A stretch of DNA of 64,000 nucleotides from the NCBI GenBank assembly GCA_963575745.1, contig CAUYUJ010018305.1, positions 490,357 through 554,356 of the forward strand. The letters are read 5' to 3'. Below, piece by piece: positions 1 to 64,000 of this stretch. Origin of the DNA: Prorocentrum cordatum (Eukaryota > Sar > Dinophyceae > Prorocentrales > Prorocentraceae). The notes under the pieces are model-generated. The model was given only the letters and a program-made list of their open reading frames with translations, was not told where the DNA came from and did not search any database. Numbering within the stretch: position 1 is the first letter of the stretch; every line of letters starts with the position of its first letter. The position numbers and the translations under genes are program-made.

Positions 1-540
1 GAGGCGGCCCGGGCCCGCCCGCCCCGAAGCAGGCCACGACAGGCTAATGGAGATCCCGAGAGGGCCCTGGACGGTCCCAAGAGGCCCCAAAGACGCCCAA
101 GATGCCCTAGACGGCCGACGAGGACTCCAACACGCTCCAGGACGGACTCAAGAGGCTCTCCAAGAGGGCCATGGGAGGCAAGATTCACTCATTTTCCGAT
201 GGTTTTTGAAGGATTTAGGCGTTCTCGCTTTCCCCGCTTCCCAGCGCTCCCTCACGGCCTCGCTCGGAGGCCGCCACGAGGCCCCGACGAGGGCCCCAAG
301 ACGGCCCAGGAGGCTCCCCAGACAACCCAACTGTGCCCCAAGAGCTCCCCAAGAGAGGGCCCAGACGGGGACCGCCAACCGATATTTCGAGGTCTCTGGC
401 CCTAGGCCGCCTGTAGGCCCCCGGAGGCCACCAAGAGGCTCCCACGAAGCCCCGTGAGGCGCCCAAGAGGCCCCCAGGAAGCCCCAAGAGACCCGCAAGG
501 GGCTCCCAGGGAACGCCCAATAGGCCCCCCAACGCACCCC
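1..540 (-). repeat. GGCCTCTTGG-family repeat array, reverse orientation
   Basis: The block is built of CCAAGAGGC / GGCCCCAAGA words, the reverse complement of the GGCCTCTTGG words that fill 11.9-12.85, 52.7-53.66 and 61.8-62.5 kb. A less GC-rich spacer at about 178-240 contains AAGGATTT and matches the kind of spacer that separates units in the other arrays. The collagen-like open frames across it come from the period and low stop density and are not treated as genes. Confidence 0.7.
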
Positions 541-548
541 AAGAAATC

Positions 549-705
549 ATGTCCCCAGAAAACCTTCCGGGGACATGGTTCATCATGGGCCCGAGAGTTC
601 CCGGAGGCCAACGCCCAAGGGACCCCCCAACACACCCCAACAAACCATGTCCCCAGAAGGCCTTCCGGGGACATGGTTCATCATGGGCCCGCGAGTCTCC
701 GGAGG
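549..705 (+). repeat. 98-bp direct repeat carrying AAGGCCTT-centred palindromes
   Basis: The segment starting ATGTCCCCAGAA at 549 recurs at 647, a 98-bp period. Each copy contains an inverted repeat ATGTCCCC...GGGGACAT. In the second copy (647-674) the centre is itself palindromic (AAGGCCTT), giving a 28-bp hairpin with only the AG/CC positions unpaired. Confidence 0.8.
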
Positions 706-822
706 CTTCGAAGTACCATCATGCTACAGGAGAGTTGTCTGGGAAGTTGATTGGGAACATGACTGATCGCCTTCTCGCGACCCTCCGCAGATCGTTTCCC
801 ACAAATAAGTGCCCTCTTGAAT

Positions 823-891
823 CGACGATGACGACGACGAAACGACGAAGACGACAACGACGACGACGACATTACGACGACGACGACGGCA
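823..891 (+). repeat. (ACG)n triplet repeat
   Basis: Imperfect run of ACG/GAC triplets with a few interruptions. Nothing else is recognised between it and the palindrome at 931. Confidence 0.85.
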
Positions 892-930
892 CGCACCAAC
901 AGGCTCCCCACGACGCCCTCAAACCCATGC

Positions 931-950
931 TCCCAGAAGGCCTTCTGGGA
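931..950. repeat. Perfect 20-bp palindrome
   Basis: TCCCAGAAGG followed by CCTTCTGGGA is perfectly self-complementary. It shares the AGAAGGCCTTCT core with the hairpins at 549-705 and with the CTTCTCAGAAG-rich foldbacks near 36.6, 45.3 and 48.6 kb. Confidence 0.8.
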
Positions 951-1085
951 ACCCGATTCATACGGCCTCCGCCCCTCTACACAACCATCTTCCTCGAAGG
1001 CCTTTTCGGAATGCAAATTGGAATGCGTGTACTGTGGTCCACTACTTCAGTGGAGCAGTGAATTCGTCAAGGCCTGGGGCCTGCC

Positions 1086-1145
1086 AGAACCTGAGCGCGC
1101 GCGAAGCGCGCGCGATGGTTCTAGTATATATATATATGTATATAT
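1086..1145. repeat. GCGCGCG hairpin followed by a TA run
   Basis: AGAACC and GGTTCT pair around an inner GCGCGCG / CGCGCGC stem with a GAA loop (1086-1122). A TATATATA run follows directly (about 1124-1145). It could form a cruciform; no function is inferred. Confidence 0.6.
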
Positions 1146-3179
1146 ATCGTCGTTCGGCACCGTTTCGATCGAATTTTCTGGGTGCTCGAATGGATCTCCG
1201 GGGTGTGGTCCTCAAGTGCGCTGGGAGCAGCACGCGCAGCCCTGGCCACCACCGCCTTCCGGGGGGGACCCCGCCGCCCAGAGGCGGAGGGGGGGAGAGG
1301 CGCCCGGGAGGGAGGGGGGCGAGGAGGGCGAGGGCGAGGGGGGAGGCAGGGGCGCAGGCGCGCGGTGGCCACCAGCCACCGCGCTTGTCTCCGAGGGGCC
1401 TCGCTGCAGAGTCGGGGCTCGGGCCGGGAATGTCGGCGGCGCGCCCCCCCCCCCCCCCCCCACAGGTGGTGGCGCGGGGGGGCGGGTTCCTAAGAAGGCG
1501 GGGGCTTCTTAGAAGGGCTCCTCCTCCTCCTCCTCCTCCTCCTCCTCCTCCTCCTCCTCCTCCTCCTCTTCCTCCTCTTCCTCCTCCTCCCCCCTGGAGG
1601 CTTCGAACGCTGCTTCTTAGAGGCTGGGAGGGATTCCAAGAAGCCCACCCCCCTGCTTTCTCAGCAGAACGCCTCCTTCGCGCCAGCGGCTTCCCCTTTT
1701 TGTGCGCGCCGCCGATGATGTGAGCGGGCTTTCCAGCCTCCGTCGTGCGACTTCGCTTCAAGAAGGGTCGGCTTGTGAAGCCCCTGGTAGGCGTCCCAGG
1801 CTGTGCTCGAGTCTGTATATCTGGCCAGACGTTGACGCAGATGGTTTCAAAAGCCAAGCGACGGACCCAACACGACGCGGAGATGGGAGAAATCGAGGTT
1901 GGCCAGACAGCACCGAGGCACTCTCCGTCCTCCTCCCTCGTCCCCCCTCCCCCACTCTCCCCCTCTCCCTTCCCTCCCGGCCCTTCCTTCGACTGCAACT
2001 TCTGGGAGAGTAAATGCAGCCTCGGCGCCAGTATAGCCCTGAATCTAATGATGCCGAATACAGCACACTCCTGCTCATTCCAGCTAAATTGGGGCTACTT
2101 CGTTGTTTGAATATGTGCCCAATCTGGCATAGTCTGGCTGACTGGTCTCTCAATCGGGTTCTACAGTTCGTTGCCTCCTCACCTCCCCCTCCCTCTCCCC
2201 CTCCCCCCTCCCTCAGTGCCCCTCAGCCTCCCCTCCCTCGCTACCTTCCCTCCCTCTTCTCCCTTCTCTTCCCCCCCTTCCCTCCCGCCCTCCCCCCCGC
2301 TGGCGAGTGGGTGGGCTGAAAGGAATCCTCGTCCAAGGCACGCAGCGGGAGTTGCGCCCCGCTGCAGCTCGAAGGCCTCAGTTCGACAGACCTGCGCCTC
2401 GGGGCGGCCGTCTGCTCGATCAGAAACGCATCCTTCATCTCTTGCTCGCCTACGGCAGGTCTGCGTCGTGTCGACGCGGCTGCGACCCCGCTGCGGGCGT
2501 TCAAGGCTGAAGGGCGCCAGTGGCCCAGAACCAGCCACAATGGGGCGATCTGGCGATCGAAAAGCCGCCGATCTTGTAAGGTTGAACGATCCACGCGGTG
2601 TCAGGAACTGACGCCAGGGTCGTCACCACACGAACCTGCTGTGCTCAGACGTCTACCGTCTTGAAAGCCACGACGGAATTTGTTTCGCAGTTTGCGGCCT
2701 CTGCAGGCTGGTTTCGGGCCCCGGACCGTCAAACAAAGACTCAGGATGAAAAGCTGGCCCTGGGGAAAGGGTGGGGACTTTCAGGGACCCCGTACCGAAC
2801 AATTTAAGACATCGGATGTCTGGATTCATATCCAGGCATCTTACGCGCCGTAGATCGAGACTGTCAGAGTTATCATCATGCACCAGCGTATTCCCCAAGA
2901 GGGTCAGGCTTCATATGACACTATCAGCGCCCTTCCCTGTCTTTTGGAGAGGCGGGGCAAGGGCGACGACAGACGAGTGTAAACGTGCATTCCAGGCTGT
3001 TGTGTGTGCACTCGTGCACGCATCTGCATCTTCCTCGTGCAGGCGTGTCTGCTCCTTTCTTTGTTAGCTCGTCTGCCTGCTTGTCACTTCTTGATCTGTT
3101 TGTCTGTCGGTGTGCCTGCGTGTGTTTGTCTGTGTGTTTGTGTGTGCGCCGCCGCCCACTGGCCCCTCGGCCTGCTCGC
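1146..3179. other. GC-rich non-genic stretch with a (CTC)n array
   Basis: No gene is recognised. The content is G- and C-homopolymer-rich sequence (C run at 1444-1460), a (CTC)n array at about 1518-1592, polypyrimidine patches at 1921-1985 and 2170-2300, and a partial copy of dispersed repeat H at 2690-2815. Open frames here are low-complexity and start or stop in the repeats. Confidence 0.6.
2690..2815 (+). repeat. Dispersed repeat H, partial copy
   Basis: The string GACTCAGGATGAAAAGCTGG, then CCCTGGGGAA and a tail with AAGACATCGGA, aligns with 20925-21045, 34205-34325, 40366-40690 and 50285-50570. Only the 3' half of the longer H copies is present. Confidence 0.7.
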
Positions 3180-3360
3180 TTCCGCCCTGGAGGAGGAGGC
3201 GAAGGAGGAGGCGGAGGAGGAGGCGGAGGAGGAGGCGGAGAGGAGGAGGCGGAGGAGGAGGAGGCGGCGGAGGAGCGGAGGAGGAGGCGGAGGAGGAGGC
3301 GGAGGAGGAGGCGGAGGAGGAGGCGGAGGAGGAGGCGGAGGAGGAGGCGGAGGAGGAGTC
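3180..3360 (+). repeat. 9-bp GGCGGAGGA minisatellite
   Basis: About twenty imperfect copies of GGCGGAGGA, diluted by plain GGA triplets. Because the unit is a multiple of three, every frame stays open and encodes simple repeats; these are not credible genes. Confidence 0.9.
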
Positions 3361-3574
3361 TGGCCTCCGCCCTCGCCCCTCCCCGCTCTCCGGCTCCTCC
3401 GCCCCTCCTCCTGGCCGCCTGGGCCGGGGCCCCGCCGCCCCCCCCGCCTCCGTCGGTCCCTCGCTGCTCCGGGCTGCGCCTGCCTGCTTCGGCGCGGCTC
3501 CCATCTCGCTGGAGTCCGCTCCCGCGGGCCGCGCCCTGCCCGCCGAACGCAAGCGCGGCGCCCCTCCGGCTGCC

Positions 3575-3735
3575 CTCCTCCTCCTCCTCCTCCTCCTCCT
3601 CCTCCCCCTCCCTCCTCCTCCTCCTCCTCCTCCTCCTCCTCCCTCCTCCTCCCTCCTCCCCTCCTCCTCCTCCCTCCTCCTCCCTCCTCTCCTCCTCCTC
3701 CTCCTCCTCCTCCTCCTCCTCCTCCCCTTCCTCCT
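3575..3735 (+). repeat. (TCC)n array
   Basis: About 160 bp of nearly uninterrupted TCC triplets with occasional CCC or TCT variants. Confidence 0.9.
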
Positions 3736-3941
3736 CCGCCGCGCCCTCGCCGCCCCGCTGCCCGGCCCCTGCCATCGCTGCCTCGCTGACTGCCCCGGCG
3801 CCTCCGCGCCGCGCCCGGGCACGGCCCCGTGAGGGGTCCGCGGTCTCGCAGGGTCCTGGCCTCTTTGGACCACTGGGCGCCCGCGCGGTCCTCCGCGCGG
3901 CGCGTCCGACGGTGTGGCGAGTCGCCCACCCGCCCGGGACG

Positions 3942-3945
<4 letters not shown>

Positions 3946-4003
<58 letters not shown>

Positions 4004-4005
4004 GG
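3946..4005 (+). repeat. (GTC)n array
   Basis: About twenty consecutive GTC triplets, ending in GTGGTTTTCGTCGTC. Confidence 0.95.
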
Positions 4006-4149
4006 TTTTCGTCGTCGTTTTTGTCTTCCTGTTCGTTGGCGCGGCCGTGGTGCGAAGGCCTGCCGTGTCCGTCTTCGCGAATGTTCCCGTTCGAGCGTCG
4101 TCGTCGTTGTCCTTCCCCCTTCCCTCTCCCGTTCCCACTTCCTCCCGCT

Positions 4150-4500
4150 CCCCCTCCTCCTCCTCCTCCTCCTCCTCCTCCTCCTCCTCCTCCTCCTCCT
4201 CCTCCTCCTCCTCCTCCTCCTCCTCTGTCATTGCTCTGGAGGTAGATCGGCGCCAGCGGACGGACGCGTGCGGACAACTTGCCCTCGTCTCGCGTCTTGC
4301 CCGCTTGCCCTCTCTCTTCCTCTTTGAGTACGTGCACTCCTCTTCCTCTTTCTCCTCCTCCTCCTCCTCCTCCTCCTCTTCTTCCTCTTCCTCCTCCTCC
4401 TCCTCCTCCTCCTCCTCCTCCTCCTCCTCTTCCTCCTCTTCCTCTTCTCCTCCTCCTCCTCCTCCTCCTCCTCCTCCTCCTCCTCCTCCTCCTCCTCTGT
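4150..4500 (+). repeat. Two (CTC)n arrays
   Basis: Pure CTC/TCC triplets fill about 4153-4226 and 4341-4498 (the second with TCTT interruptions), separated by about 115 bp of unique sequence. Open frames spanning these arrays on both strands are low-complexity artefacts. Confidence 0.9.
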
Positions 4501-5703
4501 GGAGCTGAAATATTCATACACGTTGCTTGTGGGGGACAAGCACCATTCGGTAGCCCGGGGGGTTCCTCGCCCTGCAATGGTCTGGTGTCGTTGTCGGCTC
4601 CCGTGCAGTGCAGCCAGGCTCGTGCACACAGAGGGTGGGCCCCCTGCCTACCAGCACCACGTGCCCCGCCCGATGCTCGGGGCGCCGCGCAGATCCGTGC
4701 TGTTGTCCGGGCCCAGGAGGGCGTGCGGCCCTGCCGCTGCTTCTGCTCCGTGCCTCCTCCCGCGCAGTGCCCCGTGCCACGCCGAGGCATCTGTGGCGCG
4801 CCCGCCGCGCCGAAGAAGAAAGCGATGCGGGTAATCCTCCGGGCTGAGTGGCTTCGGTTAGAAGCGGTGGGGATTGTATATAGTTGACGTTGCCGATCTG
4901 TTTTGTGGGCAGAGGCCGTTTTCTGCCCGTCGGCTGGACGAGTGAATCCTGCATCGGCGCAGGGACGTGTCAGGTCTCTGGTGCAGCTCGGCCCTTCCGG
5001 CCCGGCTCAAAAGTTGGAGGAAAGGTTCCCCGCCTTTCCCCTTCCTCCTCCTCTTCCTCCCCCCTTCCTCCTCCGCCTTCCTCCGACTTTTCCTCCTCCT
5101 TCGTCGTCGCCGTCGTCTTCTTCCTCCTCCTCCTCCTCCTTCTCCTCCTCCGCCTTCCCCCTCCTCCTCCTCCTCCTCATCCTCCTCCTCCTCCTCCTCC
5201 TCCTCCTCCTCCTCCTCCTCTGTCGTCTTCTCCTTCTCCTCTTCCTTTCCGCGTCCTCCTCGTTTTGCGTTTTTGGGTGTTAGTTTTGGCAATCTTGTGG
5301 GCCTCGGGGCCTCTGGAGACTTTGGGCCCCCTCTCCCTCCTCTTCGCTGCGGGTGGGGAGGAGAGCGAGGAGTTTGAGGTCAAGGGTAACGTGGAAGTTG
5401 AGGAGGAGGAGGTGGAGGAGGAGGAGGAGGAGAAACGGGGGAAGGTGTCCAGGGACAGGCGGGTGGGCCGTGAAAACTCGCCTCCAGCAAACCTGGTGCG
5501 CTGAAGAAGCTGGAGTCGATGGGCATCGTGACAGACGAGGCCGTTGGTGCTTCGGTTGCCGCGCGTATGGCGCCTCGTCCTCCTCCTGTTCCTCCTCCTC
5601 CTCCCCTTCCTCCCCCTGCCCCCTCTTGCTCTTCCTCCCCAAGCATCCAGCGTCGTGGTCATTCATCGGTTCCTGTGGTTTTGTTTGATTTGTTGTTGTA
5701 TTG
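4501..5703. other. Non-genic stretch with (TCC)n and (GGA)n arrays
   Basis: 4501-5040 is unique GC-rich sequence with nothing recognisable. 5041-5250 is a degenerate TCC/TTC array, 5397-5437 a (GGA)n run, and 5578-5640 a TCC run. The strand of the purine-rich triplet switches between neighbouring arrays. Confidence 0.65.
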
Positions 5704-5839
5704 TTTTTCCCGGAAAGGGCACGGGCCCAGGGTTCTCTTTTAGTAGGTAAACCTGTCCCCCGGTGCCAACTTGAAGGAGGCCGGCGAATTTTTTCCCTGA
5801 TAAATAACGAGGTCGAAGGAGGCCGGCGAATTAAAATTT

Positions 5840-6110
5840 GAGGATGTCTCGAGCGAAACGCTTGTTTTTGAAATCCCGATCGATAAATCACAGGGTGCGG
5901 GACACTTTTTCGTGTGTTGAGGATGTCTCGAGCGAAACGCTTGCTCCGCAGAGTTTGCCGAGGATGTCTCGAGCGAAACGCTTGTTTTGCAGAGCCGACC
6001 GCGACGCGGAAAAGCGCCCCGCGCGAAGGAATTTCGATGATGTCTCGACTAATTCCTTTGTTTTTGTACGATTTCCTGGAATTTTGGCAGGATGTCTCGA
6101 GCGAAATGCA
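5840..6110 (+). repeat. GATGTCTCGAGCGAAACGC short repeats (cassette U1)
   Basis: At least four copies of AGGATGTCTCGAGCGAAACG at irregular spacing of about 40-80 bp, some followed by CTTGTTTTGCAGAG. The same words recur at 9105-9640 and 13700-14110. Confidence 0.85.
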
Positions 6111-6111
6111 C

Positions 6112-7012
6112 GACCCCACCCTAGCACGACCATACCCCAGCACGACCACACCCCAGCACGACCAGACCCCAGCACGACCCCACCCCAGCACGACCCCACC
6201 CCAGCACGACCATACCCCAGCACGACCACACCCCAGCACGACCCGACCCCAGCACGACCCTACCCCAGCAAGACCACACCCCAGCACGACCACACCCCAG
6301 CACGACCTCACCACAGCACGACACGACCACGCCCCAGCACGACCACGCCCCAGCACGACCACAGCCCCAGCACGACCACACACCCCAGCACGACCACACC
6401 CCAGCACGACCACACCCCAGCACGACCACACCCCAACGACCACACCCCAGCACGACCCATCACCCCATCACGACCATACCCCAGCACGCGACCAGCACGA
6501 CCACCCCCCAGCACGACCACACCCCAGCACGACCCACCCCACACGACCACACCCCAGCACACCACACCCCAGCACGACCCACCCCAGACCACACCCCAGC
6601 ACGACCCGCACGACACGACCCCAGCACGACACGACCCAACGACGCACCCACACCCCAGCACGACCCACACCCCAGCACGACCACACCCCAGCACGACCAC
6701 CACCCCAGCACGACCCCACCCCAGCACGACCAGCACGACCACACCCCAGCACGACCCCACCCCAGCACGACCACCCCAGCAAGACCACACCCCAGCACGA
6801 CCACACCCCAGCACGACCTCACCACAGCACGACCACACCCCAGCACGACCACGCCCCAGCACGACCACGCCCCAGCACGACCACGCCCCAGCACGACCAC
6901 CCCCAGCACAACCACCCCCCAGCACGACCACCCCCCCAGCACGACCACCCCCAGCACGACCACCCCCCAGCACGACCACACCCCAGCACGACCACTCCCC
7001 AGCACGACCACA
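6112..7012 (+). repeat. 16-bp minisatellite CCCCAGCACGACCACA
   Basis: About 55 imperfect copies of a 16-bp unit. Sixteen is not a multiple of three, so each frame cycles through a 16-residue Thr/Pro/Arg/His peptide and stays open on both strands. Short deletions and (CCC) slips at 6370-6660 shift the register. Confidence 0.92.
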
Positions 7013-7024
7013 CCGCCTTGGTTG

Positions 7025-7195
7025 AGTGGTTGCCTGTCGTCGTGGAATGTTTCGTGGGGTGTCTCGTGGAATGTTTCGCGGGGTGTCTCCTGGAATGTTT
7101 CGTGAGGTGTCTCGCGGAATGTTTCGTGAGGTGTCTCGTGGGATGTTTCGTGAGGTGTCTCGTGGGATGTTTCGTGAGGTGTTGCCCCGTTGGGT
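7025..7195 (+). repeat. 24-bp tandem repeat GGAATGTTTCGTGAGGTGTC
   Basis: About seven copies of a unit alternating GGAATGTTTCGTG and GGGTGTCTCGTG. The reverse strand encodes a His-Glu-Thr repeat peptide that is an artefact of the period. Confidence 0.85.
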
Positions 7196-7260
7196 ATCGT
7201 GAAAACGTGCCCATGCTCCACATGTCTATATCCCTTTCCGGGTTCGTGGGTCCATCATGT

Positions 7261-8124
7261 TTGCCCCGATCCCCTGATCTCGGCACCTTGGGCCCGCGCT
7301 CCCGGTCCCGAACTGTGCCGGCGAAACAATGGGTCCACAGAATTGTGTCGAGAGCCCCGGAGCTCGCGTCGTGAAAAGATCACGGCGTCGGGGGTCTGAC
7401 TCCTTCTTTCAGGGGTTTGGCACTTGTAATTCAAGGGAGGGAAGAGCACCCGACCCGCCTGACTGGCGTTTACTGAACAGTCTTGCCCCGTTTGATTCCC
7501 TATACTTGAGTGCGTTTGCTAAAGGAATTGGCTTGTACAGGGGTGCTTATTCTAGACGCTTCGCGTAACACCACCAGCCCATCCAGAAACGAGGCCCAGA
7601 CGAGTTGCACTGATCAGGGATGTGGAGTATAATGCAGTGGAATAAAAGGTTGGGTACGTAAGACGTTGTACCCCAAGAGGGGGAGGATGGAGGCGGAATC
7701 GGAGGACGAGCAAGAGAAGGAGGAGGAGGAGGAGGAGGAGGAGGAGGAGGAGGAGGAGAAGGACCCGTGTAAACCTAAGAGTCATCAACGATGTTGGAAT
7801 AAACCCATACACCCTCCCACACCCTCCCTCCCTCTTCATTGGGCCTCTATAGCTGGTCATTTCCACTGAGGGACTTGCATCGTTGTAAGACAACCGTTTG
7901 AAGAGCCTGAAGCAAGCTAAAACATGGGCTGTCGGGATTCCAACGCCACGGATCAACTCTTGAGTGTTGCGTTTGACGATCCTGAATCGTGCCAGACCGC
8001 CATTCCTGGGACTCCTTCAGCATCTCGAATCTATGTAACTGTTGCACCCTCATAATCCCGAATCCGTCCAAACAAACACAATTTCTGTTAGGCTGATCAC
8101 GGGAATCCGTGAAACCCTTGCGCA
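7261..8124. other. Spacer between cassettes U1 and U2 with a (GGA)n array
   Basis: No gene is recognised. A (GGA)n run (7714-7762) is followed by GTCATCAACGATGTTGGAAT (about 7782-7801), which recurs exactly after another (GGA)n run at 19135-19154. The remainder is unique sequence without conserved coding features. Confidence 0.6.
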
Positions 8125-8484
8125 TTTTTCCCGGAAAGGGCATGGGCCCAGGGTTCTCTTTTAGTTGGTTTACCACCCGGTTTTTACTTGAAGGGGGCCG
8201 GCGGAATTCTGGTGCGATAAATTACGAGGTCGAAGGGGGCCGGCGGATTTCAATTGTGAGGACGAAGGCCATTTTTCGCCACCCCTCACGCAGATCGTGC
8301 TCTTGGAATTTTACTGCCTTTAAGGAAACCTCGATGTTTCACAGGTGAAGTCCATTTTTTTCCGACATCGACTTTAAACGATAAAAAAACAAGGTAAACG
8401 CGTTCGCTCGATAAATAACGAGGTACCGCGGCCTCCGGAACGGCGCTGGGAACGGAGTTTTGGATTCTTGAAGTTGCATAAGAT

Positions 8485-8820
8485 CGGAAATAGCAGAAAT
8501 CCCCTGTGTTTTTTGACCCTGACCCTGCAGATCTGCGTGAGGTGTGGCACGGAATACCAGAAATGTGGCAAATCCCTTGTGTTTTTGGACCCTGACCCCG
8601 CCGATCTGCGTGAGGGGTGGCGCGGAATTCCAGAAATGTGGCAAATCCGTTATGTTTTTGGACCCTGACCCCGCCGATCTCTCTGAGGGGTGGCACGGAA
8701 TTCCAGAAATGTGGCAAGTCCCATGTGTTTTCGGATCCTGACCGCGCCGACCTGCGTGAGGGGTGGCACCGAATTTCAGAAATGTGGCAAGTCCCATGTG
8801 TTTTCGGACCTTGACTTCGC
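8485..8820 (+). repeat. 73-bp tandem repeat, 4-5 units
   Basis: CAGAAATGTGGCAA occurs at 8558, 8631, 8704 and 8777, an exact 73-bp period; a partial fifth unit begins near 8495. Each unit contains GACCCTGACCCCGCCGATCT or a close variant. Confidence 0.92.
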
Positions 8821-9094
8821 CCAGGAGGGCCCAGGAGGCTCCAGGAGAGCCCAGGAGAGCCCAGGAGGGCCCAGGAGAGCCCAGGAGGGCCCAGGAGGAC
8901 CCAGGAGGCTCCAAGAGGCACCAGGGGGCCCAAGGAGGGCCCAGGAGAAGCTCCAGGAGGCTCCAGGAGAGCCCAGGAGGGCCCAAGAGGTCCAAGGAAG
9001 ACCCAGGAGGGCCCAGGAGCCCTTACGAGGGATCGTGGCCCTGGGAGCGCTGACGTAGCGTAATTTACGAGGGATCGTGGCCCTGGGAGCGCGG
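8820..9094 (+). repeat. CCAGGAGGGC array and a 42-bp duplication
   Basis: 8820-9020 consists of CCAGGAGGGC/CCAGGAGAGC words, with 10-bp periodicity. ACGAGGGATCGTGGCCCTGG then occurs twice, 42 bp apart (about 9025 and 9067). Confidence 0.8.
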
Positions 9095-9104
9095 GTGTAG
9101 TGTA

Positions 9105-9640
9105 GGATGTTTGCGAAACGCTTGTTTTTCAGAATTTGTTGAGGAAGCGAAACGCTGGTTTTGCAGAGTTGGGGATGTCTCGAGCGAAACGCTTGTTTTC
9201 AGAATTTGTTGAGGATGTCTCGAGCGAAACGCTGGTTTTGCAGAGCCGACCGCGACGCGGAAAAGCGCCCCGCGCGCAGGAATTCCGATGATGTTTCGCG
9301 CGTGCCGCGTCCCGCGCGCAGGAATTTCGAGGATGTCTCGACTAATTCGTTTGTTTTGCTAGGATTTCCTTGAATTTTGGCAGGATGTCTCGAGCGAAAT
9401 GCTTGGCTTTCATACTTTGTTGGAGACGTTTCGAGCGAACCGCTGGTTTTGCAAAATTTGGGGATGTCTCCAGCGGGGGCCTCGTGGGAGGCCTCGTGGG
9501 GGTCCACCATTCAGGGGATGTCTCAGGCGAAATGCTTGTTTACACGTCCCGCTCGCAAGAATTTCGAGGATGTCTCGCGCGTCCGCGCCCCGCGCGCAGA
9601 AATTCTGAGGATGTTGGCAGGACGCCTCGAGCGAAACGCT
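9105..9640 (+). repeat. GATGTCTCGAGCGAAACGC short repeats (cassette U2)
   Basis: Eight or more copies of GATGTCTCGAGCGAAACGC and close variants (GTTTCGAGCGAACCGC, GACGCCTCGAGCG), several followed by TTGTTTTNCAGAATTTG. Same motif as in U1 and U3. Confidence 0.85.
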
Positions 9641-9649
9641 TGTCCCCAG

Positions 9650-11230
9650 CACGTTCCGTAGCGCGTCCCCTTGGCACGTCCCGCGGTGCGTGCCCATGGC
9701 ACGTCCCTTGGCACGTCGCTTGGCGGGTCCCTTGAGACGTTCCGCGTCGCGTCCTCCTGGCATGTCCCCTTGTCAACTAGCTCTGGGGCAGCTACTATGT
9801 GTTCAGACAGCTCGAGCTTAAGATTCAGATCAGGACTCGGATGCAAAGGAGGACTCGATCCACGAGGCTATAGAGCACAATCGCGTCATGGCACATCGCA
9901 AGTCAGCACGGCGCAGCACAGCACAGACTTCGGCACAGTACATCAAGATCGATAGACTCAGCATTGCAACTTGGCACGTTCCTTGGCACGTTCCGTGGGG
10001 CGTCCCTTGGCGAGTCCCCCTGGCACGTCGCGTGGCGCGTCCCCTGGCACATCCCGTGGCACATCCATTGGCACGTTCCGTAGCGCGTCCCCTTGGCACG
10101 TCCCGCGGTGCGTGCCCATGGCACGTCCCCTGGCACGTCGCTTGGCGCGTCCCTTGGGACGTTCCGCGGCGCGTCCTCCTGGCATGTCCCCCTGTCGATT
10201 AGTTCTGGGGCAGCTACTATGTGTTCAGGCAGCTCGAGCTTAAGATCCAGATCAGTTCGGTCAGGACTCGGATGCAAAGAGGACTCGATCCACAACGCTA
10301 TCTAGAGCACAATCGCGGCATGGCACATCGCAGTTCAGCACGGCGCAGCACAGCACAGATTTCGGCATGGTACATCAAGATCGATACACTCAGCATTGCA
10401 ATTTGGCACGTTCCGTGGGGCGTCCCTTGGCGAGTCCCCCTGGCACGTCGCGTGGCGCGTCCCCTGGCACATCCCGCGGCACGTCCATTGGCACGTTCCG
10501 TAGCGCGTCCGCTTGGCACGTCCCGCGGTGCGTGCCCATGGCACGTCCCCTGGCGCGTCGCTTGGCGTGTCCTTTGGGATGTTCCGCGGCGCGTCCTCCT
10601 GGCATGTCCCCCTGTCGATTAGTTCTGGGGCAGCTACTATGTGTTCAGGCAGCTCGAGCTTAAGATCCAGATCAGTTCGGTCAGGACTCGGATGCAAAGA
10701 GGACTCGATCCACAACGCTATCTAGAGCACAATCGCGGCATGGCACATCGCAGTTCAGCACGGCGCAGCACAGCACAGATTTCGGCATGGTACATCAAGA
10801 TCGATACACTCAGCATTGCAACTTGGCACGTTTCCTGGGGCGTCCCTTGGCGAGTCCCCCTGGCACGTCGCGTGGCGCGCCCCCTGGCACGTCCCGCGGC
10901 ACGTCCATTGGCACGTTCCGTAGCGCGTCCGCTTGGCACGTCACGCGGTGCGTGCCCATGGCACGTCCCCTGGCACGTCGCTTGGCGCGTCCTTGGGACG
11001 TTCCGCGGCGCGTCCTCCTGGCATGTCCCCTCTGTCGATTGGTTCTGGGGCAGCTACCATCTGCTCAGTCAGCTCGAGCTTAAGATCCAGATCAATTCGG
11101 TCAGGACTCGGATGTTAAGGAAGACTCGATCCACGACGCTATGTAGAGCACAATCGCGGTATGGAACATCGCAGTTCAGCACGGTGCAGCACAGCACAGC
11201 CCCTGGCACAGTACATTAAGATCGATACAT
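9650..11230 (+). repeat. ~420-bp satellite, about 3.7 units (cassette U2)
   Basis: CTGGGGCAGCTACTATGTG-type landmarks (preceded by AGTT or AGCT) occur at 9779, 10201, 10621 and 11041, giving periods of 422, 420 and 420. Each unit has a unique half (AGCTCGAGCTTAAGATCCAG ... GCAGCACAGCACAG) and a half made of shorter GGCACGTCC/GGCGCGTCC words. All frames stay open because the short words lack stops. Confidence 0.93.
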
Positions 11231-11329
11231 TCTGCATTGCATTTGCCCGTCGCCCAATCAAGTGTCTTTGAACAGTTGCCATGCCTTACATTTCTATATT
11301 CCTTTCCGGGTTCGTGGGTCGATCATGTT

Positions 11330-11744
11330 GAAACGAATGTGCGCGGCGTTAAGGCGAGAGTCACATTTTGAAAACCAGTCGCCCTCAATCCGTGAAATTC
11401 TGGCGAATCTTCGAAACGAATGTGCGCGGCGCTAAGGCGAGAGCCACATTTTGAAAACCAGTCGCCCTCAATCCCTGAAGCTCTTACAATTTTTTGAAAC
11501 GAATGTGCGCGGCGCTAAGGCGAGAGTCACATTTTGAAAACCAACCGCCTGAAATCCGTCAAACTCTGGCACATGCTTGAAACGAATGAGTGCGGCGCTC
11601 AGGCGAGAGTCACATTTTGAAAACCAGTCGCCCTCAATCCGTGAAACTCTGGCGAGTTGTTGAAACGAGTGTGTGCGGCGCTAAGGCGAGAGCCACATTT
11701 TGAAAACCACCCGCCGTCCATGTGTGAAACTGTTGCCAATTTCT
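11330..11744 (+). repeat. 83-bp tandem repeat, five units
   Basis: GAAACGAATGTGCGCGGCG or a variant starts at 11330, 11413, 11496, 11579 and 11662: five units with no length change. Each contains AAGGCGAGAGTCACATTTTG and AACCAGTCGCCCTCAATCC. The array starts directly at the tail of cassette U2. Confidence 0.95.
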
Positions 11745-11899
11745 CAGCTTCAGGGCCATAACTGGTGAGAAAATCTCAAGCGAAACGCCTGGCCCGCCCT
11801 AAAATCGTTTCGGAGTGCGACAGGGAGAAGTTATCTATAAGGAAAAGGAATGGAGGAAGCGGAGGGCAAGCAGAAAGAGCAGAGTCCTCTTCTGGGGGT

Positions 11900-12850
11900 C
11901 TTTCGGAGTCTTTTCGGATCTCGGTCGAGAATTTCTTAGTCTTCTTGGGGTGTCTTGGGGATCTCTCGGCGGTCCCAGAGGCCTTTTGGGGCGTCTTGGG
12001 TGCCCCTGGAGCCTCTTAGAGCCTCTTGAGGGTCTCTTGGGAGTCTCTTGGGGGCATCTTGGGGGCCTCTTGGGGGCCGCTTTATGCCTCTTGGCAGCTC
12101 TTCGGGCCGCCTTGGGGCGCCCTTAGGAGCCTCGGGGGCCATCTTGGGACCATCTTGGGGGACATCGATCACATGAGGGGGGCTCCTTACGTAGCGTCCT
12201 CAACATGTGGCCAACACCTTTGTAACATCACAGATGTTGGCCTTCCCGCCGAGGCCTCTTGGGGCGTCTTGGGTGTCTCTGGGGGGCCTCTTGTGGTGTC
12301 TTGGGGGTTTCTTGGCAGCTTCTTGGAAGCCTCTTGGGGACGGGGGCCTCTTGGGGCCTCCTAGGCGCCTCTTGGGGCCGTCTTGGGGCACCCTTGGGAG
12401 CCCCGGGGGTCATCTTGGGGCCATCTTGGGAGAGATCGATCAAAGGAGGGGGGCTCCTTAATCATGTCCCCCCCGCAGGAAGCCAACATGTAGCCACAAC
12501 CTTTGTAAACTCAATGATTTTGGCCTTCTCGCCGAGGCCTCTTGGAGTGTCTTGGGTGCCTCTGGGGGGCCTCTTGAGGCGTCTTGGGGGTCTCTTGGGA
12601 GCCTCTTTGGGGCGTCTCGGGGGTCTCTTGGGGCCTCCTGGGCACCTCTTGGGGCCGTCCTGGAGCGCCCTTGGGAGCCTTCGACGCCATCGTGGAGAAA
12701 TCGGTCAACGGACGGGAGCTCCCCAGTTAGCCCCCCCCCCAAGGAGGCCACATTATGGCCAACATTTTAGTAGAATCGATGTTTTTCGCTTCCGCGCCGA
12801 GCCCATCTTGGACTCTCCAACGACCCGCGGAACGCCCCCTCTAAGCTGAA
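11900..12850 (+). repeat. GGCCTCTTGG-family array with three ~275-bp higher-order units
   Basis: GC-rich GGCCTCTTGGGG words alternate with spacers holding GGGGGGCTCCTTA, then CCAACA...CTTTGTAA and GATNTTGGCCTTC. The spacer landmark falls at about 12239, 12522 and 12787 (periods 283 and 265). Same family as 1-540, 52.7-53.66 and 61.8-62.5 kb, but with a shorter unit. Confidence 0.85.
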
Positions 12851-13574
12851 GTGGAGGGGGTAGTGAAGGGATCAAGACACCCTCCCCGCCCGCAAGCCGT
12901 CTCGCTCACTCCCATCCGCCCTCCCAACACAGAAGTAGCACCTGAACCGCAGCATGTTCAGCAGCCGTCTTTGGTTGGGCAGCCAATTGGAACCAGAGCA
13001 GGTCCCATGTGCGCAATACTAGAGCGAGGTGTGCCACGCGTGTCAGGTGCGCCGCGCGCACCAGGTGCGCCAGGCACCCCTATGGCCCAAGCGTGCCAGG
13101 CGCGCCTGGTGCGGGGGGCAGAGGCGCCACGCGATCCACGTGCGCCACGTGTGCCGCATGCTACAGCCGCTCCAGGTGCGCTACGTTCGGGGCACGCGCA
13201 GAGTGTGCCAGGTGCGTCTGCGCACGTGGCAGTACACATCGGGAAACGTGTCGGGCCCCACCACCCTTGTCGGGCGCCGAAGTGCAATCGCGGCGGGGGG
13301 ACCATTATAGTGTTTGGTGGGCCTGCACACAACAGGCAATCTGCCAGCACCCTCGCCGTCCTAGTCAGAAACCAATGCACAGTGATCGAGGGGTGCCCGC
13401 GCATGATCCAGATTTTGCCTCGAAGTGCATTGTGTATTGCTTTTGGGCAGGGATGCTGGCCTTGCGCACGGCAGGCAATCTGCGCCTCCCCCCCGTCCCT
13501 GCCAAAAGACAATACAAAGTGCTCGCGGCCCCGATCACGACCCAAGATTTTGCCCCAAAGTGGACTTCACTCTG
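12851..13574. repeat. GTGCGCCA-rich region and a 139-bp duplication
   Basis: 13020-13230 is dense in GTGCGCCA/GTGCCA words. CAGGCAATCTG at 13333 and 13472 marks a degenerate 139-bp tandem duplication that also carries GATTTTGCC. No gene is recognised. Confidence 0.65.
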
Positions 13575-13699
13575 TTCCCGGAAAGGGCACAGGCCCAGGG
13601 TTCTCTTTTAGCCGTTTGCCCCCGGATCTGACGGCTGTAGGGCCGGCGAATTTCTTTTGCGATGAATAACGAGGTCGCCTAGGGCCGGCGAATTGAAAA

Positions 13700-14110
13700 G
13701 TTGAGGATGTCTCGAGCAAAATGCTTGTTTTTCAGAATTGATGAGGATTTCTCGAGCGAAACGCTTATTTTGTGTTATTGATTGTTCTCTCCTGGGGACC
13801 TGAATTCAGAGGATCTCTCAAGTGACATGCTTGTTTTCACGTGCCCAGCTCTTGAGGGCGTCTCGAGCGAGACGCTTGGTTTCACGCCTCCAGGTCGCCC
13901 AGGCAGAGGTCTAGCGCCAGGATTTGTTGAGGATGTCTCGAGCGAGACGCTTGGTTTCACGCGTCCTCGTCGCCCAGGCGGATGTCTAGCATGAGGATGT
14001 GTCGAGGAAGTCACGATCGAGACGCTTGTTTGCACGTGTCCAGGTTGCCCAGGCGAATGTCTAGCATGAGGATGTGCTGGGAACGTCTTGAGCGGAACGC
14101 GTGTTTCCAC
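13700..14110 (+). repeat. GATGTCTCGAGCG short repeats (cassette U3)
   Basis: Copies of GAGGATGTCTCGAGCGA with variants, here alternating with CACGTGTCCAGGTCGCCCAG words at roughly 70-bp spacing, a variant not seen in U1. Confidence 0.8.
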
Positions 14111-15430
14111 GTGTCCAGGTCGCCCAGGCACAGCACAGCCCTCGGCACGGTACATCAATATCGATACCCTTAGCATTGCAGCCTGGCATGTTGCCTGGCA
14201 CGTTCCGCGGAGCATCCCGTGGCGAGTCCCCCTGGCACGTCGCGCGGTGCACGTCCATTGGCACGTTCCGTAGCGCGTCCCCTTGGCACGTCCCGCGGTG
14301 CGTCCCCATGGCACGTCCCCTGGCACGTCGCCTGGCGCGTCCCTTGGGACGTTCCGCGGCGCGTCCTCCTGGCATGTCCCCTCTGTCGATTAGTTCTGGG
14401 GCAGCTACCATCTGCTCAGGCAGCTCGAGCTTAAGATCCAGATCAGTTCGGTCAGGATTCGGATGCCAGGGAGGACTCGATCCACAACGTTAAGTCGAGC
14501 ACAATCGCGGCATGGCACATCGCAGTTCAGCACGGCGCAGCACAGCACAGCCCTCGACACGGTACAGCAAGATCGGTGCACTCAGCATTGAAATTTGGCA
14601 CGTTCCGTGGCGCGTCCCGTGGCGAGTCCCCCTGGCACGTCGCGCGGCGCGTCCCTTGGCACGTCCCGTGGCACGTCCATTGGCACGTTCCGTAGCGCGT
14701 CCCTTTGGCACGTCCCGCGGTGCGTCCCCATGGCACGTCCCTTGGCACGTCGCTTGGCGCGTGCCTTGGGACATTCCGCGGCGCGTCCTCCTAATTAGCA
14801 TGCCCCCCTGTCAATTAGCTCTGGGGCAGCTACTATGTGCTGAGGCAGCTCGAGCTTAAGGTCCAGATCAGTTCGGTCAGGACTCGGATGCAAAGGAGGA
14901 CTCGATCCACAACGCTATAGAGCACAATCGCGGCATGGCACATCGCAATTCAGCAACGGCCCAGCACAGCACAGCCCTGGGCACGGTACATCAAGATCGA
15001 TACACTCAGCATTGCAACTTGGCACGTTCCTTGGCACGTTCCGTGGCGCGTCCCGTGGCGAGTCCCCCTGGCACGTCGCGCGGCGCGTCCCCTGGCACGT
15101 CCCGTGGCACGTCCATTGGCACGTTCCGTAGCGCGTCCCTTTGGCACGTCCCGCGGTGCGTCCCCATGGCACGTCCCCAGGCACGTCGCCTGGCGCGTCC
15201 CTTGGGACGTTCCGCGGCGCGTCCTCCTAATTAGCATGCCCCCCTGTCAATTAGCTCTGGGGCAGCTACTATGTGCTGAGGCAGCTCGAGCTTAAGGTCC
15301 AGATCAGTTCGGTCAGGACTCGGATGCAAAGGAGGACTCGATCCACAACGCTATAGAGCACAATCGCGGCACGGCGCACAGCACAGCCCTCGGCACGGTA
15401 CATCAAGATCGATACACTCAGCATTGCATT
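14110..15430 (+). repeat. ~425-436-bp satellite, about three units (cassette U3)
   Basis: The CTGGGGCAGCTAC landmark occurs at 14392, 14817 and 15253 (periods 425 and 436). Units match those at 9650-11230, including AGCTCGAGCTTAAG and the GGCACGTCC half. Confidence 0.92.
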
Positions 15431-15516
15431 TGCCAGTCTCCCAATCAGGTGTCTGTGAAAAGCCGCCATGCTTTACATTTCTATATTCCTTTCCGGGTCC
15501 GTGGGTCGATCATGTT

Positions 15517-16161
15517 TTTTGACAGGGATGGTGGGTGAGGGTCCTCATTGGTCCTGGTTGGCTGCAGGTCGCCTCGGGGAGGGTGTGTGTGTATTAACAG
15601 GGAACAGTGATCAGCCCATCCCCGAAGGGGAAGAAGAGGGGGGCGGAAGAGGAAACGCGCTAGACCACTCACGCCCAGAGGGCTGGTGGGATTCTGTGGT
15701 TGGTTCTTCTGCCCTCTACAACCAGGCCAGAGAAGAGGGACCTCCCCAGGGTTGGTCAGGGATCCCCCCATGCATCGAGGAGGACCTCTAACCAGGCCCA
15801 GGTCGCTCCCCTCCTCCTGAGGTCAGGTTGGGGATCCCCTCCCCCCCCACCCCTCCTGGCCGGACAGCGGGGGATGGGGACCCGTCGAGATGAGAGGGGC
15901 GCCCTGACTAGGCTGCGGCCCTTGCGCGCGAGGATCGCCCACCCTCCCACCTCGGAGTGCGGCACGACTCCGCCCCGGGCTGCGGGCCGAGGTGCACTGC
16001 GAGGAGCCTGGGCTCACATTCCAAGGCGTGGCCCGCCGCCGCGGCACGCCAGGCACAGGCTCCTCGCCGTGAGGCCTGCCAGCCTACCGCAGGGTCAGAA
16101 GCCAGCGCCAAAGTCGTCACGACAGGAGCCAACCCCGAGGTTCACAGCTTCCTCCCCCCGG
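15517..16161. other. Non-genic GC-rich stretch
   Basis: No recognisable gene, RNA or element. Homopolymer-rich patches (C run at 15839-15850) and ordinary GC-rich sequence. Confidence 0.5.
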
Positions 16162-16375
16162 TGATTCTCAGAGGCCCAGAGGTTGACACCAACACCAATA
16201 TCGGCGCTGTGCCTCCACTGAGGGAAGAGGGTTCCGATCTCGGTGATGGTGGTGTGATATTCTGGCTTCCTAGGCGGCCGAAAGATTACCACCAACACCG
16301 AGATCTAGGATCGTCTTCCCCCAGTGGAAGCAACCCCAGGTGTTGGTGCCCATTTCTAGGCCTCCAAGATTTGGC
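16162..16375. repeat. Foldback, ~210 bp, with long imperfect arms
   Basis: Left arm words CACCAACACC, CCTCCACTGAGGGAAG and GATCTCGGTGATGGTGGT are answered in reverse complement by ACCACCAACACCGAGATC, CTTCCCCCAGTGGAAG and GGTGTTGGTG. The fold turns over near 16265. The outer ends carry AGGCC/GGCCT words like foldback family G. Probably a MITE remnant; no duplication identified. Confidence 0.65.
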
Positions 16376-17967
16376 TACGCCAGAGAGACCCTTCGCCAGA
16401 GTGGCCTCTGGTGCAGCTTTCGGGCGGCAGCCCCACGCACGCAGGCACTCCGCTGCTGCATCGCAAGCAGCCATCGGCGAGCTGCGCGCCGGATCGCTCC
16501 TGCACGGGGTCAATCTTACAGTCGGGGCGCTGACGAAGGAACCTTATTCGCTTGGGAGGGGCTCAGTGCTCCTTAGCAGTTTCGCAGCTTGCCGTTGGTG
16601 CTCCTCAGGTTGTCGATGGGGGCTCGAAGTTCAACTTCTGGGCGACAGCGGCCTCGTTCCTCGTGTAGGGCTCCTCAGGTCAACGCGCCGACTGTACCGT
16701 GCGACCTAGCCGTGGCTGGCTGGCCGGCCTGCCGCTCCTGGCGCGCTTTCTGGGCCTCGTCTGGCCACCTTCCCGCTGCCGCCCTGGCCCGAGCCGCGCC
16801 CCCGACTGCAAGGGGGGGCTGCGTGGCCCGGCCTCCACAGGGCTAAGACCCTCATGGCCATTTAATCCCTTGGGCTAAGCCCCATCGTTCGAACATCTCG
16901 CCGTGGAGCAGGCGGGTCCTGAGGGAAACGGGTCCGGGATCTCTTTCCCAGCCTTCGGTTCCCTGGGGCCACCCTGGGCCCCAGGATCTTCCAGAGGCGA
17001 CTCGGGATGAACAGCTGGTCCTGGGGAAGGCCCTGTCCTGGACCCGTTTCCCGCAGGACGCGTTTGTTTCATGCTAGACATCTCGGTGCCAGCCATCCAG
17101 GCCTCCCCGCTGGGGCTGGAGCTCCGATGGGGTCGGATGATCCTGCCGCATCGCCAGTGCATCGGCGAGCACGGCGCCAGTGCACCACTGCTGCATCGGC
17201 GACGCGGTGCGATGTTCCCGCCTGGTCTGCTCCAGCCTTATGATGTTCCAACCTACTTTAGCCTTGACCACCAGAAAGAATTTCGAGCGCCAGAAAAGTA
17301 CCCCCAAACTTAAGGTTTTCACGTGTCAAGCCCTGGGAGACACTCGTCCGACACTGTTTCGACACTTTTTCGACACTTCTCCGGGTGCACGAAATGATGT
17401 CTGGGATGTGGCCTTTAAGTACGATAGGAACAACATAACTCCAGCCCCATCTGTTATGTCTTCGAGCATGGACCTTTCCCTAAACGCAGCCAGCCTGCTT
17501 TCGCGCCGAAGGCCGCCAGAAGCCGCCGAAGACATCTGGAAGCCGCCGCAGACCACCGAAGTTCACCGAAGGAGGTCAGAGGACCGCACAAGACCGCCGA
17601 AGACCTCTCCAAGGCCGATAGGCAGCAATCGACCAAGGAAGGCGGCACAAGCATGAACCTTCTTGGAGGTCCGCGCGTTTTTTTTTTTTTTGGATCGGTA
17701 CAGGACCTCCCTTCCTGGCACGTGGAGCGCGCCAGCGGCGGGCGGTGCCAGATGCGCCGCCAGATGCGCCGCCAGGAAGCTCCAGCGCCCATTAAAGCAT
17801 CAAGCAATCCGCGTGGACCTGCAAGTGTTTATGTTTGTGCAATTGCTTCCTCCTCTGAACATCGGGGTCCGTGGTCGAATGCATGGCACCCCGGGAGGCC
17901 TCTGCAGATATCTCGGCGCCAACACGGGGCGCCGCAGGACCGCCTTGTTGCACCCCGCCTCGGCAGC
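16376..17967. other. Non-genic stretch with a repeat H fragment
   Basis: Contains a partial repeat H copy at about 16925-17095 (GACTCGGGATGAACAGCTGG, CCTGGGGAAGG) and CATCGCC/GCATCGGCG words at 17140-17215 that resemble the centre of foldback family G. A T run lies at 17681-17692. The frame that encodes the SAM domain at 17968 is open from 17653, but that leader has no recognised homology. Confidence 0.5.
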
Positions 17968-18480
17968 ATGGCAGGTGAGGCCGCCGCCGCCAGCCACGCC
18001 GAACCGTTCGACGTGGAGGAGTTCCTCTGCAGGTACGGCCTGAGCGAGTACGCTGCCAAGTTCGTGGAGGAGCCAGAGAGAGAGAGAGAGAGAGAGAGCA
18101 AAAGCGGCACAAACTCGCCCATCGCCGCCTTCACCCCATCTCTGCTCGCGGACCCGCCCTCGCAGCAGACCATAGCTCGAAGAAGCATCAGCGGCATAAC
18201 CATACACTTTCAGAGGAATTCTCCCCTGGCGGCGCCTCCGGCACCGCCCCTGACGCGCTCCGCGCGACAGTGGCAGGGGGGTCAGCGCCGATCGAGGAGA
18301 TCCGCGCGGACCGCCGATAGTCTATGCCCTATGCTGATTTCTCTTCTTCTGGAGGAGGGCTACGACTCCCTGGAGGTGCTGAGGATCATGTCGGACGAGG
18401 ACATGTCCCACTGCGGCGTGAAGCGGGGGCACATCCTGAAGATTCGCCTTGCCGCCACGGGCAGGGCCCAAGAGGTGCAT
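17968..18480 (+). CDS. SAM-domain protein gene fragment, two exons
   Basis: The ATG at 17968 opens MAGEAAAASH... and FDVEEFLCRYGLSEYAAKFV; a second block reads GYDSLEVLRIMSDEDMSHCG, then VKRGHILKIRLAA. Spliced together they form one sterile alpha motif (SAM) domain of about 60 residues, a helical protein- or RNA-interaction module. The domain is interrupted by about 285 bp (18070-18354) of low-complexity sequence ending in the pyrimidine tract TTTCTCTTCTTCTGGAG. Both ends carry TGGAGGAG, so the junction can slide. The reading GTGGAG/GAGCC...CTGGAG/GAGGG has GA-AG borders, a class reported in dinoflagellates. The intron length is a multiple of three. Coding sequence fades into (GGA)n after about 18480; a GC-type donor near GGGCAGGG is possible. 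Upstream exons, downstream exons and the full protein are not visible. Confidence 0.6.
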
Positions 18481-18514
18481 CCGATCGAGCCTGGTCGGAA
18501 TGCCACGGGGGACC

Positions 18515-18700
18515 GAGGAGGAGGAGGAGGAGGAGGAGGAGGAGGAGGAGGAGGGGGAGGAGGAGGAGGAGGAGGAGGAGGAGGAGGAGGAGGAGGAGGA
18601 GGAGGAGGAGGAGGAGGAGGAGGGGGAGGAGGAGGAGGAGGAGGAGGAGGAGGGAGGAGGAGGAGGAGGAGGAGGAGAGGAGGAGGGAGGAGGATTCGGG
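18515..18700 (+). repeat. (GGA)n array
   Basis: About 185 bp of GGA triplets directly downstream of the SAM exon, with occasional GGG interruptions. Low-complexity frames on both strands. Confidence 0.95.
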
Positions 18701-18715
18701 GGCAACGTTAGTGGG

Positions 18716-18890
18716 GGACAGGCTCAGGGGGGGAACGCATCGACCCCGATCGCCCACTCCTCGCCGATGCGGGCCCGGTAGCCCGCCACGCCCAGGAGCG
18801 CGCGGTTTCGCCATCGGGTGCCTAGCGCCGATCAATCGGTGCTGCATCGCCAGTTCAAGCTCGATGTCTACCCCACCGGGCCAGCTCCCC
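18716..18890 (+). repeat. Dispersed repeat I, copy 1
   Basis: CAGGCTCAGGGGGGGAACGC, ATCGACCCCGA, CGATGCGGGCCCGGTAGCCC and CGCCCAGGAGCGCGCGG match 48965-49085 closely. The right part (CATCGCCAGTTCAAGCTCGA) matches 49855-49890, so that copy is split by a TATG array. Confidence 0.7.
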
Positions 18891-18937
18891 CCGCGGCGCC
18901 CCCCCAAGGGTGGCCCAGGAGGTTTCGCCCGATCGAG

Positions 18938-19037
18938 TCAGGTCAGACCGCCATCCTCCGCGACGGCGAGTCCGAGGCCGACGGCTGCGAGGTGCTCGTG
19001 GTGCGTCGCGACCCGGCCCAGAAGGCCGGGACGGCGG
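18938..19037 (+). CDS. Possible internal exon, unknown product
   Basis: In one frame the sequence reads TAILRDGESEADGCEVLVVR followed by RDPAQKAGTAGK, with strong G/C third-position bias and mixed residues, unlike the surrounding low-complexity frames. It is preceded by GAGTCAG (possible acceptor) and followed by GGGCAAATC (possible GC donor). It may belong to the SAM-domain gene upstream. No domain is recognised. Confidence 0.3.
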
Positions 19038-19048
19038 GCAAATCACCA

Positions 19049-19160
19049 CGAGGAGGAACAGGAGGAGGAGGAGGAGGAGGAGGAGGAGGAGGAGGAGGAG
19101 GAGGAGGAGGAGGAGGACCAGTGAAAACCCAAGAGTCATCAACGATGTTGGAATTAACCC
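19049..19160 (+). repeat. (GGA)n array with a conserved 3' flank
   Basis: (GGA)n at 19049-19115, then GTGAAAACCCAAGAGTCATC and AACGATGTTGGAAT. The flank repeats 7765-7805, where it also follows (GGA)n. Confidence 0.8.
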
Positions 19161-20924
19161 TCCCTCCCTAACGGCAGGGACGTCCTTCTCGTCCCTGCTC
19201 CTCCACCTCACAATGCCCCAGCCCATGCTGCTCCTGCAGGCAATATCGACCACGAGGGCAGCGCAAAGAAAGCGAGGGAGCCGTGTGCCCCGCCGTTCTG
19301 GGGACTTCCTGGCACCTCCAGGCGTCCTTATCCTTGGCGTCCTCGGCGTCGTTTCGCTTTTCCTGTGTGCTCGGCATCCTTCATTCCGCCCTGGTGAGAG
19401 ATTTCGACCGCGTGCGTCCTCCCATTCTTTTGGATGCCTGCCACTCTGCGCCGCGCGCTATCAGTTGCCGAAAAAGCGATGCCATGCATGCGCACCGATC
19501 TCGACGGGGCAGCAGTAGCTGCCTCCTTGAGCCGCGTCTGGCCGTCCCGATTCGGAGCCCAGGGCCGCCCTCGCGTGCGAGGTCCAGTATTCTGTGCGTT
19601 GGCATTCCGTACGGGCGCCGCCACCGGACCATGCCCCCCTCCGATCTGCCTCGCCGCTGGCCCCCGTCGGGCCACTGACCCCCCCCTTCCTCGCGCAGTT
19701 CACTGCCCCTTAGCCGAGCCAGTAGCCCGCCACGCTGGCAGGCAAGGCGAGCCCTGCCCTGCCCAGCCTCGCCAAGCCAAACCGCGCCACAAACCAAGCC
19801 GAGCCAGTGGAGACCGACTCGGCCCAGGCCCAGCCACACCAGTTTTTGTCCACTACGGGGACTGCCCCAAATTTGTTCCCTTAGTTGCCCAGATATTGCA
19901 CATTGTGGGTCCCCCCATTCCGTTCGATCGCCTCGGCCTCTTCCCACCCTCCCGAAACGCGTTTTCGTTTCCTGCAGCAGCACATGAATTGGACAAGGCC
20001 ATCCGAGCCGAGTGCGTCAGGGCGGGCCAGCAGCTCCTGCCCGAGCGCTCCGCCCAGGCGCTCATCCCCGCCGCTCGCTTTTCTCTCATGAGGTCGGAGC
20101 TTTGAGGAACCTTCGTTCGCCTGGGGCACGTGCGAGGCCCAGCCACACCAGGACAGGGGGTCCCAGCGAAGGGAAGCCACGCCAAGCCAATGGAAGACCA
20201 GCCAAACCACGTGAAGCCACGCCCAGCCCAACCCGGGGAAGGCAAGGCAAGCCCAGTACAGTCCAACACCAAGCCAAGCCAAGGCTCGCGCCTACCAGAT
20301 TCGGCCACAAACCAGGCCGAGCCAAGCAAAACGCATGAAACTCCAATGCAACCTACGTCAAGAAAAGACAAGCCACTACTAAGAGGGCCAAGCGCAGCCA
20401 GAGGAAGCCACGCCGAACCGAGCCCAGCTCAGTCCAGGCCGGCCCAGCCCAGCCTGGCAACAGGCCGACACCTCAAGCACATGGACGTGCGCACTTTCTG
20501 CCAGCGGCGACGTGGAGGCACGAAGCACTATGCAGCAACAGTCGGGCCGCGGAGGAGCTCATGGAGAACCGGTGCAGAGGGGTAAGGATGAGGAGTGGCC
20601 GCAGGTGTGAGGCAGAGGGAGGAGATGCGCTGTAAGCATGCGCGCGCGCAGGATGAAGTGCGCACGCGCATGCGCGCGGCGCGGACACGTGAGGGTTCGC
20701 GTGCATATGCCTGAAGCGGGTCCACAGTCAGGTCCGCTCGCGGTCCTCAGGAAAGGTATCCATAACGCTGGAGGTGCATGCAGGAGGGCCGAGTACACCA
20801 GAGCCGTCTGTACAACAGCCGCACGCAGCAGGGAGCATGTCTGGGGACAGGCCTCTGAGGGGCGTTGGTTGGGCCTCAAATCCAGGCGGCGCAATTACAT
20901 CGTGACGGCCAGTCTTTTGAAGTT
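19161..20924. other. Non-genic stretch with degenerate GCCAAGCCA repeats
   Basis: 19735-19820 and 20135-20470 are rich in irregular GCCAAGCCA/GCCCAGCC words of 9-10 bp. The rest (19170-19730, 20480-20920) is unique GC-rich sequence with GCGCGC patches near 20640-20700. No gene is recognised. Confidence 0.5.
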
Positions 20925-21045
20925 TTTTTTCAGCCTCTGGATGCCATGTCCTGGCTCCGGGATCTTCAACACGCGACTCAGGATGAAAAACCGGCCCTGG
21001 GCAAGTGGTCGATATCTCTGGGGGCCCGTGTCACACACAAAAATG
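20925..21045 (+). repeat. Dispersed repeat H, partial copy
   Basis: GCGACTCAGGATGAAAAACC, GGCCCTGGGCAAGTGGTCG and GGGGGCCCGTGT align with the other H copies. Preceded by a run of eight Ts. Confidence 0.7.
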
Positions 21046-21535
21046 TCTCGTCGGGGGGGATGGACACTTGATGGACAAAATCTTGTACCCTGTATGTTGA
21101 TTTTTGTGAACATCCCCGGCGCCCGCAATTTATATTGGCGATCTGCGACGCGGTGTGTCGATCTGCCGACTGGCCGAATTCCTGCACCCCATTAACCAAC
21201 ATTGAATCGGGGGCAGGGGGTTCGCGTTGAAGTTCGCGCCCGCGCGGTGGTCGCACGGGCGGTGTAGGGTTTTGTCCATCAACCAGAGGCCAAGAGGATC
21301 TCTGGAGGGTTTCTCTTTGATGGGAATTCGAACCCCCTCCGACTCCGTGCGCGGTGTTCGGCAGCTCAGTGCTGGGTGACTTCGAGCAAGAGCACGTGTT
21401 TTCTTTCGATCCCCCCCTGGAGGTACACCCCCCCAGGGGATGCGAACGGAAACGCCTGCACCGCCCACCACCATCCGGCCTCTCCTCTCCGGCTCGGCCT
21501 TCCCCTATCCATTTTCACTTTCAGGCATCTCTAGG
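21046..21535. other. Non-genic stretch
   Basis: Unique sequence with no recognised gene. A tRNA T-arm-like string on the minus strand near 21310 lacks the rest of a tRNA and was not called. Confidence 0.5.
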
Positions 21536-21723
21536 CCTCCCAGATGGGGTCCGAGCTCATGGGGTCGGCCCGCGCCGCACAGCCGATGCGTCGGCGATGC
21601 GGCTTGATGTGGATCCCCATTTTCTCCACGACGACGTCGCCGATGCGTCGCCGATGCATCGGTGATGCATCGACGATGCCGTGCGATCCTCCGACCCCAT
21701 CTTCTCCTGCCCCATCCAGGAGG
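21536..21723. repeat. Foldback family G, copy 1 (188 bp)
   Basis: The left end CCTCCCAGATGGGGTCCGAG is answered by CTCCGACCCCATCTTCTC...CCATCCAGGAGG on the right. The centre is rich in CGATGCGTCGCCGATGC palindromes. The second copy at 42324-42701 has much better preserved ends. Confidence 0.75.
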
Positions 21724-22176
21724 CCTATCGCCCCTCCACAGAAGCGGCCTGCCTCCCTCCACGTTGGCCCTTGGAGCTCACCGTTCTGTCCAGTATGCCG
21801 GGGCGGATGCAGCCTTGGCGGCGAGTGCCCACCTCCCCCGTTCGAAGGTCCAGGGGAGGAGGAGGTGGCGGCGGAGGAGGAGGAGGAGGAGGAGGAAAAG
21901 AAAGAGAAGGAGCTCCCTCCTCCCTCATCCCTCTTCTCCTTTCTTCCGCTCTTCTCCTCTCCTCCTCTCTTCTCTCCCCTCTCCCTCCCCCTCGTTGTCG
22001 TCGTCGTCGTCGTCGTCCTCCTCCTCCTCCTCCCTCCCTCCCTCCCTCCCTCCCTCCCTCCCTCCCTCCCTCCCTCCCTCCCTGGCTCCTCCCTCCTCCT
22101 CCTCCTCCTCCTCCTCCTCCTCCTCCTGCTCCTCCCCCTTCCCCTCCTCCTCCTCCTCCTCCTCCTCCTCCTCCCC
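21724..22176 (+). repeat. (GGA)n then TCC/TCCC arrays up to the LINE 5' junction
   Basis: (GGA)n at 21856-21900, mixed TCTCC, a GTC run at about 21991-22015, TCCC repeats at 22030-22085, and (TCC)n at 22093-22176. The last triplet array runs directly into the spliced-leader sequence of the LINE. Confidence 0.9.
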
Positions 22177-22198
22177 TCCGTAGCCATTTTGGCTCAAG
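22177..22198 (+). other. Genomic dinoflagellate spliced-leader (DinoSL) relic
   Basis: All 22 positions match the conserved dinoflagellate spliced leader, whose first base is degenerate: T, then CCGTAGCCATTTTGGCTCAA and G. In a spliced-leader RNA gene the exon is followed by a GT donor; here GGCTTTG follows, so this is not an SL RNA gene. It is the leader fixed in DNA by reverse transcription of a trans-spliced mRNA. It marks the exact 5' end of the LINE transcript. Confidence 0.95.
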
Positions 22199-22353
22199 GG
22201 CTTTGTCTTGGCGGGCTGAGCCCGCATAGGCAGAAACGGACACCGCTGACACCGCGGCAGTGCGAGGGCGCTTGCGCCCGATCAGTTTCTTTGCAGTGCT
22301 GGTTCGCCCCAGCAACTGCTTCTCCACGGGGCTCGGAGCTCCCGAGCCATCCC

Positions 22354-23445
22354 ATGTCTTCGAAGGCGGCGAAGCGGCGGCAGAATGAGAGTGAGAACTG
22401 GGTCTGTCGTTTCTGCGTCCACGCTGTCACGAAGAAGCCCTGGTTCAACAAAGCAGGGGTCATGTACTGTCGCCAGTGCAGCCTGCACAAGTCCGTGTGC
22501 TTCAAAGAGAATCTCAAGCAGTCGGAGTCTCCAAGCACTTCTACTCGGTCTGCCACGCTCGAGGCCAAGTGTGCGGAGCTTCAAGAGCAAGTCAGACAGC
22601 TTCAAGCAGCAAGGCGTTCTTCTCCTGATTCAGGTACTGGGAACCCTCCTCCTTGGGCTGCTGATGCTAAGCAGTGTGACAAGCGCAGCAGGATCAAGTA
22701 CCTGGAAGGTCTCATCAAGCAAGTGGCGAGTGGAGGCTTTTCCCAGGACGAGGAGCTGCTCAGACGGTACCGAGAAGAGAAGTCTGCCCTCGAGACGGCC
22801 TTGTTTGCTGACAGACCTGTTGAGGAGCAGGCTCGCAGTTTGGCAAACCGGCTTCAAAGTGCTCGGCATAAGGAAACGCAGCTGCAGAAGGCCCGCGACG
22901 AGCAGCAGAGCAAGATCAGCGAGCTCCAGAAGGTCTTGGAGAGCCTCGACACGCGTTTGGTTGAGGCCAAGGAGGAGGTCCTGCGGCTTGAATGTGAGAC
23001 GAGGGCAACCATGTCCAAGGCTCAGCCACCCGACGGCAGTGGGGAAGGGCCTCCTTCGTTGCGGCAAATGCTCCCCACGCTCTCTGTGTCGGTCGAGCAG
23101 CTGGGGGTGGTCGCTTCTGGGCTGGGGGTTCCTCCAGACCTCTTGGAAGAGCTGCAGGCGATGGCGGCCACGATCAAGAAGCTCGCCGAACTCCCTGCAG
23201 CGCAGCCACCCACCCCAGAGCCACAGCAGCAACCGCAGACGCCCGAGGAGCCCGAGGAGGACCCCGAGGAGGACCCTGCGCCACATGTTGAGTCCATGGA
23301 CGTGGATGATCTGCGGGCTACTCTGGATGCAGCAGGGATACCTGCGCAACCCTCGGATGACGCCGAGGTGCTGCGTGGCAAGATCAGGAAGATGCAGACG
23401 AGCTACCTCTCCATGTGCAAGCGGCAAAAGCCGTCGGCCGAGTAG
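22354..23445 (+). CDS. LINE ORF1 protein (zinc finger plus coiled coil)
   Basis: 363 residues from the ATG at 22354, the first in-frame ATG after the spliced leader; the frame is open further upstream only through (TCC)n. Residues 18-42 hold C-x2-C-x17-C-x2-C (CRFC and CRQC), a zinc-ribbon-like finger probably for nucleic-acid binding. Two heptad-rich, charged regions (about 68-95 and 140-235) predict coiled coils that could mediate self-association, as in other LINE ORF1 proteins. A Pro/Glu/Gln-rich acidic linker at about 290-315 is followed by a short C-terminal helix-like segment (DVDDLRATLDAAGIP...). The likely role is binding element RNA in a ribonucleoprotein particle; this is inferred from position and architecture, not from a recognised ORF1 domain. 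Confidence 0.8.
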   Translation: MSSKAAKRRQNESENWVCRFCVHAVTKKPWFNKAGVMYCRQCSLHKSVCFKENLKQSESPSTSTRSATLEAKCAELQEQVRQLQAARRSSPDSGTGNPPPWAADAKQCDKRSRIKYLEGLIKQVASGGFSQDEELLRRYREEKSALETALFADRPVEEQARSLANRLQSARHKETQLQKARDEQQSKISELQKVLESLDTRLVEAKEEVLRLECETRATMSKAQPPDGSGEGPPSLRQMLPTLSVSVEQLGVVASGLGVPPDLLEELQAMAATIKKLAELPAAQPPTPEPQQQPQTPEEPEEDPEEDPAPHVESMDVDDLRATLDAAGIPAQPSDDAEVLRGKIRKMQTSYLSMCKRQKPSAE

Positions 23446-23559
23446 GTTCTCGCTTGTGTTCAATGTGCTCAGTGTGATGGTTGGAAGTGTTAGTGGAATG
23501 ATGGTTGTTTCGGAAAGTGCAGGACCTTCCCCGCGAATGGAAGGAATATTGGGCTCGAG

Positions 23560-24460
23560 TGGCGACCGCTGTGTACTCGGAAGCGCTGGACCTGTTGTTG
23601 GGATGACTGGCACTGGTGATTGCGTGGAGGAGGCCAGCGGGAGCCCTTTCTCATTGAGTCGATGTGCTATTTCAGATGATGGTTCTAATTTTGCAGGGTT
23701 GGGACCTGCTTCTGTCCCATTGGCTTATGTGAATGCTGGTATGTGGAGTACAAGGGCTTCCACCAGTCTTTTGTCTGCCCCTGGTAGTGGGCCAGGTGCT
23801 GGGGCTTCGGCGTCGGCCTCCTGTTCAGGGACAGCGTTGAGTTCGGCGACTCGGCAGTTCTCTGCATTGGGAGCAGTTCTGGGTCCTGCCATCGTCCCTT
23901 CGCTAATGGAGGGCGACCGCTGTGCTCTCGGAAGCGCTGGACCTGTTGTCGGGCCGACTGGCGCAGGTGATTGCGTGAATGAGGCCAGTGGAAGCCCTCC
24001 CTCAGGGAAGGCTTTATTCGGAGTACTACGGCTTCCACCAGTCTCTTGTCTGCCCCTGGTAGTGGGCCAGGTTCTGGGGCTTCGGCGTCGGCTTCATGTA
24101 CCAGGACAGCGGCGAGTTCGGCGACTCGGCATTTCTCTGCATCTGGTGCTTTTCTGGAATCTACCTTCGTCCCTTCGCTTATGGAGGGCGGCCGCTGTGT
24201 TCTCGGAAGCGCTGGACCTGTTGTCGGGCTGACTGGCGCAGGTGATTGCGTGAATGAGGCCAGTGGAAGCCCTCCCCCAGGGAAGGCTAGTATGCGGGGA
24301 ACTACGGCTACCACCAGTCTCTTGTCTGCCCCTGGTAGCGGGCCAGGGGCTTGGGCTTCGGCGTCGGCCTCCTGTTCCAGGTCAGCGGCGGGTTCGGCGA
24401 CGCGGCATTTCTCTGCCCCTGGTGGTGGGCCAAGTGCTGGCAGTTCGGCGTCAAGGTCAG
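23560..24460 (+). repeat. ~275-bp coding tandem repeat at the ORF2 N-terminus
   Basis: TGCCCCTGGTAGTGGGCCAG and variants start at about 23776, 24051 and 24327 (periods 275 and 276). GCGACCGCTGTG-type landmarks occur at 23562, 23913 and 24188. Copies encode a Ser/Ala/Gly-rich block (SAPGSGPG..ASASASC, then GSAGPVVGxTGAGDCVNEAS). The 275-nt step shifts the reading frame and the 276-nt step keeps it; in the second copy GGCTTTATTCGG has lost one base relative to GGCTAGTATGCGG. Confidence 0.9.
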
Positions 24461-27400
24461 CTGTTTCAGGCGGTTGGGGGCAGCCCGCGGTCATTGCCCC
24501 AAACGATGCGGCTGATGGTCCACCTCTCACTGGTACGAGGTCGGCTAAACGTTGCTGCATCACGACAGTCAATGCTGGCTCGCATGGGCCGCTGTTTGAG
24601 TATCTCTCGGAGTACCAGGGCTCGGTTCTCTTGGCGCAGGAGACCAGAGTCGTGGAGGCCCGTTTAGGAGAATTTCAGAATAGGGCGAGGGATGCAGGCT
24701 GGCACGGGCTGTGGTCAGCAGCGTTAGAGACGGGCGAGTCGGCCATGTCCAACTCGAGTGGGGTGGTGGTCTTTGCTCGCACCAACATCACCATCACCGC
24801 CCCCCCTGACGGCAGCCATGTGATATATCCTGGAAGAGCGGTATGCGCCCACGTGCAATGTGGGGTCCCAGGTGGCATTGTCTTTGCTAGCGTTTACTTT
24901 GTGACGGCGATTGGCATGACTGGAGAAAATCTTGCTATACTTTGGGCAGTTGTGCAGAGGATTGCTCAGTGGCAGGCTCTGGGACTGGACTGGGTGATAG
25001 GCGGAGATTGGAATTGCGACTTCTATGCCGTCAATGTCAAAGGTTGGGTCGAGAAGCTTGCAGGCTTGGCGTTTGTTCCGTCGGAGGCCACGTGCATTAC
25101 CGACGCTGGTTCGTCCAAGATTGATTATTTTCTGGCCGCCAGCAACTTGGTTCCAAGACTCGACAGGCAGGCGGTGGTGATGAATGCCCAAGCCACCATT
25201 CCACCTCCACATTTTCCCGTGCAGCTGGTGGTCCATGGGTCGGACAGGCCCATGTGGTGTCGAGTTGCTGATGAACCGAGGAAGTTTCCCCCGATCCCAC
25301 CAGTAGGATGTGCGAGGTACCCTTACAACTGGGACGGGATCAAAGGCATGTTTGAGTCGGTGAAGGCGCCCAGTGACTTACCGCGTGTGTGGGATGCAGT
25401 ACTTGATGGCGTTGATTTCGAGATCGCTGGGAGATTTGACAAAGTCGATGGTAAGGCCCAGGAATTCGTTGGACGAGCTGGACCCCCGAGATTCAAATGG
25501 GAACAAACGACATGGACTCCACCTCGAAAGCGAGAATATCGAGACTCCAGGGTAGCTGCGTGGGCCACGGCAAAGCGTTGGGTGGCCCACTTGCGGTCGG
25601 AGAAGGATAAGCTGCACCGTTTCTGTGAGCGGCTCCGAATATGCAGTGCGGTGTGCACGTTAACCGAGATGCAGTACTTCAAGGTGCTGCAGGCGTTCGA
25701 CGAGGCTGGGAGATATTGTGACAAGATTTCTGCTGAGCAGTGGGTGCTCAAGGATTTGGGTGAGGAGTTCAGTGAATTTCTGCAAAAAGGGTTGGTGATG
25801 ATTGTCGATCCAAACTTTGAGAGTATCACTGATGCCATTTCCGCCCAGGCCGACAAGGTTTTAGGCCAGGAGCGTTCTAGAACGGAAAAGATTTGGAGAG
25901 AATGGGCTCGTGAGTCTTTCTTGGAAGGGGCCAGTCGGGCCCATGCGATGTCCAAAGTCCGAGCACAAGCTGAAGTACTCCAATATTGTCAGGAGTCGCA
26001 GCCATACCAGCTTGCTGACCAGACTTTGCGGCAGTGGTCCAAGGTATGGACGCATCATCGGCTTCAAGCGCCTGATCTTCCCTCGGATTCCAGTGAGTGG
26101 GACGCTCTTCCCCATATCTCTTTTACTGATGTAAGGAATGTGGTGAGGTCCTTTTCGACCAAGACAGCTGCTGGCCCTACGAGGTTGGCGCCGAGGAGTC
26201 TGGACGTCCTGTCCGACGGCGCGCTCCAAGCTATTGGCAACCTTTTCATGTTATGTGAACGGTGGTTGTGCTGGCCAGCAGATCGAATACACAGCGAACT
26301 CGTGCGACTGCCGAAACCCGATGGCGATCACCGATTAATTGTTCTGAGTAACACACTGATACGTGTATGGGGGAAACTCAGGCGACCGATTTCGAGGGAA
26401 TGGCAAGATCGATATGCCTGCCATGAGATGTGGGGCACGAAATCGGGGCAGACTTCGAGCGATTCGGCATTCGACCACAATTTGCAGCAGGAGATTGCCG
26501 AGTTGCTAGGGGAGAACACATGCACGATTCTTTTGGATATGTCCAAGTGCTACGAGATGGTAGACCCGCACGCTTTGTTGCGAGAAGGGAGAGCCTTGGG
26601 GTTCTCTATGCGATTGCTGTGGATGCTCGTGTGCAGTTACCAGCAGCCGCGAAGGATTCGCGCGTTTGGTAGCGTATCGGTTGGGCAGGTATCTTACCAA
26701 GGAATTTTGGCGGGTTGCACGCATGCTACTTTCCTCCTCTACCTGCTCACGTACAGGGCTGTCAGTAGAGCAAACCAGGTCTCGGTCACGGTCACGCCCC
26801 GCACCCTCATGGATGATGTCGGGCTCCAGTCCATCTCGAAGGCCCCTGAGGACCTCAAGTATCTGGCCATTGCGGCCAAGGGCTTCGTCCACGATTCCAA
26901 GGGGCTGGGTATGGTTTTAAATGCTGCGAAGTCAGGCGGGATCCCTGGGAAAAAACGTCTCTGGAAGACCGTCAGTAAGTACATGGGCTCCATGAAGATC
27001 CCGTTCAAGGCCCACATGAGGAACTTAGGCCACGAGTTGTCAGGACCTCGAGTTTTGCGTAGGATCGAGAAGCGTCGCCTGACCAGTTTTAGAGATCGCC
27101 GCCAGCGTTTCACCATGCTGCGAAGGGCGACAGGCAGGCGAGTGACATCGTTGTGGAGGACTGGGGCCCTGCCGTCAGTTGGCCACGGCGCCACTGTGGC
27201 AGGGGTGAGCGACTCGGCTTTGAAGGAGCTCAGGCTGTTCGCGGCGGTCCTCAATGGGGCTCCTGGCAGATCCTCCACGGGGCTCACGGCGTACTTGATC
27301 TCGCACAAGAACGACCAGTATGACCCCATATACCATGCGACGTTGCAGGTTGTGATTAAGTTTTCGGAATGGATCTGGGACTCCAGGGTTCAACCGAGCA

Positions 27401-29334
27401 GGCTCCACAGGGCCTGGGAGAAGCTCAACGAGAAGTTCGGGGGCTCGCAGAAGGCTTCGTGGGCCCAGGCCAGGGGCCCCATGGCGGCCACATGGCTGTC
27501 GCTTCGAAGGATCTCTTGGGACCTTGTCGCCAGCCACGTTGTTAGGGACGACCTAGGCCGAGTCTACGACCTCAGGACGCTGAGCCCAGCAGATTTCAAG
27601 CACTTCTTGACCGAGGGAGTGCAGAGGTGGCAACACGGCCGCCTCTTGCGGCATCTTTATACTGTGGGTGACGGAGTAGCTATTCCAGTCTGGCACAGGG
27701 CCCTCAGGTATGCGATAAAAGGGATTCGATGCGTGAAGCGTCTTGGAGCGATTCAGGCACACTGGGCCGACGGTATCCCTATACCTGCCAGGCTGGATTT
27801 GAAGGCTGGAGGCCGATTCCGTCCCTGCGCAGCTTGTGGTCGCCAGATCAACGAATGCTGGGGACACATTCTGTACGACTGCCCTGCTCTCTTGGAGGGC
27901 GACCCCGATGATGAATTTGCTGCCCTGCCTGAACAGCTCGTCGAAGTGCGAGATCGCCTGGTGAATTCTGGAGTCGGGGCAGGTCGTCCCGAATGGGACT
28001 ACACATACCCTGTCTATGGGATCCCTGAGCTTCCTGTCGGGCTACCTCCGAGAGATTCTGTGAGTTCTGAAGTTTTGTACTGGGGCGATACCGAAGGGCA
28101 ATGGGGGCCAAAGTCGTACACGGACGGTTCGGGGTTCGGGTCGAATGTGCCAGAAACCAGGAGGTGTGGCTGGGGCCTATGCCAGTTGGACCCCGACACT
28201 TTCTTGCCGAAGCGGGCGATTTTCGGCCCATTGCCGTATCTAATCCAGACAGTCGGTCGTGCTGAAAGATATGCTATACGTATGGGGCTGGTTGTTCATC
28301 CAAACCACGAGGTTTTCGTGAGCGATTTACTCTCTTTGGTGGAGGAGGGGAATGCTTGGATGGACGAACTTCAGCACGGCCGAAAGCAGCATGCACGTGT
28401 GTGGCGAGATATTTTTATTGCAGCTGAGAGGCGGGACAAGAAGCTGCCGCCTCCAGCATTCCAGTGGACCCCTGCGCATCGAGACATCGAAGCTGTGGTG
28501 TCGAGCGGGGCTGGTACTACGGAAATTCAAGATTGGCTCGGCAATGCCTGGGCGGACTTTTTCGCAAGAGTTGGCGCTGCTCAACATGCTGTCGCAAAGG
28601 TGACGACGGAGAGCGTGGCGTCCGCCCTGAAAGAGCACCGACTGGTTCTTCAGTATGTGTCCTGGGGAATCCAGAGGGTGGTGGAGTCTCAGAAGTACGG
28701 GCGAGATGTGTTTCCAGGGCCCCGTCCAGTTGAGATTCGTGCGCCTGTGCTCTTTCAAAAAGCGGATGATCATGTATTGTACAAGAACGTCAAGACGGGC
28801 GTTTTCAAGTGTAGAAGGTGCGGGGCCTCAGCCCGCACGCCTGCATCCTTCGACAATCTGCGTGTGGGTGGGGGTCGGAAGTGTGTGCCCAGCAAGATCA
28901 CCCAGGCCCTCACAAATGAGTTCTTCAGGACGTCCCTCGACGTGTGGGAGATGCCAGTGAGTGATGCGCGCGTGGCCGCTGCCCTCGATGCCGCTGCCGC
29001 CTTAGAGCCCCAAGGAGCCCCCGAGGAGGCCGAAGGAGGCCCCTCCCAGCCACCTGTGCTCGACGGGGCCTCTAGGGAGGATGTGGACCCCCTCATCCTG
29101 GAGTGTGGGGCTCTAGGGCACGATGTGTTCCGTGTTAATTCAATGTATTGCTGCCGTCGTTGTGCAGGGCATTGTTCAGTGTTGCAGGTTAATAGTCTCA
29201 GGAAGCTGAAGCGTGAGTGTGTAGGCCTCTCTGACAACCTCAGCACTCGGAGGAACCAGCTCAGGGCGATCGACAGGATCAGCCGTGGGCTCGAGCCACG
29301 TCAGCGTGGAGGGGACCCCGAGCCCCCGCCGTAG
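24181..29334 (+). CDS. LINE ORF2: endonuclease, reverse transcriptase, RNase H
   Basis: 1717 residues from the first in-frame ATG (24181). The true start may be the ATG at 23477 in the +2 frame, joined by a one-base shift in the tandem repeat near 24010. Endonuclease (about 120-345), APE/EEP type: Glu154 (LAQETR), Asp276/Asn278 (GGDWNCD), Asp315 (SKIDYF), possibly His344. Reverse transcriptase: motif A Asp786 (LLDMSKCYE), motif B as GILAGCTHATFLL, motif C Asp878-Asp879 (LMDDVG). A C-x2-C-x9-H-x4-C finger lies at 1216-1234. RNase H: Asp1315 (YTDGSG), Glu1362 (AERYA), Asp1382, His1433, Asp1459 (NAWAD), so the full catalytic set is present. Two C-terminal CxxC pairs (CRRCGA, CCRRC) may bind nucleic acid. 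The protein should nick target DNA and copy element RNA by target-primed reverse transcription. Motif B and the LMDD box depart from the usual QG...SP and YADD forms. Confidence 0.92.
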   Translation: MEGGRCVLGSAGPVVGLTGAGDCVNEASGSPPPGKASMRGTTATTSLLSAPGSGPGAWASASASCSRSAAGSATRHFSAPGGGPSAGSSASRSAVSGGWGQPAVIAPNDAADGPPLTGTRSAKRCCITTVNAGSHGPLFEYLSEYQGSVLLAQETRVVEARLGEFQNRARDAGWHGLWSAALETGESAMSNSSGVVVFARTNITITAPPDGSHVIYPGRAVCAHVQCGVPGGIVFASVYFVTAIGMTGENLAILWAVVQRIAQWQALGLDWVIGGDWNCDFYAVNVKGWVEKLAGLAFVPSEATCITDAGSSKIDYFLAASNLVPRLDRQAVVMNAQATIPPPHFPVQLVVHGSDRPMWCRVADEPRKFPPIPPVGCARYPYNWDGIKGMFESVKAPSDLPRVWDAVLDGVDFEIAGRFDKVDGKAQEFVGRAGPPRFKWEQTTWTPPRKREYRDSRVAAWATAKRWVAHLRSEKDKLHRFCERLRICSAVCTLTEMQYFKVLQAFDEAGRYCDKISAEQWVLKDLGEEFSEFLQKGLVMIVDPNFESITDAISAQADKVLGQERSRTEKIWREWARESFLEGASRAHAMSKVRAQAEVLQYCQESQPYQLADQTLRQWSKVWTHHRLQAPDLPSDSSEWDALPHISFTDVRNVVRSFSTKTAAGPTRLAPRSLDVLSDGALQAIGNLFMLCERWLCWPADRIHSELVRLPKPDGDHRLIVLSNTLIRVWGKLRRPISREWQDRYACHEMWGTKSGQTSSDSAFDHNLQQEIAELLGENTCTILLDMSKCYEMVDPHALLREGRALGFSMRLLWMLVCSYQQPRRIRAFGSVSVGQVSYQGILAGCTHATFLLYLLTYRAVSRANQVSVTVTPRTLMDDVGLQSISKAPEDLKYLAIAAKGFVHDSKGLGMVLNAAKSGGIPGKKRLWKTVSKYMGSMKIPFKAHMRNLGHELSGPRVLRRIEKRRLTSFRDRRQRFTMLRRATGRRVTSLWRTGALPSVGHGATVAGVSDSALKELRLFAAVLNGAPGRSSTGLTAYLISHKNDQYDPIYHATLQVVIKFSEWIWDSRVQPSRLHRAWEKLNEKFGGSQKASWAQARGPMAATWLSLRRISWDLVASHVVRDDLGRVYDLRTLSPADFKHFLTEGVQRWQHGRLLRHLYTVGDGVAIPVWHRALRYAIKGIRCVKRLGAIQAHWADGIPIPARLDLKAGGRFRPCAACGRQINECWGHILYDCPALLEGDPDDEFAALPEQLVEVRDRLVNSGVGAGRPEWDYTYPVYGIPELPVGLPPRDSVSSEVLYWGDTEGQWGPKSYTDGSGFGSNVPETRRCGWGLCQLDPDTFLPKRAIFGPLPYLIQTVGRAERYAIRMGLVVHPNHEVFVSDLLSLVEEGNAWMDELQHGRKQHARVWRDIFIAAERRDKKLPPPAFQWTPAHRDIEAVVSSGAGTTEIQDWLGNAWADFFARVGAAQHAVAKVTTESVASALKEHRLVLQYVSWGIQRVVESQKYGRDVFPGPRPVEIRAPVLFQKADDHVLYKNVKTGVFKCRRCGASARTPASFDNLRVGGGRKCVPSKITQALTNEFFRTSLDVWEMPVSDARVAAALDAAAALEPQGAPEEAEGGPSQPPVLDGASREDVDPLILECGALGHDVFRVNSMYCCRRCAGHCSVLQVNSLRKLKRECVGLSDNLSTRRNQLRAIDRISRGLEPRQRGGDPEPPP

Positions 29335-29481
29335 GCTGTTTTTTGGTCTGGGCCCCCAGGTCCCTGGCGTGTGTGGTCCTGGGGCCCCTCGCGTTTCCTG
29401 GTGTGGCCGTTTTTCCCTGTCCTTGTTTGTGCTGAGGTATGTCAGTCCAGCTGGCGTACTCTTGGTAGCCTGCACCCTGCA

Positions 29482-30205
29482 CCCTCCTCCTCCTCCTGTT
29501 CCTCCTCCTCCTCCTCCTCCTCCTCCTCCTCCTCCTCCCTCTTCTCCTCGTCCTTCCTCTGGTTCCGGGTTCCTCTTCCCCCTTTCCTCTTCCTCCTCCT
29601 CCTCCTCTTCTTCTTCCTCCTCCTCCTCCTCCTCCTCCTCCTCCTCCCCGTCCTCGTCCCCGTCCCCGTCCCCCTTCTCCTCCTTCCTCGGGGCCAGCCT
29701 TGCCAGGGGCAGCGCGTCGTGAGGCTGCTGAAGTCGGGCGAGGAGCTGACCGCGCGCGCGGAGCAGCTCTTCGTGCCCAAGCAGAGTGCGCAGCCTGGGT
29801 CAGGGGTGCAGGCCCGAGACCCCTCCTCCCTCCTCCCCCTCCTCCTCCTCCTCCTCCTCCTCCTCCTCCTCTCCTCCTCCTCCTCCTCCTCCTCCTCCTC
29901 CTCCTCCTCCTCCTCCTCCTCCTCCTCCTCCTCCTCCTCCTCCCTCCTCCTCCTCCTCCTCCTCCTCCTCCTCCTCCTCCTCCTCCTCCTCCTCCTCCTC
30001 CTCCTACCCTCCCTTCCTCCTCCTCCTCCTCCTCCTCCTCCTCCTCCTCCTCCTCCTCCTCCCTCCTCCTCCTCCTGTTCCTCCTCCTCCTCCTGCTCCT
30101 GCTCCTCCTCCTCCTCCTCCTCCTCCTCCTCCTCCTCCTCCTCCTCAGTGCGCAGCCTGGGTCAGGGGTGCAGCCCCGAGACCCCGCCGCCGCCGCCGCC
30201 ACCGC

Positions 30206-30285
<80 letters not shown>

Positions 30286-30305
30286 TCGTCATCGTCGTCG
30301 TCCCA
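29482..30305 (+). repeat. (TCC)n arrays with a 40-bp direct duplication, then (CGT/GGC)n
   Basis: (TCC)n fills 29482-29680 and 29820-30145. AGTGCGCAGCCTGGGTCAGG followed by GGTGCAG and CCGAGACCCC occurs at 29783-29822 and again at 30146-30185, bracketing the second array. 30186-30305 is CCG, then GTC, then GGC triplets. Long frames here are low-complexity. Confidence 0.9.
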
Positions 30306-31726
30306 CTTTCTCCCCCGTTCCCTCCTCCCCTGCACTTCTACTCCGTCTGGCAGCAATACTGCTGTGCTTGCTTTTGACCTCAAACCGTACTGTGCCCCAT
30401 CTGGCACTGGAGCCTGTTCCTTATGAGTCATGCGGCACACGCGCGCATTTTCTCTGGTTAAAGGATAGCATGCGTGCCACACACGTCCTGAACGGGCACC
30501 ATCTTCATCAGCTAGACACTGCGATGCACGCGTGATACCACACTTACGTTTGATAGCAATCGCATTCAAATGCAACCAGGCGGGTCACACTCGCGAGCTG
30601 AACTTCCCCACCCGTGCCACATACCAACACGCAGACCTTTCGCACGATTAATGGGCACCATCCCTGTCGAAGAGTACCTCGCGGGCCAGTTGTGCGCGCG
30701 CGACAATCCCCATTAACACAGTTACCAATGTGCGCTTATGGGCTCATGAACTTGCACTGCCTTGTGAATGGGCTGGGCGAGCAAGTTGGATGTGGTAATA
30801 CGTTGTTTGTTATGAAGGAGAAGCTGTATTTCCGATGCGAAGGGTTGCGAAGAGGTAAAGGTTTCTGATTGGGTGGGTGGGTCTGATGCAGCATTTCGGC
30901 AGTCGCTACCTCTACGCTGCAATAGCTCTACTCTACCTCAAGCCTGGCTCTTGGGGGCCTCTTGGCGATCTCGGGTGCCATTTTCGCACTGCTCCTGGGG
31001 CCAGTTCGTGTTCCCCCTCTTGTGCCGAACCCCTTCGAAACACATGGTTTATTGTCGGCTGTGTGTGTGTGCGCGCGCATGTTCTCGATATACGTTTGTA
31101 CAGCTAAGAAACATACAACATGCCTTCGGAACCCATCGCGCGATAACATCCGAGAGCGCCCAGAAGCGCCCGGAAATCCAGGCTTGTGGCCGCCTAAGGA
31201 TCAGACGCAGTATTCAATGCAGAGAAGTTGAGGGGAGCTCAGGGCACTCCACTCAGTGTTGCGGTACGGTGGTATATAGGTGTCACATTGTTTTGGGAAT
31301 GTGAAGAGTGACAGAAGTTATGCTCGCGCGCGTGCCAAACACATATTCTGCGGGTCAGCAAGTGGCCATGTTCCAATGTTTGGATGACTTCGTCAAAGGT
31401 GAGGGGGCAGTCGAAGGTGGTGTCGGGCCGTTGGCGTTCATGTGCTTGTCTGGCCTTGCGCGTGGACTGGCTATAGCGTTTGCTGCGTCTCTGCAGTCAC
31501 GGCCTCTTGGCATGAAGGAGGAGCTTCATCATGATGCGAAGGGCTGCTTAAATAAGTAAGAGCTTTACAGTATGGTGGGTGGTTGGCTCTGATGCTCTTT
31601 TTTGGGTGGCATCTGGACCTGCTCCACTCTGGCGTTGACATCACTACTCTACTTGCTCCTCTCCGCAAGCCAGATCTGGCCCTGCCAGGGCGCACCTGGC
31701 CCAGGGCATGCTCCGTAGGTAATATC
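30306..31726. other. Non-genic stretch with a ~130-bp direct duplication
   Basis: The segment 30810-30945 (GAAGGAGAAGCTGTATTTCC, GATGCGAAGGGTTGC, GGTGGGTGGGTCTGATGC) recurs in diverged form at 31511-31645 (GAAGGAGGAGCTTCATCATG, GATGCGAAGGGCTGC, GGTGGGTGGTTGGCTCTGATG). An 83-codon frame at 31308-31559 has ordinary composition, but half of it lies in this repeat and it has no recognised homology, so it is not called. Confidence 0.5.
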
Positions 31727-31916
31727 ACCGCCCACCGAATCACCCCCACCCGACCCGAAGGCCCCAATCAGCCTTCCATTCCCAGTGTGTGTGTGTGTGT
31801 GTGTGTGTGTGGGGCGTCGGGGAACACTGACAAACAAACATGTGGAGCCCGCACCCCCCTAGCCCGAAAATGGGGGTCTTCGTGTCAGGAGGTTGGGGTG
31901 GTCTGGGGGGTCGTCG
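31727..31916. repeat. Foldback family E, copy 1, with (GT)n centre
   Basis: The left end ACCCCCACCCGACCCGAAGG is answered on the right by a GGTTGGGGTGGTCTGGGG stretch. A (GT)n run occupies 31786-31810. The whole unit aligns with 46022-46187 (shared GAAGGCCCCAAT, ATGTGGAGCCCG/ATATGGAACCCG and GGTTGGGGTGGTCTGGG). Confidence 0.6.
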
Positions 31917-32278
31917 ACATGCGCTCGCTGCGGGCCCCGCGCGCGCGCAGCTCTGGCCAGGAAGCAACTTGCGGGTCACGCCCCCGCCGAGCGGTCACCG
32001 CCCTCCGCCAGGCATGAGGTCGTGCGGTGCGCACGCGCTGGTTTGGCAGGGGCGCTTGGTGACGTCCCCCGCCAAAGCGTACCGCGCGGGCTGCGCGCGC
32101 GAGCTGTGCGTGCCCCGCCCCCTCGGCGGCAACGACGACGACGAGGACTACGAGGAGGAGGAGGAGGAGGAGGAGGAGGAGGACGACAACGACGACGAGG
32201 ACGAGGACGACGACGACGACGTGGACGAGGACGAGGACGAGGACGACGACGACGACGACGAGGACGACGACGACGACG

Positions 32279-32319
<41 letters not shown>

Positions 32320-32891
32320 GACGAGGACGACGACGTCGGGACCGAAGCTGCGCGGGGGCCACGCGCGCGCTCTGCATGGGCACCCGCCGCTGCCAAAAGA
32401 GCGCCGCGGGGTTTCTGCGCTTTGGCGCGCAACATCGCGGCAGGGTTGGGGATGGGAGCGCCCTTCTCCAGGAGGAGGAGGAGGAGGAGGAGGAGGAGGA
32501 GGAGGAGGAGGAGGGGGAGGAGGATGAGGAGGAGGAGGGAGGAGGAGGGATGAAGGAGGAGGAGGGAGGAGGAGGAGAGGGGATGAGGAGGAGGAGCAGG
32601 AGCAGGAGAGGAGGAGGAACAGGAGGAGGAGGAGGAGGAGGAGGAGGGGAGGAGGAGGAGGAGAGGAGGTGGAGGAGGAGGAGGAGGAGGAGGAGGAGGA
32701 GAGGAGGAGGAGGCGGAGGCGGGGTGGCGGAGGAGGAGAGAGGAGGAGGAGGAGGAGGAGGAGGAGGAGGAGGAGGAGAGGGAGGAGGAGGAGTAGCAGG
32801 AGGAGGAGGAGGAGGAGGAGGAGGTGGAGGAGGAGGAGGGGGAGGAGGAGAAGAGAAGGTAGGGTTGGGGATGGGAGCGCCCTTCTCCAGG
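31917..32891 (+). repeat. (GAC)n and (GGA)n arrays, the latter bracketed by a 31-bp direct repeat
   Basis: 32128-32335 is GAC/GAG triplets. AGGGTTGGGGATGGGAGCGC then CCTTCTCCAGG occurs exactly at 32442-32472 and 32861-32891, bracketing about 390 bp of (GGA)n with GGAGGAGC and GGAGGCGG variants. Frames across these arrays are not genes. Confidence 0.9.
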
Positions 32892-33486
32892 CGTCGCGCT
32901 CACTTGATGGGGTTAATTTGCACTTGTATATGTTACGTCGTCCGCTGGCTTGCCCCCGATCCCCACCCGACGTCTTCTTCTCCTCCCTTCTCCTCCTCGT
33001 CCTCCTCCTCCCGCTACTCTCCTGGGCTCAGCGACTGGTGGTCGTGGTCTTCCCCATATTGCCGCAACAAACTTGTGACCTCGATTGTGCTCTCGCATCT
33101 CTCGGGGGCCTGCGATATGGTGGGGACGTTGGTTCAGGAATATGCCCAGGGGCTTCAGACCCTGGGAGATTCCTTATCCGATGAGGTCGGCGGTGAATTC
33201 CATGGCCAATCCACGACTGGAGTTCCACCAGCTTCCAGACCCTGGATTCCGTTCAATGGTTCCTTACCCAATGCCCTCACCGTATATGGTCGGCCGATCT
33301 GTGCCGTGAGTGAGTGATCAGGAGGCCCCCCTGTGTACCGCGCACTACCGCGTCATGGGTGAAGGTCGCCCTCGAGGTGCTCCGCAGCTCGGCCTTCGGC
33401 TCCCCCCCTTGCCCCCCCTGGGGTCCGACGTCGCGAACAAGAGTGCAACATCGTGGGAAGGCACGACTGGAACCCTGGACCCCGCT
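32892..33486. other. Non-genic stretch
   Basis: Unique GC-rich sequence. TTCCAGACCCTGG-like words repeat at about 33150 and 33230 (TCAGACCCTGGGAGATTCC; TCCAGACCCTGGATTCCG), a diverged ~80-bp direct repeat. No gene is recognised. Confidence 0.45.
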
Positions 33487-33704
33487 CGGCGGCGAGCCCA
33501 GGGGGGGGGGGGGGAAGCGGGCAGGGGCGGCCTTCTGAGGAGGCTCGGACGTCCACTGGCCTTCCGAGACTTTTTCTGAGCCTTCCCGGGAGACACGGGA
33601 AGCTTCGCAGCAGGCGCGAGGGCTTCTGAGAAGTCGAAATCCCGCCGCCTTCTGAGAGGGTCCGCTCCTCCTCACTTGCCCCCGCCCCCCCTCGCTCGCC
33701 GCCG
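33487..33704. repeat. Foldback family D, copy 1
   Basis: Begins CGGCGGCGAGC and ends CTCGCTCGCCGCCG, with internal CCTTCTGAGGAGG and GGCTTCTGAGAAGTC words. Same ends and internal words as 45290-45484. Confidence 0.65.
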
Positions 33705-33805
33705 GGGATCGATCCGTAGGGCCCTGTTGGGGCCAGCAGCCTGGCGGAGGCGCTCGGCGTGAGAAGCTGCAGCGCCAGGACCCCAAAGGTCTTGCGGCGC
33801 TCGCC

Positions 33806-33969
33806 TTAAGTCGGGCCTGTCCCTCGACAGGAGGAAAATTCAAACATAGTCAAAACATAGTCCGGGGACGATTTTTTGATTCTTGTTGATTCTTGTTTTG
33901 AATCTTTGTTTTGTCTATTTTCATTTTTCGCCCAAAATCCGCCCGTAGGAGGACATGCCCGACCTAACA
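33806..33969 (+). mobile_element. MITE-A copy 1 (164 bp)
   Basis: Starts TTAAGTCGGGCCTGTCCC and ends GGACATGCCCGACCTAA(CA). By eye 23 of 30 TIR positions pair. It is flanked by CTCGCC on both sides (33800-33805, 33970-33975); with the boundary at CCTAA the duplication reads CGCTCGCC/CACTCGCC (7 of 8). The centre is AT-rich with the family motif GGGGACGATTTTTTGA. Confidence 0.85.
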
Positions 33970-33989
33970 CTCGCCCGCGAGTCTGGATA

Positions 33990-34145
33990 CCGCGGCGGCC
34001 CCGCAAGACAACTGTGCATCCCGCCGAGGGGCTGAACGCCGCCTGGTCCCGTGGGCAGCCGGCGGGCGTCCGGATCAAGAACACCTTCATCGAGTGCGAC
34101 GAGGACGTGGACTCGGACGGGGAGCAGCCCGACTACAGGAGACGA
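33990..34145 (+). CDS. Exon-like segment with KNTFI motif and acidic tail
   Basis: One frame reads WSRGQPAGVRIKNTFIECDE then DVDSDGEQPDY, with mixed residues and G/C-ending codons. The same arrangement (KNTFI, acidic run, EQP) appears at 63127-63239. I recall V/I-K-N-T-F-I/L motifs near the N-termini of many dinoflagellate proteins, but cannot verify that here. A possible acceptor is CCGCCGAG near 34025. No start, downstream exon or function can be assigned. Confidence 0.4.
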
Positions 34146-34204
34146 GGGCCTCGCAGACGTGCGGCGGCTCGGAGGAATCGAGGCGGCCAGCTCTTAGCCA
34201 CTCT

Positions 34205-34325
34205 GGGCCTTCGAGGGGCTGGTTCTGGGCCCCGGGGCCGCTAACAGGTCGGGCCAGGTTGAAAAGCGGGCCCCCGGAAAGTGGTCGAGAGGTCTGGGGG
34301 CCCACGTCTGGAAAAAGCCGAGCCG
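34205..34325 (+). repeat. Dispersed repeat H, partial copy
   Basis: GGGCTGGTTCTGGGCCCCGG, GGTTGAAAAGCGGGCCCCCG and AAGTGGTCGAGAGGTCTGGG align with the other H copies. Confidence 0.7.
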
Positions 34326-34329
34326 CTGG

Positions 34330-34704
34330 CTGACGAGGAGGGGAGGGGGGCGGGGGTGGAGAAAGAGGGAGGGGGAGGAGGAGGCGGGGGGACTGAGGAA
34401 GGAGGAGGAGAAGGAGGAGGAGGAGGAGGAGGAGGATAAGGAGGGTGGAGGAGGAGGAGGTGGAGGAGGGGAGAGGAGGAGGGAGGAGGGGAGGAGGAGG
34501 AGGAGGCGGAGGCGGGGAGCGGAGGCGGAGGCGGAGGCGGAGGGGCGGAGGCGGTGGCGGAGGCGGGGGGAGGCGGAGGGCGGAGGCGGAGGAGGAGGAG
34601 GAGGAGGAGGTGGAGGAGGAGGTGGAGGAGGAAGAGGAGAGAGGAGGAGGAGGAGGAGGAGGTGGCGGAGGCGGAGGCGGAAGGCGGAGGCGCTGAGGCG
34701 GGGG

Positions 34705-34736
<32 letters not shown>

Positions 34737-35308
34737 GGCGGCGGCGGAGGAGGAGGTGGAGGAGGAGGAGGAGGAGGGAGGAGGAGGAGGAGGGAAGGAG
34801 GAAGGAGGAGGAGGTGGAGGAGGGAGGGGGAGGGGGAGGGGGGAAGGGGAAGTGGGAGGGGGAGGGGAGGGGGAATGGGGGGGGGACGGGGGGGGAGGGG
34901 GAGGGGGGAGGGGGGTAGAGGAGGAGGAGGGGAGAACGGGGAGGGGGAGTCGGAGGAGGAGGAGGGGGAGGAGGAGGAGAGAGGAGGGAGGTGGAGGGAG
35001 GAGAAGGAGGCTAGGAGGAGGAGGAGGAGGAGGAGGAGGGCAAGTTCGCAGGGCATCGGCGACTGCAGCATGCGAGTGTCCTTCCAGGGGCAGCTTCGCG
35101 CAGCGCCGACGTGGCGGCGACCCCAGCGCGGGTGCCCAGTGTTGGAGGCCGCCAGTGGCTCAGATTCGGCCGACATATCGAACGATCCTGCGCGGTCAGA
35201 CTCCTCCTCCTCCTCCTCCTCCTCCTCCTCCTCTTCCTCTTCCTCCTCTTCTCCTCCTCCTCCTCCTCCTTCTCCTCCTCCTCCTCCTCCTCCTCCTCCT
35301 CCTCCTAG
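34330..35308 (+). repeat. Long GGA/GGCGGA/GGGA purine array, then (TCC)n
   Basis: 34330-35045 is almost entirely G and A with GGCGGA and GGC blocks (34500-34750) and GGGGGA blocks (34815-34960). 35045-35200 is short unique sequence. 35203-35308 is (TCC)n, so the purine strand flips. All long frames here are low-complexity. Confidence 0.92.
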
Positions 35309-35438
35309 CCGCGATCGTCTGAGGTTCCACGATTCGTTCTGAGGTTCCACAATCCACGCGGTGTCGGAAGCCGCCGCGCAGGTCGCCTCGGCACGATCCC
35401 GCCGTCGTCCCCGCGAGAGGGGGGCAGGGGCCCCCGGA

Positions 35439-35655
35439 TCGAGTCGGGCATGTCCCTCTACATGAGAAGCCTTCAAAGACAGTCCAGCGCCCGAGACATA
35501 GACAGGCCAGGCCTCTACATGTTCGGGGCGTCTCGAGTCGGGCATGTCCCTCTACATGAGAACAGTCATGGGACGATTTTTCAAGTATTTTTGACTATTT
35601 TTGAGTTTTGTTTCCTCTTCCAAAATCCGCCTGTAGGAGGATATGCCCGACCTGA
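35439..35655 (+). mobile_element. MITE-A copy 2 (217 bp) with a duplicated 5' end
   Basis: The 5' end TCGAGTCGGGCATGTCCCTC is present twice (35439 and about 35533), so the left TIR and adjacent bases are internally duplicated. The right end is GACATGCCCGACCTGA-like (ATATGCCCGACCTGA). Flanks CCCCCGGA (35431-35438) and CCCTAGGA (35656-35663) agree at 6 of 8, which favours the outer copy as the true end. Confidence 0.75.
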
Positions 35656-36549
35656 CCCTAGGAGTAACAGCACCAGTGAGCCTTCGGCCCCAGCCCCATG
35701 GGCAGACCTTTCGCCGCGTGCACTCGCGGGTCCCGGGGCCTGACGACGGCCCTCCTTAGCGCCGACACCGCGATCTGCCGCGGCGACGCCTGCAGGTCGC
35801 TGAGCCCCCCGCGCTTTGGAGGCACCCTTCGCTTCCGATTCGCGAGGCGTTGGTGGCGCGGTGGATGGGCTGGCCTTCCCAGGAAGGCCCTCGGCTTGTT
35901 GGAGAGTGTTTTCGGCGTCACCCCAACATACTTATACTATATGTGCGTCGCCCCCCCAGGGGCGACGCGCGCACCGAGAACTCTTCTAGTATGTACGTCG
36001 TGGCGGGCGCTTTCTGGCCACACCGCCGGGGAAACGATCTACTACAAGATGGGTAGACTAGATGCTCGCGTCGGACGCGCGCCTCCAAGGTGGACATGTA
36101 GTACCAGTTATGCCTCTGCGCGTCCCATGCGTGGCGTAGGAGTTCGGAGGGGCAGGGCCCCCTCCGAGGAGCCCGCTGCCTGCCAAGAAGGCCGCCACCC
36201 TCTTCGCCCCTGCCCCTCTGCCGAGCTCTGCTCCAGACGGGTCCCTGCACCCGCCTCGGGGTCCACTCGGCGGCGAGGTCCGAGCCCTGCCCTCGCTGAC
36301 CAGCGATCCAGGCAGCTCGATGTGCCGCGGGGGTGCGCATCGTTCTCTTCCCATTATTCTACAGTTCTTTGGCTTTTGGGGGGCCAAGGCCCTTTCATTT
36401 CCAATTGTTCTATCCTGGGCCTCTTCCTGGCCGCTAGGGGGCCAGGAACAATTAGAAACGAGCACACTTAGAAATGAGCACGATTAGAAATGAATTACGC
36501 GCACGTGGTGAAATCCGAACCGTCGATGGTTGGTGGGGGTAGTCGGCCA
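35656..36549. other. Non-genic stretch
   Basis: Unique GC-rich sequence. The only notable feature is a short AT-richer patch with repeated CAATTAGAAACGAGCAC/CACTTAGAAATGAGCAC/CGATTAGAAATGAATTAC words at 36447-36500. Confidence 0.45.
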
Positions 36550-36705
36550 CGCGCAGAGGGGGGGTAGGGGGAGGGGGGAAGGCTTCTCAGAAGCACCCTG
36601 CTTCTCAGAAGGCGTGGGCCTTCTCTGTAGATGTAGGGCCGGCGCCTTCCAAGAAGCAGCCTCCTTCTGAGAAGCCTTCCCTCATCCCCCTACCCCCTGT
36701 GCGCG
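36550..36705. repeat. Foldback family C, copy 1 (156 bp)
   Basis: The left arm CGCGCAGAGGGGGGGTAGGG ... GGAAGGCTTCTCAGAAGC ... CTTCTCAGAAGGC pairs with the right arm over about 70 bp around the loop TTCTCTGTAGATGTA. Arms are about 85% matched by eye. The flanks read GGGGGTAG and CAGGGTAG. Confidence 0.8.
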
Positions 36706-37531
36706 CCGCCAGGGTAGGGTGCGGATGTCGCCACCTATCCACCCTGGTTATTTTTTTTCGAGCTGCGCCCGCCCGAGGCCGAGGGGCCCCCAGGAGGCCT
36801 TCGGCAGGGCAAACGGTGCGACAGTCCCAGGCAGGCCCGCTCCCCCCAAAAAGGCGCCGAGCAGAAACGGCGTGATCGATGCGAGCAGCGGGATCATGAG
36901 GGCATCCAGGCCGCGATCCATCAGAGCCCCCCCAGGCGTCGGGGTCCCCTGGAAGTCCAGAGATCCTGTTTTCAGTGCCGCCTGCTCCTCCAGTTTTGAC
37001 TGTTTTGGGGCCCGAAACCAGCCCACAGAGGCCGAGCATCGTCAAAGACATAAAGCGTGCTCGGTTGTCCATTTGGGCCTCAAGACGTCGGAGGCCTGGT
37101 CTTCGGGCCACACCCGGGAGCCTCCAGCGGCCGCCCGGGGCGGCTCGGAAGAGCCCCCGGCACGCCCTCGGCGAGCCGCAGCTGCTGGAGGGCACCCCGC
37201 AGCGAGAAGCGCCCCGGGAGCCGACGAGCACGCCCGAAGCCCGCCGAGACGCGCCCCTGGGACTGTCGCTGGAGAGCACCCCGACGCGAGAGGCTCCCGG
37301 GAGCCGACGAGCGCGCCCAAGGTCCGCCGAGAGCCACCCCTGGGATGCCCCTGGCTGGCGGCCCCCCCTCGCGCGCGCCGCCGGAGGAAGATCGCCTCCA
37401 CGCCGCCAAACTTCGGGTCGCTCGCGGAGCCCCCCGCGTCGTCCGCTGGCTTCGCCAGCGCGGCCCAGCCCGAGTACATCGCCATGCCGCCCGGTCGGGG
37501 CACCTCCGGCCTCTCTCAAGACATGCGGCCA
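36706..37531. other. Non-genic stretch with reversed repeat H fragment and a short duplication
   Basis: 36968-37080 contains GGGGCCCGAAACCAGCCCAC, the reverse complement of a repeat H segment. 37190-37370 carries two copies of a unit with GGGAGCCGACGAGC(A/G)CGCCC and CCCCTGGGA about 105 bp apart. The long arginine/proline-rich frames are compositionally GC-driven and not called. Confidence 0.5.
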
Positions 37532-37691
37532 CGCGCAGCGGGGGGGTCAGGGGGAGGGGGGAAGGCTTCTTGGAAGCACCCCTGCTTCTCAGGAGCGGCG
37601 GGCCTTCTCTGCAGATGTAGATGCCCGCGCCTTCCGAGAAGCAGCCCCCTCCTGAGAGGCCTGCCCCCCTCCCCCTGCCCCCCCTCTGCGC
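37532..37691. repeat. Foldback family C, copy 2 (160 bp)
   Basis: Same layout as 36550-36705: CGCGCAGCGGGGGGGTCAGG, GGCTTCTTGGAAGC, loop TTCTCTGCAGATGTAGA, GAGAAGCAGCCCCC, ending CCCTCTGCGCG. Confidence 0.8.
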
Positions 37692-37904
37692 GCCGCCAGC
37701 TCTGGCCTCCCGTCGCCGGCCTCCCCAGACATCCCGAGGCATCCAGCGTACGACTCGGGATTCCAAGCCAGTTCCAGGGAAGGGGGGGCCGAGACCTCTG
37801 GGGGTCCTGGTGGATGAAGACGTCGCGGCGTCGGGGGGGTCCAGGTTTTGGGGGCCTCCGGAGGCCAGTTTTTCAGGCCTGGGGGCGGCCTCGGGAAACG
37901 GCTC

Positions 37905-38152
37905 GGGAGGAGGAGAAGGAGGAGGAGGAGGAGGAGGAGGAGCAGGAGGAGGAGGAGGAGGAGGAGGAGGGGGAGGAGGAGGAGCAGGAGGAGGAGGGGG
38001 AGGAGGAGGAGGAGGAGGAGGAGGAGGAGGAGGAGGAGGAGGAGGAGGAGGATGGAGGAGCAGCAGGAGGAGGAGGAGGAGCAGGAGGAGGAGGGGGAGG
38101 AGGAGGAGGAGGAGCAGGAGGAGGAGGAGCAGGAGGAGGAGGAGGAGGAACC
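37905..38152 (+). repeat. (GGA)n/(GGAGCA)n array
   Basis: About 250 bp of GGA triplets with AGC interruptions; open in all frames without coding character. Confidence 0.95.
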
Positions 38153-38759
38153 AGTGGCGATGCCTGGACCAGTCCGAAAACGGTAAACAAAAACCTCAGG
38201 GCCCGTTGCCCTCAGGAGTTGCCCCAGGGAAGGGGTCGAAAGGTCCTGCCTCGAAAAAGGCGAGCCGCCGAATGTCAGGGCCGATTCCTCCCATGGTCCT
38301 CTTCCTCTACGCTCGTCGTATCCCCAGAACCTCTCAGGACCCCCAGAACTAACTCGGCCTCCTCCTCCTCCTCCTCCTCCTCCTCTCCAGACCTCGGGCG
38401 ACTTCATTTCTTGGCCTCTGGACCTCTCGACCCTCTCCTTGGGGCCAGTTTTTCATCCCTCGGTTTTGACCCTCTTGGGGCCTGGACGGCGCCTCCTTGA
38501 GGCCACAGGTGTCGAAAAACCGCTATCCTCGAACCTCGATCCTCCTCCTACATCCCCCCCTCCCTCCCTGGGCCTCGATCCTCGTTCCTCCTCACCCTCT
38601 CCTCCTCGAGCCCCGATTCCCGCCCCCGCGGGGGGTCCCATGTCTTGTGGACCCTAGTGCAGGCGAATCCCTCGAGTTGATTGGGGGAAGAGGCAGGCTT
38701 TCCAGCCGAACTTTCTGTCTGTGCTGGGTGCTATGTCCCGAAGGGCCGCTCTGGGGGGC
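38153..38759. other. Non-genic stretch with weak repeat H similarity
   Basis: 38170-38270 and 38440-38520 show weak similarity to repeat H (CCCCAGGGAAGGGGTCGAAAG; GGGGCCAGTTTTTCATCCC). A short (TCC)n lies at 38357-38385. No gene is recognised. Confidence 0.4.
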
Positions 38760-39484
38760 ATCACCACCACCACCACCATCACCATCACGATCACCATCAT
38801 CACCATCACCACTACCATCACCATCATCACCACCACCATCATCATCATCACCATCATCATCACCACCATCATCACCACCGTCAGCATCATGATCATCATC
38901 AGCATCACCATCATCGTTATCACCATCATCACATCGTCATCATATTATCAACACCATTACCTGCATCATCATCATCCTCATCCTTGTCATCACCACCACC
39001 ATCGTCGTCGTCATCATCATCATCATCATCATCATCTTGCTCATGATCATCATCATCAACACCATCATCATCACCATCATAATCATCAGCATCATCAACA
39101 TGATCATCATCATCACCATCATTACTCTCATCATGATCACCGCGATCACCATCATCATCATCACCACCATCATCATCATCATCATCATCATCGTTATTAT
39201 CATCATATCTATTACCAGCATCGTCATCACCCTTATCATCACCACCATCATCACCACCATCATCATTATAATCATCATCACCATCATCATTATTATCATA
39301 ATTCTCAGCGTCACCAACGTTTGCATACATATCATCCTCAGCATCATGATCAAATTGTCATCACCAACATGGCCCTCCTCCTCATCCTCCTCATCATCAT
39401 CATGATCATCATCATCATCGTCGTCGTCGTCGTCATCAGTTATTATTATTATCATGTGTACCATCACCCAACCACAGTCATCAC

Positions 39485-39532
<48 letters not shown>

Positions 39533-39545
39533 TATCACCATCACC
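38760..39545 (+). repeat. (CAT)n/(ACC)n triplet array, ~785 bp
   Basis: Mostly CAT/ATC/ACC triplets with a few unique islands (39320-39375, 39440-39480). The His-rich, Ile-rich and Asp/Met-rich frames it generates on both strands are all artefacts. Confidence 0.93.
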
Positions 39546-40094
39546 ATGCGATTCTCTCACTCTGATGGGTCTTTCCGTTGTTTGTGTCTTGCCTCACGAC
39601 TGAGGTCTATGACTTCTGTCTGTCTGTCCATCATCGTCATCGTCATCGTCATCATCACACACAGATACGCAACAACGTCACTACCACCATCATCACCATC
39701 ACCATCACCCTCCCCGTCACAACTATCATATCCATCACAATCATCAACACCGTCACCATCACCATAACCATCACGACCATCACCACCACCACTATCCTCA
39801 TCACCACTCTCAGCCTCCTCCTCGATCCTCCTGCTCCTCGTCGTCCTCGATGGCCCTCGAACCTCGCCTCTCCTCCATCCCTCGACCCTCCTGCTTCTCC
39901 TCGATCCTTTTCCACTCCTCGACCCTCCTCCGATCCTCGACCGTCCTCGCACCTCGATCCTCCCGAACCCCCCCCTCCTCCCCTCCTCGGTCTCGCCGGC
40001 GCGGACCGGCACCAGAGCGCGCCCCTGCCCACCAGAGTGCCGGTGACCTGGAGGGGCCACAAGGGGGCGGCCTCCGGCGGCTCCTCCCCAGGAG
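39546..40094. other. Degenerate continuation of the CAT array, then TCGA-rich unique sequence
   Basis: 39625-39825 is patchy CAT/ACC triplets. 39826-39985 repeats CCTCGA(A/T)CCT words, and 39986-40094 is unique. No gene is recognised. Confidence 0.5.
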
Positions 40095-40326
<232 letters not shown>

Positions 40327-40365
40327 CCAGTTCGAAGGTTCGAGGTCTTCGGGCTTTTCGTCAGT

Positions 40366-40690
40366 GCCTGGAGGTTTTCCAGCCTCAGGGTGCCTTAAGC
40401 AGCTACGCCTTGCCGAGATCTCCGAGAGCGTTCCCCTGGTGCCTAGATCGTCCCGAGCGGCCGCTGGAGGCCCGCTTCTTGGCCCGAGAACCTTTCAGAG
40501 CCCAGACATCCAACGTTTTGAACAACATCAGAATCGATGCTTTCCTCTCTTTTCGGCCTGGTGGGGGCTGCTGTCAGCGCCCCGAGGCTGTCAGAGAGCC
40601 GACCGGGGACGAGAAACTGGTCACCAGGAAGTGGTCCAGAGGTCCAGGACCCCGCATTGAAACAAGACATCGAAGTATGTGTAGGGAGGC
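40366..40690 (+). repeat. Dispersed repeat H, long copy
   Basis: GGAGGTTTTCCAGCCTCAGG, GTGCCTTAAGCAGCTACGCC, GGTGCCTAGATCGTC, CAGACATCCAACG, TTTCGGCCTGGTGGGGGCTG and GAAACTGGTCACCAGGAAGTGG run collinear with 50285-50570. This pair gives the fullest picture of the repeat. Confidence 0.8.
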
Positions 40691-40914
40691 GGTCGCCTGG
40701 GTCACCGAACTTTCGGGGGCGGTTGCCTGAGGTGTCGCTGGCGTCTCGCGCCATTTCGGAGCCCCTGGGTCCCCTTGGGCCTCGTGGGGAACACTCTGGA
40801 GGCTGTAGGCTCCTGTCGTCGCGGACCGAGGCTCGAGGATCGAGGGCTCATGGCTCTCTCGCCCCTCTCTTGGCGTCTCTGGGGAACCCATGGGGGCTGC
40901 AGGCGACCTCCGGG
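40691..40914. other. Unique spacer
   Basis: GC-rich sequence with no recognisable feature. Confidence 0.4.
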
Positions 40915-41225
40915 GACCTCCCCCTCCTCCTCCCCCTCCTCCTCCTCCTGCTCCTCCTCCTCCTCCTCCTACTCCTCCTTCTCCTCCGCCTCCTCATCCT
41001 CCTCCTGCTCCTCCTGCTCCTCCTCCTGCTCCTCCTTCCCTCCTCCTTCCCTCCTCCTCCNNNNNNNNNNNNNNNNNNNNNNNNNNNNNNNNNNNNNNNN
41101 NNNNNNNNNNNNNNNNNNNNNNNNNNNNNNNNNNNNNNNNNNNNNNNNNNNNNNNNNNNNTCCTCCTCCTCCTCCTCCTCGTCCTCCTCGTCCTCCTCCT
41201 CCTCCTCCTCCTCCTCGTCCTCCTC
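40915..41225 (+). repeat. (TCC)n array containing a 100-N assembly gap
   Basis: TCC triplets with TGC variants on both sides of the N block at 41061-41160. The round length suggests a placeholder gap of unknown true size inside the array. Confidence 0.97.
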
Positions 41226-41978
41226 TCTTGGCGCCTCTGGGGGCCTCCTGGAGACCTTCTTCGGAAAGGTCGCCCCAGAGCGTGCCGCTCCCGAGCGCGC
41301 TCTGGAACGGCTGCGGCGGCCAACACGTCCTCCAGACCCGCAGGCTTTCAGAGGTTTCTGAGGTTGGCCCTCGCCCGAGCGTCTGCCCTCATCTGCTTCT
41401 GTCCTACCCTGCTCCTCCTCCTCCTCCTGCTCCCTTCCCCGCTCCCTGTTCCTCCCTCCTTCTCCTTCTCATTCTCCTCCTTCTTCTTCTTCTTCTTCTT
41501 CTTCTTCTTCTTCTTTTTATGGGGTCGTCTCCAGGAGGCTTGTGCGTGTTCCCCCCGCCAACAGGGCCCTGGATGTGGGAAGTCTGCGCGTGGTGCTTCT
41601 TGGATGTAAGCTTGGTTTTTCTCGTATGTAGGGAGAGAGAGACTGGGTCCGATAGTTCTTTGCGCTGCTTTGCGTTGCTGTGCTTTGCTTTGCTTTGCTT
41701 TGCTTTGTCTTCTTCTTCTTCTTCTTGCTATTGTTCTTGTTTTTGGTCTTATTATTATTGTTCTTGTTCTTGATCTAATTCTTATTGTTCTTGCATGTGT
41801 GCCTCTCGTCGCGCTCGCTCCCAGAAACCCCCATCAGGTGAGCGTGCCCAGGCGCCGTGGGAGGCCAACTGCCCACCGACACCCGTCACCCGACGCCCTT
41901 GAGGAGCCACGGCGTCGTGGCAGCAGGAAGCCCCGGAGCTGCGCGTCGACCCTCCCGTGGGCCCCGAGACTCTTAGGC
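41226..41978. other. Non-genic stretch with pyrimidine repeats
   Basis: TTC triplets at 41480-41516, a TGCTT pentamer run at 41663-41707 and degenerate TTCTTCTTG/TTATT at 41708-41790. The remainder is unique, with no gene recognised. Confidence 0.55.
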
Positions 41979-42316
41979 TCAAGTCGGGCCTGTCCCTCTA
42001 CAGGAGGCATGTTCCCAAGTAGTCCAAAACATAGCCTGGGGACGATTGTTTTCCTAATTTTGGCTACTGCTGAACATTTTCGGGGGTATTTTTTAACATT
42101 TTTCGTCGAAGATCCGCCTGTACAGTCAACCCGCATAGTAAGGATGTGCAACCTTACCAAGGGTACCCTTGCATCCTTGCCCCTTCGTCCCATCCTTAGC
42201 GACTTTCGCTGGCCAGCCTTGTTCGAAAAACGTTAACATGGGCCTCCAAGGCCCTTGCATCCTTACCGCGCATCCTTATGATACGGGTTGACTGTAGGGG
42301 GACATGCCCGACCTAA
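41979..42316 (+). mobile_element. MITE-A copy 3, interrupted by a MITE-B insertion
   Basis: Left end TCAAGTCGGGCCTGTCCCTC, right end GGACATGCCCGACCTAA. Target duplications TCTTAGGC (41971-41978) and TCTTAGAC (42317-42324) agree at 7 of 8. With the nested MITE-B and one TA removed, the element is about 164 bp, the same as copy 1. Confidence 0.9.
42123..42294 (+). mobile_element. MITE-B copy 1 (172 bp), nested in MITE-A
   Basis: CAGTCAACCCGCATAGTAAG at the left and the inverted CTTATGATACGGGTTGACTG at the right form TIRs of about 27 bp with 3-4 mismatches. TA lies on each side (42121-42122, 42295-42296), consistent with a Tc1/mariner-type TA target duplication. It interrupts the right TIR of the MITE-A copy. 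Confidence 0.9.
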
Positions 42317-42323
42317 TCTTAGA

Positions 42324-42701
42324 CCTCCCAGATGGGGTCCGAGCAGGTGGTTTCGGCAGCAAATCGTGGGAGCCTGGCACGTCCACGAGAGAGTCCGTCG
42401 CCAGAGTGCATTCGCGTGCGCCAGCGTCTGGCAGTTGCTGAGCAGGCGCCGATCCAGCGTCGGCCAGCGTCGATCAGCGCCGATTGGCGTCGACTAGCGT
42501 CGGTTAGCGTCGATTCGCAAGAGCCAGCCAGATGGTATGGGAGGCTTCCGTGAGTTGCCACCGAAGATGGGCTCGGCGGGTCGCGCCGCATCGCCGATGC
42601 GGCTCGATGTGGAGCTCGATTTTCTCCACGCCGACGTCGCCGTTGCGCCAGCGATGCGGCACGATCTTCCGACCCCATCTGCTCGGACCCCATTTGGGAG
42701 G
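42324..42701. repeat. Foldback family G, copy 2 (378 bp)
   Basis: The left end CCTCCCAGATGGGGTCCGAG (then CAG) and the right end CTGCTCGGACCCCATTTGGG (then AGG) pair at 22 of 23 positions. The centre has GTCGGCCAGCGTCGATCAGC words and CGCATCGCCGATGCGG as in copy 1. It abuts the 3' target duplication of MITE-A copy 3. Confidence 0.85.
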
Positions 42702-43174
42702 CCTCTGGAGCCAGGCAGGAGAAGGGGCGCCGTGCTTCTTGCCGCGACGCCCTGACATCAGGTCCCTCCCCTCCCAGGCCAGACTTCAGAGGAGCAAAAG
42801 CTCACGAGAATGATACGTTCCAAGTTTTCCACTACTCCCACAATTTCCAATATCTCCGAGTGTCCCACGCGGGCTGCAGAAACAGGGGCCGCTAGATACT
42901 CCAGAATCCCTGGAACGTGTGCTGAGCCAGTCGTATCGTGACAGCACTCTCCTCCTGAGACATGCGCTCAGGGTTAGCCCCTGGGCCCTGCCAGACACTC
43001 TCCGGACCTGCTCCCCGAGCCGCTGCCAGAGCGAGGATGGCCCCCGAAGCCCGAAGGCCGTCGAGAAGCAGGCCTTCAGAGGCCGGCCGAACATTCACAG
43101 GATGAGGGGGTTGTCCGCGGTGCTCGTTCCCGTGCGTGGGCCCCCGGACCTCCCGAGCCCTCCTCGGGTTCGGA
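42702..43174. other. Non-genic stretch
   Basis: Unique sequence. GCCTTCAGAGGCCGGCC near 43070 resembles other repeat fragments, but nothing is assignable. Confidence 0.4.
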
Positions 43175-43335
43175 GGTTGATAGACCTCCTACCCTGACAC
43201 GTCGATTAGTGAATTGGCCGTTTTCCGTTCGCGAGAGGGCGTCGCGGCCGCCATTTTTGCGGGTCCAGGTCCGCCGGTTTTGGTCCGAGGCCGTTTTCAC
43301 TAAAGGGTGGTATACTAGAGGGAGTTTTGTCCAAC
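43175..43335 (+). repeat. Element J, copy 1 (~161 bp)
   Basis: ATTGGCCGTTTTCCGTTCGC, GAGAGGGCGTCGCGGCCG, GCGGGTCCAGGTCCG and GAGGCCGTTTTCA(C)TAAAGG match 48717-48874 along their length. The terminal inverted repeat is weaker here than in copy 2. Confidence 0.75.
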
Positions 43336-43539
43336 GCCGAAGGGTGCGGGCGTCTCACCGCGGATCGCTATCTGGTGGTCCCGAGGGCCGCAGCGGGCCA
43401 CCACACACGCGGAGAGCGAGGGCACGCCGATGTTGGCTGCGTGTCTTTGCTGTCTTCTGTCAGTCTTTGCTGGTGCTTGTTGTCTGCGGCTCTGGAGGCC
43501 TCTGGAGGCCTCCTCCGGTCCCCCCGGAGCCCGAAGACC

Positions 43540-43791
43540 GGGTTGACCCCAAAGGGGGTCCAGCGACAGGGGGGTGGTGCCATAGATTCGGTGCAGTAGC
43601 TTTGTGGGGTTGCACTACATGTGGGGCGTGCAATACATTTCGGGGCGCAGATGTATTGCTGGATTTTCGCGTGCAATGCATTACTTGCAATGCAATGCAA
43701 TACAATTCTCCGGCGCAGAACATTTGCAATACAATTGCCCCAAATCTATGGCACCACCCCCTTTGAGCTGGACCCCCTTTTGGGTCACCCC
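43540..43791. repeat. Foldback family F (252 bp, ~50-bp arms)
   Basis: Left CGGGTTGACCCCAAAGGGGG, TCCAGC, GGGTGGTGCCATAGATT is answered by AATCTATGGCACCACCC, GCTGGACC and CCCTTTTGGGTCACCCCG. By eye more than 40 of about 50 arm positions pair. The loop is rich in GCAATGCAATACA words. No certain target duplication (CCCGAAGAC versus CCCGAAAGA). Confidence 0.8.
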
Positions 43792-45289
43792 GAAAGAAGG
43801 GCACGAGCCTCCCGGGCCCGATGGAGGCAAGGAAGCATCGAGCCGGAGAATTAGTTTTTGTTTGTTCTTTTTTGTTTGTTTGTTCTCTCTCTCTCTCTCT
43901 CTCTCTCTCTTTCGACTAGACGTAAGAGTTACCTTTCGCCGGAGTGACCCTTGGTGCCGGCACGGATGGGCCCCCAGGTGGCTGAAAACGAAGCAGGAGC
44001 AGCGGCTTGCGCGCCCAGGTTTGGTCCCCCCGCGGCCACCAAAAAGCCGCGCACCAAAGGTCACTCTTACCCGGGGTCACTCTTGCGTGTAGCCGACTCT
44101 TGCAGCTCTGGGTGCGTCTGAGCGGCCGCTTCTGGGCCCTGGAGGCCGTCAGACGTCCAGCTGCTCCAACTGCTCGGTGCGTGGGCCCCCGAGACCACTT
44201 CTCTCTCTCTCTCTATATATAGGGCTGTTTTTTTTCGTCCCGAGTCGTTTTTTCACGCTCCCGGAGCCCGGCGAGGGCCCCCAGAGTCCGAAAACGGAGA
44301 AAACCGCCTGCTCCGATTTTCTTGGAGCGTCGGATCTCAGGGGCCGTCAGATGGAAAAGCAGGCCTCGTGGAAGGGGTCGCGAGTCGGCCGGGCGGTACA
44401 GTCGGCTTCGATAACGCTGTAGGTCGACCCTGCCGAATCAAGGATAGCATGGTATCCTGTTTTTCGCGTCTCGTGCTCTCTGCCTTCCCGGGGCAGTGTG
44501 ACCATCGGAAGGGTCTTGTGTCCCGTCGCGTGTCCTGTGCAAGAGCGAGTTCGAGTGTGACAGGGTGTGGGCACCTGACGGTGGGCGAAGCGAGGTGCGC
44601 TTTTCCAGCATCTCTGCGCGCGGGTCTGCAGTTCTTCCTACGACCCTCCGCGGAACCTGCCGCGAGTTCTTCTGCATTGCCCCGCCCCCCTCCCTTTTTT
44701 CAGTGCTCCATGGCGCGCGCAGCGCGGTCTGCGGGCTCCGAGGCACAGGAACTCCGCCAGTCTCTGGCACCCTGTGAGAACTTCGGGGCCTGGGGGCGCC
44801 GACGCGTTGCTGTGAACATCCAGGAGGGAACAAACACACAGACACAAATCATCGTCGATTCCCGAGAAAATATGGGAAAATATGGGAAGCGGGGGGGAAG
44901 ACGAAGACCCCCCAAATATGGGAAAATATGTGGAGTCGTTTTATTTGTGTGTATTTACTTGTGTGCCCTGGGGCCCCTTTGATCATGTGCCCCAGCTGTC
45001 GCTGCTTGGCGCCCTTTCCCCCCCCCCTCCCCGCCTGACGTCCGTCCCTACGGCTGCCAGAGGCCCGGCCCCGCGAGGGCCTGACGTCCGGCCCCGCGAG
45101 GCCCTGCCAGAGGCCCGGCCCCCCCCCCGCCTGACGTCCGTCCCTACGGCTGCCCAGACGTCCGACGTCCTGAGTCTTTCCGCACGGCCCCCCGCCAGGA
45201 GTCCCGACCCCGCGGGGTCCATTTCGATCCGATCGGTCCGGGCCGGTCTCGATGCGGGCCGGCCCGGTCCGATTCGATATTCCGATGTT
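43792..45289. other. Non-genic stretch with a (TC)n run and CCGAT-rich end
   Basis: (TC)n at 43886-43912 and 44199-44216. 44020-44180 is weakly like repeat H. 44870-44930 contains ATATGGGAAAATATG-type words four times. 45030-45170 contains a ~90-bp direct repeat (CCTGACGTCCGTCCCTACGG twice), and 45215-45285 has CCGATTCGATATTCCGA words. The 204-codon frame at 44368-44982 has ordinary composition but no recognised homology. Confidence 0.45.
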
Positions 45290-45484
45290 CGGCGGCGAGC
45301 GAGGGGAGGGGAAGCGAGAAGGAGGAGGCCTTCTCAGAAGGCTCGGGAGTCTCCAGGCCCTCTGAGAAGTCTTCTCAGCCTTCCCCGAAGACAAGAATAA
45401 CTTCAAGGCGCGAGGGCTTCTGAGAAGTCCCGCCGCCTTCTGAGAAGGCCTTCTCCTTCTCATTTCCCCCCTCGCTCGCCGCCG
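45290..45484. repeat. Foldback family D, copy 2 (195 bp)
   Basis: CGGCGGCGAGCGAGGGGAGG through GAGGCCTTCTCAGAAGG pairs with the right end over about 50 bp, about 85-90% matched by eye. TCCGATTC(C)GATATTCCGA occurs just outside both ends in the same orientation, a possible long target duplication or pre-existing repeat. Confidence 0.85.
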
Positions 45485-45524
45485 ACAATCCGATTCCGAT
45501 ATTCCGACGATCGATGCCGGCCAG

Positions 45525-45753
45525 TTGCTTTTTTTTTTTTTTTTGTTTTTCTTTTTTTTTTTTGTCTTTTTTCTTGTTGTTCTTTTTTTCTTTTTTCTTT
45601 TTTTGCTTTTTTTTTCTGTTTTTTTTTTTTTTTTGTTTTTTTTCTTGTTTTTTTTTTGTTGTCTTTCGTTTTTTTTGTTTTATTTTTTTTTTTTTTTTTT
45701 TTCTTTTTTTTTTTTGTTTTTCTTTTGTTTTTTTTTTTTTCTTTTTTTTTGCG
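45525..45753 (+). repeat. T-rich tract
   Basis: About 230 bp of T with isolated G, C and TTG/TTC interruptions, in an otherwise GC-rich region. Its Phe-rich and Lys-rich frames are artefacts. Confidence 0.95.
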
Positions 45754-46190
45754 TGGCGCTGTCGGGCCTCCCGGCGCAGCCGGTCGGACCAATGTCGGCT
45801 CCGTGCCGGTGCGGCCCGATCCGACGCCCGTGCCGATGCGATCCGACGTCCCGATGCGATGCTGATTGGTGCTGCCCCTTCCCCAGGGCCGGCTTCTCAT
45901 CTCGGCGGCGAGCGAGGGGGGGAAACGAGAAGGAGAAGGCCTTCTCAGAGGGCGGCGGGGCTGCTCAGAAGCCCTCGCGCCCTCGAGAAGCTGCTTGTGC
46001 CTTCTGAGAAGCCCCGGCCCTCACCACCCACCAAACCACCCCAACCCAACCTGAAGGCCCCAATTCATCCTCGATTTCCAGTTGGGGGGGGGTCGTGGAA
46101 CATCGAGAAAACACATATGGAACCCGTACCCCCCCCAACCCGAAGTTCGGGTCTTCGGGTTGGGTTGGGGTGGTCTGGGACGTAGTCAGC
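45754..46190. repeat. Half copy of foldback D followed by foldback E copy 2
   Basis: 45903-46018 begins CGGCGGCGAGCGAGGGGGGG and continues with GAGAAGGCCTTCTCAGAGGG but has no right TIR. 46022-46187 is foldback E: ACCACCCCAACCCAACC on the left, GGTTGGGTTGGGGTGGT on the right, collinear with 31727-31916. Confidence 0.7.
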
Positions 46191-46682
46191 CCCTGCGCAC
46201 CTCCCCCCCCGAGCGCGCCGCCAGTCCTCCCGAGCCGTTTCCCTGACGCCCCCCCAGGGGGGGCCCGAGGCCGAGCCCCTGGGGGCAGGCACGGGCGAGC
46301 CGTTCCCGCATGCTGTTGCGGTGGGGACCCATGCCGGGCAACGCCCTGCTGGCCTCCAGGGCGCGCTGGGTTGTCTCGGGTCTCGACGGTTTCGCGATGG
46401 GGGGCGTGACGTCCCCACGCCAAGAAGCAAGGGACGTCCTGGGGTCTCAGGGTTGGGTTTCTCGTGGAAGGTTTCTCGTGGACTGGCCTCCACTTTTTTT
46501 TTTTTTTTTGTTTCTATCTCTCTCTCTCTTTTTTTCCTGGGTTCAAGGCGTGCGCAGTCTGGGCTTCGGGTGGTTGGTGAAAGTCGTGCCTCCGGCGGGC
46601 GGTCGGGACGCTCCGGCTGGGCAGAGCCCCGGAGCGCTCACGGCGAGGCGGAGCTGCTGGAAGGCAGCCCGAGGCTGCAATA
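46191..46682. other. Non-genic stretch
   Basis: GC-rich unique sequence, a T run at 46493-46509 and TC run at 46516-46530, then a weak reversed repeat H segment near 46630-46680 (GGCGGAGCTGCTGGAAGGCA). No gene is recognised. Confidence 0.4.
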
Positions 46683-46900
46683 CCTTTCCTTTCTGGGAAC
46701 TGACGAACACCCATCGGTCGTTGAAGGTAGGTATTTTTGGAGTCCCAGCTTCCAGTCTACTTTGAGTGCCTTCATACTTCAATGATCGAGTGGCTTCCCC
46801 TGTTCCGTCCTCTTTAGGGGACGGGCGGACACCCAATCTATTTTCAACGCCTTCCTACTTCATGTTTCTACCTTCTTCCTCCGACCGATGGGTACGTCCG
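46683..46900 (+). repeat. Dispersed repeat K, copy 1 (unoccupied MITE-A site)
   Basis: GGTAGGTATTTTTGGA, AATGATCGAGTGGCTTCCCC, CGTCCTCTTTAGGGG, GGGCGGACACCCAA and CTTCATGTTTC match 48115-48290. Where copy 2 carries MITE-A copy 6 between two 8-bp repeats, this copy has a single ACCTTCTT (46870-46877) and then continues CCTCCGACCGATGGG. Confidence 0.85.
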
Positions 46901-47043
46901 AAAGCTTCGAACCTTCGAGTTGGAAAACCTCCGAGCTCCCCCCCAGGCAGGGACCTGGATGCCTGAGCTCCCCCTGGCAGGCGGGAGGTAGAGCGGTGGG
47001 ACCCTCTCCGCGCGGGCGGGCCTCTGGAAGCTCATGTCTGCCG
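46901..47043. other. Unique spacer
   Basis: No recognisable feature apart from GAGCTCCCCC appearing twice. Confidence 0.35.
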
Positions 47044-47131
47044 TCAAGTCGGGCGTGTCTTTCTTCATGAGGAAAATGCGAGATTAGTCAAACTATTGTC
47101 AGGGGACGGTTTTTTGACATGCCCGACCGAA
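47044..47131 (+). mobile_element. MITE-A copy 4, internally deleted (88 bp)
   Basis: Left end TCAAGTCGGGCGTGTC; family motif AGGGGACGGTTTTTTGAC; then directly ATGCCCGACCGAA, so the centre and inner right TIR are missing. Flanks GTCTGCCG and GTCTAGAG agree at only 5 of 8. Confidence 0.7.
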
Positions 47132-47143
47132 GTCTAGAGTCTA

Positions 47144-47282
47144 CAGTCAGCCCCCTTACATCCTTGCCTCCTCGGCCCATCCTTGACCACTTCCGTTCAC
47201 CGCGCCCCACTCAAAAAGCTTCGAAGCGGGCTCCCAAGGCCCTCGCATCCTTCTCGCGCATCCTCACGATAGGGGCCGACCG
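47144..47282 (+). mobile_element. MITE-B copy 2, diverged (139 bp)
   Basis: CAGTCAGCCCCCTTACATCC, CCCATCCTTGACCACTTCCG, CTCCCAAGGCCCTCGCATCC and CATCCTCACGATAGGGGCCG are collinear with 42123-42294. TA precedes it; CG follows where TA is expected, so the right terminus has decayed. Confidence 0.8.
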
Positions 47283-47473
47283 CGTGTGCTTTTTGCCGTG
47301 CGAGCCGTGCCTCGTCTTCAAGACGCCGGGCCCCGAGCTCCGACGGTCGCTCGAGCAAGATCGATCTCTCATGGCCCTCGGGGCCCGAGACGGGGCGAAC
47401 TTCTGCCGTCGGCGGCGAGGCACAGGCGGTCCGCTGCAGCGTGTGGCAATTCGGGGCAGCCGGACGGCCAGTT
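47283..47473. other. Unique spacer, partly like repeat H
   Basis: TCTTCAAGACGCCGGGCCCC and GACGGTCGCTCGAG resemble 47931-47968. No gene is recognised. Confidence 0.4.
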
Positions 47474-47684
47474 TTAAGGCGGGCGTGTCCCCCTACAGGG
47501 GGGATTTTCGACGAGAAATAAGAAATACCCCCAAAGTACCCCAAAAAGGTAACAAAATATTCAAAAAATAGTTCCCAGACTATTTTTTTAATTTTTTTGT
47601 TGAATTTTTTGTTGTTGATTATTTTTTGGGGTATCTTTTATTTTTCGTCGACAATCCCCCTGTACGGGGACAGGCCCGACTTAT
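47474..47684 (+). mobile_element. MITE-A copy 5 (211 bp)
   Basis: Left end TTAAGGCGGGCGTGTCCCCC, right end GGACAGGCCCGACTTAT. Target duplications GGCCAGTT (47466-47473) and GGCTAGTT (47685-47692) agree at 7 of 8. The AT-rich centre is longer than in other copies. Confidence 0.85.
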
Positions 47685-48114
47685 GGCTAGTTGGCCGGCA
47701 TGCAGAGAGGGACAAAGACGAGGGCGGCCGCGCGGAGGGAGGGGGGAGGAAATAACACAAAAGTGGAAAGGGGTCGAGCATGACCCCGGTGGGAGAACGC
47801 TGCGATGCAAGGATCTCAGGGGATGCGCTGAGGGCTGTGTTTCCTGGGTTTCGATGGTTTTCTTGGTTTTCGATTGTTTCCTTGGGTTTCGATGGGTTTC
47901 TTTTGGTTGTTCGAGCTTTCTGTTTTTTCTTCAAGACGCTGGACCCTGAGATCTGACGGTCGCTCGAGACAAGCACGCCCGGTGCGAGAACACTGCGACG
48001 CCAGGATCTCAGGGGGTGTGCCGAGGGCTGCACACCACCACCGTGCCCGGCCTGGGCCGTCCTGGCCCCCGGCATGGTGCAGAGGCCCTCCTGGCCTCGG
48101 CCAGGAGGGCGTGT
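47685..48114. repeat. Short direct duplication region
   Basis: GAGAACGCTGCGATGCAAGG then ATCTCAGGGGATG (about 47791) recurs as GAGAACACTGCGACGCCAGG then ATCTCAGGGGGTG (about 47979), a ~190-bp step. TGGTTTTC/TTGGGTTTCGATGG words lie between. No gene is recognised. Confidence 0.6.
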
Positions 48115-48475
48115 AAGGAGTGCCCGTCTGTCGTTGGAGGTAGGTATTTTTGGAACCCCAGGTTCCAGTCCACTTCGTGAGCGCCTGACTACTTCACAAT
48201 GATCGAGTGGCTTCCCCATTTCCGTCCTCTTTAGGGGGCGGGCGGACACCCAACCTACTTGCAGCGCCTTCCTCCTTCATGTTTCAACCTACTTTTAAGT
48301 CGGGCACGTCCCTCTACAGTAGAAGAAATAATAAAATATGAAATAATCCCAGGACGATCTTTCGACTATTTCCGATTTTCTATTGGATTTTTTTGGAATA
48401 TTTTTCATCATTCGTCCAACATCCGCCCGTACGAGGACACGCCCGACCTACGCCTACTTCGTCCGACCGATGGGT
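48115..48475 (+). repeat. Dispersed repeat K, copy 2, carrying MITE-A copy 6
   Basis: Collinear with 46683-46900 up to GTTTCAACCTACTT, then MITE-A, then GCCTACTTCGTCCGACCGATGGG, where the similarity to copy 1 resumes. Confidence 0.85.
48295..48451 (+). mobile_element. MITE-A copy 6 (157 bp)
   Basis: Left end TTAAGTCGGGCACGTCCCTC, right end GGACACGCCCGACCTAC. Target duplications ACCTACTT (48287-48294) and GCCTACTT (48452-48459). Its absence from the paralogous repeat at 46870 confirms both boundaries. Confidence 0.93.
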
Positions 48476-48579
48476 GAGGGCCAGGTCAGGGCCCAGGGTG
48501 GCCCTGGCCTCGAACGGTGTCGTTGCTTTCTATGCCCCTCTGAGTACTGGACGTGCGGGGGAGGGACAGGGTGGAATAG
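48476..48579. other. Unique spacer
   Basis: Nothing recognisable. Confidence 0.35.
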
Positions 48580-48960
48580 CTGGCCACGCGCAGAGGCGGG
48601 TCTGGGGGCGAGGGGAAGTCTTCGTAGAAGGAGGCCGCTTCTCAGAAGGCGCGGGCCTGACATACGGACATATTTGTGTGTATGTGTATATATATATATA
48701 CACATATAGATTCGGGGGTGGACAGACCTCTTTCCCAGGCGTCGATTAGGGAATTGGCCGTTTTCGGTTCGCGAGAGGGCGTCGCGGCCGTCATTTTGCG
48801 GGTCCAGGTCCGTCGGTTCCGGTCCCAGGCCGTTTTCATTAAAGGGTGCTCTCTTAAAGGGAGGTTTGTCCACCGCCGATAGATAAGGTCCGCGCCTTCT
48901 AAGAAGCAGGGGTGCTTCTCAGAAGCCATCCTCCTCCCCCTAACACCCTCTGCGCGTGGC
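48580..48960. repeat. Foldback family C, copy 3, with element J nested
   Basis: Arms at 48580-48655 and 48885-48960 (GCCACGCGCAGAGG ... CTTCTCAGAAGGCGCGGGCC; GGTCCGCGCCTTCTAAGAAG ... CCTCTGCGCGTGGC) match copies 1 and 2. They are separated by a TA/GT-rich patch and element J (48717-48874). TGGAATAG lies immediately outside both ends (48572-48579, 48961-48968), an exact 8-bp target duplication. Confidence 0.85.
48717..48874 (+). mobile_element. Element J, copy 2 (158 bp), nested in foldback C
   Basis: GGTGGACAGACCTC at the left and GAGGTTTGTCCACC at the right pair at 13 of 14 positions. The body matches 43175-43335. No target duplication is certain. Confidence 0.8.
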
Positions 48961-48964
48961 TGGA

Positions 48965-49437
48965 ATAGGCTCTCGGGGGGAATGCGTCGACCCCCGACCG
49001 CACATTCATCTGCGATAGGTGCCCCATAGCCCTCCCCGCCCAGGAACGTGCGGATTCGCTATGGGGGACTTGTTTCCGATAACTGAATATATGTATATAT
49101 GTATATATATACTTCTATGTATATCTATACATACTATTATATACATAATATATATATGTATTATGTATATATGTATATATGTACGTACGTATGTATGCAT
49201 GTATGCATGTATGCATGCATGTATGTATGCATGTATGCATATATGCATGTATGCATGTATGTATGCATGCATGTATGTATGTATGTGTGTATGCATGCAT
49301 GTAGATATGTCTGTATGCATGTATGTATGTATGTATGTATGCATATGCACATATATATGCATATGTATATGTATATGCATATATATATATGTATGTATGT
49401 ATGTGTATATGTATATGTATACGTATATGTATATGTG

Positions 49438-49472
<35 letters not shown>

Positions 49473-49559
49473 TTATATATTTTTACGTATACGTATATGT
49501 ATATGTATATGTATTTGTGTACGTATATGTATATGTATATATATATGTATGTGTATGTG

Positions 49560-49598
<39 letters not shown>

Positions 49599-49695
49599 GT
49601 AAATTTTTATGTATATGTATATGCTTATATGTATGTATATGTATATGTATATGTATATAGATGTATAGGTATATGCATATGTATATGTATATGTT

Positions 49696-49727
<32 letters not shown>

Positions 49728-49890
49728 CGTAGTTGTATATGTTTATGGTTGTGCATACGTTTGTGAAAATATACATGTGTATGTATGTATGCATGTATGC
49801 ATGTATGCATGCATGCATACATGAATTTATGTGTATATATATAGATATATATTTATCGGCAACATATCGCCGATTCCCAGTCGATGTTTC
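48965..49890 (+). repeat. Dispersed repeat I, copy 2, split by a ~765-bp TATG array
   Basis: 48969-49085 matches 18716-18815 (GGCTCTCGGGGGGAATGCG, TCGACCCCCGACCGC, CGCCCAGGAACGTGCGGATT). 49086-49850 is TATG/TATA/TATGCA repeats. 49855-49890 (CGGCAACATATCGCCGATTC) corresponds to the right part of copy 1. All frames in the array are artefacts. Confidence 0.8.
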
Positions 49891-50284
49891 CCCCCCTGAG
49901 CCAGTCCCCCCCTTGCGTTGAGCTCCGATTTTGCAACCAGTGGCGCTGAGCAGCGCCACAGCCCGCTGCCACCGCTCCCCCACTTCGCACTCGCTGATCC
50001 CGGCACTGTAGCTGTTCGCGTTGGGCTCCGACTCCGGAACCGTATAGTTTTTGGTGCGCATCCCCACTGTATTGCTGCCCCCTCAACCGGCACCCCCAGC
50101 AGGCAGGACGCTGCCCACCTCGCGCAGCCCCCGCCGCAGTTCCCGCCCCGGCCGCCCGGCATCCTCGCCTCGGCCCTTGGGCAGCAGGAGCAGAGGCGCC
50201 TCGCCCGGCTCAGATATCCAGTTCGGCTGCTGGGGATTGGGGGGAGTTCGTAGGTTTTCCAGCTCGAGGGGTCGTCGTCTTCTC
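49891..50284. other. Non-genic stretch
   Basis: Unique GC-rich sequence with no recognised coding signature. Confidence 0.4.
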
Positions 50285-50570
50285 GGGCGTCTTCGCGGGT
50301 TCCCGGAGGTCTTCCAGCCTCGGGGTGCCTTTGAACAGCTGCGCCTGGCCGAGAGCTTTCGAGGGGTGCCCAGATCGTCTTGAGCCCAGAACTCTAACGT
50401 GATGACAAATCAAGGCGGAGGTTTTTCCTCGCTTTCGGCCTCTGGGGAGTTGTTTCGGGCCTCGGGAGCGTCCAACAGACCGCTCATGATGACAAGCCTG
50501 CCCTGGGGAATTGGTCGGAACTTCGTGGACCCCGTGTACAGCAAATCAAGAAATCGGAAAGGAGTGTTCG
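50285..50570 (+). repeat. Dispersed repeat H, long copy
   Basis: GGAGGTCTTCCAGCCTCGGG, GTGCCTTTGAACAGCTGCGC, GGGTGCCCAGATCGTCTTGA, TTTCGGCCTCTGGGGAG and CCCTGGGGAATTGGTCGGAA run collinear with 40366-40690. Confidence 0.8.
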
Positions 50571-50814
50571 GGGGGAGCTTCGACGTTGTCGCCGCCGCCG
50601 CCGTCGTCGGTGACGACGGTTGGAGGAGGAACCGATACCGATAGTTACCCGTCCCTCGTCGCCACGGCTAGATGCGCCTTGAAATCCTGGTTACAGCGCG
50701 CCCCTGGAGAGGTCCGGGGAATAGCAGTAATGGTCATTTCGTTCCCCCAGGCGGGGGTGCTGGGATGCGGTGCGAGGGCGCGGGCGACGTGGAGGCTGAG
50801 TGGGGAGACGGAGG
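50571..50814. other. Unique spacer
   Basis: A short GCC/GTC triplet run at 50586-50612; otherwise nothing recognisable. Confidence 0.4.
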
Positions 50815-50885
50815 ACGGAGGGGGAGGGGAAGGAGGGAGGAGGGAGGAGGGAGGAGGGAGGAGGGAGGAGGGATGATGATGATGA

Positions 50886-50929
<44 letters not shown>

Positions 50930-51141
50930 ATGACGATGAGGATGATGATGAGGATGATGATGCTGATGATGATGATGCTGCTGATGATGATGCTGATGAT
51001 GATACTGCTGCTGCTGCTGATGATGATGAGGATGATGATGATGATTATGAAGAGGATTATGATGATTCTGATGCTGCTGATGATGATGAGATACTATAAG
51101 ATAAGATAATAAACTATATTTTTACAAGATAATATTATGCT

Positions 51142-51194
<53 letters not shown>

Positions 51195-52170
51195 GGAGGA
51201 GGAGGAGGAGAGCGAGGAGGAGGAGGAGGCGGAGAGGAGGAGGGAGGAGGTAGGGAGGGAGGGAGGGAAGGAGGGAGGGAGGGAGGAGTGGAGGAGGAGG
51301 AGGAGGAGGAGGAGGAGGAGGAGGAGGAGGAGGAGGAAGAGGAGGAGGAGGAGGGAGGGAGGAGGAGGAGGAGGAGGAGGAGGAGGAGAGGAGGAGGAGA
51401 CGGAGGAGACGGAGGAGGACGATGGAGAGGAGGATTTGGGAGGAGGAGAGGAGGAGGAGGAGGAGGAGGAGAGGAGGAGGAGGAGGAGGGAGGAGGAGGA
51501 GGAGGAGGAGGGAGGAGGAGGGATAGAGAGACGAGAGAGAGAGAGAGAGAGGGAGGGAGGGAGGGGAGGGAGGAGGAAGGAATGGAGGGAAAGGGGAGGG
51601 AGGGAGGGAGAGAGGGAGGGACAGGAGGAGGTTAGAAGGGAGGAGGAGGGAAGGAGGAGGAGAGGAGGAGGAGGAGGGAGGAGGAGGAGGAGGAGGAGGA
51701 GGAGGAAGGAGGAGGAGGAGGAGGAGGAGGAGGAGGAGCGAGGAGGAGGAAGAGGAGGAGAGGAGGAGGAGGAGGAGGGAGAGAGGAGGAGGAGGAGACA
51801 AGGGTAGAGGGAGGGAGGGAGGGAGGGACGGGGGGAGGGAGAGAGGGAGGGACGAGAGGAGGGAGTGGGAGTGGGAGTGGGAGTGGGGCGTGGGAGTCGG
51901 GGGAGTGGGAGTGGGAGAGTGGGAGTTGGAGTGGGAGGGAGGAAACGAGGGGCGGAGGAGAGGAGGAGGAGAGGAGGAGGGAGGAGGAGGAGGAGGAGGA
52001 GGAGGAGGAGGAGGAGGAGGAGGGAGGAGGAGGAGGAGGAGGATGGAGGAGGAGGAGGAGAGGAGGAGGGAGGAGGAGGCGGAGGAGGAGGAGGAGGAGG
52101 AGGAGGAGGAGGAGGAGGAGGAGGAGGAGGAGGGGGAGGAGGAGGAGGAGGTAGGAGGTAGGAGGTAGGA
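50815..52170 (+). repeat. GGGA array, GAT/GCT array, then ~980-bp purine-only tract
   Basis: GGAGGGA units at 50818-50873; GAT with GCT triplets at 50874-51190, interrupted by an AT-rich island (51088-51135). After that come GGA, GGGA and GAGAGA blocks with very few pyrimidines to about 52170. The tract has mirror symmetry typical of triplex-forming DNA. None of the long Ser/Pro/Leu-, Glu- or Gly-rich frames is treated as a gene. Confidence 0.95.
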
Positions 52171-52690
52171 GGAGAGGAGGATGAGGGCGGAGGAGGATGG
52201 GCCTGGCCCAGGCCGGTTGCAGTGCACGGTTGCTGGCTTCCTGCAAGAGGGTCGGCGGCGCGCAGGATTGGGTGGCGCGACTGGGGGAGGGCCTTTTCAG
52301 AGGGCACGGGACTTCTTCGAAATCCCAGAGGCATTAGTTAACATCAGCTTTTGGCCATCTTGGATCGGCGCTGGGTCGCGCCAGGGTGGGTGGGCCCAGC
52401 GCCGAACCAGGAAGTCGGCGCGGACCTCCGAAAGGGTATGTTTATGATATGGCTTCCTCGCCCTCCTGCCTTCGAGAGGCCTTCTCGGACCCACTTGGGG
52501 GGGTCCACTGTGGACCCGACCGGTCCGATTCGGATTCCGATATCGAAGACGCCTACGGCGAATCACCGCCGCCCCATGCCTTTTTGGAAGCGCCTATGTG
52601 GCCGAACGTTGAGGCCAGACCTGCCAAGCTATCGGACCATGAGTTCCCCGAATCGGTTTGGAAAGCCTTCGGGGAACACGTGGGCATCTT
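52171..52690. other. Unique stretch before the GGCCTCTTGG array
   Basis: GC-rich sequence. The frame around 52386-52724 reads with fairly mixed composition (GPDRSDSDSDIEDAYGESPP...) but has no recognised domain and runs into the repeat array, so it is not called. Confidence 0.4.
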
Positions 52691-53663
52691 GAAGGTCATC
52701 TTGGCCGCCTGGAGGCCATTTTGACCCTTTCGTGCCTTCTTGGAGGACGTCTTGGAGGGCTCTTGGGCCGTCTTGGCGGCCATCTTGAGTGTCTTGGAGG
52801 CCTCTTCGGCCGTCTTGGGGGCCTCTTGGGGCTGTCTTGGGCCTCTTGGGCGATCTTTGGGGGCACTTGGGCCGTCTCGGGCCGTCGGAAGGCCGAACAA
52901 AAAGCAAATGCCACAATCCTTGAACGACTCATGGGAAATCAATGATTTTGGCCTTTTCGGACCTTCCTGGAGGCCCTCTTGGAGACCTCTTGGGCCGTCT
53001 TGGGCCACCTTGGTGCCATCTTCGGCCGTCTTGGTGGGCCCCAGGCCCGTCCGACGCCCTCGGAAGCCGTTTGGGGGGCCTCTCTGAGCCGACTTGGGGC
53101 TCTCTTGGAATGCTCCAGGGCCGTCTTGGAAGCCATCTTGGGCGTCTTAAAAGCCTCCTGGGCCCTCTTGGGAGCCTCTTGGGGCCGTCTTGGGGGCCTC
53201 TTGGGCCGTTTTGGGGCCATCTTGGAGGCCTCTTGGGCGATCTTTGGGCGATCTTTGGGGGTTCTCCGTCCGAAGGCCGAAACGAAGCAAATGTCAAAAT
53301 CCTTTGAACAACTACGGACAATACGTGTTTTTGGCCTTTTCTGGCCTTCCTGGGGGCCCTCTTGGAGGCCTCTTGGGCCGTCTTGGGCAAGCTTCGAGCC
53401 AACTTCGGCCATCTTGGTGGGCTCCTGGCCCGTCTGACGCCGTCGGAAGCCGTTTGGGGGGCTTTTCTGGGCCGACTTGGGGCCCTCTTGGGGTGCTCCA
53501 GGGCAGTCTTAGAGACCATCTTGGGCGTCTTGGAGGCCTCTTGGGTCGTCTTTGTGCCCTCTTGGGGCCGTCTTGGGGGCCTCTTGGGCAGTCTTGAGGC
53601 CATATTGGAGGCCTCTTGGGCACTGTGGGGGCGATCTTGGGGGTCTCTTGGGCCGTCTTGGGT
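52691..53663 (+). repeat. GGCCTCTTGG-family array, left part (383-bp period)
   Basis: GGCCTCTTGGG and GCCGTCTTGGG words with spacers containing ATTTTGGCCTTTTCGG / TTTTTGGCCTTTTCTGG at 52950 and 53333, a 383-bp period. The array stops at the copia 5' end and resumes in the same orientation at 61772. Confidence 0.88.
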
Positions 53664-53764
53664 TGTGAGATAGTGCATGTGTCACGTGTGTGTATGCGCC
53701 ACTCGCCGCCGTTTGACCTCTAGGGCCTCTTTTTGCCATTGCGCTAAAACGCATCATAATCACA
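53664..53764 (+). repeat. Candidate 5' LTR (101 bp)
   Basis: Begins TGTGAGATAGTG and ends CATAATCACA, so the termini TGTGA...TCACA are perfect 5-bp inverted repeats with the canonical TG...CA ends. It is directly followed by one base and a primer-binding site. No second LTR survives for comparison. Confidence 0.55.
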
Positions 53765-53765
53765 C

Positions 53766-53777
53766 TGGTAGCGGAGC
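53766..53777 (+). promoter_or_regulatory. Candidate primer-binding site
   Basis: TGGTAGCGGAGC begins with TGG (complement of tRNA 3' CCA) and resembles the initiator-Met tRNA primer-binding sites of many copia elements. It sits one base after the LTR candidate. Confidence 0.5.
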
Positions 53778-53887
53778 TACCACACGATCTCCGTATCGTA
53801 CCACTGCGCGCACGTCTCGTCAGAGAGTGTCGCACTACCTCTCTTTACTTTCTGTACTGGCAGTTTCCCTCGCTAGGGGACTGAGCC

Positions 53888-55440
53888 ATGGCACTTTCTT
53901 CTCTTCGCTATAGACCGAGCGCCGACGCGCTGACGCGGTCTGAGACGAAGAGTGGCTCCTACATCTACGACCGCACGGTGAACAACTTTCACGAGTGGGA
54001 ATTCCGCACCATGAGTGCCGCCTTGGCCTCAGTGGATCAAGAGACGGGTGCACCACAGCAACACGTGATCACCGCAGCTGTCAACAAGGTTGTAGAAGGC
54101 CTCAGAGGTGACGCATTCGATATTGCCATGCATATCGGTAAGGACGTGCTTCTGACTCCGAATGGGATCGATCAGCTGGCGCTGGCGATGCGCATTTCAC
54201 TCTTCCCCATAGGGGCGCAGGAAGCGAAGATCCTGTTCCAGATGGGGAATAGACCATATGGACCACTGTCTCGGCAGCGCGGTGAGTCTATGGTCTCGTG
54301 CATCTCCCGAAGGAAGCGCTGGTGGAAACCTGTCTCCAAGTTAGATCCGAAGATCTGGATGAGCGACGATATGCTTGGCTCCCTTCTCTTGGAAAATGCA
54401 GGTCTCTCGCTTTTGGAGAACCGGATGGCGTTGACATCCGCAGGAAATGTGACAACCTTCGACAATATCAAAGACGTCGTGATCCTCCAGCACGGCCGCA
54501 TACACATCCGCCAAACAGGCAAGGGTGAGACTGGTGAAGGCTCCAGCTCTTCGACGTGGACGCAGCCCAGACCTAGCTAACATAACAGGAGCAAGGGCAA
54601 GGGCAAGGTGCGCTTCTCCAGACCACTACACGCCTTCTACATTGCTGATAAAGGGTGGTGCGAGCAGGAGGAGCATTACCCTGATGAGCTGAGTCCCTAC
54701 GGATACTACGCGTCTGACTATGCGCCAGAGCACGGCTGGGGCGACGCGGCCTGAGGCGACTGCGCCGATGAACGCGCCTACGTCGACGAGGAGTCATATG
54801 CTCATTGGGCTCCTGTCCAGGATGGCAGCGAGCTCGACGTCGAGGTCGTCGACGAGATGGCCGAGGCCGGATACGCGGAGGAAGAAGCTTCTGACGCGAT
54901 CCGAAAGGACCTGGTCGCCAACCTTGGCACCAAAGGGAGGGGCAAGGGCAGAGGACAGAGCGGAGGCAAGAGTTGCCGCTGCACGCCCCGATCGCCCGAG
55001 GGAGGCGGCAAGGGGGGGCCTTCCCTGGAAGATCGCCAGAAGCGGCTCCAGGAGATCAAGGAACGCTCGACATGCAAGACCTGCCACGAGACAGGCCACT
55101 GGTCCGGGGGCCCTGAGTGCAAGGGCGAGCCCAGGGCGGCCATGGTTGCGTACGCTGGAGACACTGGCGAGCGCCGTGTCCAGTTGCGCGAGGACGATGG
55201 CGAACGAAAGTTCACATCCGTTAGCTCTGCTGCTGTACCGCCATCAATTCTTCATCATATCATTAGCAGCAAGGAGGAGTCGATGAGGATGGATCCTGGT
55301 GTTTCTCGTTTCTGCTCTTCTTTCTCTTCTCGCGTCTTGTGTCGCGGGGCATGCGTGTGTGAGGGGGTAATTGCGACGGGCAGTGCAGCTTGCAGCGCAA
55401 CCGCGTGGAGCGTCATGTCTGTGAGAGTTGCATGGGAATG
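53888..55440 (+). pseudogene. gag: Copia gag (capsid plus zinc knuckle) with two in-frame stops
   Basis: ATG at 53888. The first 230 residues are open and form a capsid-like region (WEFRTMSAALASVD, GDAFDIAM, LSRQRGESMVSCISRRKRWW, HGRIHIRQ) of the type found in dinoflagellate copia elements. A TAA at 54578 and a TGA at 54752 interrupt the frame, yet the same frame resumes each time with coding-like sequence. It reaches a zinc knuckle CKTCHETGHWSGGPEC (55073-55120, C-x2-C-x4-H-x6-C), preceded by a Lys/Gly/Arg-rich stretch, then AAMVAYAGDTGERRV. Gag would package element RNA; this copy cannot make the full protein. Confidence 0.85.
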
Positions 55441-55899
55441 ACCGAAGCCGCTCCGGTTCAGGGACCTCCAGAGCTCCAGGAGAAGAGTCTTCAGACCTGC
55501 AGAGGCTGAGAGAGATACTCTTGGGTTTATGGCAGTTCGCTCGACCGAATCTTATTCTATGGCTCGTGTTTCTGATGAGGAGCTTGAGCAGGGGGAATCT
55601 GTTTCGGATCCTATCTCTGTCCCAGGTCAGGATGCTGTGTTTGCTTCGGGTCAGCGCAAAGGGCGTACTTATGGTCGTGTTCTCAGTGTACTCCAGATTG
55701 CGTGGGTTGGGGTCGCAAGATGAAGAGACCAAGTGAGGGCCTGATTCTGTTCTAAGGATGGGTAGATAGTAGCTTTAGTCGGAAGGGGGGCGGACAGTTT
55801 GTGAAAGTTTCGAGGCCAGCAGTTTCCAGTGACAAAATTTTGCCATCTTCGAGTTTTTTCTTCTGGCCTGAATGGGAAACCTCCAGATCCCTTGCCTCG

Positions 55900-56800
55900 C
55901 CCATGTGCTCCAGGTTTTAAGAATCTCTCGGGGGTCAGTTCCAGTGCTCGTTTCGTCGTTCGCACCTGCAACGGTTGTGGGCGCGCGACCAAGAAGGAGA
56001 GGTGCGCGGCGCTGCGCTCCCTGGGTGAGTGTCCGCGCGATCTTGTAGGTAATCGCGGCAGTTCTCCAGATTGTTCGTGCGCGTTGTTGTTGTTGTTGTC
56101 GTCTGACGTGTATCGATGGCCAGCCCAGGTAGCCAGCATCAGACAAGAGAGCGACAGCTAAGACAATTGAGCGCTCCAGCAGCATCCAATCATGAGCAAT
56201 TGAGCAGATTATTGAGGATGATCGCCGTATCACCTCTGTAGAGCTAAAGGCTGTACTAAAGGCTTTCACGAAACGCGCTGTTGAGATTTGCGATGATGCG
56301 GGTGACATTAGTGCAGGTGAACTAACTTCTCTGGTTCGCGACTGTGTCACAGAAGTCGCGGATCACAGTCTTGTCGGTTTCATGGCTCCAGCGCGGAACG
56401 TTTCGACCGAAGTTCCGGCTCTTGCTAAGTTTCGTGCGGTTGATGTCTTCAAGGGCGAAGGTGTTTGGGTTATTCTAGACGAGGGTTGTAATTTTGTTGT
56501 CGCGGTAAAGCTTGGGCTCTTAACGCAGAGGACAAGTATGAGAAATCGTGTTTCTATCCCAAATGGGTTCACAGACAGCGCGAGACGCACAGCGGTGTAG
56601 GAGGACAGGCAGGGTGTGAGACGACAGGTAAGAAGAGTTTTCCGTGTCGTATCGTTGCTTGTCGTGACGCCGTGAGTGGGGTCTCGAGTCGCATCAGTTG
56701 GAAGATTCGGATCGTGTTCCTCTCTTGTTGTCTTTTTCTGCGCAAGCTTCCCTCGGTCTCCTGGGGGATCTTGCTAGTGGTCGCGCCCTCTTGAGTCAGG
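55900..56800 (+). pseudogene. Copia protease region, broken
   Basis: Fragments in different frames: FVVRTCNGCGRATKKERC (about 55950), ELKAVLKAFTKRAVEICDDA (56236), and GVWVILDEGCN (56459-56491), which occupies the place of the aspartic-protease active site (LD-x-G-C instead of the usual D-T/S-G). PLLLSFSAQASLGLLGDL at about 56722 is the usual tail of this domain in such elements. Stops separate the blocks, for example TGA just upstream of 56198. 55441-55899 has no clear coding match. Confidence 0.6.
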
Positions 56801-57561
56801 AAGGTAAGGTAGAAATGTGTCGTTGTGCTCGCTCAATTTATATACATATATATACACATACTTGTAATATATATAGACAGTCGTCTTGGCCGGTTTGACC
56901 CAGGGCACGTTGTGGAGTCCATTCGACCCTGGCACATTTCGTAGCTCAGCAGCTGCGCAGCTCCCGCCGGCCGCGCCGCGCCGCCTGCTGTCGTCGATCG
57001 CTCCAGCGACGCCGGGGTCACGTGTGTGCCTGCGCCTGTTGATCGCTCCAGTGGCGACGTGGGCGCGCGGTTCGCTGCCGTGGCTGCTGGCGCTGGTGCT
57101 CGTCTCGCACCACAGGGCTCGAAGTTTGCTGTGATCGCGCTGGGCTTGGAGAACTTAGAACAACCCGAGGTGCTCGGGTCGACGATGCTGAGGGGGTGCA
57201 TCCGCCGCCACCATCGTTCCAGTCATGATATGACTACAGGGGGACGCGGCGCCAATGCCAATCTACATGCGCTCGCCCATTGTTGCGAATGAGAATATTG
57301 CGAACTATGATCGGTACTCGTCGGTGGACACCGGGGCTCATAGCGACCCGGCCCACGCGCGCCATATTGGTAATCATCCGAATATCTCACGCAATTCAGT
57401 TGAGAATGAACATGTTGTTGGCGTCGCCGAGTGTGTGTGTGTGTGGGAAAAGCTTCGGCGAATAACGTGTCTTCACAGTCTGTGTCCAGTGTTGCCACCT
57501 GTCTTTCTGGTCGGCATCGCTCTGTTGCTGTTAGTTTTGGTGTTGAGCATGTCTTGAAGCA
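56801..57561 (+). pseudogene. Copia linker, strongly decayed
   Basis: A TATACATATA patch (56838-56876) interrupts the frame. GSKFAVIALGLENLEQPEVL (about 57117-57178) reads as element coding sequence. The rest lacks recognisable blocks and contains a (GT)n run near 57430. Confidence 0.45.
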
Positions 57562-58725
57562 TTGCAATGCAACGTTGAATGCAGTTCTGCGCGCCTGAGT
57601 CGACATGAGTGGCCCAGACGTATTTGTAATGGAGAATGTGATGACTGTTGCCGCGTATCCGATTGGGGCCGTGAGATGGCGAATTCTGCGACTGACAAGA
57701 TGTTTTCGCTCTTTACTGAATCTTTCGAGAAGTTCAGTGCGCCGCCGCCTCCAGTTCTTGGGCCGTCTGCCATGCGCAGACCCCGTGACGGGGCCCAGCT
57801 GGCCAGGAGGGAGGAGAAGAGATCTCGTGCTTCATCGAGTGTGGTTGGCGGAGTAGATGATAACGTGGCCGCCGTCATCCGTGAAGCCATCCAAACGGTC
57901 TGGCGTGAACGTCTCGGCGCTGACGACATTGAGGCAGATTTCAAGACCATGATGAAGCGATGTGTTGGGCCTGAGCTGCAATTCTATTTGAAGATCTGTC
58001 ACGGGGACAACGGGCCGCCTGCAGATTATATGCGATTTGTATGTTGTGCTCGTGAGTATGCAGAAACCGGTGTACTGCCCAAATCTGTTGGTGGTAGCAT
58101 GCCTGTTGCTGCTGCTGCTGCTTCGCCACCGCCCGTCGCCGCGTCGTCTTCTGCCGCTGCGTCGCCCCCTGCATGTCAGGCGCGCGATTCGCAGGGCGAT
58201 GGCGACGACGTGCCGAAGAAGGCTCGCGTGAGCAGCGCCAGCAAGGTGGCGGGTCTGCCACCGGGCGAACCTGTACCTCCGGGCGCGATCGTTCGCCCTC
58301 CTGGAATGCCTCCTATGATTCCGCCGCCCAAGCACAAGCCCGCTGTCCTCGCGCCGAGGCAGCCAGACGGACCGCCGCCCGCGCGCATCAGCGGGACTCC
58401 TCTGCCGCCTCCGCCACCGGAGCCGCCGCGCAGGGTAGAGCCGCTACCGCCGCCGCCACCGCCTCCAGCGAGTGCTGTTGCCGCTGGCAGCGACGACGAA
58501 TCGAGCGAGACTCGCGTGTCTCGTTCAGGATCCCCGACTTCTCCTATCGAAAGGGACCTGGCCACGGTGGGTGGTGGGCGGGCCTGAGATCCAGTCGGGG
58601 ATTTCGAGCCGATTGCAATTGGCGCAGCTCAGCTGGATTCACTTTTCGAGCACGGCAAGAAGAGGAATTTCATCACGTACGTTGATCCTCGATTGTTTCC
58701 ATCAGAGGGGTCGAAGGGCCGCGTG
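57562..58725 (+). pseudogene. Copia linker ORF, Pro-rich, unknown function, in-frame TGA
   Basis: Open from 57562 (first plausible Met at 57676) to a TGA at 58585-58587, about 304 residues. An alpha-helical part (DNVAAVIREAIQTVWRERLG, MMKRCVGPELQFYLKICHGD) is followed by Ala/Ser- and Pro-rich low-complexity (PPPPPPEPPRR). After the TGA the same frame continues DPVGDFEPIAIGAAQLDSLF then FITYVDPRLFPSEG, so the stop is a lesion. It lies between protease and integrase; I believe similar linkers occur in other dinoflagellate copia polyproteins but cannot check. Function unknown. Confidence 0.6.
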
Positions 58726-59495
58726 TGAGAGTAGGGCACTGGGGAATTGGTGCGTGTGAGCTGCAAGAATGATCCGTTCAACACTCAGATCAAGTTCCCG
58801 CCGGCATGGTCTTCCTGGAAGAAGAGTTCTACGGGTCACCAAGGACATCCAGTCCTGGAAGCGTATAGAAGATCGTGTTGCCATGAATTCTTCTGTGGAT
58901 GCTGAGGAGTTCGATAGAGTAGCAATCTTTTGTGCAGCCTCCGAGGATCCGCGTTGACGGAACATCGTATTCGTCCGCGCCACTGCAGCTGGACCAGCAT
59001 GAGATGACTACCATGAATGCTAAACATCGCACCAAATATTGCTCTGGATTGCGTGACATCAGTATGCAAGATGAGTTGGTATCTGCGTGTGTTGCCGAGC
59101 TGTCCGCACCAGGCATTTCTGGTGCGGACAAGGAGATCGTCGAGAAGGTGATCGGGAACACCGATCCGCCTCGCGGAGGAGTGGGGGCCAACCTGACCAG
59201 GGCTCTGCCTTGCGTCATCGGCATCGCGTTCGCCTGCCCGGTCTCGAGCGACGCGGTCGCGCGCCCAGATTGGAAGCCACTGATTGTAAAAAACATAGCC
59301 GAGCGCAGTCCTGATCTCGTTGTCGCCTACTCATCATCATCACATCATCATGTGATCAGTGATTGTTTCTCTGGTTTGCCTCCAGATAGTGGTCCCGTAA
59401 CTGTTGCCCTTGGTTATGAGCCTGGTTGCTCGTGCCTTGAGGTTGCTAGCGCGCTGTGCTCGTGCCTCGAGTCAGACGCAGACATCGCGAGTTAG
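58726..59495 (+). pseudogene. Copia linker continuation
   Basis: GTGELVRVSCKNDPFNTQIK (about 58738) and RIEDRVAMNSSVDAEEFDRV (58862) are in different frames. A 59-codon-shifted open frame 58932-59495 reads PPRIRVDGTSYSSAPLQLDQ, HEMTTMNAKHRTKYC, PPRGGVGANLTRALPCVIGI and GLPPDSGPVTVALGYEPGCS. Composition is that of a folded protein, but no domain is recognised. Confidence 0.55.
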
Positions 59496-60613
59496 AAATT
59501 CCGTGAATTCCTCAGAGAGTCATGTCCGACAGTTAGACTGGATAGACTTGCGCTCGCAGCTTTCCCCGCTGAAGCCGCAGAGGAGAGAGTTCGAGGCGAC
59601 GTGGGCGCGATCGTCGGTGATGACGACGTCGCCGCAGTCTCTCAGGAACGCCTGCGAGATGAGGAGCAAGATGCGAGCCGAAACACGAAGGACAGAGAAG
59701 GAAAGCGTAGTTGCAGATTCCGCTCCGCACAGGGATCGCCATTAGACGACTGCGCAGACAGTTTGGTCATTTGCCTAATCGTTTTCTCGTGCAGCTGTTG
59801 AGGAGTTCCAGGATGTCATCGGACTACATTGAAGCTGCCAAGATTTATTGATGTGAGTCTTGTGAACATCACACACCGCTAGCTCAGACTCACAAGGTTG
59901 CCTTGCCCGAGAAGTTCTGCTTCAATCATGAAATCGGTATCGACTATCTAGAGGTGACGGACAATAGTGGAGAACGTTGCACCTTTCTGAACATAGTGTG
60001 CCAGGGTGCAACATTTTAGCGTGTGATCTTTGTCAATCAGGGAGGTGGTGCGCCATCTTCGGGGGCATGCCTCGCTGCACTTCAGCGACGCTGGTGTGCG
60101 TGGGCAGGTGAGCCCAAAAGAACGGTGTTGTACCGTGGGCGGCGCAACCGAGGGGTGTTTCTGCAATGTGTTAAGAGTCCATGGATCGACCTCCGCGACG
60201 CCGGAGTCGAGTCTCCCGAGCAGATAGGCCGCGCCGAGAGACATGGTGGACTTTGGAAGAACATCCTCAATAATGTGGTACACGACAAGAATGTTTCCAG
60301 ACTCGATGCAGTCATCTCTACTGCATCAGAAGTCGACAACGCGAAGAGTGAGATGTCACGAGTCGGCGGATTTGCGCCTGCTCAGTGGGTGCTCGGAAAA
60401 ATGCTTCGCGTCCCAGGGAGTAAATTCGACGACGAGGAAGCTCTCGACTTAGGAGTACTTGCTAATGTTGCAGAGGACGGAGCCGACGAGTTTTCTCGCC
60501 AGGCTGCGATCTGGACGTCCGCCAGAAAAGCATGTGCAGAACACGACGTCGGGAGTAGGACGGCAAAGGCCGCTCTCCGAAAGGCGACACCATTAGTCAT
60601 ATCAAGTAGGTGA
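59496..60613 (+). pseudogene. Copia integrase, two stops and a lost catalytic Asp
   Basis: One frame from about 59735 to 60613. Zinc-binding HHCC region: RRLRRQFGHLPNRFLVQLLR, then CESC after a TGA at 59849 that stands where an Arg codon is expected. Core: first Asp at 59942 (GIDYLEV). The middle catalytic position is Tyr (TAC at 60131, in TVLYRGRRNRG). The Glu is at 60236 (IGRAERHGG), 34 residues further on. A TAG lies at 60017. Upstream, 59560-59735 carries AVSQERLRDEEQDASRN in another frame. Integrase would insert element DNA; this copy is dead. Confidence 0.85.
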
Positions 60614-61125
60614 CATAGTTTGCTTTCGCCAGAGGCCGACCGACGGCGAGGTTACCGCTAAGTGGAACACTGTCTCTCGTATCGTTGGATTCGATGGCGA
60701 GAACGCATGGGCTATCACAGAGGGTGTACCTGTCTGCGTGGCTGTCGACAGGCTTCGACCGTGTACAGCGGCGGAAGCGTTGGCTTACCAATATCTTCCT
60801 AAGCACCATGGCGGTGGCGTTGAGAAGCAGGCGCCTCCAGACGGGCAACGGCAGTCATACGTGGACGAGCGACGTGAGCTGCCAGAACCACGGGCGCAAG
60901 AGCATTCCGCGCAATAACATCCTGCGGCGACGGAAGAGCTGCCGGGGATCCCAGAAGACCCCGAGTTCATAGTGGAAGCATTTCGTCAAATTGAAGAAGA
61001 CAGACTGTCAGACGGAATGGTCGTTCCTGTGCCGCCCGCGACGAGATCGCCACAAGTGACTCGAACGCCTCTTCAGAGGTCGTCACTATACGACGTCCCG
61101 CACGGTATGCAGAGTCGTAAACGAA
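60614..61125 (+). pseudogene. Integrase C-terminal domain and linker to reverse transcriptase
   Basis: TAKWNTVSRIVGFDGENAWA then ITEGVPVCVAVDRLRPCTAA and EALAYQY form a small beta-barrel-like domain (about 60650-60800) of the kind that follows integrase in this group. DGQRQSYVDERRELPEP and EDPEFIVEAFRQIEEDRLSD follow, with a TAA near 60918. Confidence 0.7.
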
Positions 61126-61771
61126 GTGATGCGCAGGAGAGTCGAGAATGCCGATGGTAGTACGGGAAGGGTTTCCGATTCTGTCTCGGAGCCAGCTCCC
61201 GAACCAGCGAACCCACTTCTTGAGACCATGCGCAGGGCCGGAACATCAGGGCCGGGCATGGGTCTTCTAGCTCGCAGAGAAGCTCCACTCGCTGTTAAGC
61301 CATTTGAATTGCTTGTCGGATTCTTCAATGAACGCGCCTTGCATAAGCCGCAATCCAAGGAAGAGCTAAAGAGTGCAAAGAATTTATTAGATCACGGGGA
61401 ATCTGAGGACGGTAGAAACGGTTTCCGACTGGCAAGACAAGACGAATGGGGAAAATGACGGAAACTCAACGCCGCCGTGCCTATTGATTCCGTGGAACTG
61501 CAAATTCTTCTCGACGAAGGATGCCGCATGGTAGCTGCGCAATGGATTGAGAGGGACAAGAATGAATATCTCCATAGACTGTGTGGACCTCCGGTTGCAC
61601 CGCAATGCATGAGTAGACTTGTCGCGCGTGGAGATATGGAAGAGTCGTTGGGCATCCGTGCGGATCCACCTACATGCGAACTCGAAGGGCTAAGGTTGAT
61701 CGTATCATGGGCTGTCGGTACACTGAAGACGTGCAAGTGTGCCGACGTTGCATCTGCGTACTTCCAGGGGG
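61126..61771 (+). pseudogene. Copia reverse transcriptase, N-terminal part only
   Basis: FRLARQDEWGK, TGA (61456-61458, where Trp is expected), RKLNAAVPIDSVELQILLDE, QWIERDKNEYLHR, PQCMSRLVARGDMEES, TCELEGLRLIVSWAVG, CKCADVASAYFQGE. The last block is the motif A region (D-x-S/A-A-F/Y) of Ty1/copia reverse transcriptases. The sequence then stops at the repeat junction, so motifs B to E and RNase H are missing. Confidence 0.85.
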
Positions 61772-62549
61772 AGGCCGTCTCGGACCATCTTGGGCGGACT
61801 TGGAGGCCATGTTGGGCCATTTTGGAGGCCATCTTGGGCCAACGTGGCCACCTTGGAGGCCATCTTGGCCATCTTGAGCGAACAATTGGGGAATTGTTCC
61901 TTTCCCGGTGGCCGGCGGGACGGGCCGAAGCCCCAGGGGGAGTTCTTTTGGAAACAGAACCAAAACCAAAACCGAAAAGTCCAGCACGCCAGGCACCCCT
62001 GCGATGAATCGACAGGGGGCGGCGGATCTAGTGGCCTTCGTGGGGACTCAGACGGGCTTCTTGGGGGCCTCTTTGGGCCTCTTGGGGGCCTCTTGGGAGC
62101 CTCTCTGGGCCACCTTGCCGCCTCTTGAAGCCTCTTGGGGGCTTCTTGGCGGGATGCTCGGATTTTCGATTCGTGTTTCCCCTTCTGGGTTCCTTTTGGG
62201 GCCGTCTTGGGGCCCTCTTGGGTTGAGGCCCTCTTGGAGGCCTCTTGGGCCGTCTTGGGGCTGTCTTGGGGAACTCTAGGGCCGTTTGGGGGCGTCGGGG
62301 AGCTGACAAGGTCAGAACGCCAAACTTCTTCAAACACCTAAGGCAAATCCATGATTTTGGCCTCTTCGGGCCCTCTCGGGGGCCTCTTGGGCCGTCTTGA
62401 AGCGGTCTTGGGAGCGTCTTGGGCCGTCGTGGAAAGGCGGCAAGGCGGGAGCGCGAAACGCCGTCAGACACCGATCACTTTCGCCTTGTGCGGGCCTCTT
62501 CGGAGGCCTCTTGGAGGTCTCTTGGGGCGTCTCGGGGGTCTCGAGGTCT
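61772..62549 (+). repeat. GGCCTCTTGG-family array, right part
   Basis: GGCCATCTTGGG and GGCCTCTTGGG words with a spacer containing CCATGATTTTGGCCTCTTCG (62350-62369). Same orientation and spacer type as 52691-53663. A non-repeat island at about 61905-62030 contains CGGGACGGGCCGAAGCCCC. Confidence 0.85.
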
Positions 62550-62557
62550 CTCTAGGG

Positions 62558-62683
62558 TTAAATCGGGCTTGTCCCTCTACAGGAAAATAAACAAATAGTA
62601 AAACAATACTCTGGGGTCGATTCTTTGACTTTTTAGATTTTTTTCTTCCAAAATCTCCCTGTAGGGGGACATGCCCGACCTGA
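62558..62683 (+). mobile_element. MITE-A copy 7 (126 bp), exact 8-bp target duplication
   Basis: Left end TTAAATCGGGCTTGTCCCTC, right end GGGGACATGCCCGACCTGA. CTCTAGGG is present intact on both sides (62550-62557, 62684-62691). The best preserved insertion of the family in this window. Confidence 0.95.
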
Positions 62684-62691
62684 CTCTAGGG

Positions 62692-63126
62692 GCCAGCTGG
62701 AGCGTCTGAGGTCGATCTCTCTGGAGCTCGAGGCGGTCTCGGAGGACCCTCTGGGCACCCCTCGTGGGCCCGAAGACGTCGCGCGACAAGGCGCGGCGAG
62801 CCCCAGGGGAGCCGCGGCGAGCCCCAGAAGACTTGGTACCTTCGGGTTCCGGGCCCCTCAAGAGACTCCTCGGGGGTGAGGGCTGAGGCTCCGGGGATTG
62901 GGCAGAGGACCCGGGGGACACGCCCACTCCGTGCCCAGAGGCACGTTGGCGGATTTAGGCGATGCGATGCGGCCCGATGCACGCACGGCGGCGTCGTGCA
63001 TCCAAGCGCGGCCGATCCGATCCGATACTGACTCTGAGCCGATGCGGCCCAATTCGATGCACATTCCGATCCGATGCGATTTCCTGTTTCGATGCTGGCA
63101 GATCTTGTCTTGTGCTCGCCGACACA
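62692..63126. other. Non-genic stretch with CCGATNCGATG words
   Basis: 62960-63085 is rich in GATGCGATGCGG/GATCCGATCCGA words. 62775-62835 has a short GCGGCGAGCCCCAG direct repeat. No gene is recognised up to the exon-like segment. Confidence 0.45.
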
Positions 63127-63239
63127 GGCGGGAGGCGCACGTGCTGGTAAAGAACACCTTTATCAACGTGTCGGAGGACGACGACGAGGACGAGCAGCCC
63201 TCGTGCTCACCGTCGGCCGCAAATGTCCCCAAACCCTGA
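63127..63239 (+). CDS. Terminal exon-like segment with KNTFI motif
   Basis: After CGCCGACACAG (good 3' splice acceptor context) one frame reads REAHVLVKNTFINVSEDDDE then DEQPSCSPSAANVPKP and a TGA stop at 63237. It shares KNTFI-acidic-EQP with 33990-34145. No start or upstream exon is identified. Confidence 0.4.
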
Positions 63240-63245
63240 TTCTCG

Positions 63246-63480
63246 ATCCTTCTTTCTCCTCACCACCTCCCTCCCTCCCTCCCTCCTCCCTCCCTCCTCC
63301 CTCCTCCCTCCTCCCTCATCCCCCTCATCCCCCTTCTTCCTCCTGCTTCTCGCTCCTCCTTCCTCTTCTTTCCACCCACTCCCTCCTTACCCGTCCTTCC
63401 TCCTCTCTCCTCCCACTTCCTCCCTCTCCTCCTGCCTCCTCCTCCTCCGCCCGCCCCTCCTCCTCCTCCTCCTCCTCCTT
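63246..63480 (+). repeat. TCCC/TCC pyrimidine array
   Basis: CTCCC units (63266-63320), TTCC-rich sequence and a final (TCC)n at 63455-63480. Confidence 0.9.
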
Positions 63481-63736
63481 GGCCATTTCGCGCCGAGCCC
63501 GCCTTTGGCCTGCAGAGAGGCGGCGTACGGCAAAGCGAGGGCCAACTTCGAAGTGGCAGTGCCCTCGCGGGCTGGATGGCCCTCAGGACCCACGCGCGCA
63601 ATGGGTGGACTTGCGGCAGCTGCAGGTCACAGCACGGGGACGGCTAGGATTCCTGCTGGGAGTGTTGGAAGCTCGAGGGCAACATGAAGTCCCAGGGCGA
63701 CGGCAACCACAGCAGCGGCACCACGGAGAGCTAGGA
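63481..63736. other. Unique stretch
   Basis: GC-rich sequence whose frames have no recognised similarity. It may hold decayed coding sequence belonging to the following pseudogene. Confidence 0.35.
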
Positions 63737-64000
63737 CGCCGCCAAGGCCAAGCTCCGCAAGCTCAGAGGCCACCTCCAGGAGATGCGGAAGCAGGCTCAC
63801 GACCCCGACGTCGCCCCGTCGGTTGCCGACTACACCACCCACCTTCAGAAGCAGGTTAATGAGTTGCAGGAGGCTGTCGACGCAGGCAGCGACGTCCCGC
63901 GATGCTTTTCATAATGCAAGATCGTGCGGGAAAAGAACAAGTGCGAGGCCCAGCGGGGCCGCACCAGGGAGCGAGTCGATCAGCAGCAGAAGGACATCCA
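63737..64000 (+). pseudogene. Coiled-coil coding remnant, possibly retroelement ORF1, runs off the window
   Basis: Directly after an in-frame TAG (63734) the frame reads DAAKAKLRKLRGHLQEMRKQ, then YTTHLQKQVNELQEAVDAGS, a TAA (63914-63916), then CKIVREKNKCEAQRGRTRER. Heptad-like, Glu/Lys/Gln/Arg-rich composition continues across the stop, so this is an interrupted coiled-coil protein. The style resembles the coiled coil of the LINE ORF1 at 22354, but I see no direct sequence match. Confidence 0.45.

What the first reader, a model, noticed from the sequence alone, without database searches (positions are those of the whole stretch)
22177..29480. Full-length LINE whose genomic copy begins exactly with the dinoflagellate spliced leader
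A perfect 22-nt DinoSL sits at the 5' junction of a two-ORF LINE. Spliced-leader relics are known in dinoflagellate genes recycled through mRNA. Here the recycled transcript is the retrotransposon itself, so the element's own RNA was trans-spliced and then copied to its very 5' end. This implies the element may obtain its cap and leader from the host rather than from its own 5' UTR, and that any internal promoter must work without preserving sequence upstream of the leader.
Basis: partly seen in the sequence, partly recalled or inferred. Interest (0 to 1): 0.88.

Follow-up and report, generated by a model that had tools for sequence, protein, structure and literature searches.

The report
LINE retrotransposons headed by spliced leader
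In this dinoflagellate genome a group of jumping genes begins, in nearly every full-length copy that could be read, with the short leader that the host splices onto its own messages, which suggests that they borrow the host's cap and leader at each jump instead of keeping a front end of their own.

Summary
Confirmed and extended. The window copy starts with a perfect 22-nt dinoflagellate spliced leader (DinoSL) at 22177-22198, 155 nt before ORF1 of a two-ORF LINE. It is not a one-off. In the window's own 4.13-Gb assembly the ORF1 search scored 112 places (a lower bound). Of 109 examined, 96 have the leader at the 5' UTR; 11 of the other 13 are truncated, gapped, at a contig edge or carry leader remnants; two are unclear. 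By exact UTR start, 24 of 24 places of this subfamily and 56 of 60 of a sister subfamily have it. The leader is the same where adjacent UTRs are 49-69% identical (shuffled 51%). Eight copies carry an older leader behind a new one, one of them two, so leader-bearing copies were trans-spliced again and re-copied. Target duplications end at the leader's first nucleotide. Insertions favour pyrimidine microsatellites, sense strand pyrimidine (75 of 96 flanks at least 90%; background 3-7%), which could also serve as splice-acceptor tract. Best reading: LINEs that renew a host-donated cap and leader at each jump. Trans-splicing is inferred from DNA; no RNA was examined. The window copy's ORF2 frame is broken; 13 of 20 sibling copies have it open.

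The parts
21913..22176 (+). 5' flank: pyrimidine-rich (CCT)n/(CTCC)n tract, about 95% C+T, without any AG for 264 nt; target microsatellite and candidate polypyrimidine tract of a splice acceptor
22177..22198 (+). complete 22-nt DinoSL, first nucleotides of the element; contains the AGs of CCGTAG and CTCAAG
   Evidence: same junction in 96 of 109 copies
22199..22353 (+). 5' UTR, 155 nt
22354..23445 (+). ORF1, 363 aa, Cys-rich N-terminus by inspection; no Pfam match
   Evidence: one outside relative with 83% identity, P0001
23477..29334 (+). ORF2 region; first ATG of its frame after ORF1 at 23477; frame interrupted between about 23983 and 24230 in this copy, open in 13 of 20 copies examined
23731..24424 (+). 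2.5 tandem copies of a 275-bp unit
24592..25152 (+). endonuclease-like domain (Exo_endo_phos), below the Pfam cut-off
26311..26934 (+). reverse transcriptase domain (RVT_1), active-site residues LMDD (recognised by alignment and recall)
28105..28580 (+). probable RNase H-like domain (YTDGS...WADFF); motif recognised by eye and recall, no Pfam hit
   Evidence: alignment; inference
29335..29484 (+). 3' UTR ending in two TGCACCC units, no poly(A)
29485..29689 (+). 3' flank: the same kind of (CCT)n tract; the target duplication cannot be delimited inside it

Best explanation
This is a group of non-LTR retrotransposons (LINEs) whose 5' terminus is donated by the host's spliced-leader machinery. SHOWN from DNA: nearly all readable full-length copies start at the first nucleotide of DinoSL; copies with delimitable flanks have target duplications; they sit mostly in pyrimidine microsatellites with the pyrimidine strand as sense strand; and some leader-bearing copies received a further leader and were re-inserted, leaving stacked leaders. 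INFERRED: (1) a copy is transcribed by read-through of its neighbourhood; (2) the pyrimidine tract plus an AG of the encoded leader acts as a trans-splice acceptor, so SL RNA supplies a new cap and leader: at CTCAAG the leader is exactly renewed, at CCGTAG a 15-nt relic is left behind; (3) the capped leader-bearing mRNA makes the element's proteins; (4) target-primed reverse transcription in another pyrimidine tract copies the RNA to its 5' end, so the new copy has leader and acceptor tract together. No upstream sequence of the element's own has to be preserved.
For: Leader at the junction in 96 of 109 examined copies, 86 exact, T before CCGTAG in 96 of 96. Exact UTR-start census, leader with up to two edits: 24 of 24 (subfamily A) and 56 of 60 (subfamily B). 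UTRs next to the leader are 49-69% identical between subfamilies (one close pair 92%; shuffled mean 51%), leader 22 of 22 in the six representatives. Within four subfamilies (70 copies): 0 shared variants at 88 leader sites, 16 at 517 UTR sites. Stacked leaders in 8 of 96, one with two relics. Target duplications, e.g. 17 bp in L024 ending right at TCCGTAG. Flank at least 90% pyrimidine in 75 of 96, purine-rich in 0 of 96, against backgrounds of 2.6% and 7.2%. Recent spread: median divergence 0.32% among 18 copies.
Against: No RNA evidence was available; trans-splicing is inferred from stacked leaders. Why most copies (88 of 96) have a single leader is not settled: use of the CTCAAG acceptor is inferred, while the stacked copies mostly show CCGTAG. 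L094 has its UTR without a leader, and L092 is unclear. Not every insertion is in a pyrimidine tract: 7 of 96 flanks are below 80% (e.g. L063, L106). Target preference may serve priming only and have nothing to do with splicing. Some UTR pairs (A-B 69%, A-D 60-62%) are above shuffled levels, so not all UTRs are unrelated. The 0-of-88 against 16-of-517 contrast is weak on its own (about 2.7 expected). One of 18 further leaders, L134, has A instead of T before CCGTAG. Copies in duplicated loci (L055/L056) are not independent.
Confidence: 0.72

Rival explanations
1. Master-locus model: a few SL-less source loci with an ordinary acceptor AG make all single-leader copies; leader-bearing copies are mostly dead ends and only rarely (stacked leaders) act as sources.
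For: Only 8 of 96 copies have stacked leaders; the tree of 18 subfamily-A copies is nearly star-like.
Against: Every exact UTR start of subfamily A in the assembly has the leader (24 of 24). In B the 60 places are 56 leaders, 3 cut, degenerate or contig-edge leaders and 1 internal duplicate. Only exact matches to the UTR patterns were counted, and the published assembly of the presumed species covers 4.15 of an estimated 4.75 Gbp, so a missing master is possible. Stacked leaders occur in several subfamilies.
Confidence: 0.17
2. Leader mimicry: the leader has become ordinary element sequence. An internal promoter starts transcription at the encoded leader, so RNA looks trans-spliced without being so; stacked leaders are occasional accidents.
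For: Single leaders dominate (88 of 96); an internal promoter at the 5' edge is known in L1Tc (Pr77; passages of PMC8190864). Selection on the leader could also keep it invariant.
Against: Leader identical across subfamilies whose UTRs are 49-69% identical; leader variants inside subfamilies all private; stacked leaders imply real trans-splicing onto leader-bearing loci.
Confidence: 0.09
3. Chance, assembly artefact, or a leader from a neighbouring retrogene or SL gene.
For: None found.
Against: 0 of 100 shuffles; recurrence at 96 of 109 places with mostly different flanks; no GT donor after the leader, so not an SL RNA gene.
Confidence: 0.01

Closest known systems
DinoSL-tagged retrogenes of dinoflagellates (PMC6050394, PMC12014239; passages read)
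   Same: Genomic DinoSL left by reverse transcription of trans-spliced mRNA; stacked 15-nt relics CCATTTTGGCTCAAG as reported there.
   Different: Here the recycled RNA is that of the mobile element itself, the leader is the regular 5' end of a whole group, and 3' ends carry TGCACCC units instead of poly(A).
DinoSL near endogenous dinoRNAV sequences (PMC10235124, passages)
   Same: Leaders within 500 bp of 6 of 26 RdRp insertions; its authors propose host LINEs among the machines that inserted them.
   Different: There viral RNA carried by a proposed helper; here the LINE's own RNA, with the leader at the insert edge.
L1Tc/ingi LINEs of trypanosomatids (PMC8190864, passages)
   Same: LINEs in a host with polycistronic transcription and SL trans-splicing.
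   Different: L1Tc carries its own promoter and HDV-like ribozyme (Pr77) and makes unspliced transcripts; no such ribozyme was found here (Rfam, E up to 1).
SL-containing retrotransposons in Schistosoma mansoni (PMC5832876, passages)
   Same: Genome-encoded SL exons merged with six transposable elements; the authors suggest trans-spliced, retro-transcribed elements.
   Different: There single cases that the authors could not separate from chimeric assembly; here a group-wide terminus with target duplications.
Cer1 of C. elegans (PMC3315495, passages)
   Same: A retrotransposon mRNA receives SL1.
   Different: LTR element; [quoted passage not shown]
Microsatellite-targeting LINEs (named in the abstract of PMC4640811, listing; Kibi/Koshi recalled, no call)
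   Same: Preference for simple-repeat targets.
   Different: Preference here is strong, not strict, and in one orientation that puts pyrimidines 5' of the sense strand.

Membership tests
LINE (non-LTR retrotransposon) | Reverse transcriptase of LINE type | tested here: met
   RVT_1 E 8e-6, 26.1 bits against a cut-off of 29.6; best PDB hit of the profile is LINE-1 ORF2p, E 5.6e-4
LINE (non-LTR retrotransposon) | APE-type endonuclease upstream of RT | tested here: inconclusive
   Exo_endo_phos E 0.0012, 19.1 bits against 24.5; relative P0007 also below cut-off. AP-endonuclease-type chains among weak PDB hits
LINE (non-LTR retrotransposon) | Target duplications and no terminal repeats | tested here: met
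   Duplication of 17 bp in L024, 15 in L017, 16 in L021, 16-21 in L019; the others lie in repeats or have no readable 3' end (L015, L028); self-comparison of the window copy shows internal repeats only
LINE (non-LTR retrotransposon) | 5'-truncated copies | tested here: met
   L025, L047, L070; L105, L113
Named LINE clade (I, R1, Tad, L1 ...) | Position in an RT phylogeny | not tested
   no reference RT set was built
DinoSL retrogene | DinoSL or relic at the 5' end | tested here: met
DinoSL retrogene | Poly(A)-derived 3' end (recalled as a general mark of processed copies) | tested here: not met
   3' ends in TGCACCC-type units in the 18 of 20 copies with a readable 3' end, one of them (L026) as TGCTGCC
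DinoSL retrogene | Moved in trans by another element | tested here: inconclusive
   Copies encode their own RT, but four share one broken ORF2 frame
L1Tc/ingi type with 5' HDV-like ribozyme | HDV-like ribozyme at the 5' end | tested here: not met
   no such family among matches at E up to 1 in 21000-31000
Microsatellite-specific LINE | Strict target specificity | tested here: not met
   89 of 96 flanks at least 80% pyrimidine, 7 lower

The most novel reading that the evidence does not exclude
A LINE lineage whose life cycle depends on host spliced-leader trans-splicing: each jump renews cap and leader from SL RNA, and choice of a pyrimidine microsatellite supplies the polypyrimidine tract that, with the encoded leader's own AG, rebuilds a trans-splice acceptor at the new site. 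The element thus needs neither a promoter nor a conserved 5' end, and its machinery is a ready source of the DinoSL retrogenes of dinoflagellates.
Probability: 0.6. Interest if true: 0.92.

Novelty: new variant of a known kind. Interest (0 to 1): 0.86.

Why it matters
LINEs face the problem of carrying a promoter that survives copying; this group appears to solve it by taking its 5' end from the host in each round. It also bears on an open question. A 2018 review of dinoflagellate retrogenes says that it is unknown which retroelement makes them and favours LTR elements (PMC6050394, passages); a 2023 study of viral insertions proposes LINEs among others (PMC10235124, passages). Here LINE RNA with the leader was copied to its last nucleotide. 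That gives a test: do DinoSL retrogenes share pyrimidine-tract targets and target duplications? Near-identical copies (median 0.32%) suggest activity recent enough to study.

Tried and rejected
Viral-contig scans for relatives of ORF1 and ORF2 found none; a leader scan there gave one unrelated contig, L001. An SL RNA gene was rejected: no GT donor after the leader. A cap-derived extra G at the 5' junction was considered: G precedes the T in 7 of 96 copies, no more than at other flank positions in the 78 first examined; L011 and L013 have one extra nucleotide beyond the target duplication; inconclusive. Homology search gave one ORF1 relative and eleven ORF2 relatives, without DNA context; both searches scored only the candidates that share most words. 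A census by one combined pattern of leader plus UTR did not complete, so places were examined singly. Two ORF1 hits (C16994, C14773) were not examined. first miscounted the base before the leader in copies of the first batch because of a loose match; one search mended this.

Paper searches: (listings); passages of PMC12014239, PMC6050394, PMC3942190, PMC8045281, PMC11453091, PMC7245778, PMC3229502, PMC10235124, PMC8190864, PMC5832876, PMC4558846, PMC9911081, PMC3315495, PMC10666404. In these I saw no report of a LINE group with DinoSL as its regular 5' end; subscription papers and supplements were not searched.
Full report
OBSERVATION. The window holds one exact DinoSL, T+CCGTAGCCATTTTGGCTCAAG, at 22177-22198. 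Chance gives none in 100 shuffles. It stands at the edge of a pyrimidine tract, about 95% C+T, without any AG for 264 nt, and 155 nt before ORF1 (22354-23445). ORF2 carries weak endonuclease and reverse transcriptase matches, both under the Pfam cut-offs, and a profile of it with ten relatives finds LINE-1 ORF2p among solved structures. The leader is followed by GGC, not by a GT donor, so this is not an SL RNA gene.

WHICH GENOME. The window lies in G000, 4,128,499,153 bases in 21,875 contigs. Size and G+C (59.9% in the window) fit Prorocentrum cordatum as published (4.15 Gbp, 59.7%; PMC10666404, passages). This is an inference; G000 is unnamed.

SIBLING COPIES. The ORF1 protein scored 112 places in G000 out of 39,974 first-look candidates, so counts are lower bounds: 28 at 81-100% identity and 84 at 40-51%. 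I examined the 5' region of 109: 20, 69, 20. With up to two edits, 96 of 109 have the leader, 86 of them exact, with T before it in all 96. The other 13: four 5'-truncated (L025, L070, L105, L113), one cut inside the leader (L047), one with a degenerate leader (L059), one at a contig edge with a partial leader (L044), one with a gap up to GGCTCAAG (L098), three with gaps (L054, L068, L097), one too decayed to read (L092), and one with a complete-looking UTR but other DNA upstream (L094). A later look at C17678 also showed the leader. C16994 and C14773 were not examined.

CENSUS BY UTR. An exact 24-nt UTR-start pattern of the window's subfamily occurs 24 times in G000, and all 24 have the leader directly before the UTR; in one (L017) a relic stands between, in one (L031) a second leader. 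A 25-nt pattern of a sister subfamily occurs 60 times. Of these, 18 were not among the ORF1 hits and all 18 have the leader, one with an edit; 17 have T and one has A before CCGTAG. Of the other 42, 38 have it with up to two edits; the remaining four are L047, L059, L044 and a second, internal duplicate in L039. So no SL-less source of either subfamily is visible among exact matches.

UPSTREAM OF THE LEADER. All-against-all comparison of 78 flanks gave 19 matching rows. L055/L056 match in register at 98%. L085/L091 match at 92%, but both are pyrimidine-rich and off register. L018/L041 share a repeat of about 64% identity that ends about 60 nt before the leader; it is inverted in L024. The rest, 67-87% identical, are short, off register, inverted or rich in pyrimidine repeats. 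I take none as an extension of the element.

INHERITED OR RENEWED. Between subfamily representatives the 120 nt after the leader are 49-69% identical (92% for one close pair), against a shuffled mean of 51% and maximum of 56% for one pair; A-B and A-D are above that. The leader is the same 22 nt in all six. Within four subfamilies (70 copies), no leader site out of 88 has a variant shared by two copies, against 16 of 517 UTR sites; minor letters are 5 of 1539 and 87 of 8991. Eight of 96 copies have an older leader behind the new one: six with one 15-nt relic (one a variant, L043), L118 with two, L031 with two full leaders; they fall in several subfamilies. The 15-nt form is the relic described for retrogenes (PMC12014239, passage) and implies splicing at the AG of CCGTAG. 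These copies imply that leader-bearing loci are transcribed, trans-spliced again and re-copied, in one lineage at least three times.

INTEGRATION. In L024 a 17-bp non-repetitive duplication flanks the insert; it ends right before TCCGTAG and restarts after TGCACCCT. L017 and L021 have 15 and 16 bp, L019 16-21; the others lie in repeats and cannot be delimited. There is no poly(A): 3' ends show TGCACCC-type units in the 18 of 20 copies with a readable end. Flanks are at least 90% pyrimidine over 50 nt in 75 of 96 copies and at least 80% in 89 of 96; none is purine-rich. Backgrounds are 2.6% in the window and 7.2% at 250-600 nt upstream of the copies. The second background lies in the same regions and may be raised by the same arrays. 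In 68 of 78 copies there is no AG in the last 50 nt, against 12% in the window.

AGE AND INTEGRITY. Eighteen copies differ by a median of 0.32%. Thirteen of 20 have an uninterrupted frame of about 2,325 codons through ORF2; the window copy and three others share one break.

HOW IT WORKS. The shown and inferred steps are separated in Best explanation. The weakest link is which AG is used when no relic remains. If it is CTCAAG, each round restores exactly one leader. A master locus would give the same pattern but was not found. The pyrimidine preference could be merely a priming preference; its use as acceptor tract is my inference.

COMPARISON. Trypanosomatid L1Tc solves the same host problem the other way, with its own promoter and ribozyme and unspliced transcripts (PMC8190864, passages); Rfam shows no such ribozyme here. 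S. mansoni has a few SL-bearing elements that its authors could not separate from assembly chimeras (PMC5832876, passages). DinoSL retrogenes are well known; one review thinks LTR elements likelier makers (PMC6050394, passages), while LINEs have been proposed for viral insertions (PMC10235124, passages). I saw no report of a LINE group with a spliced leader as regular terminus in the searches named in Tried and rejected.

VERDICT. The finding stands and is larger than reported: it describes a group of LINEs, not one copy. Novelty: new variant of a known kind.

Noticed in passing
L001, about 1787-2913 (IMG/VR contig IMGVR_UViG_3300045993_001077): An AT-rich contig filed as viral (giant-virus-like by eye, not tested) holds two exact DinoSLs; the second heads a roughly 1-kb stretch of about 50% G+C with a 254-aa ORF. 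It looks like a dinoflagellate mRNA, leader included, inserted into a viral genome.
   Followed up: partly
window 22355-23443: The +1 frame is open through the whole of ORF1 (0 of 5000 codon shuffles leave it open) and joins the ORF2 frame in 13 of 20 copies: possible dual coding or frameshift fusion.
   Followed up: partly
L013, about 7270 nt downstream of its ORF1 start: A second, different LINE-like element with DinoSL at its start and a Cys-rich ORF sits in the same (CCT)n array just 3' of the first: leader-headed elements may reach beyond this family.
   Followed up: partly
L094 upstream of its UTR: The one readable full UTR without a leader is preceded by a short inverted repeat (GTAACAGCAAA...TTTGCTGTTAC), perhaps a small inserted element.
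   Followed up: no
L018, L019, L020, L026: Four copies at different loci share the same ORF2 frame break, as if a broken source had been moved in trans.
   Followed up: no
G000 whole assembly: 14,218 exact 21-nt DinoSLs, control 0; what share heads LINEs, retrogenes or SL genes was not determined.
   Followed up: no
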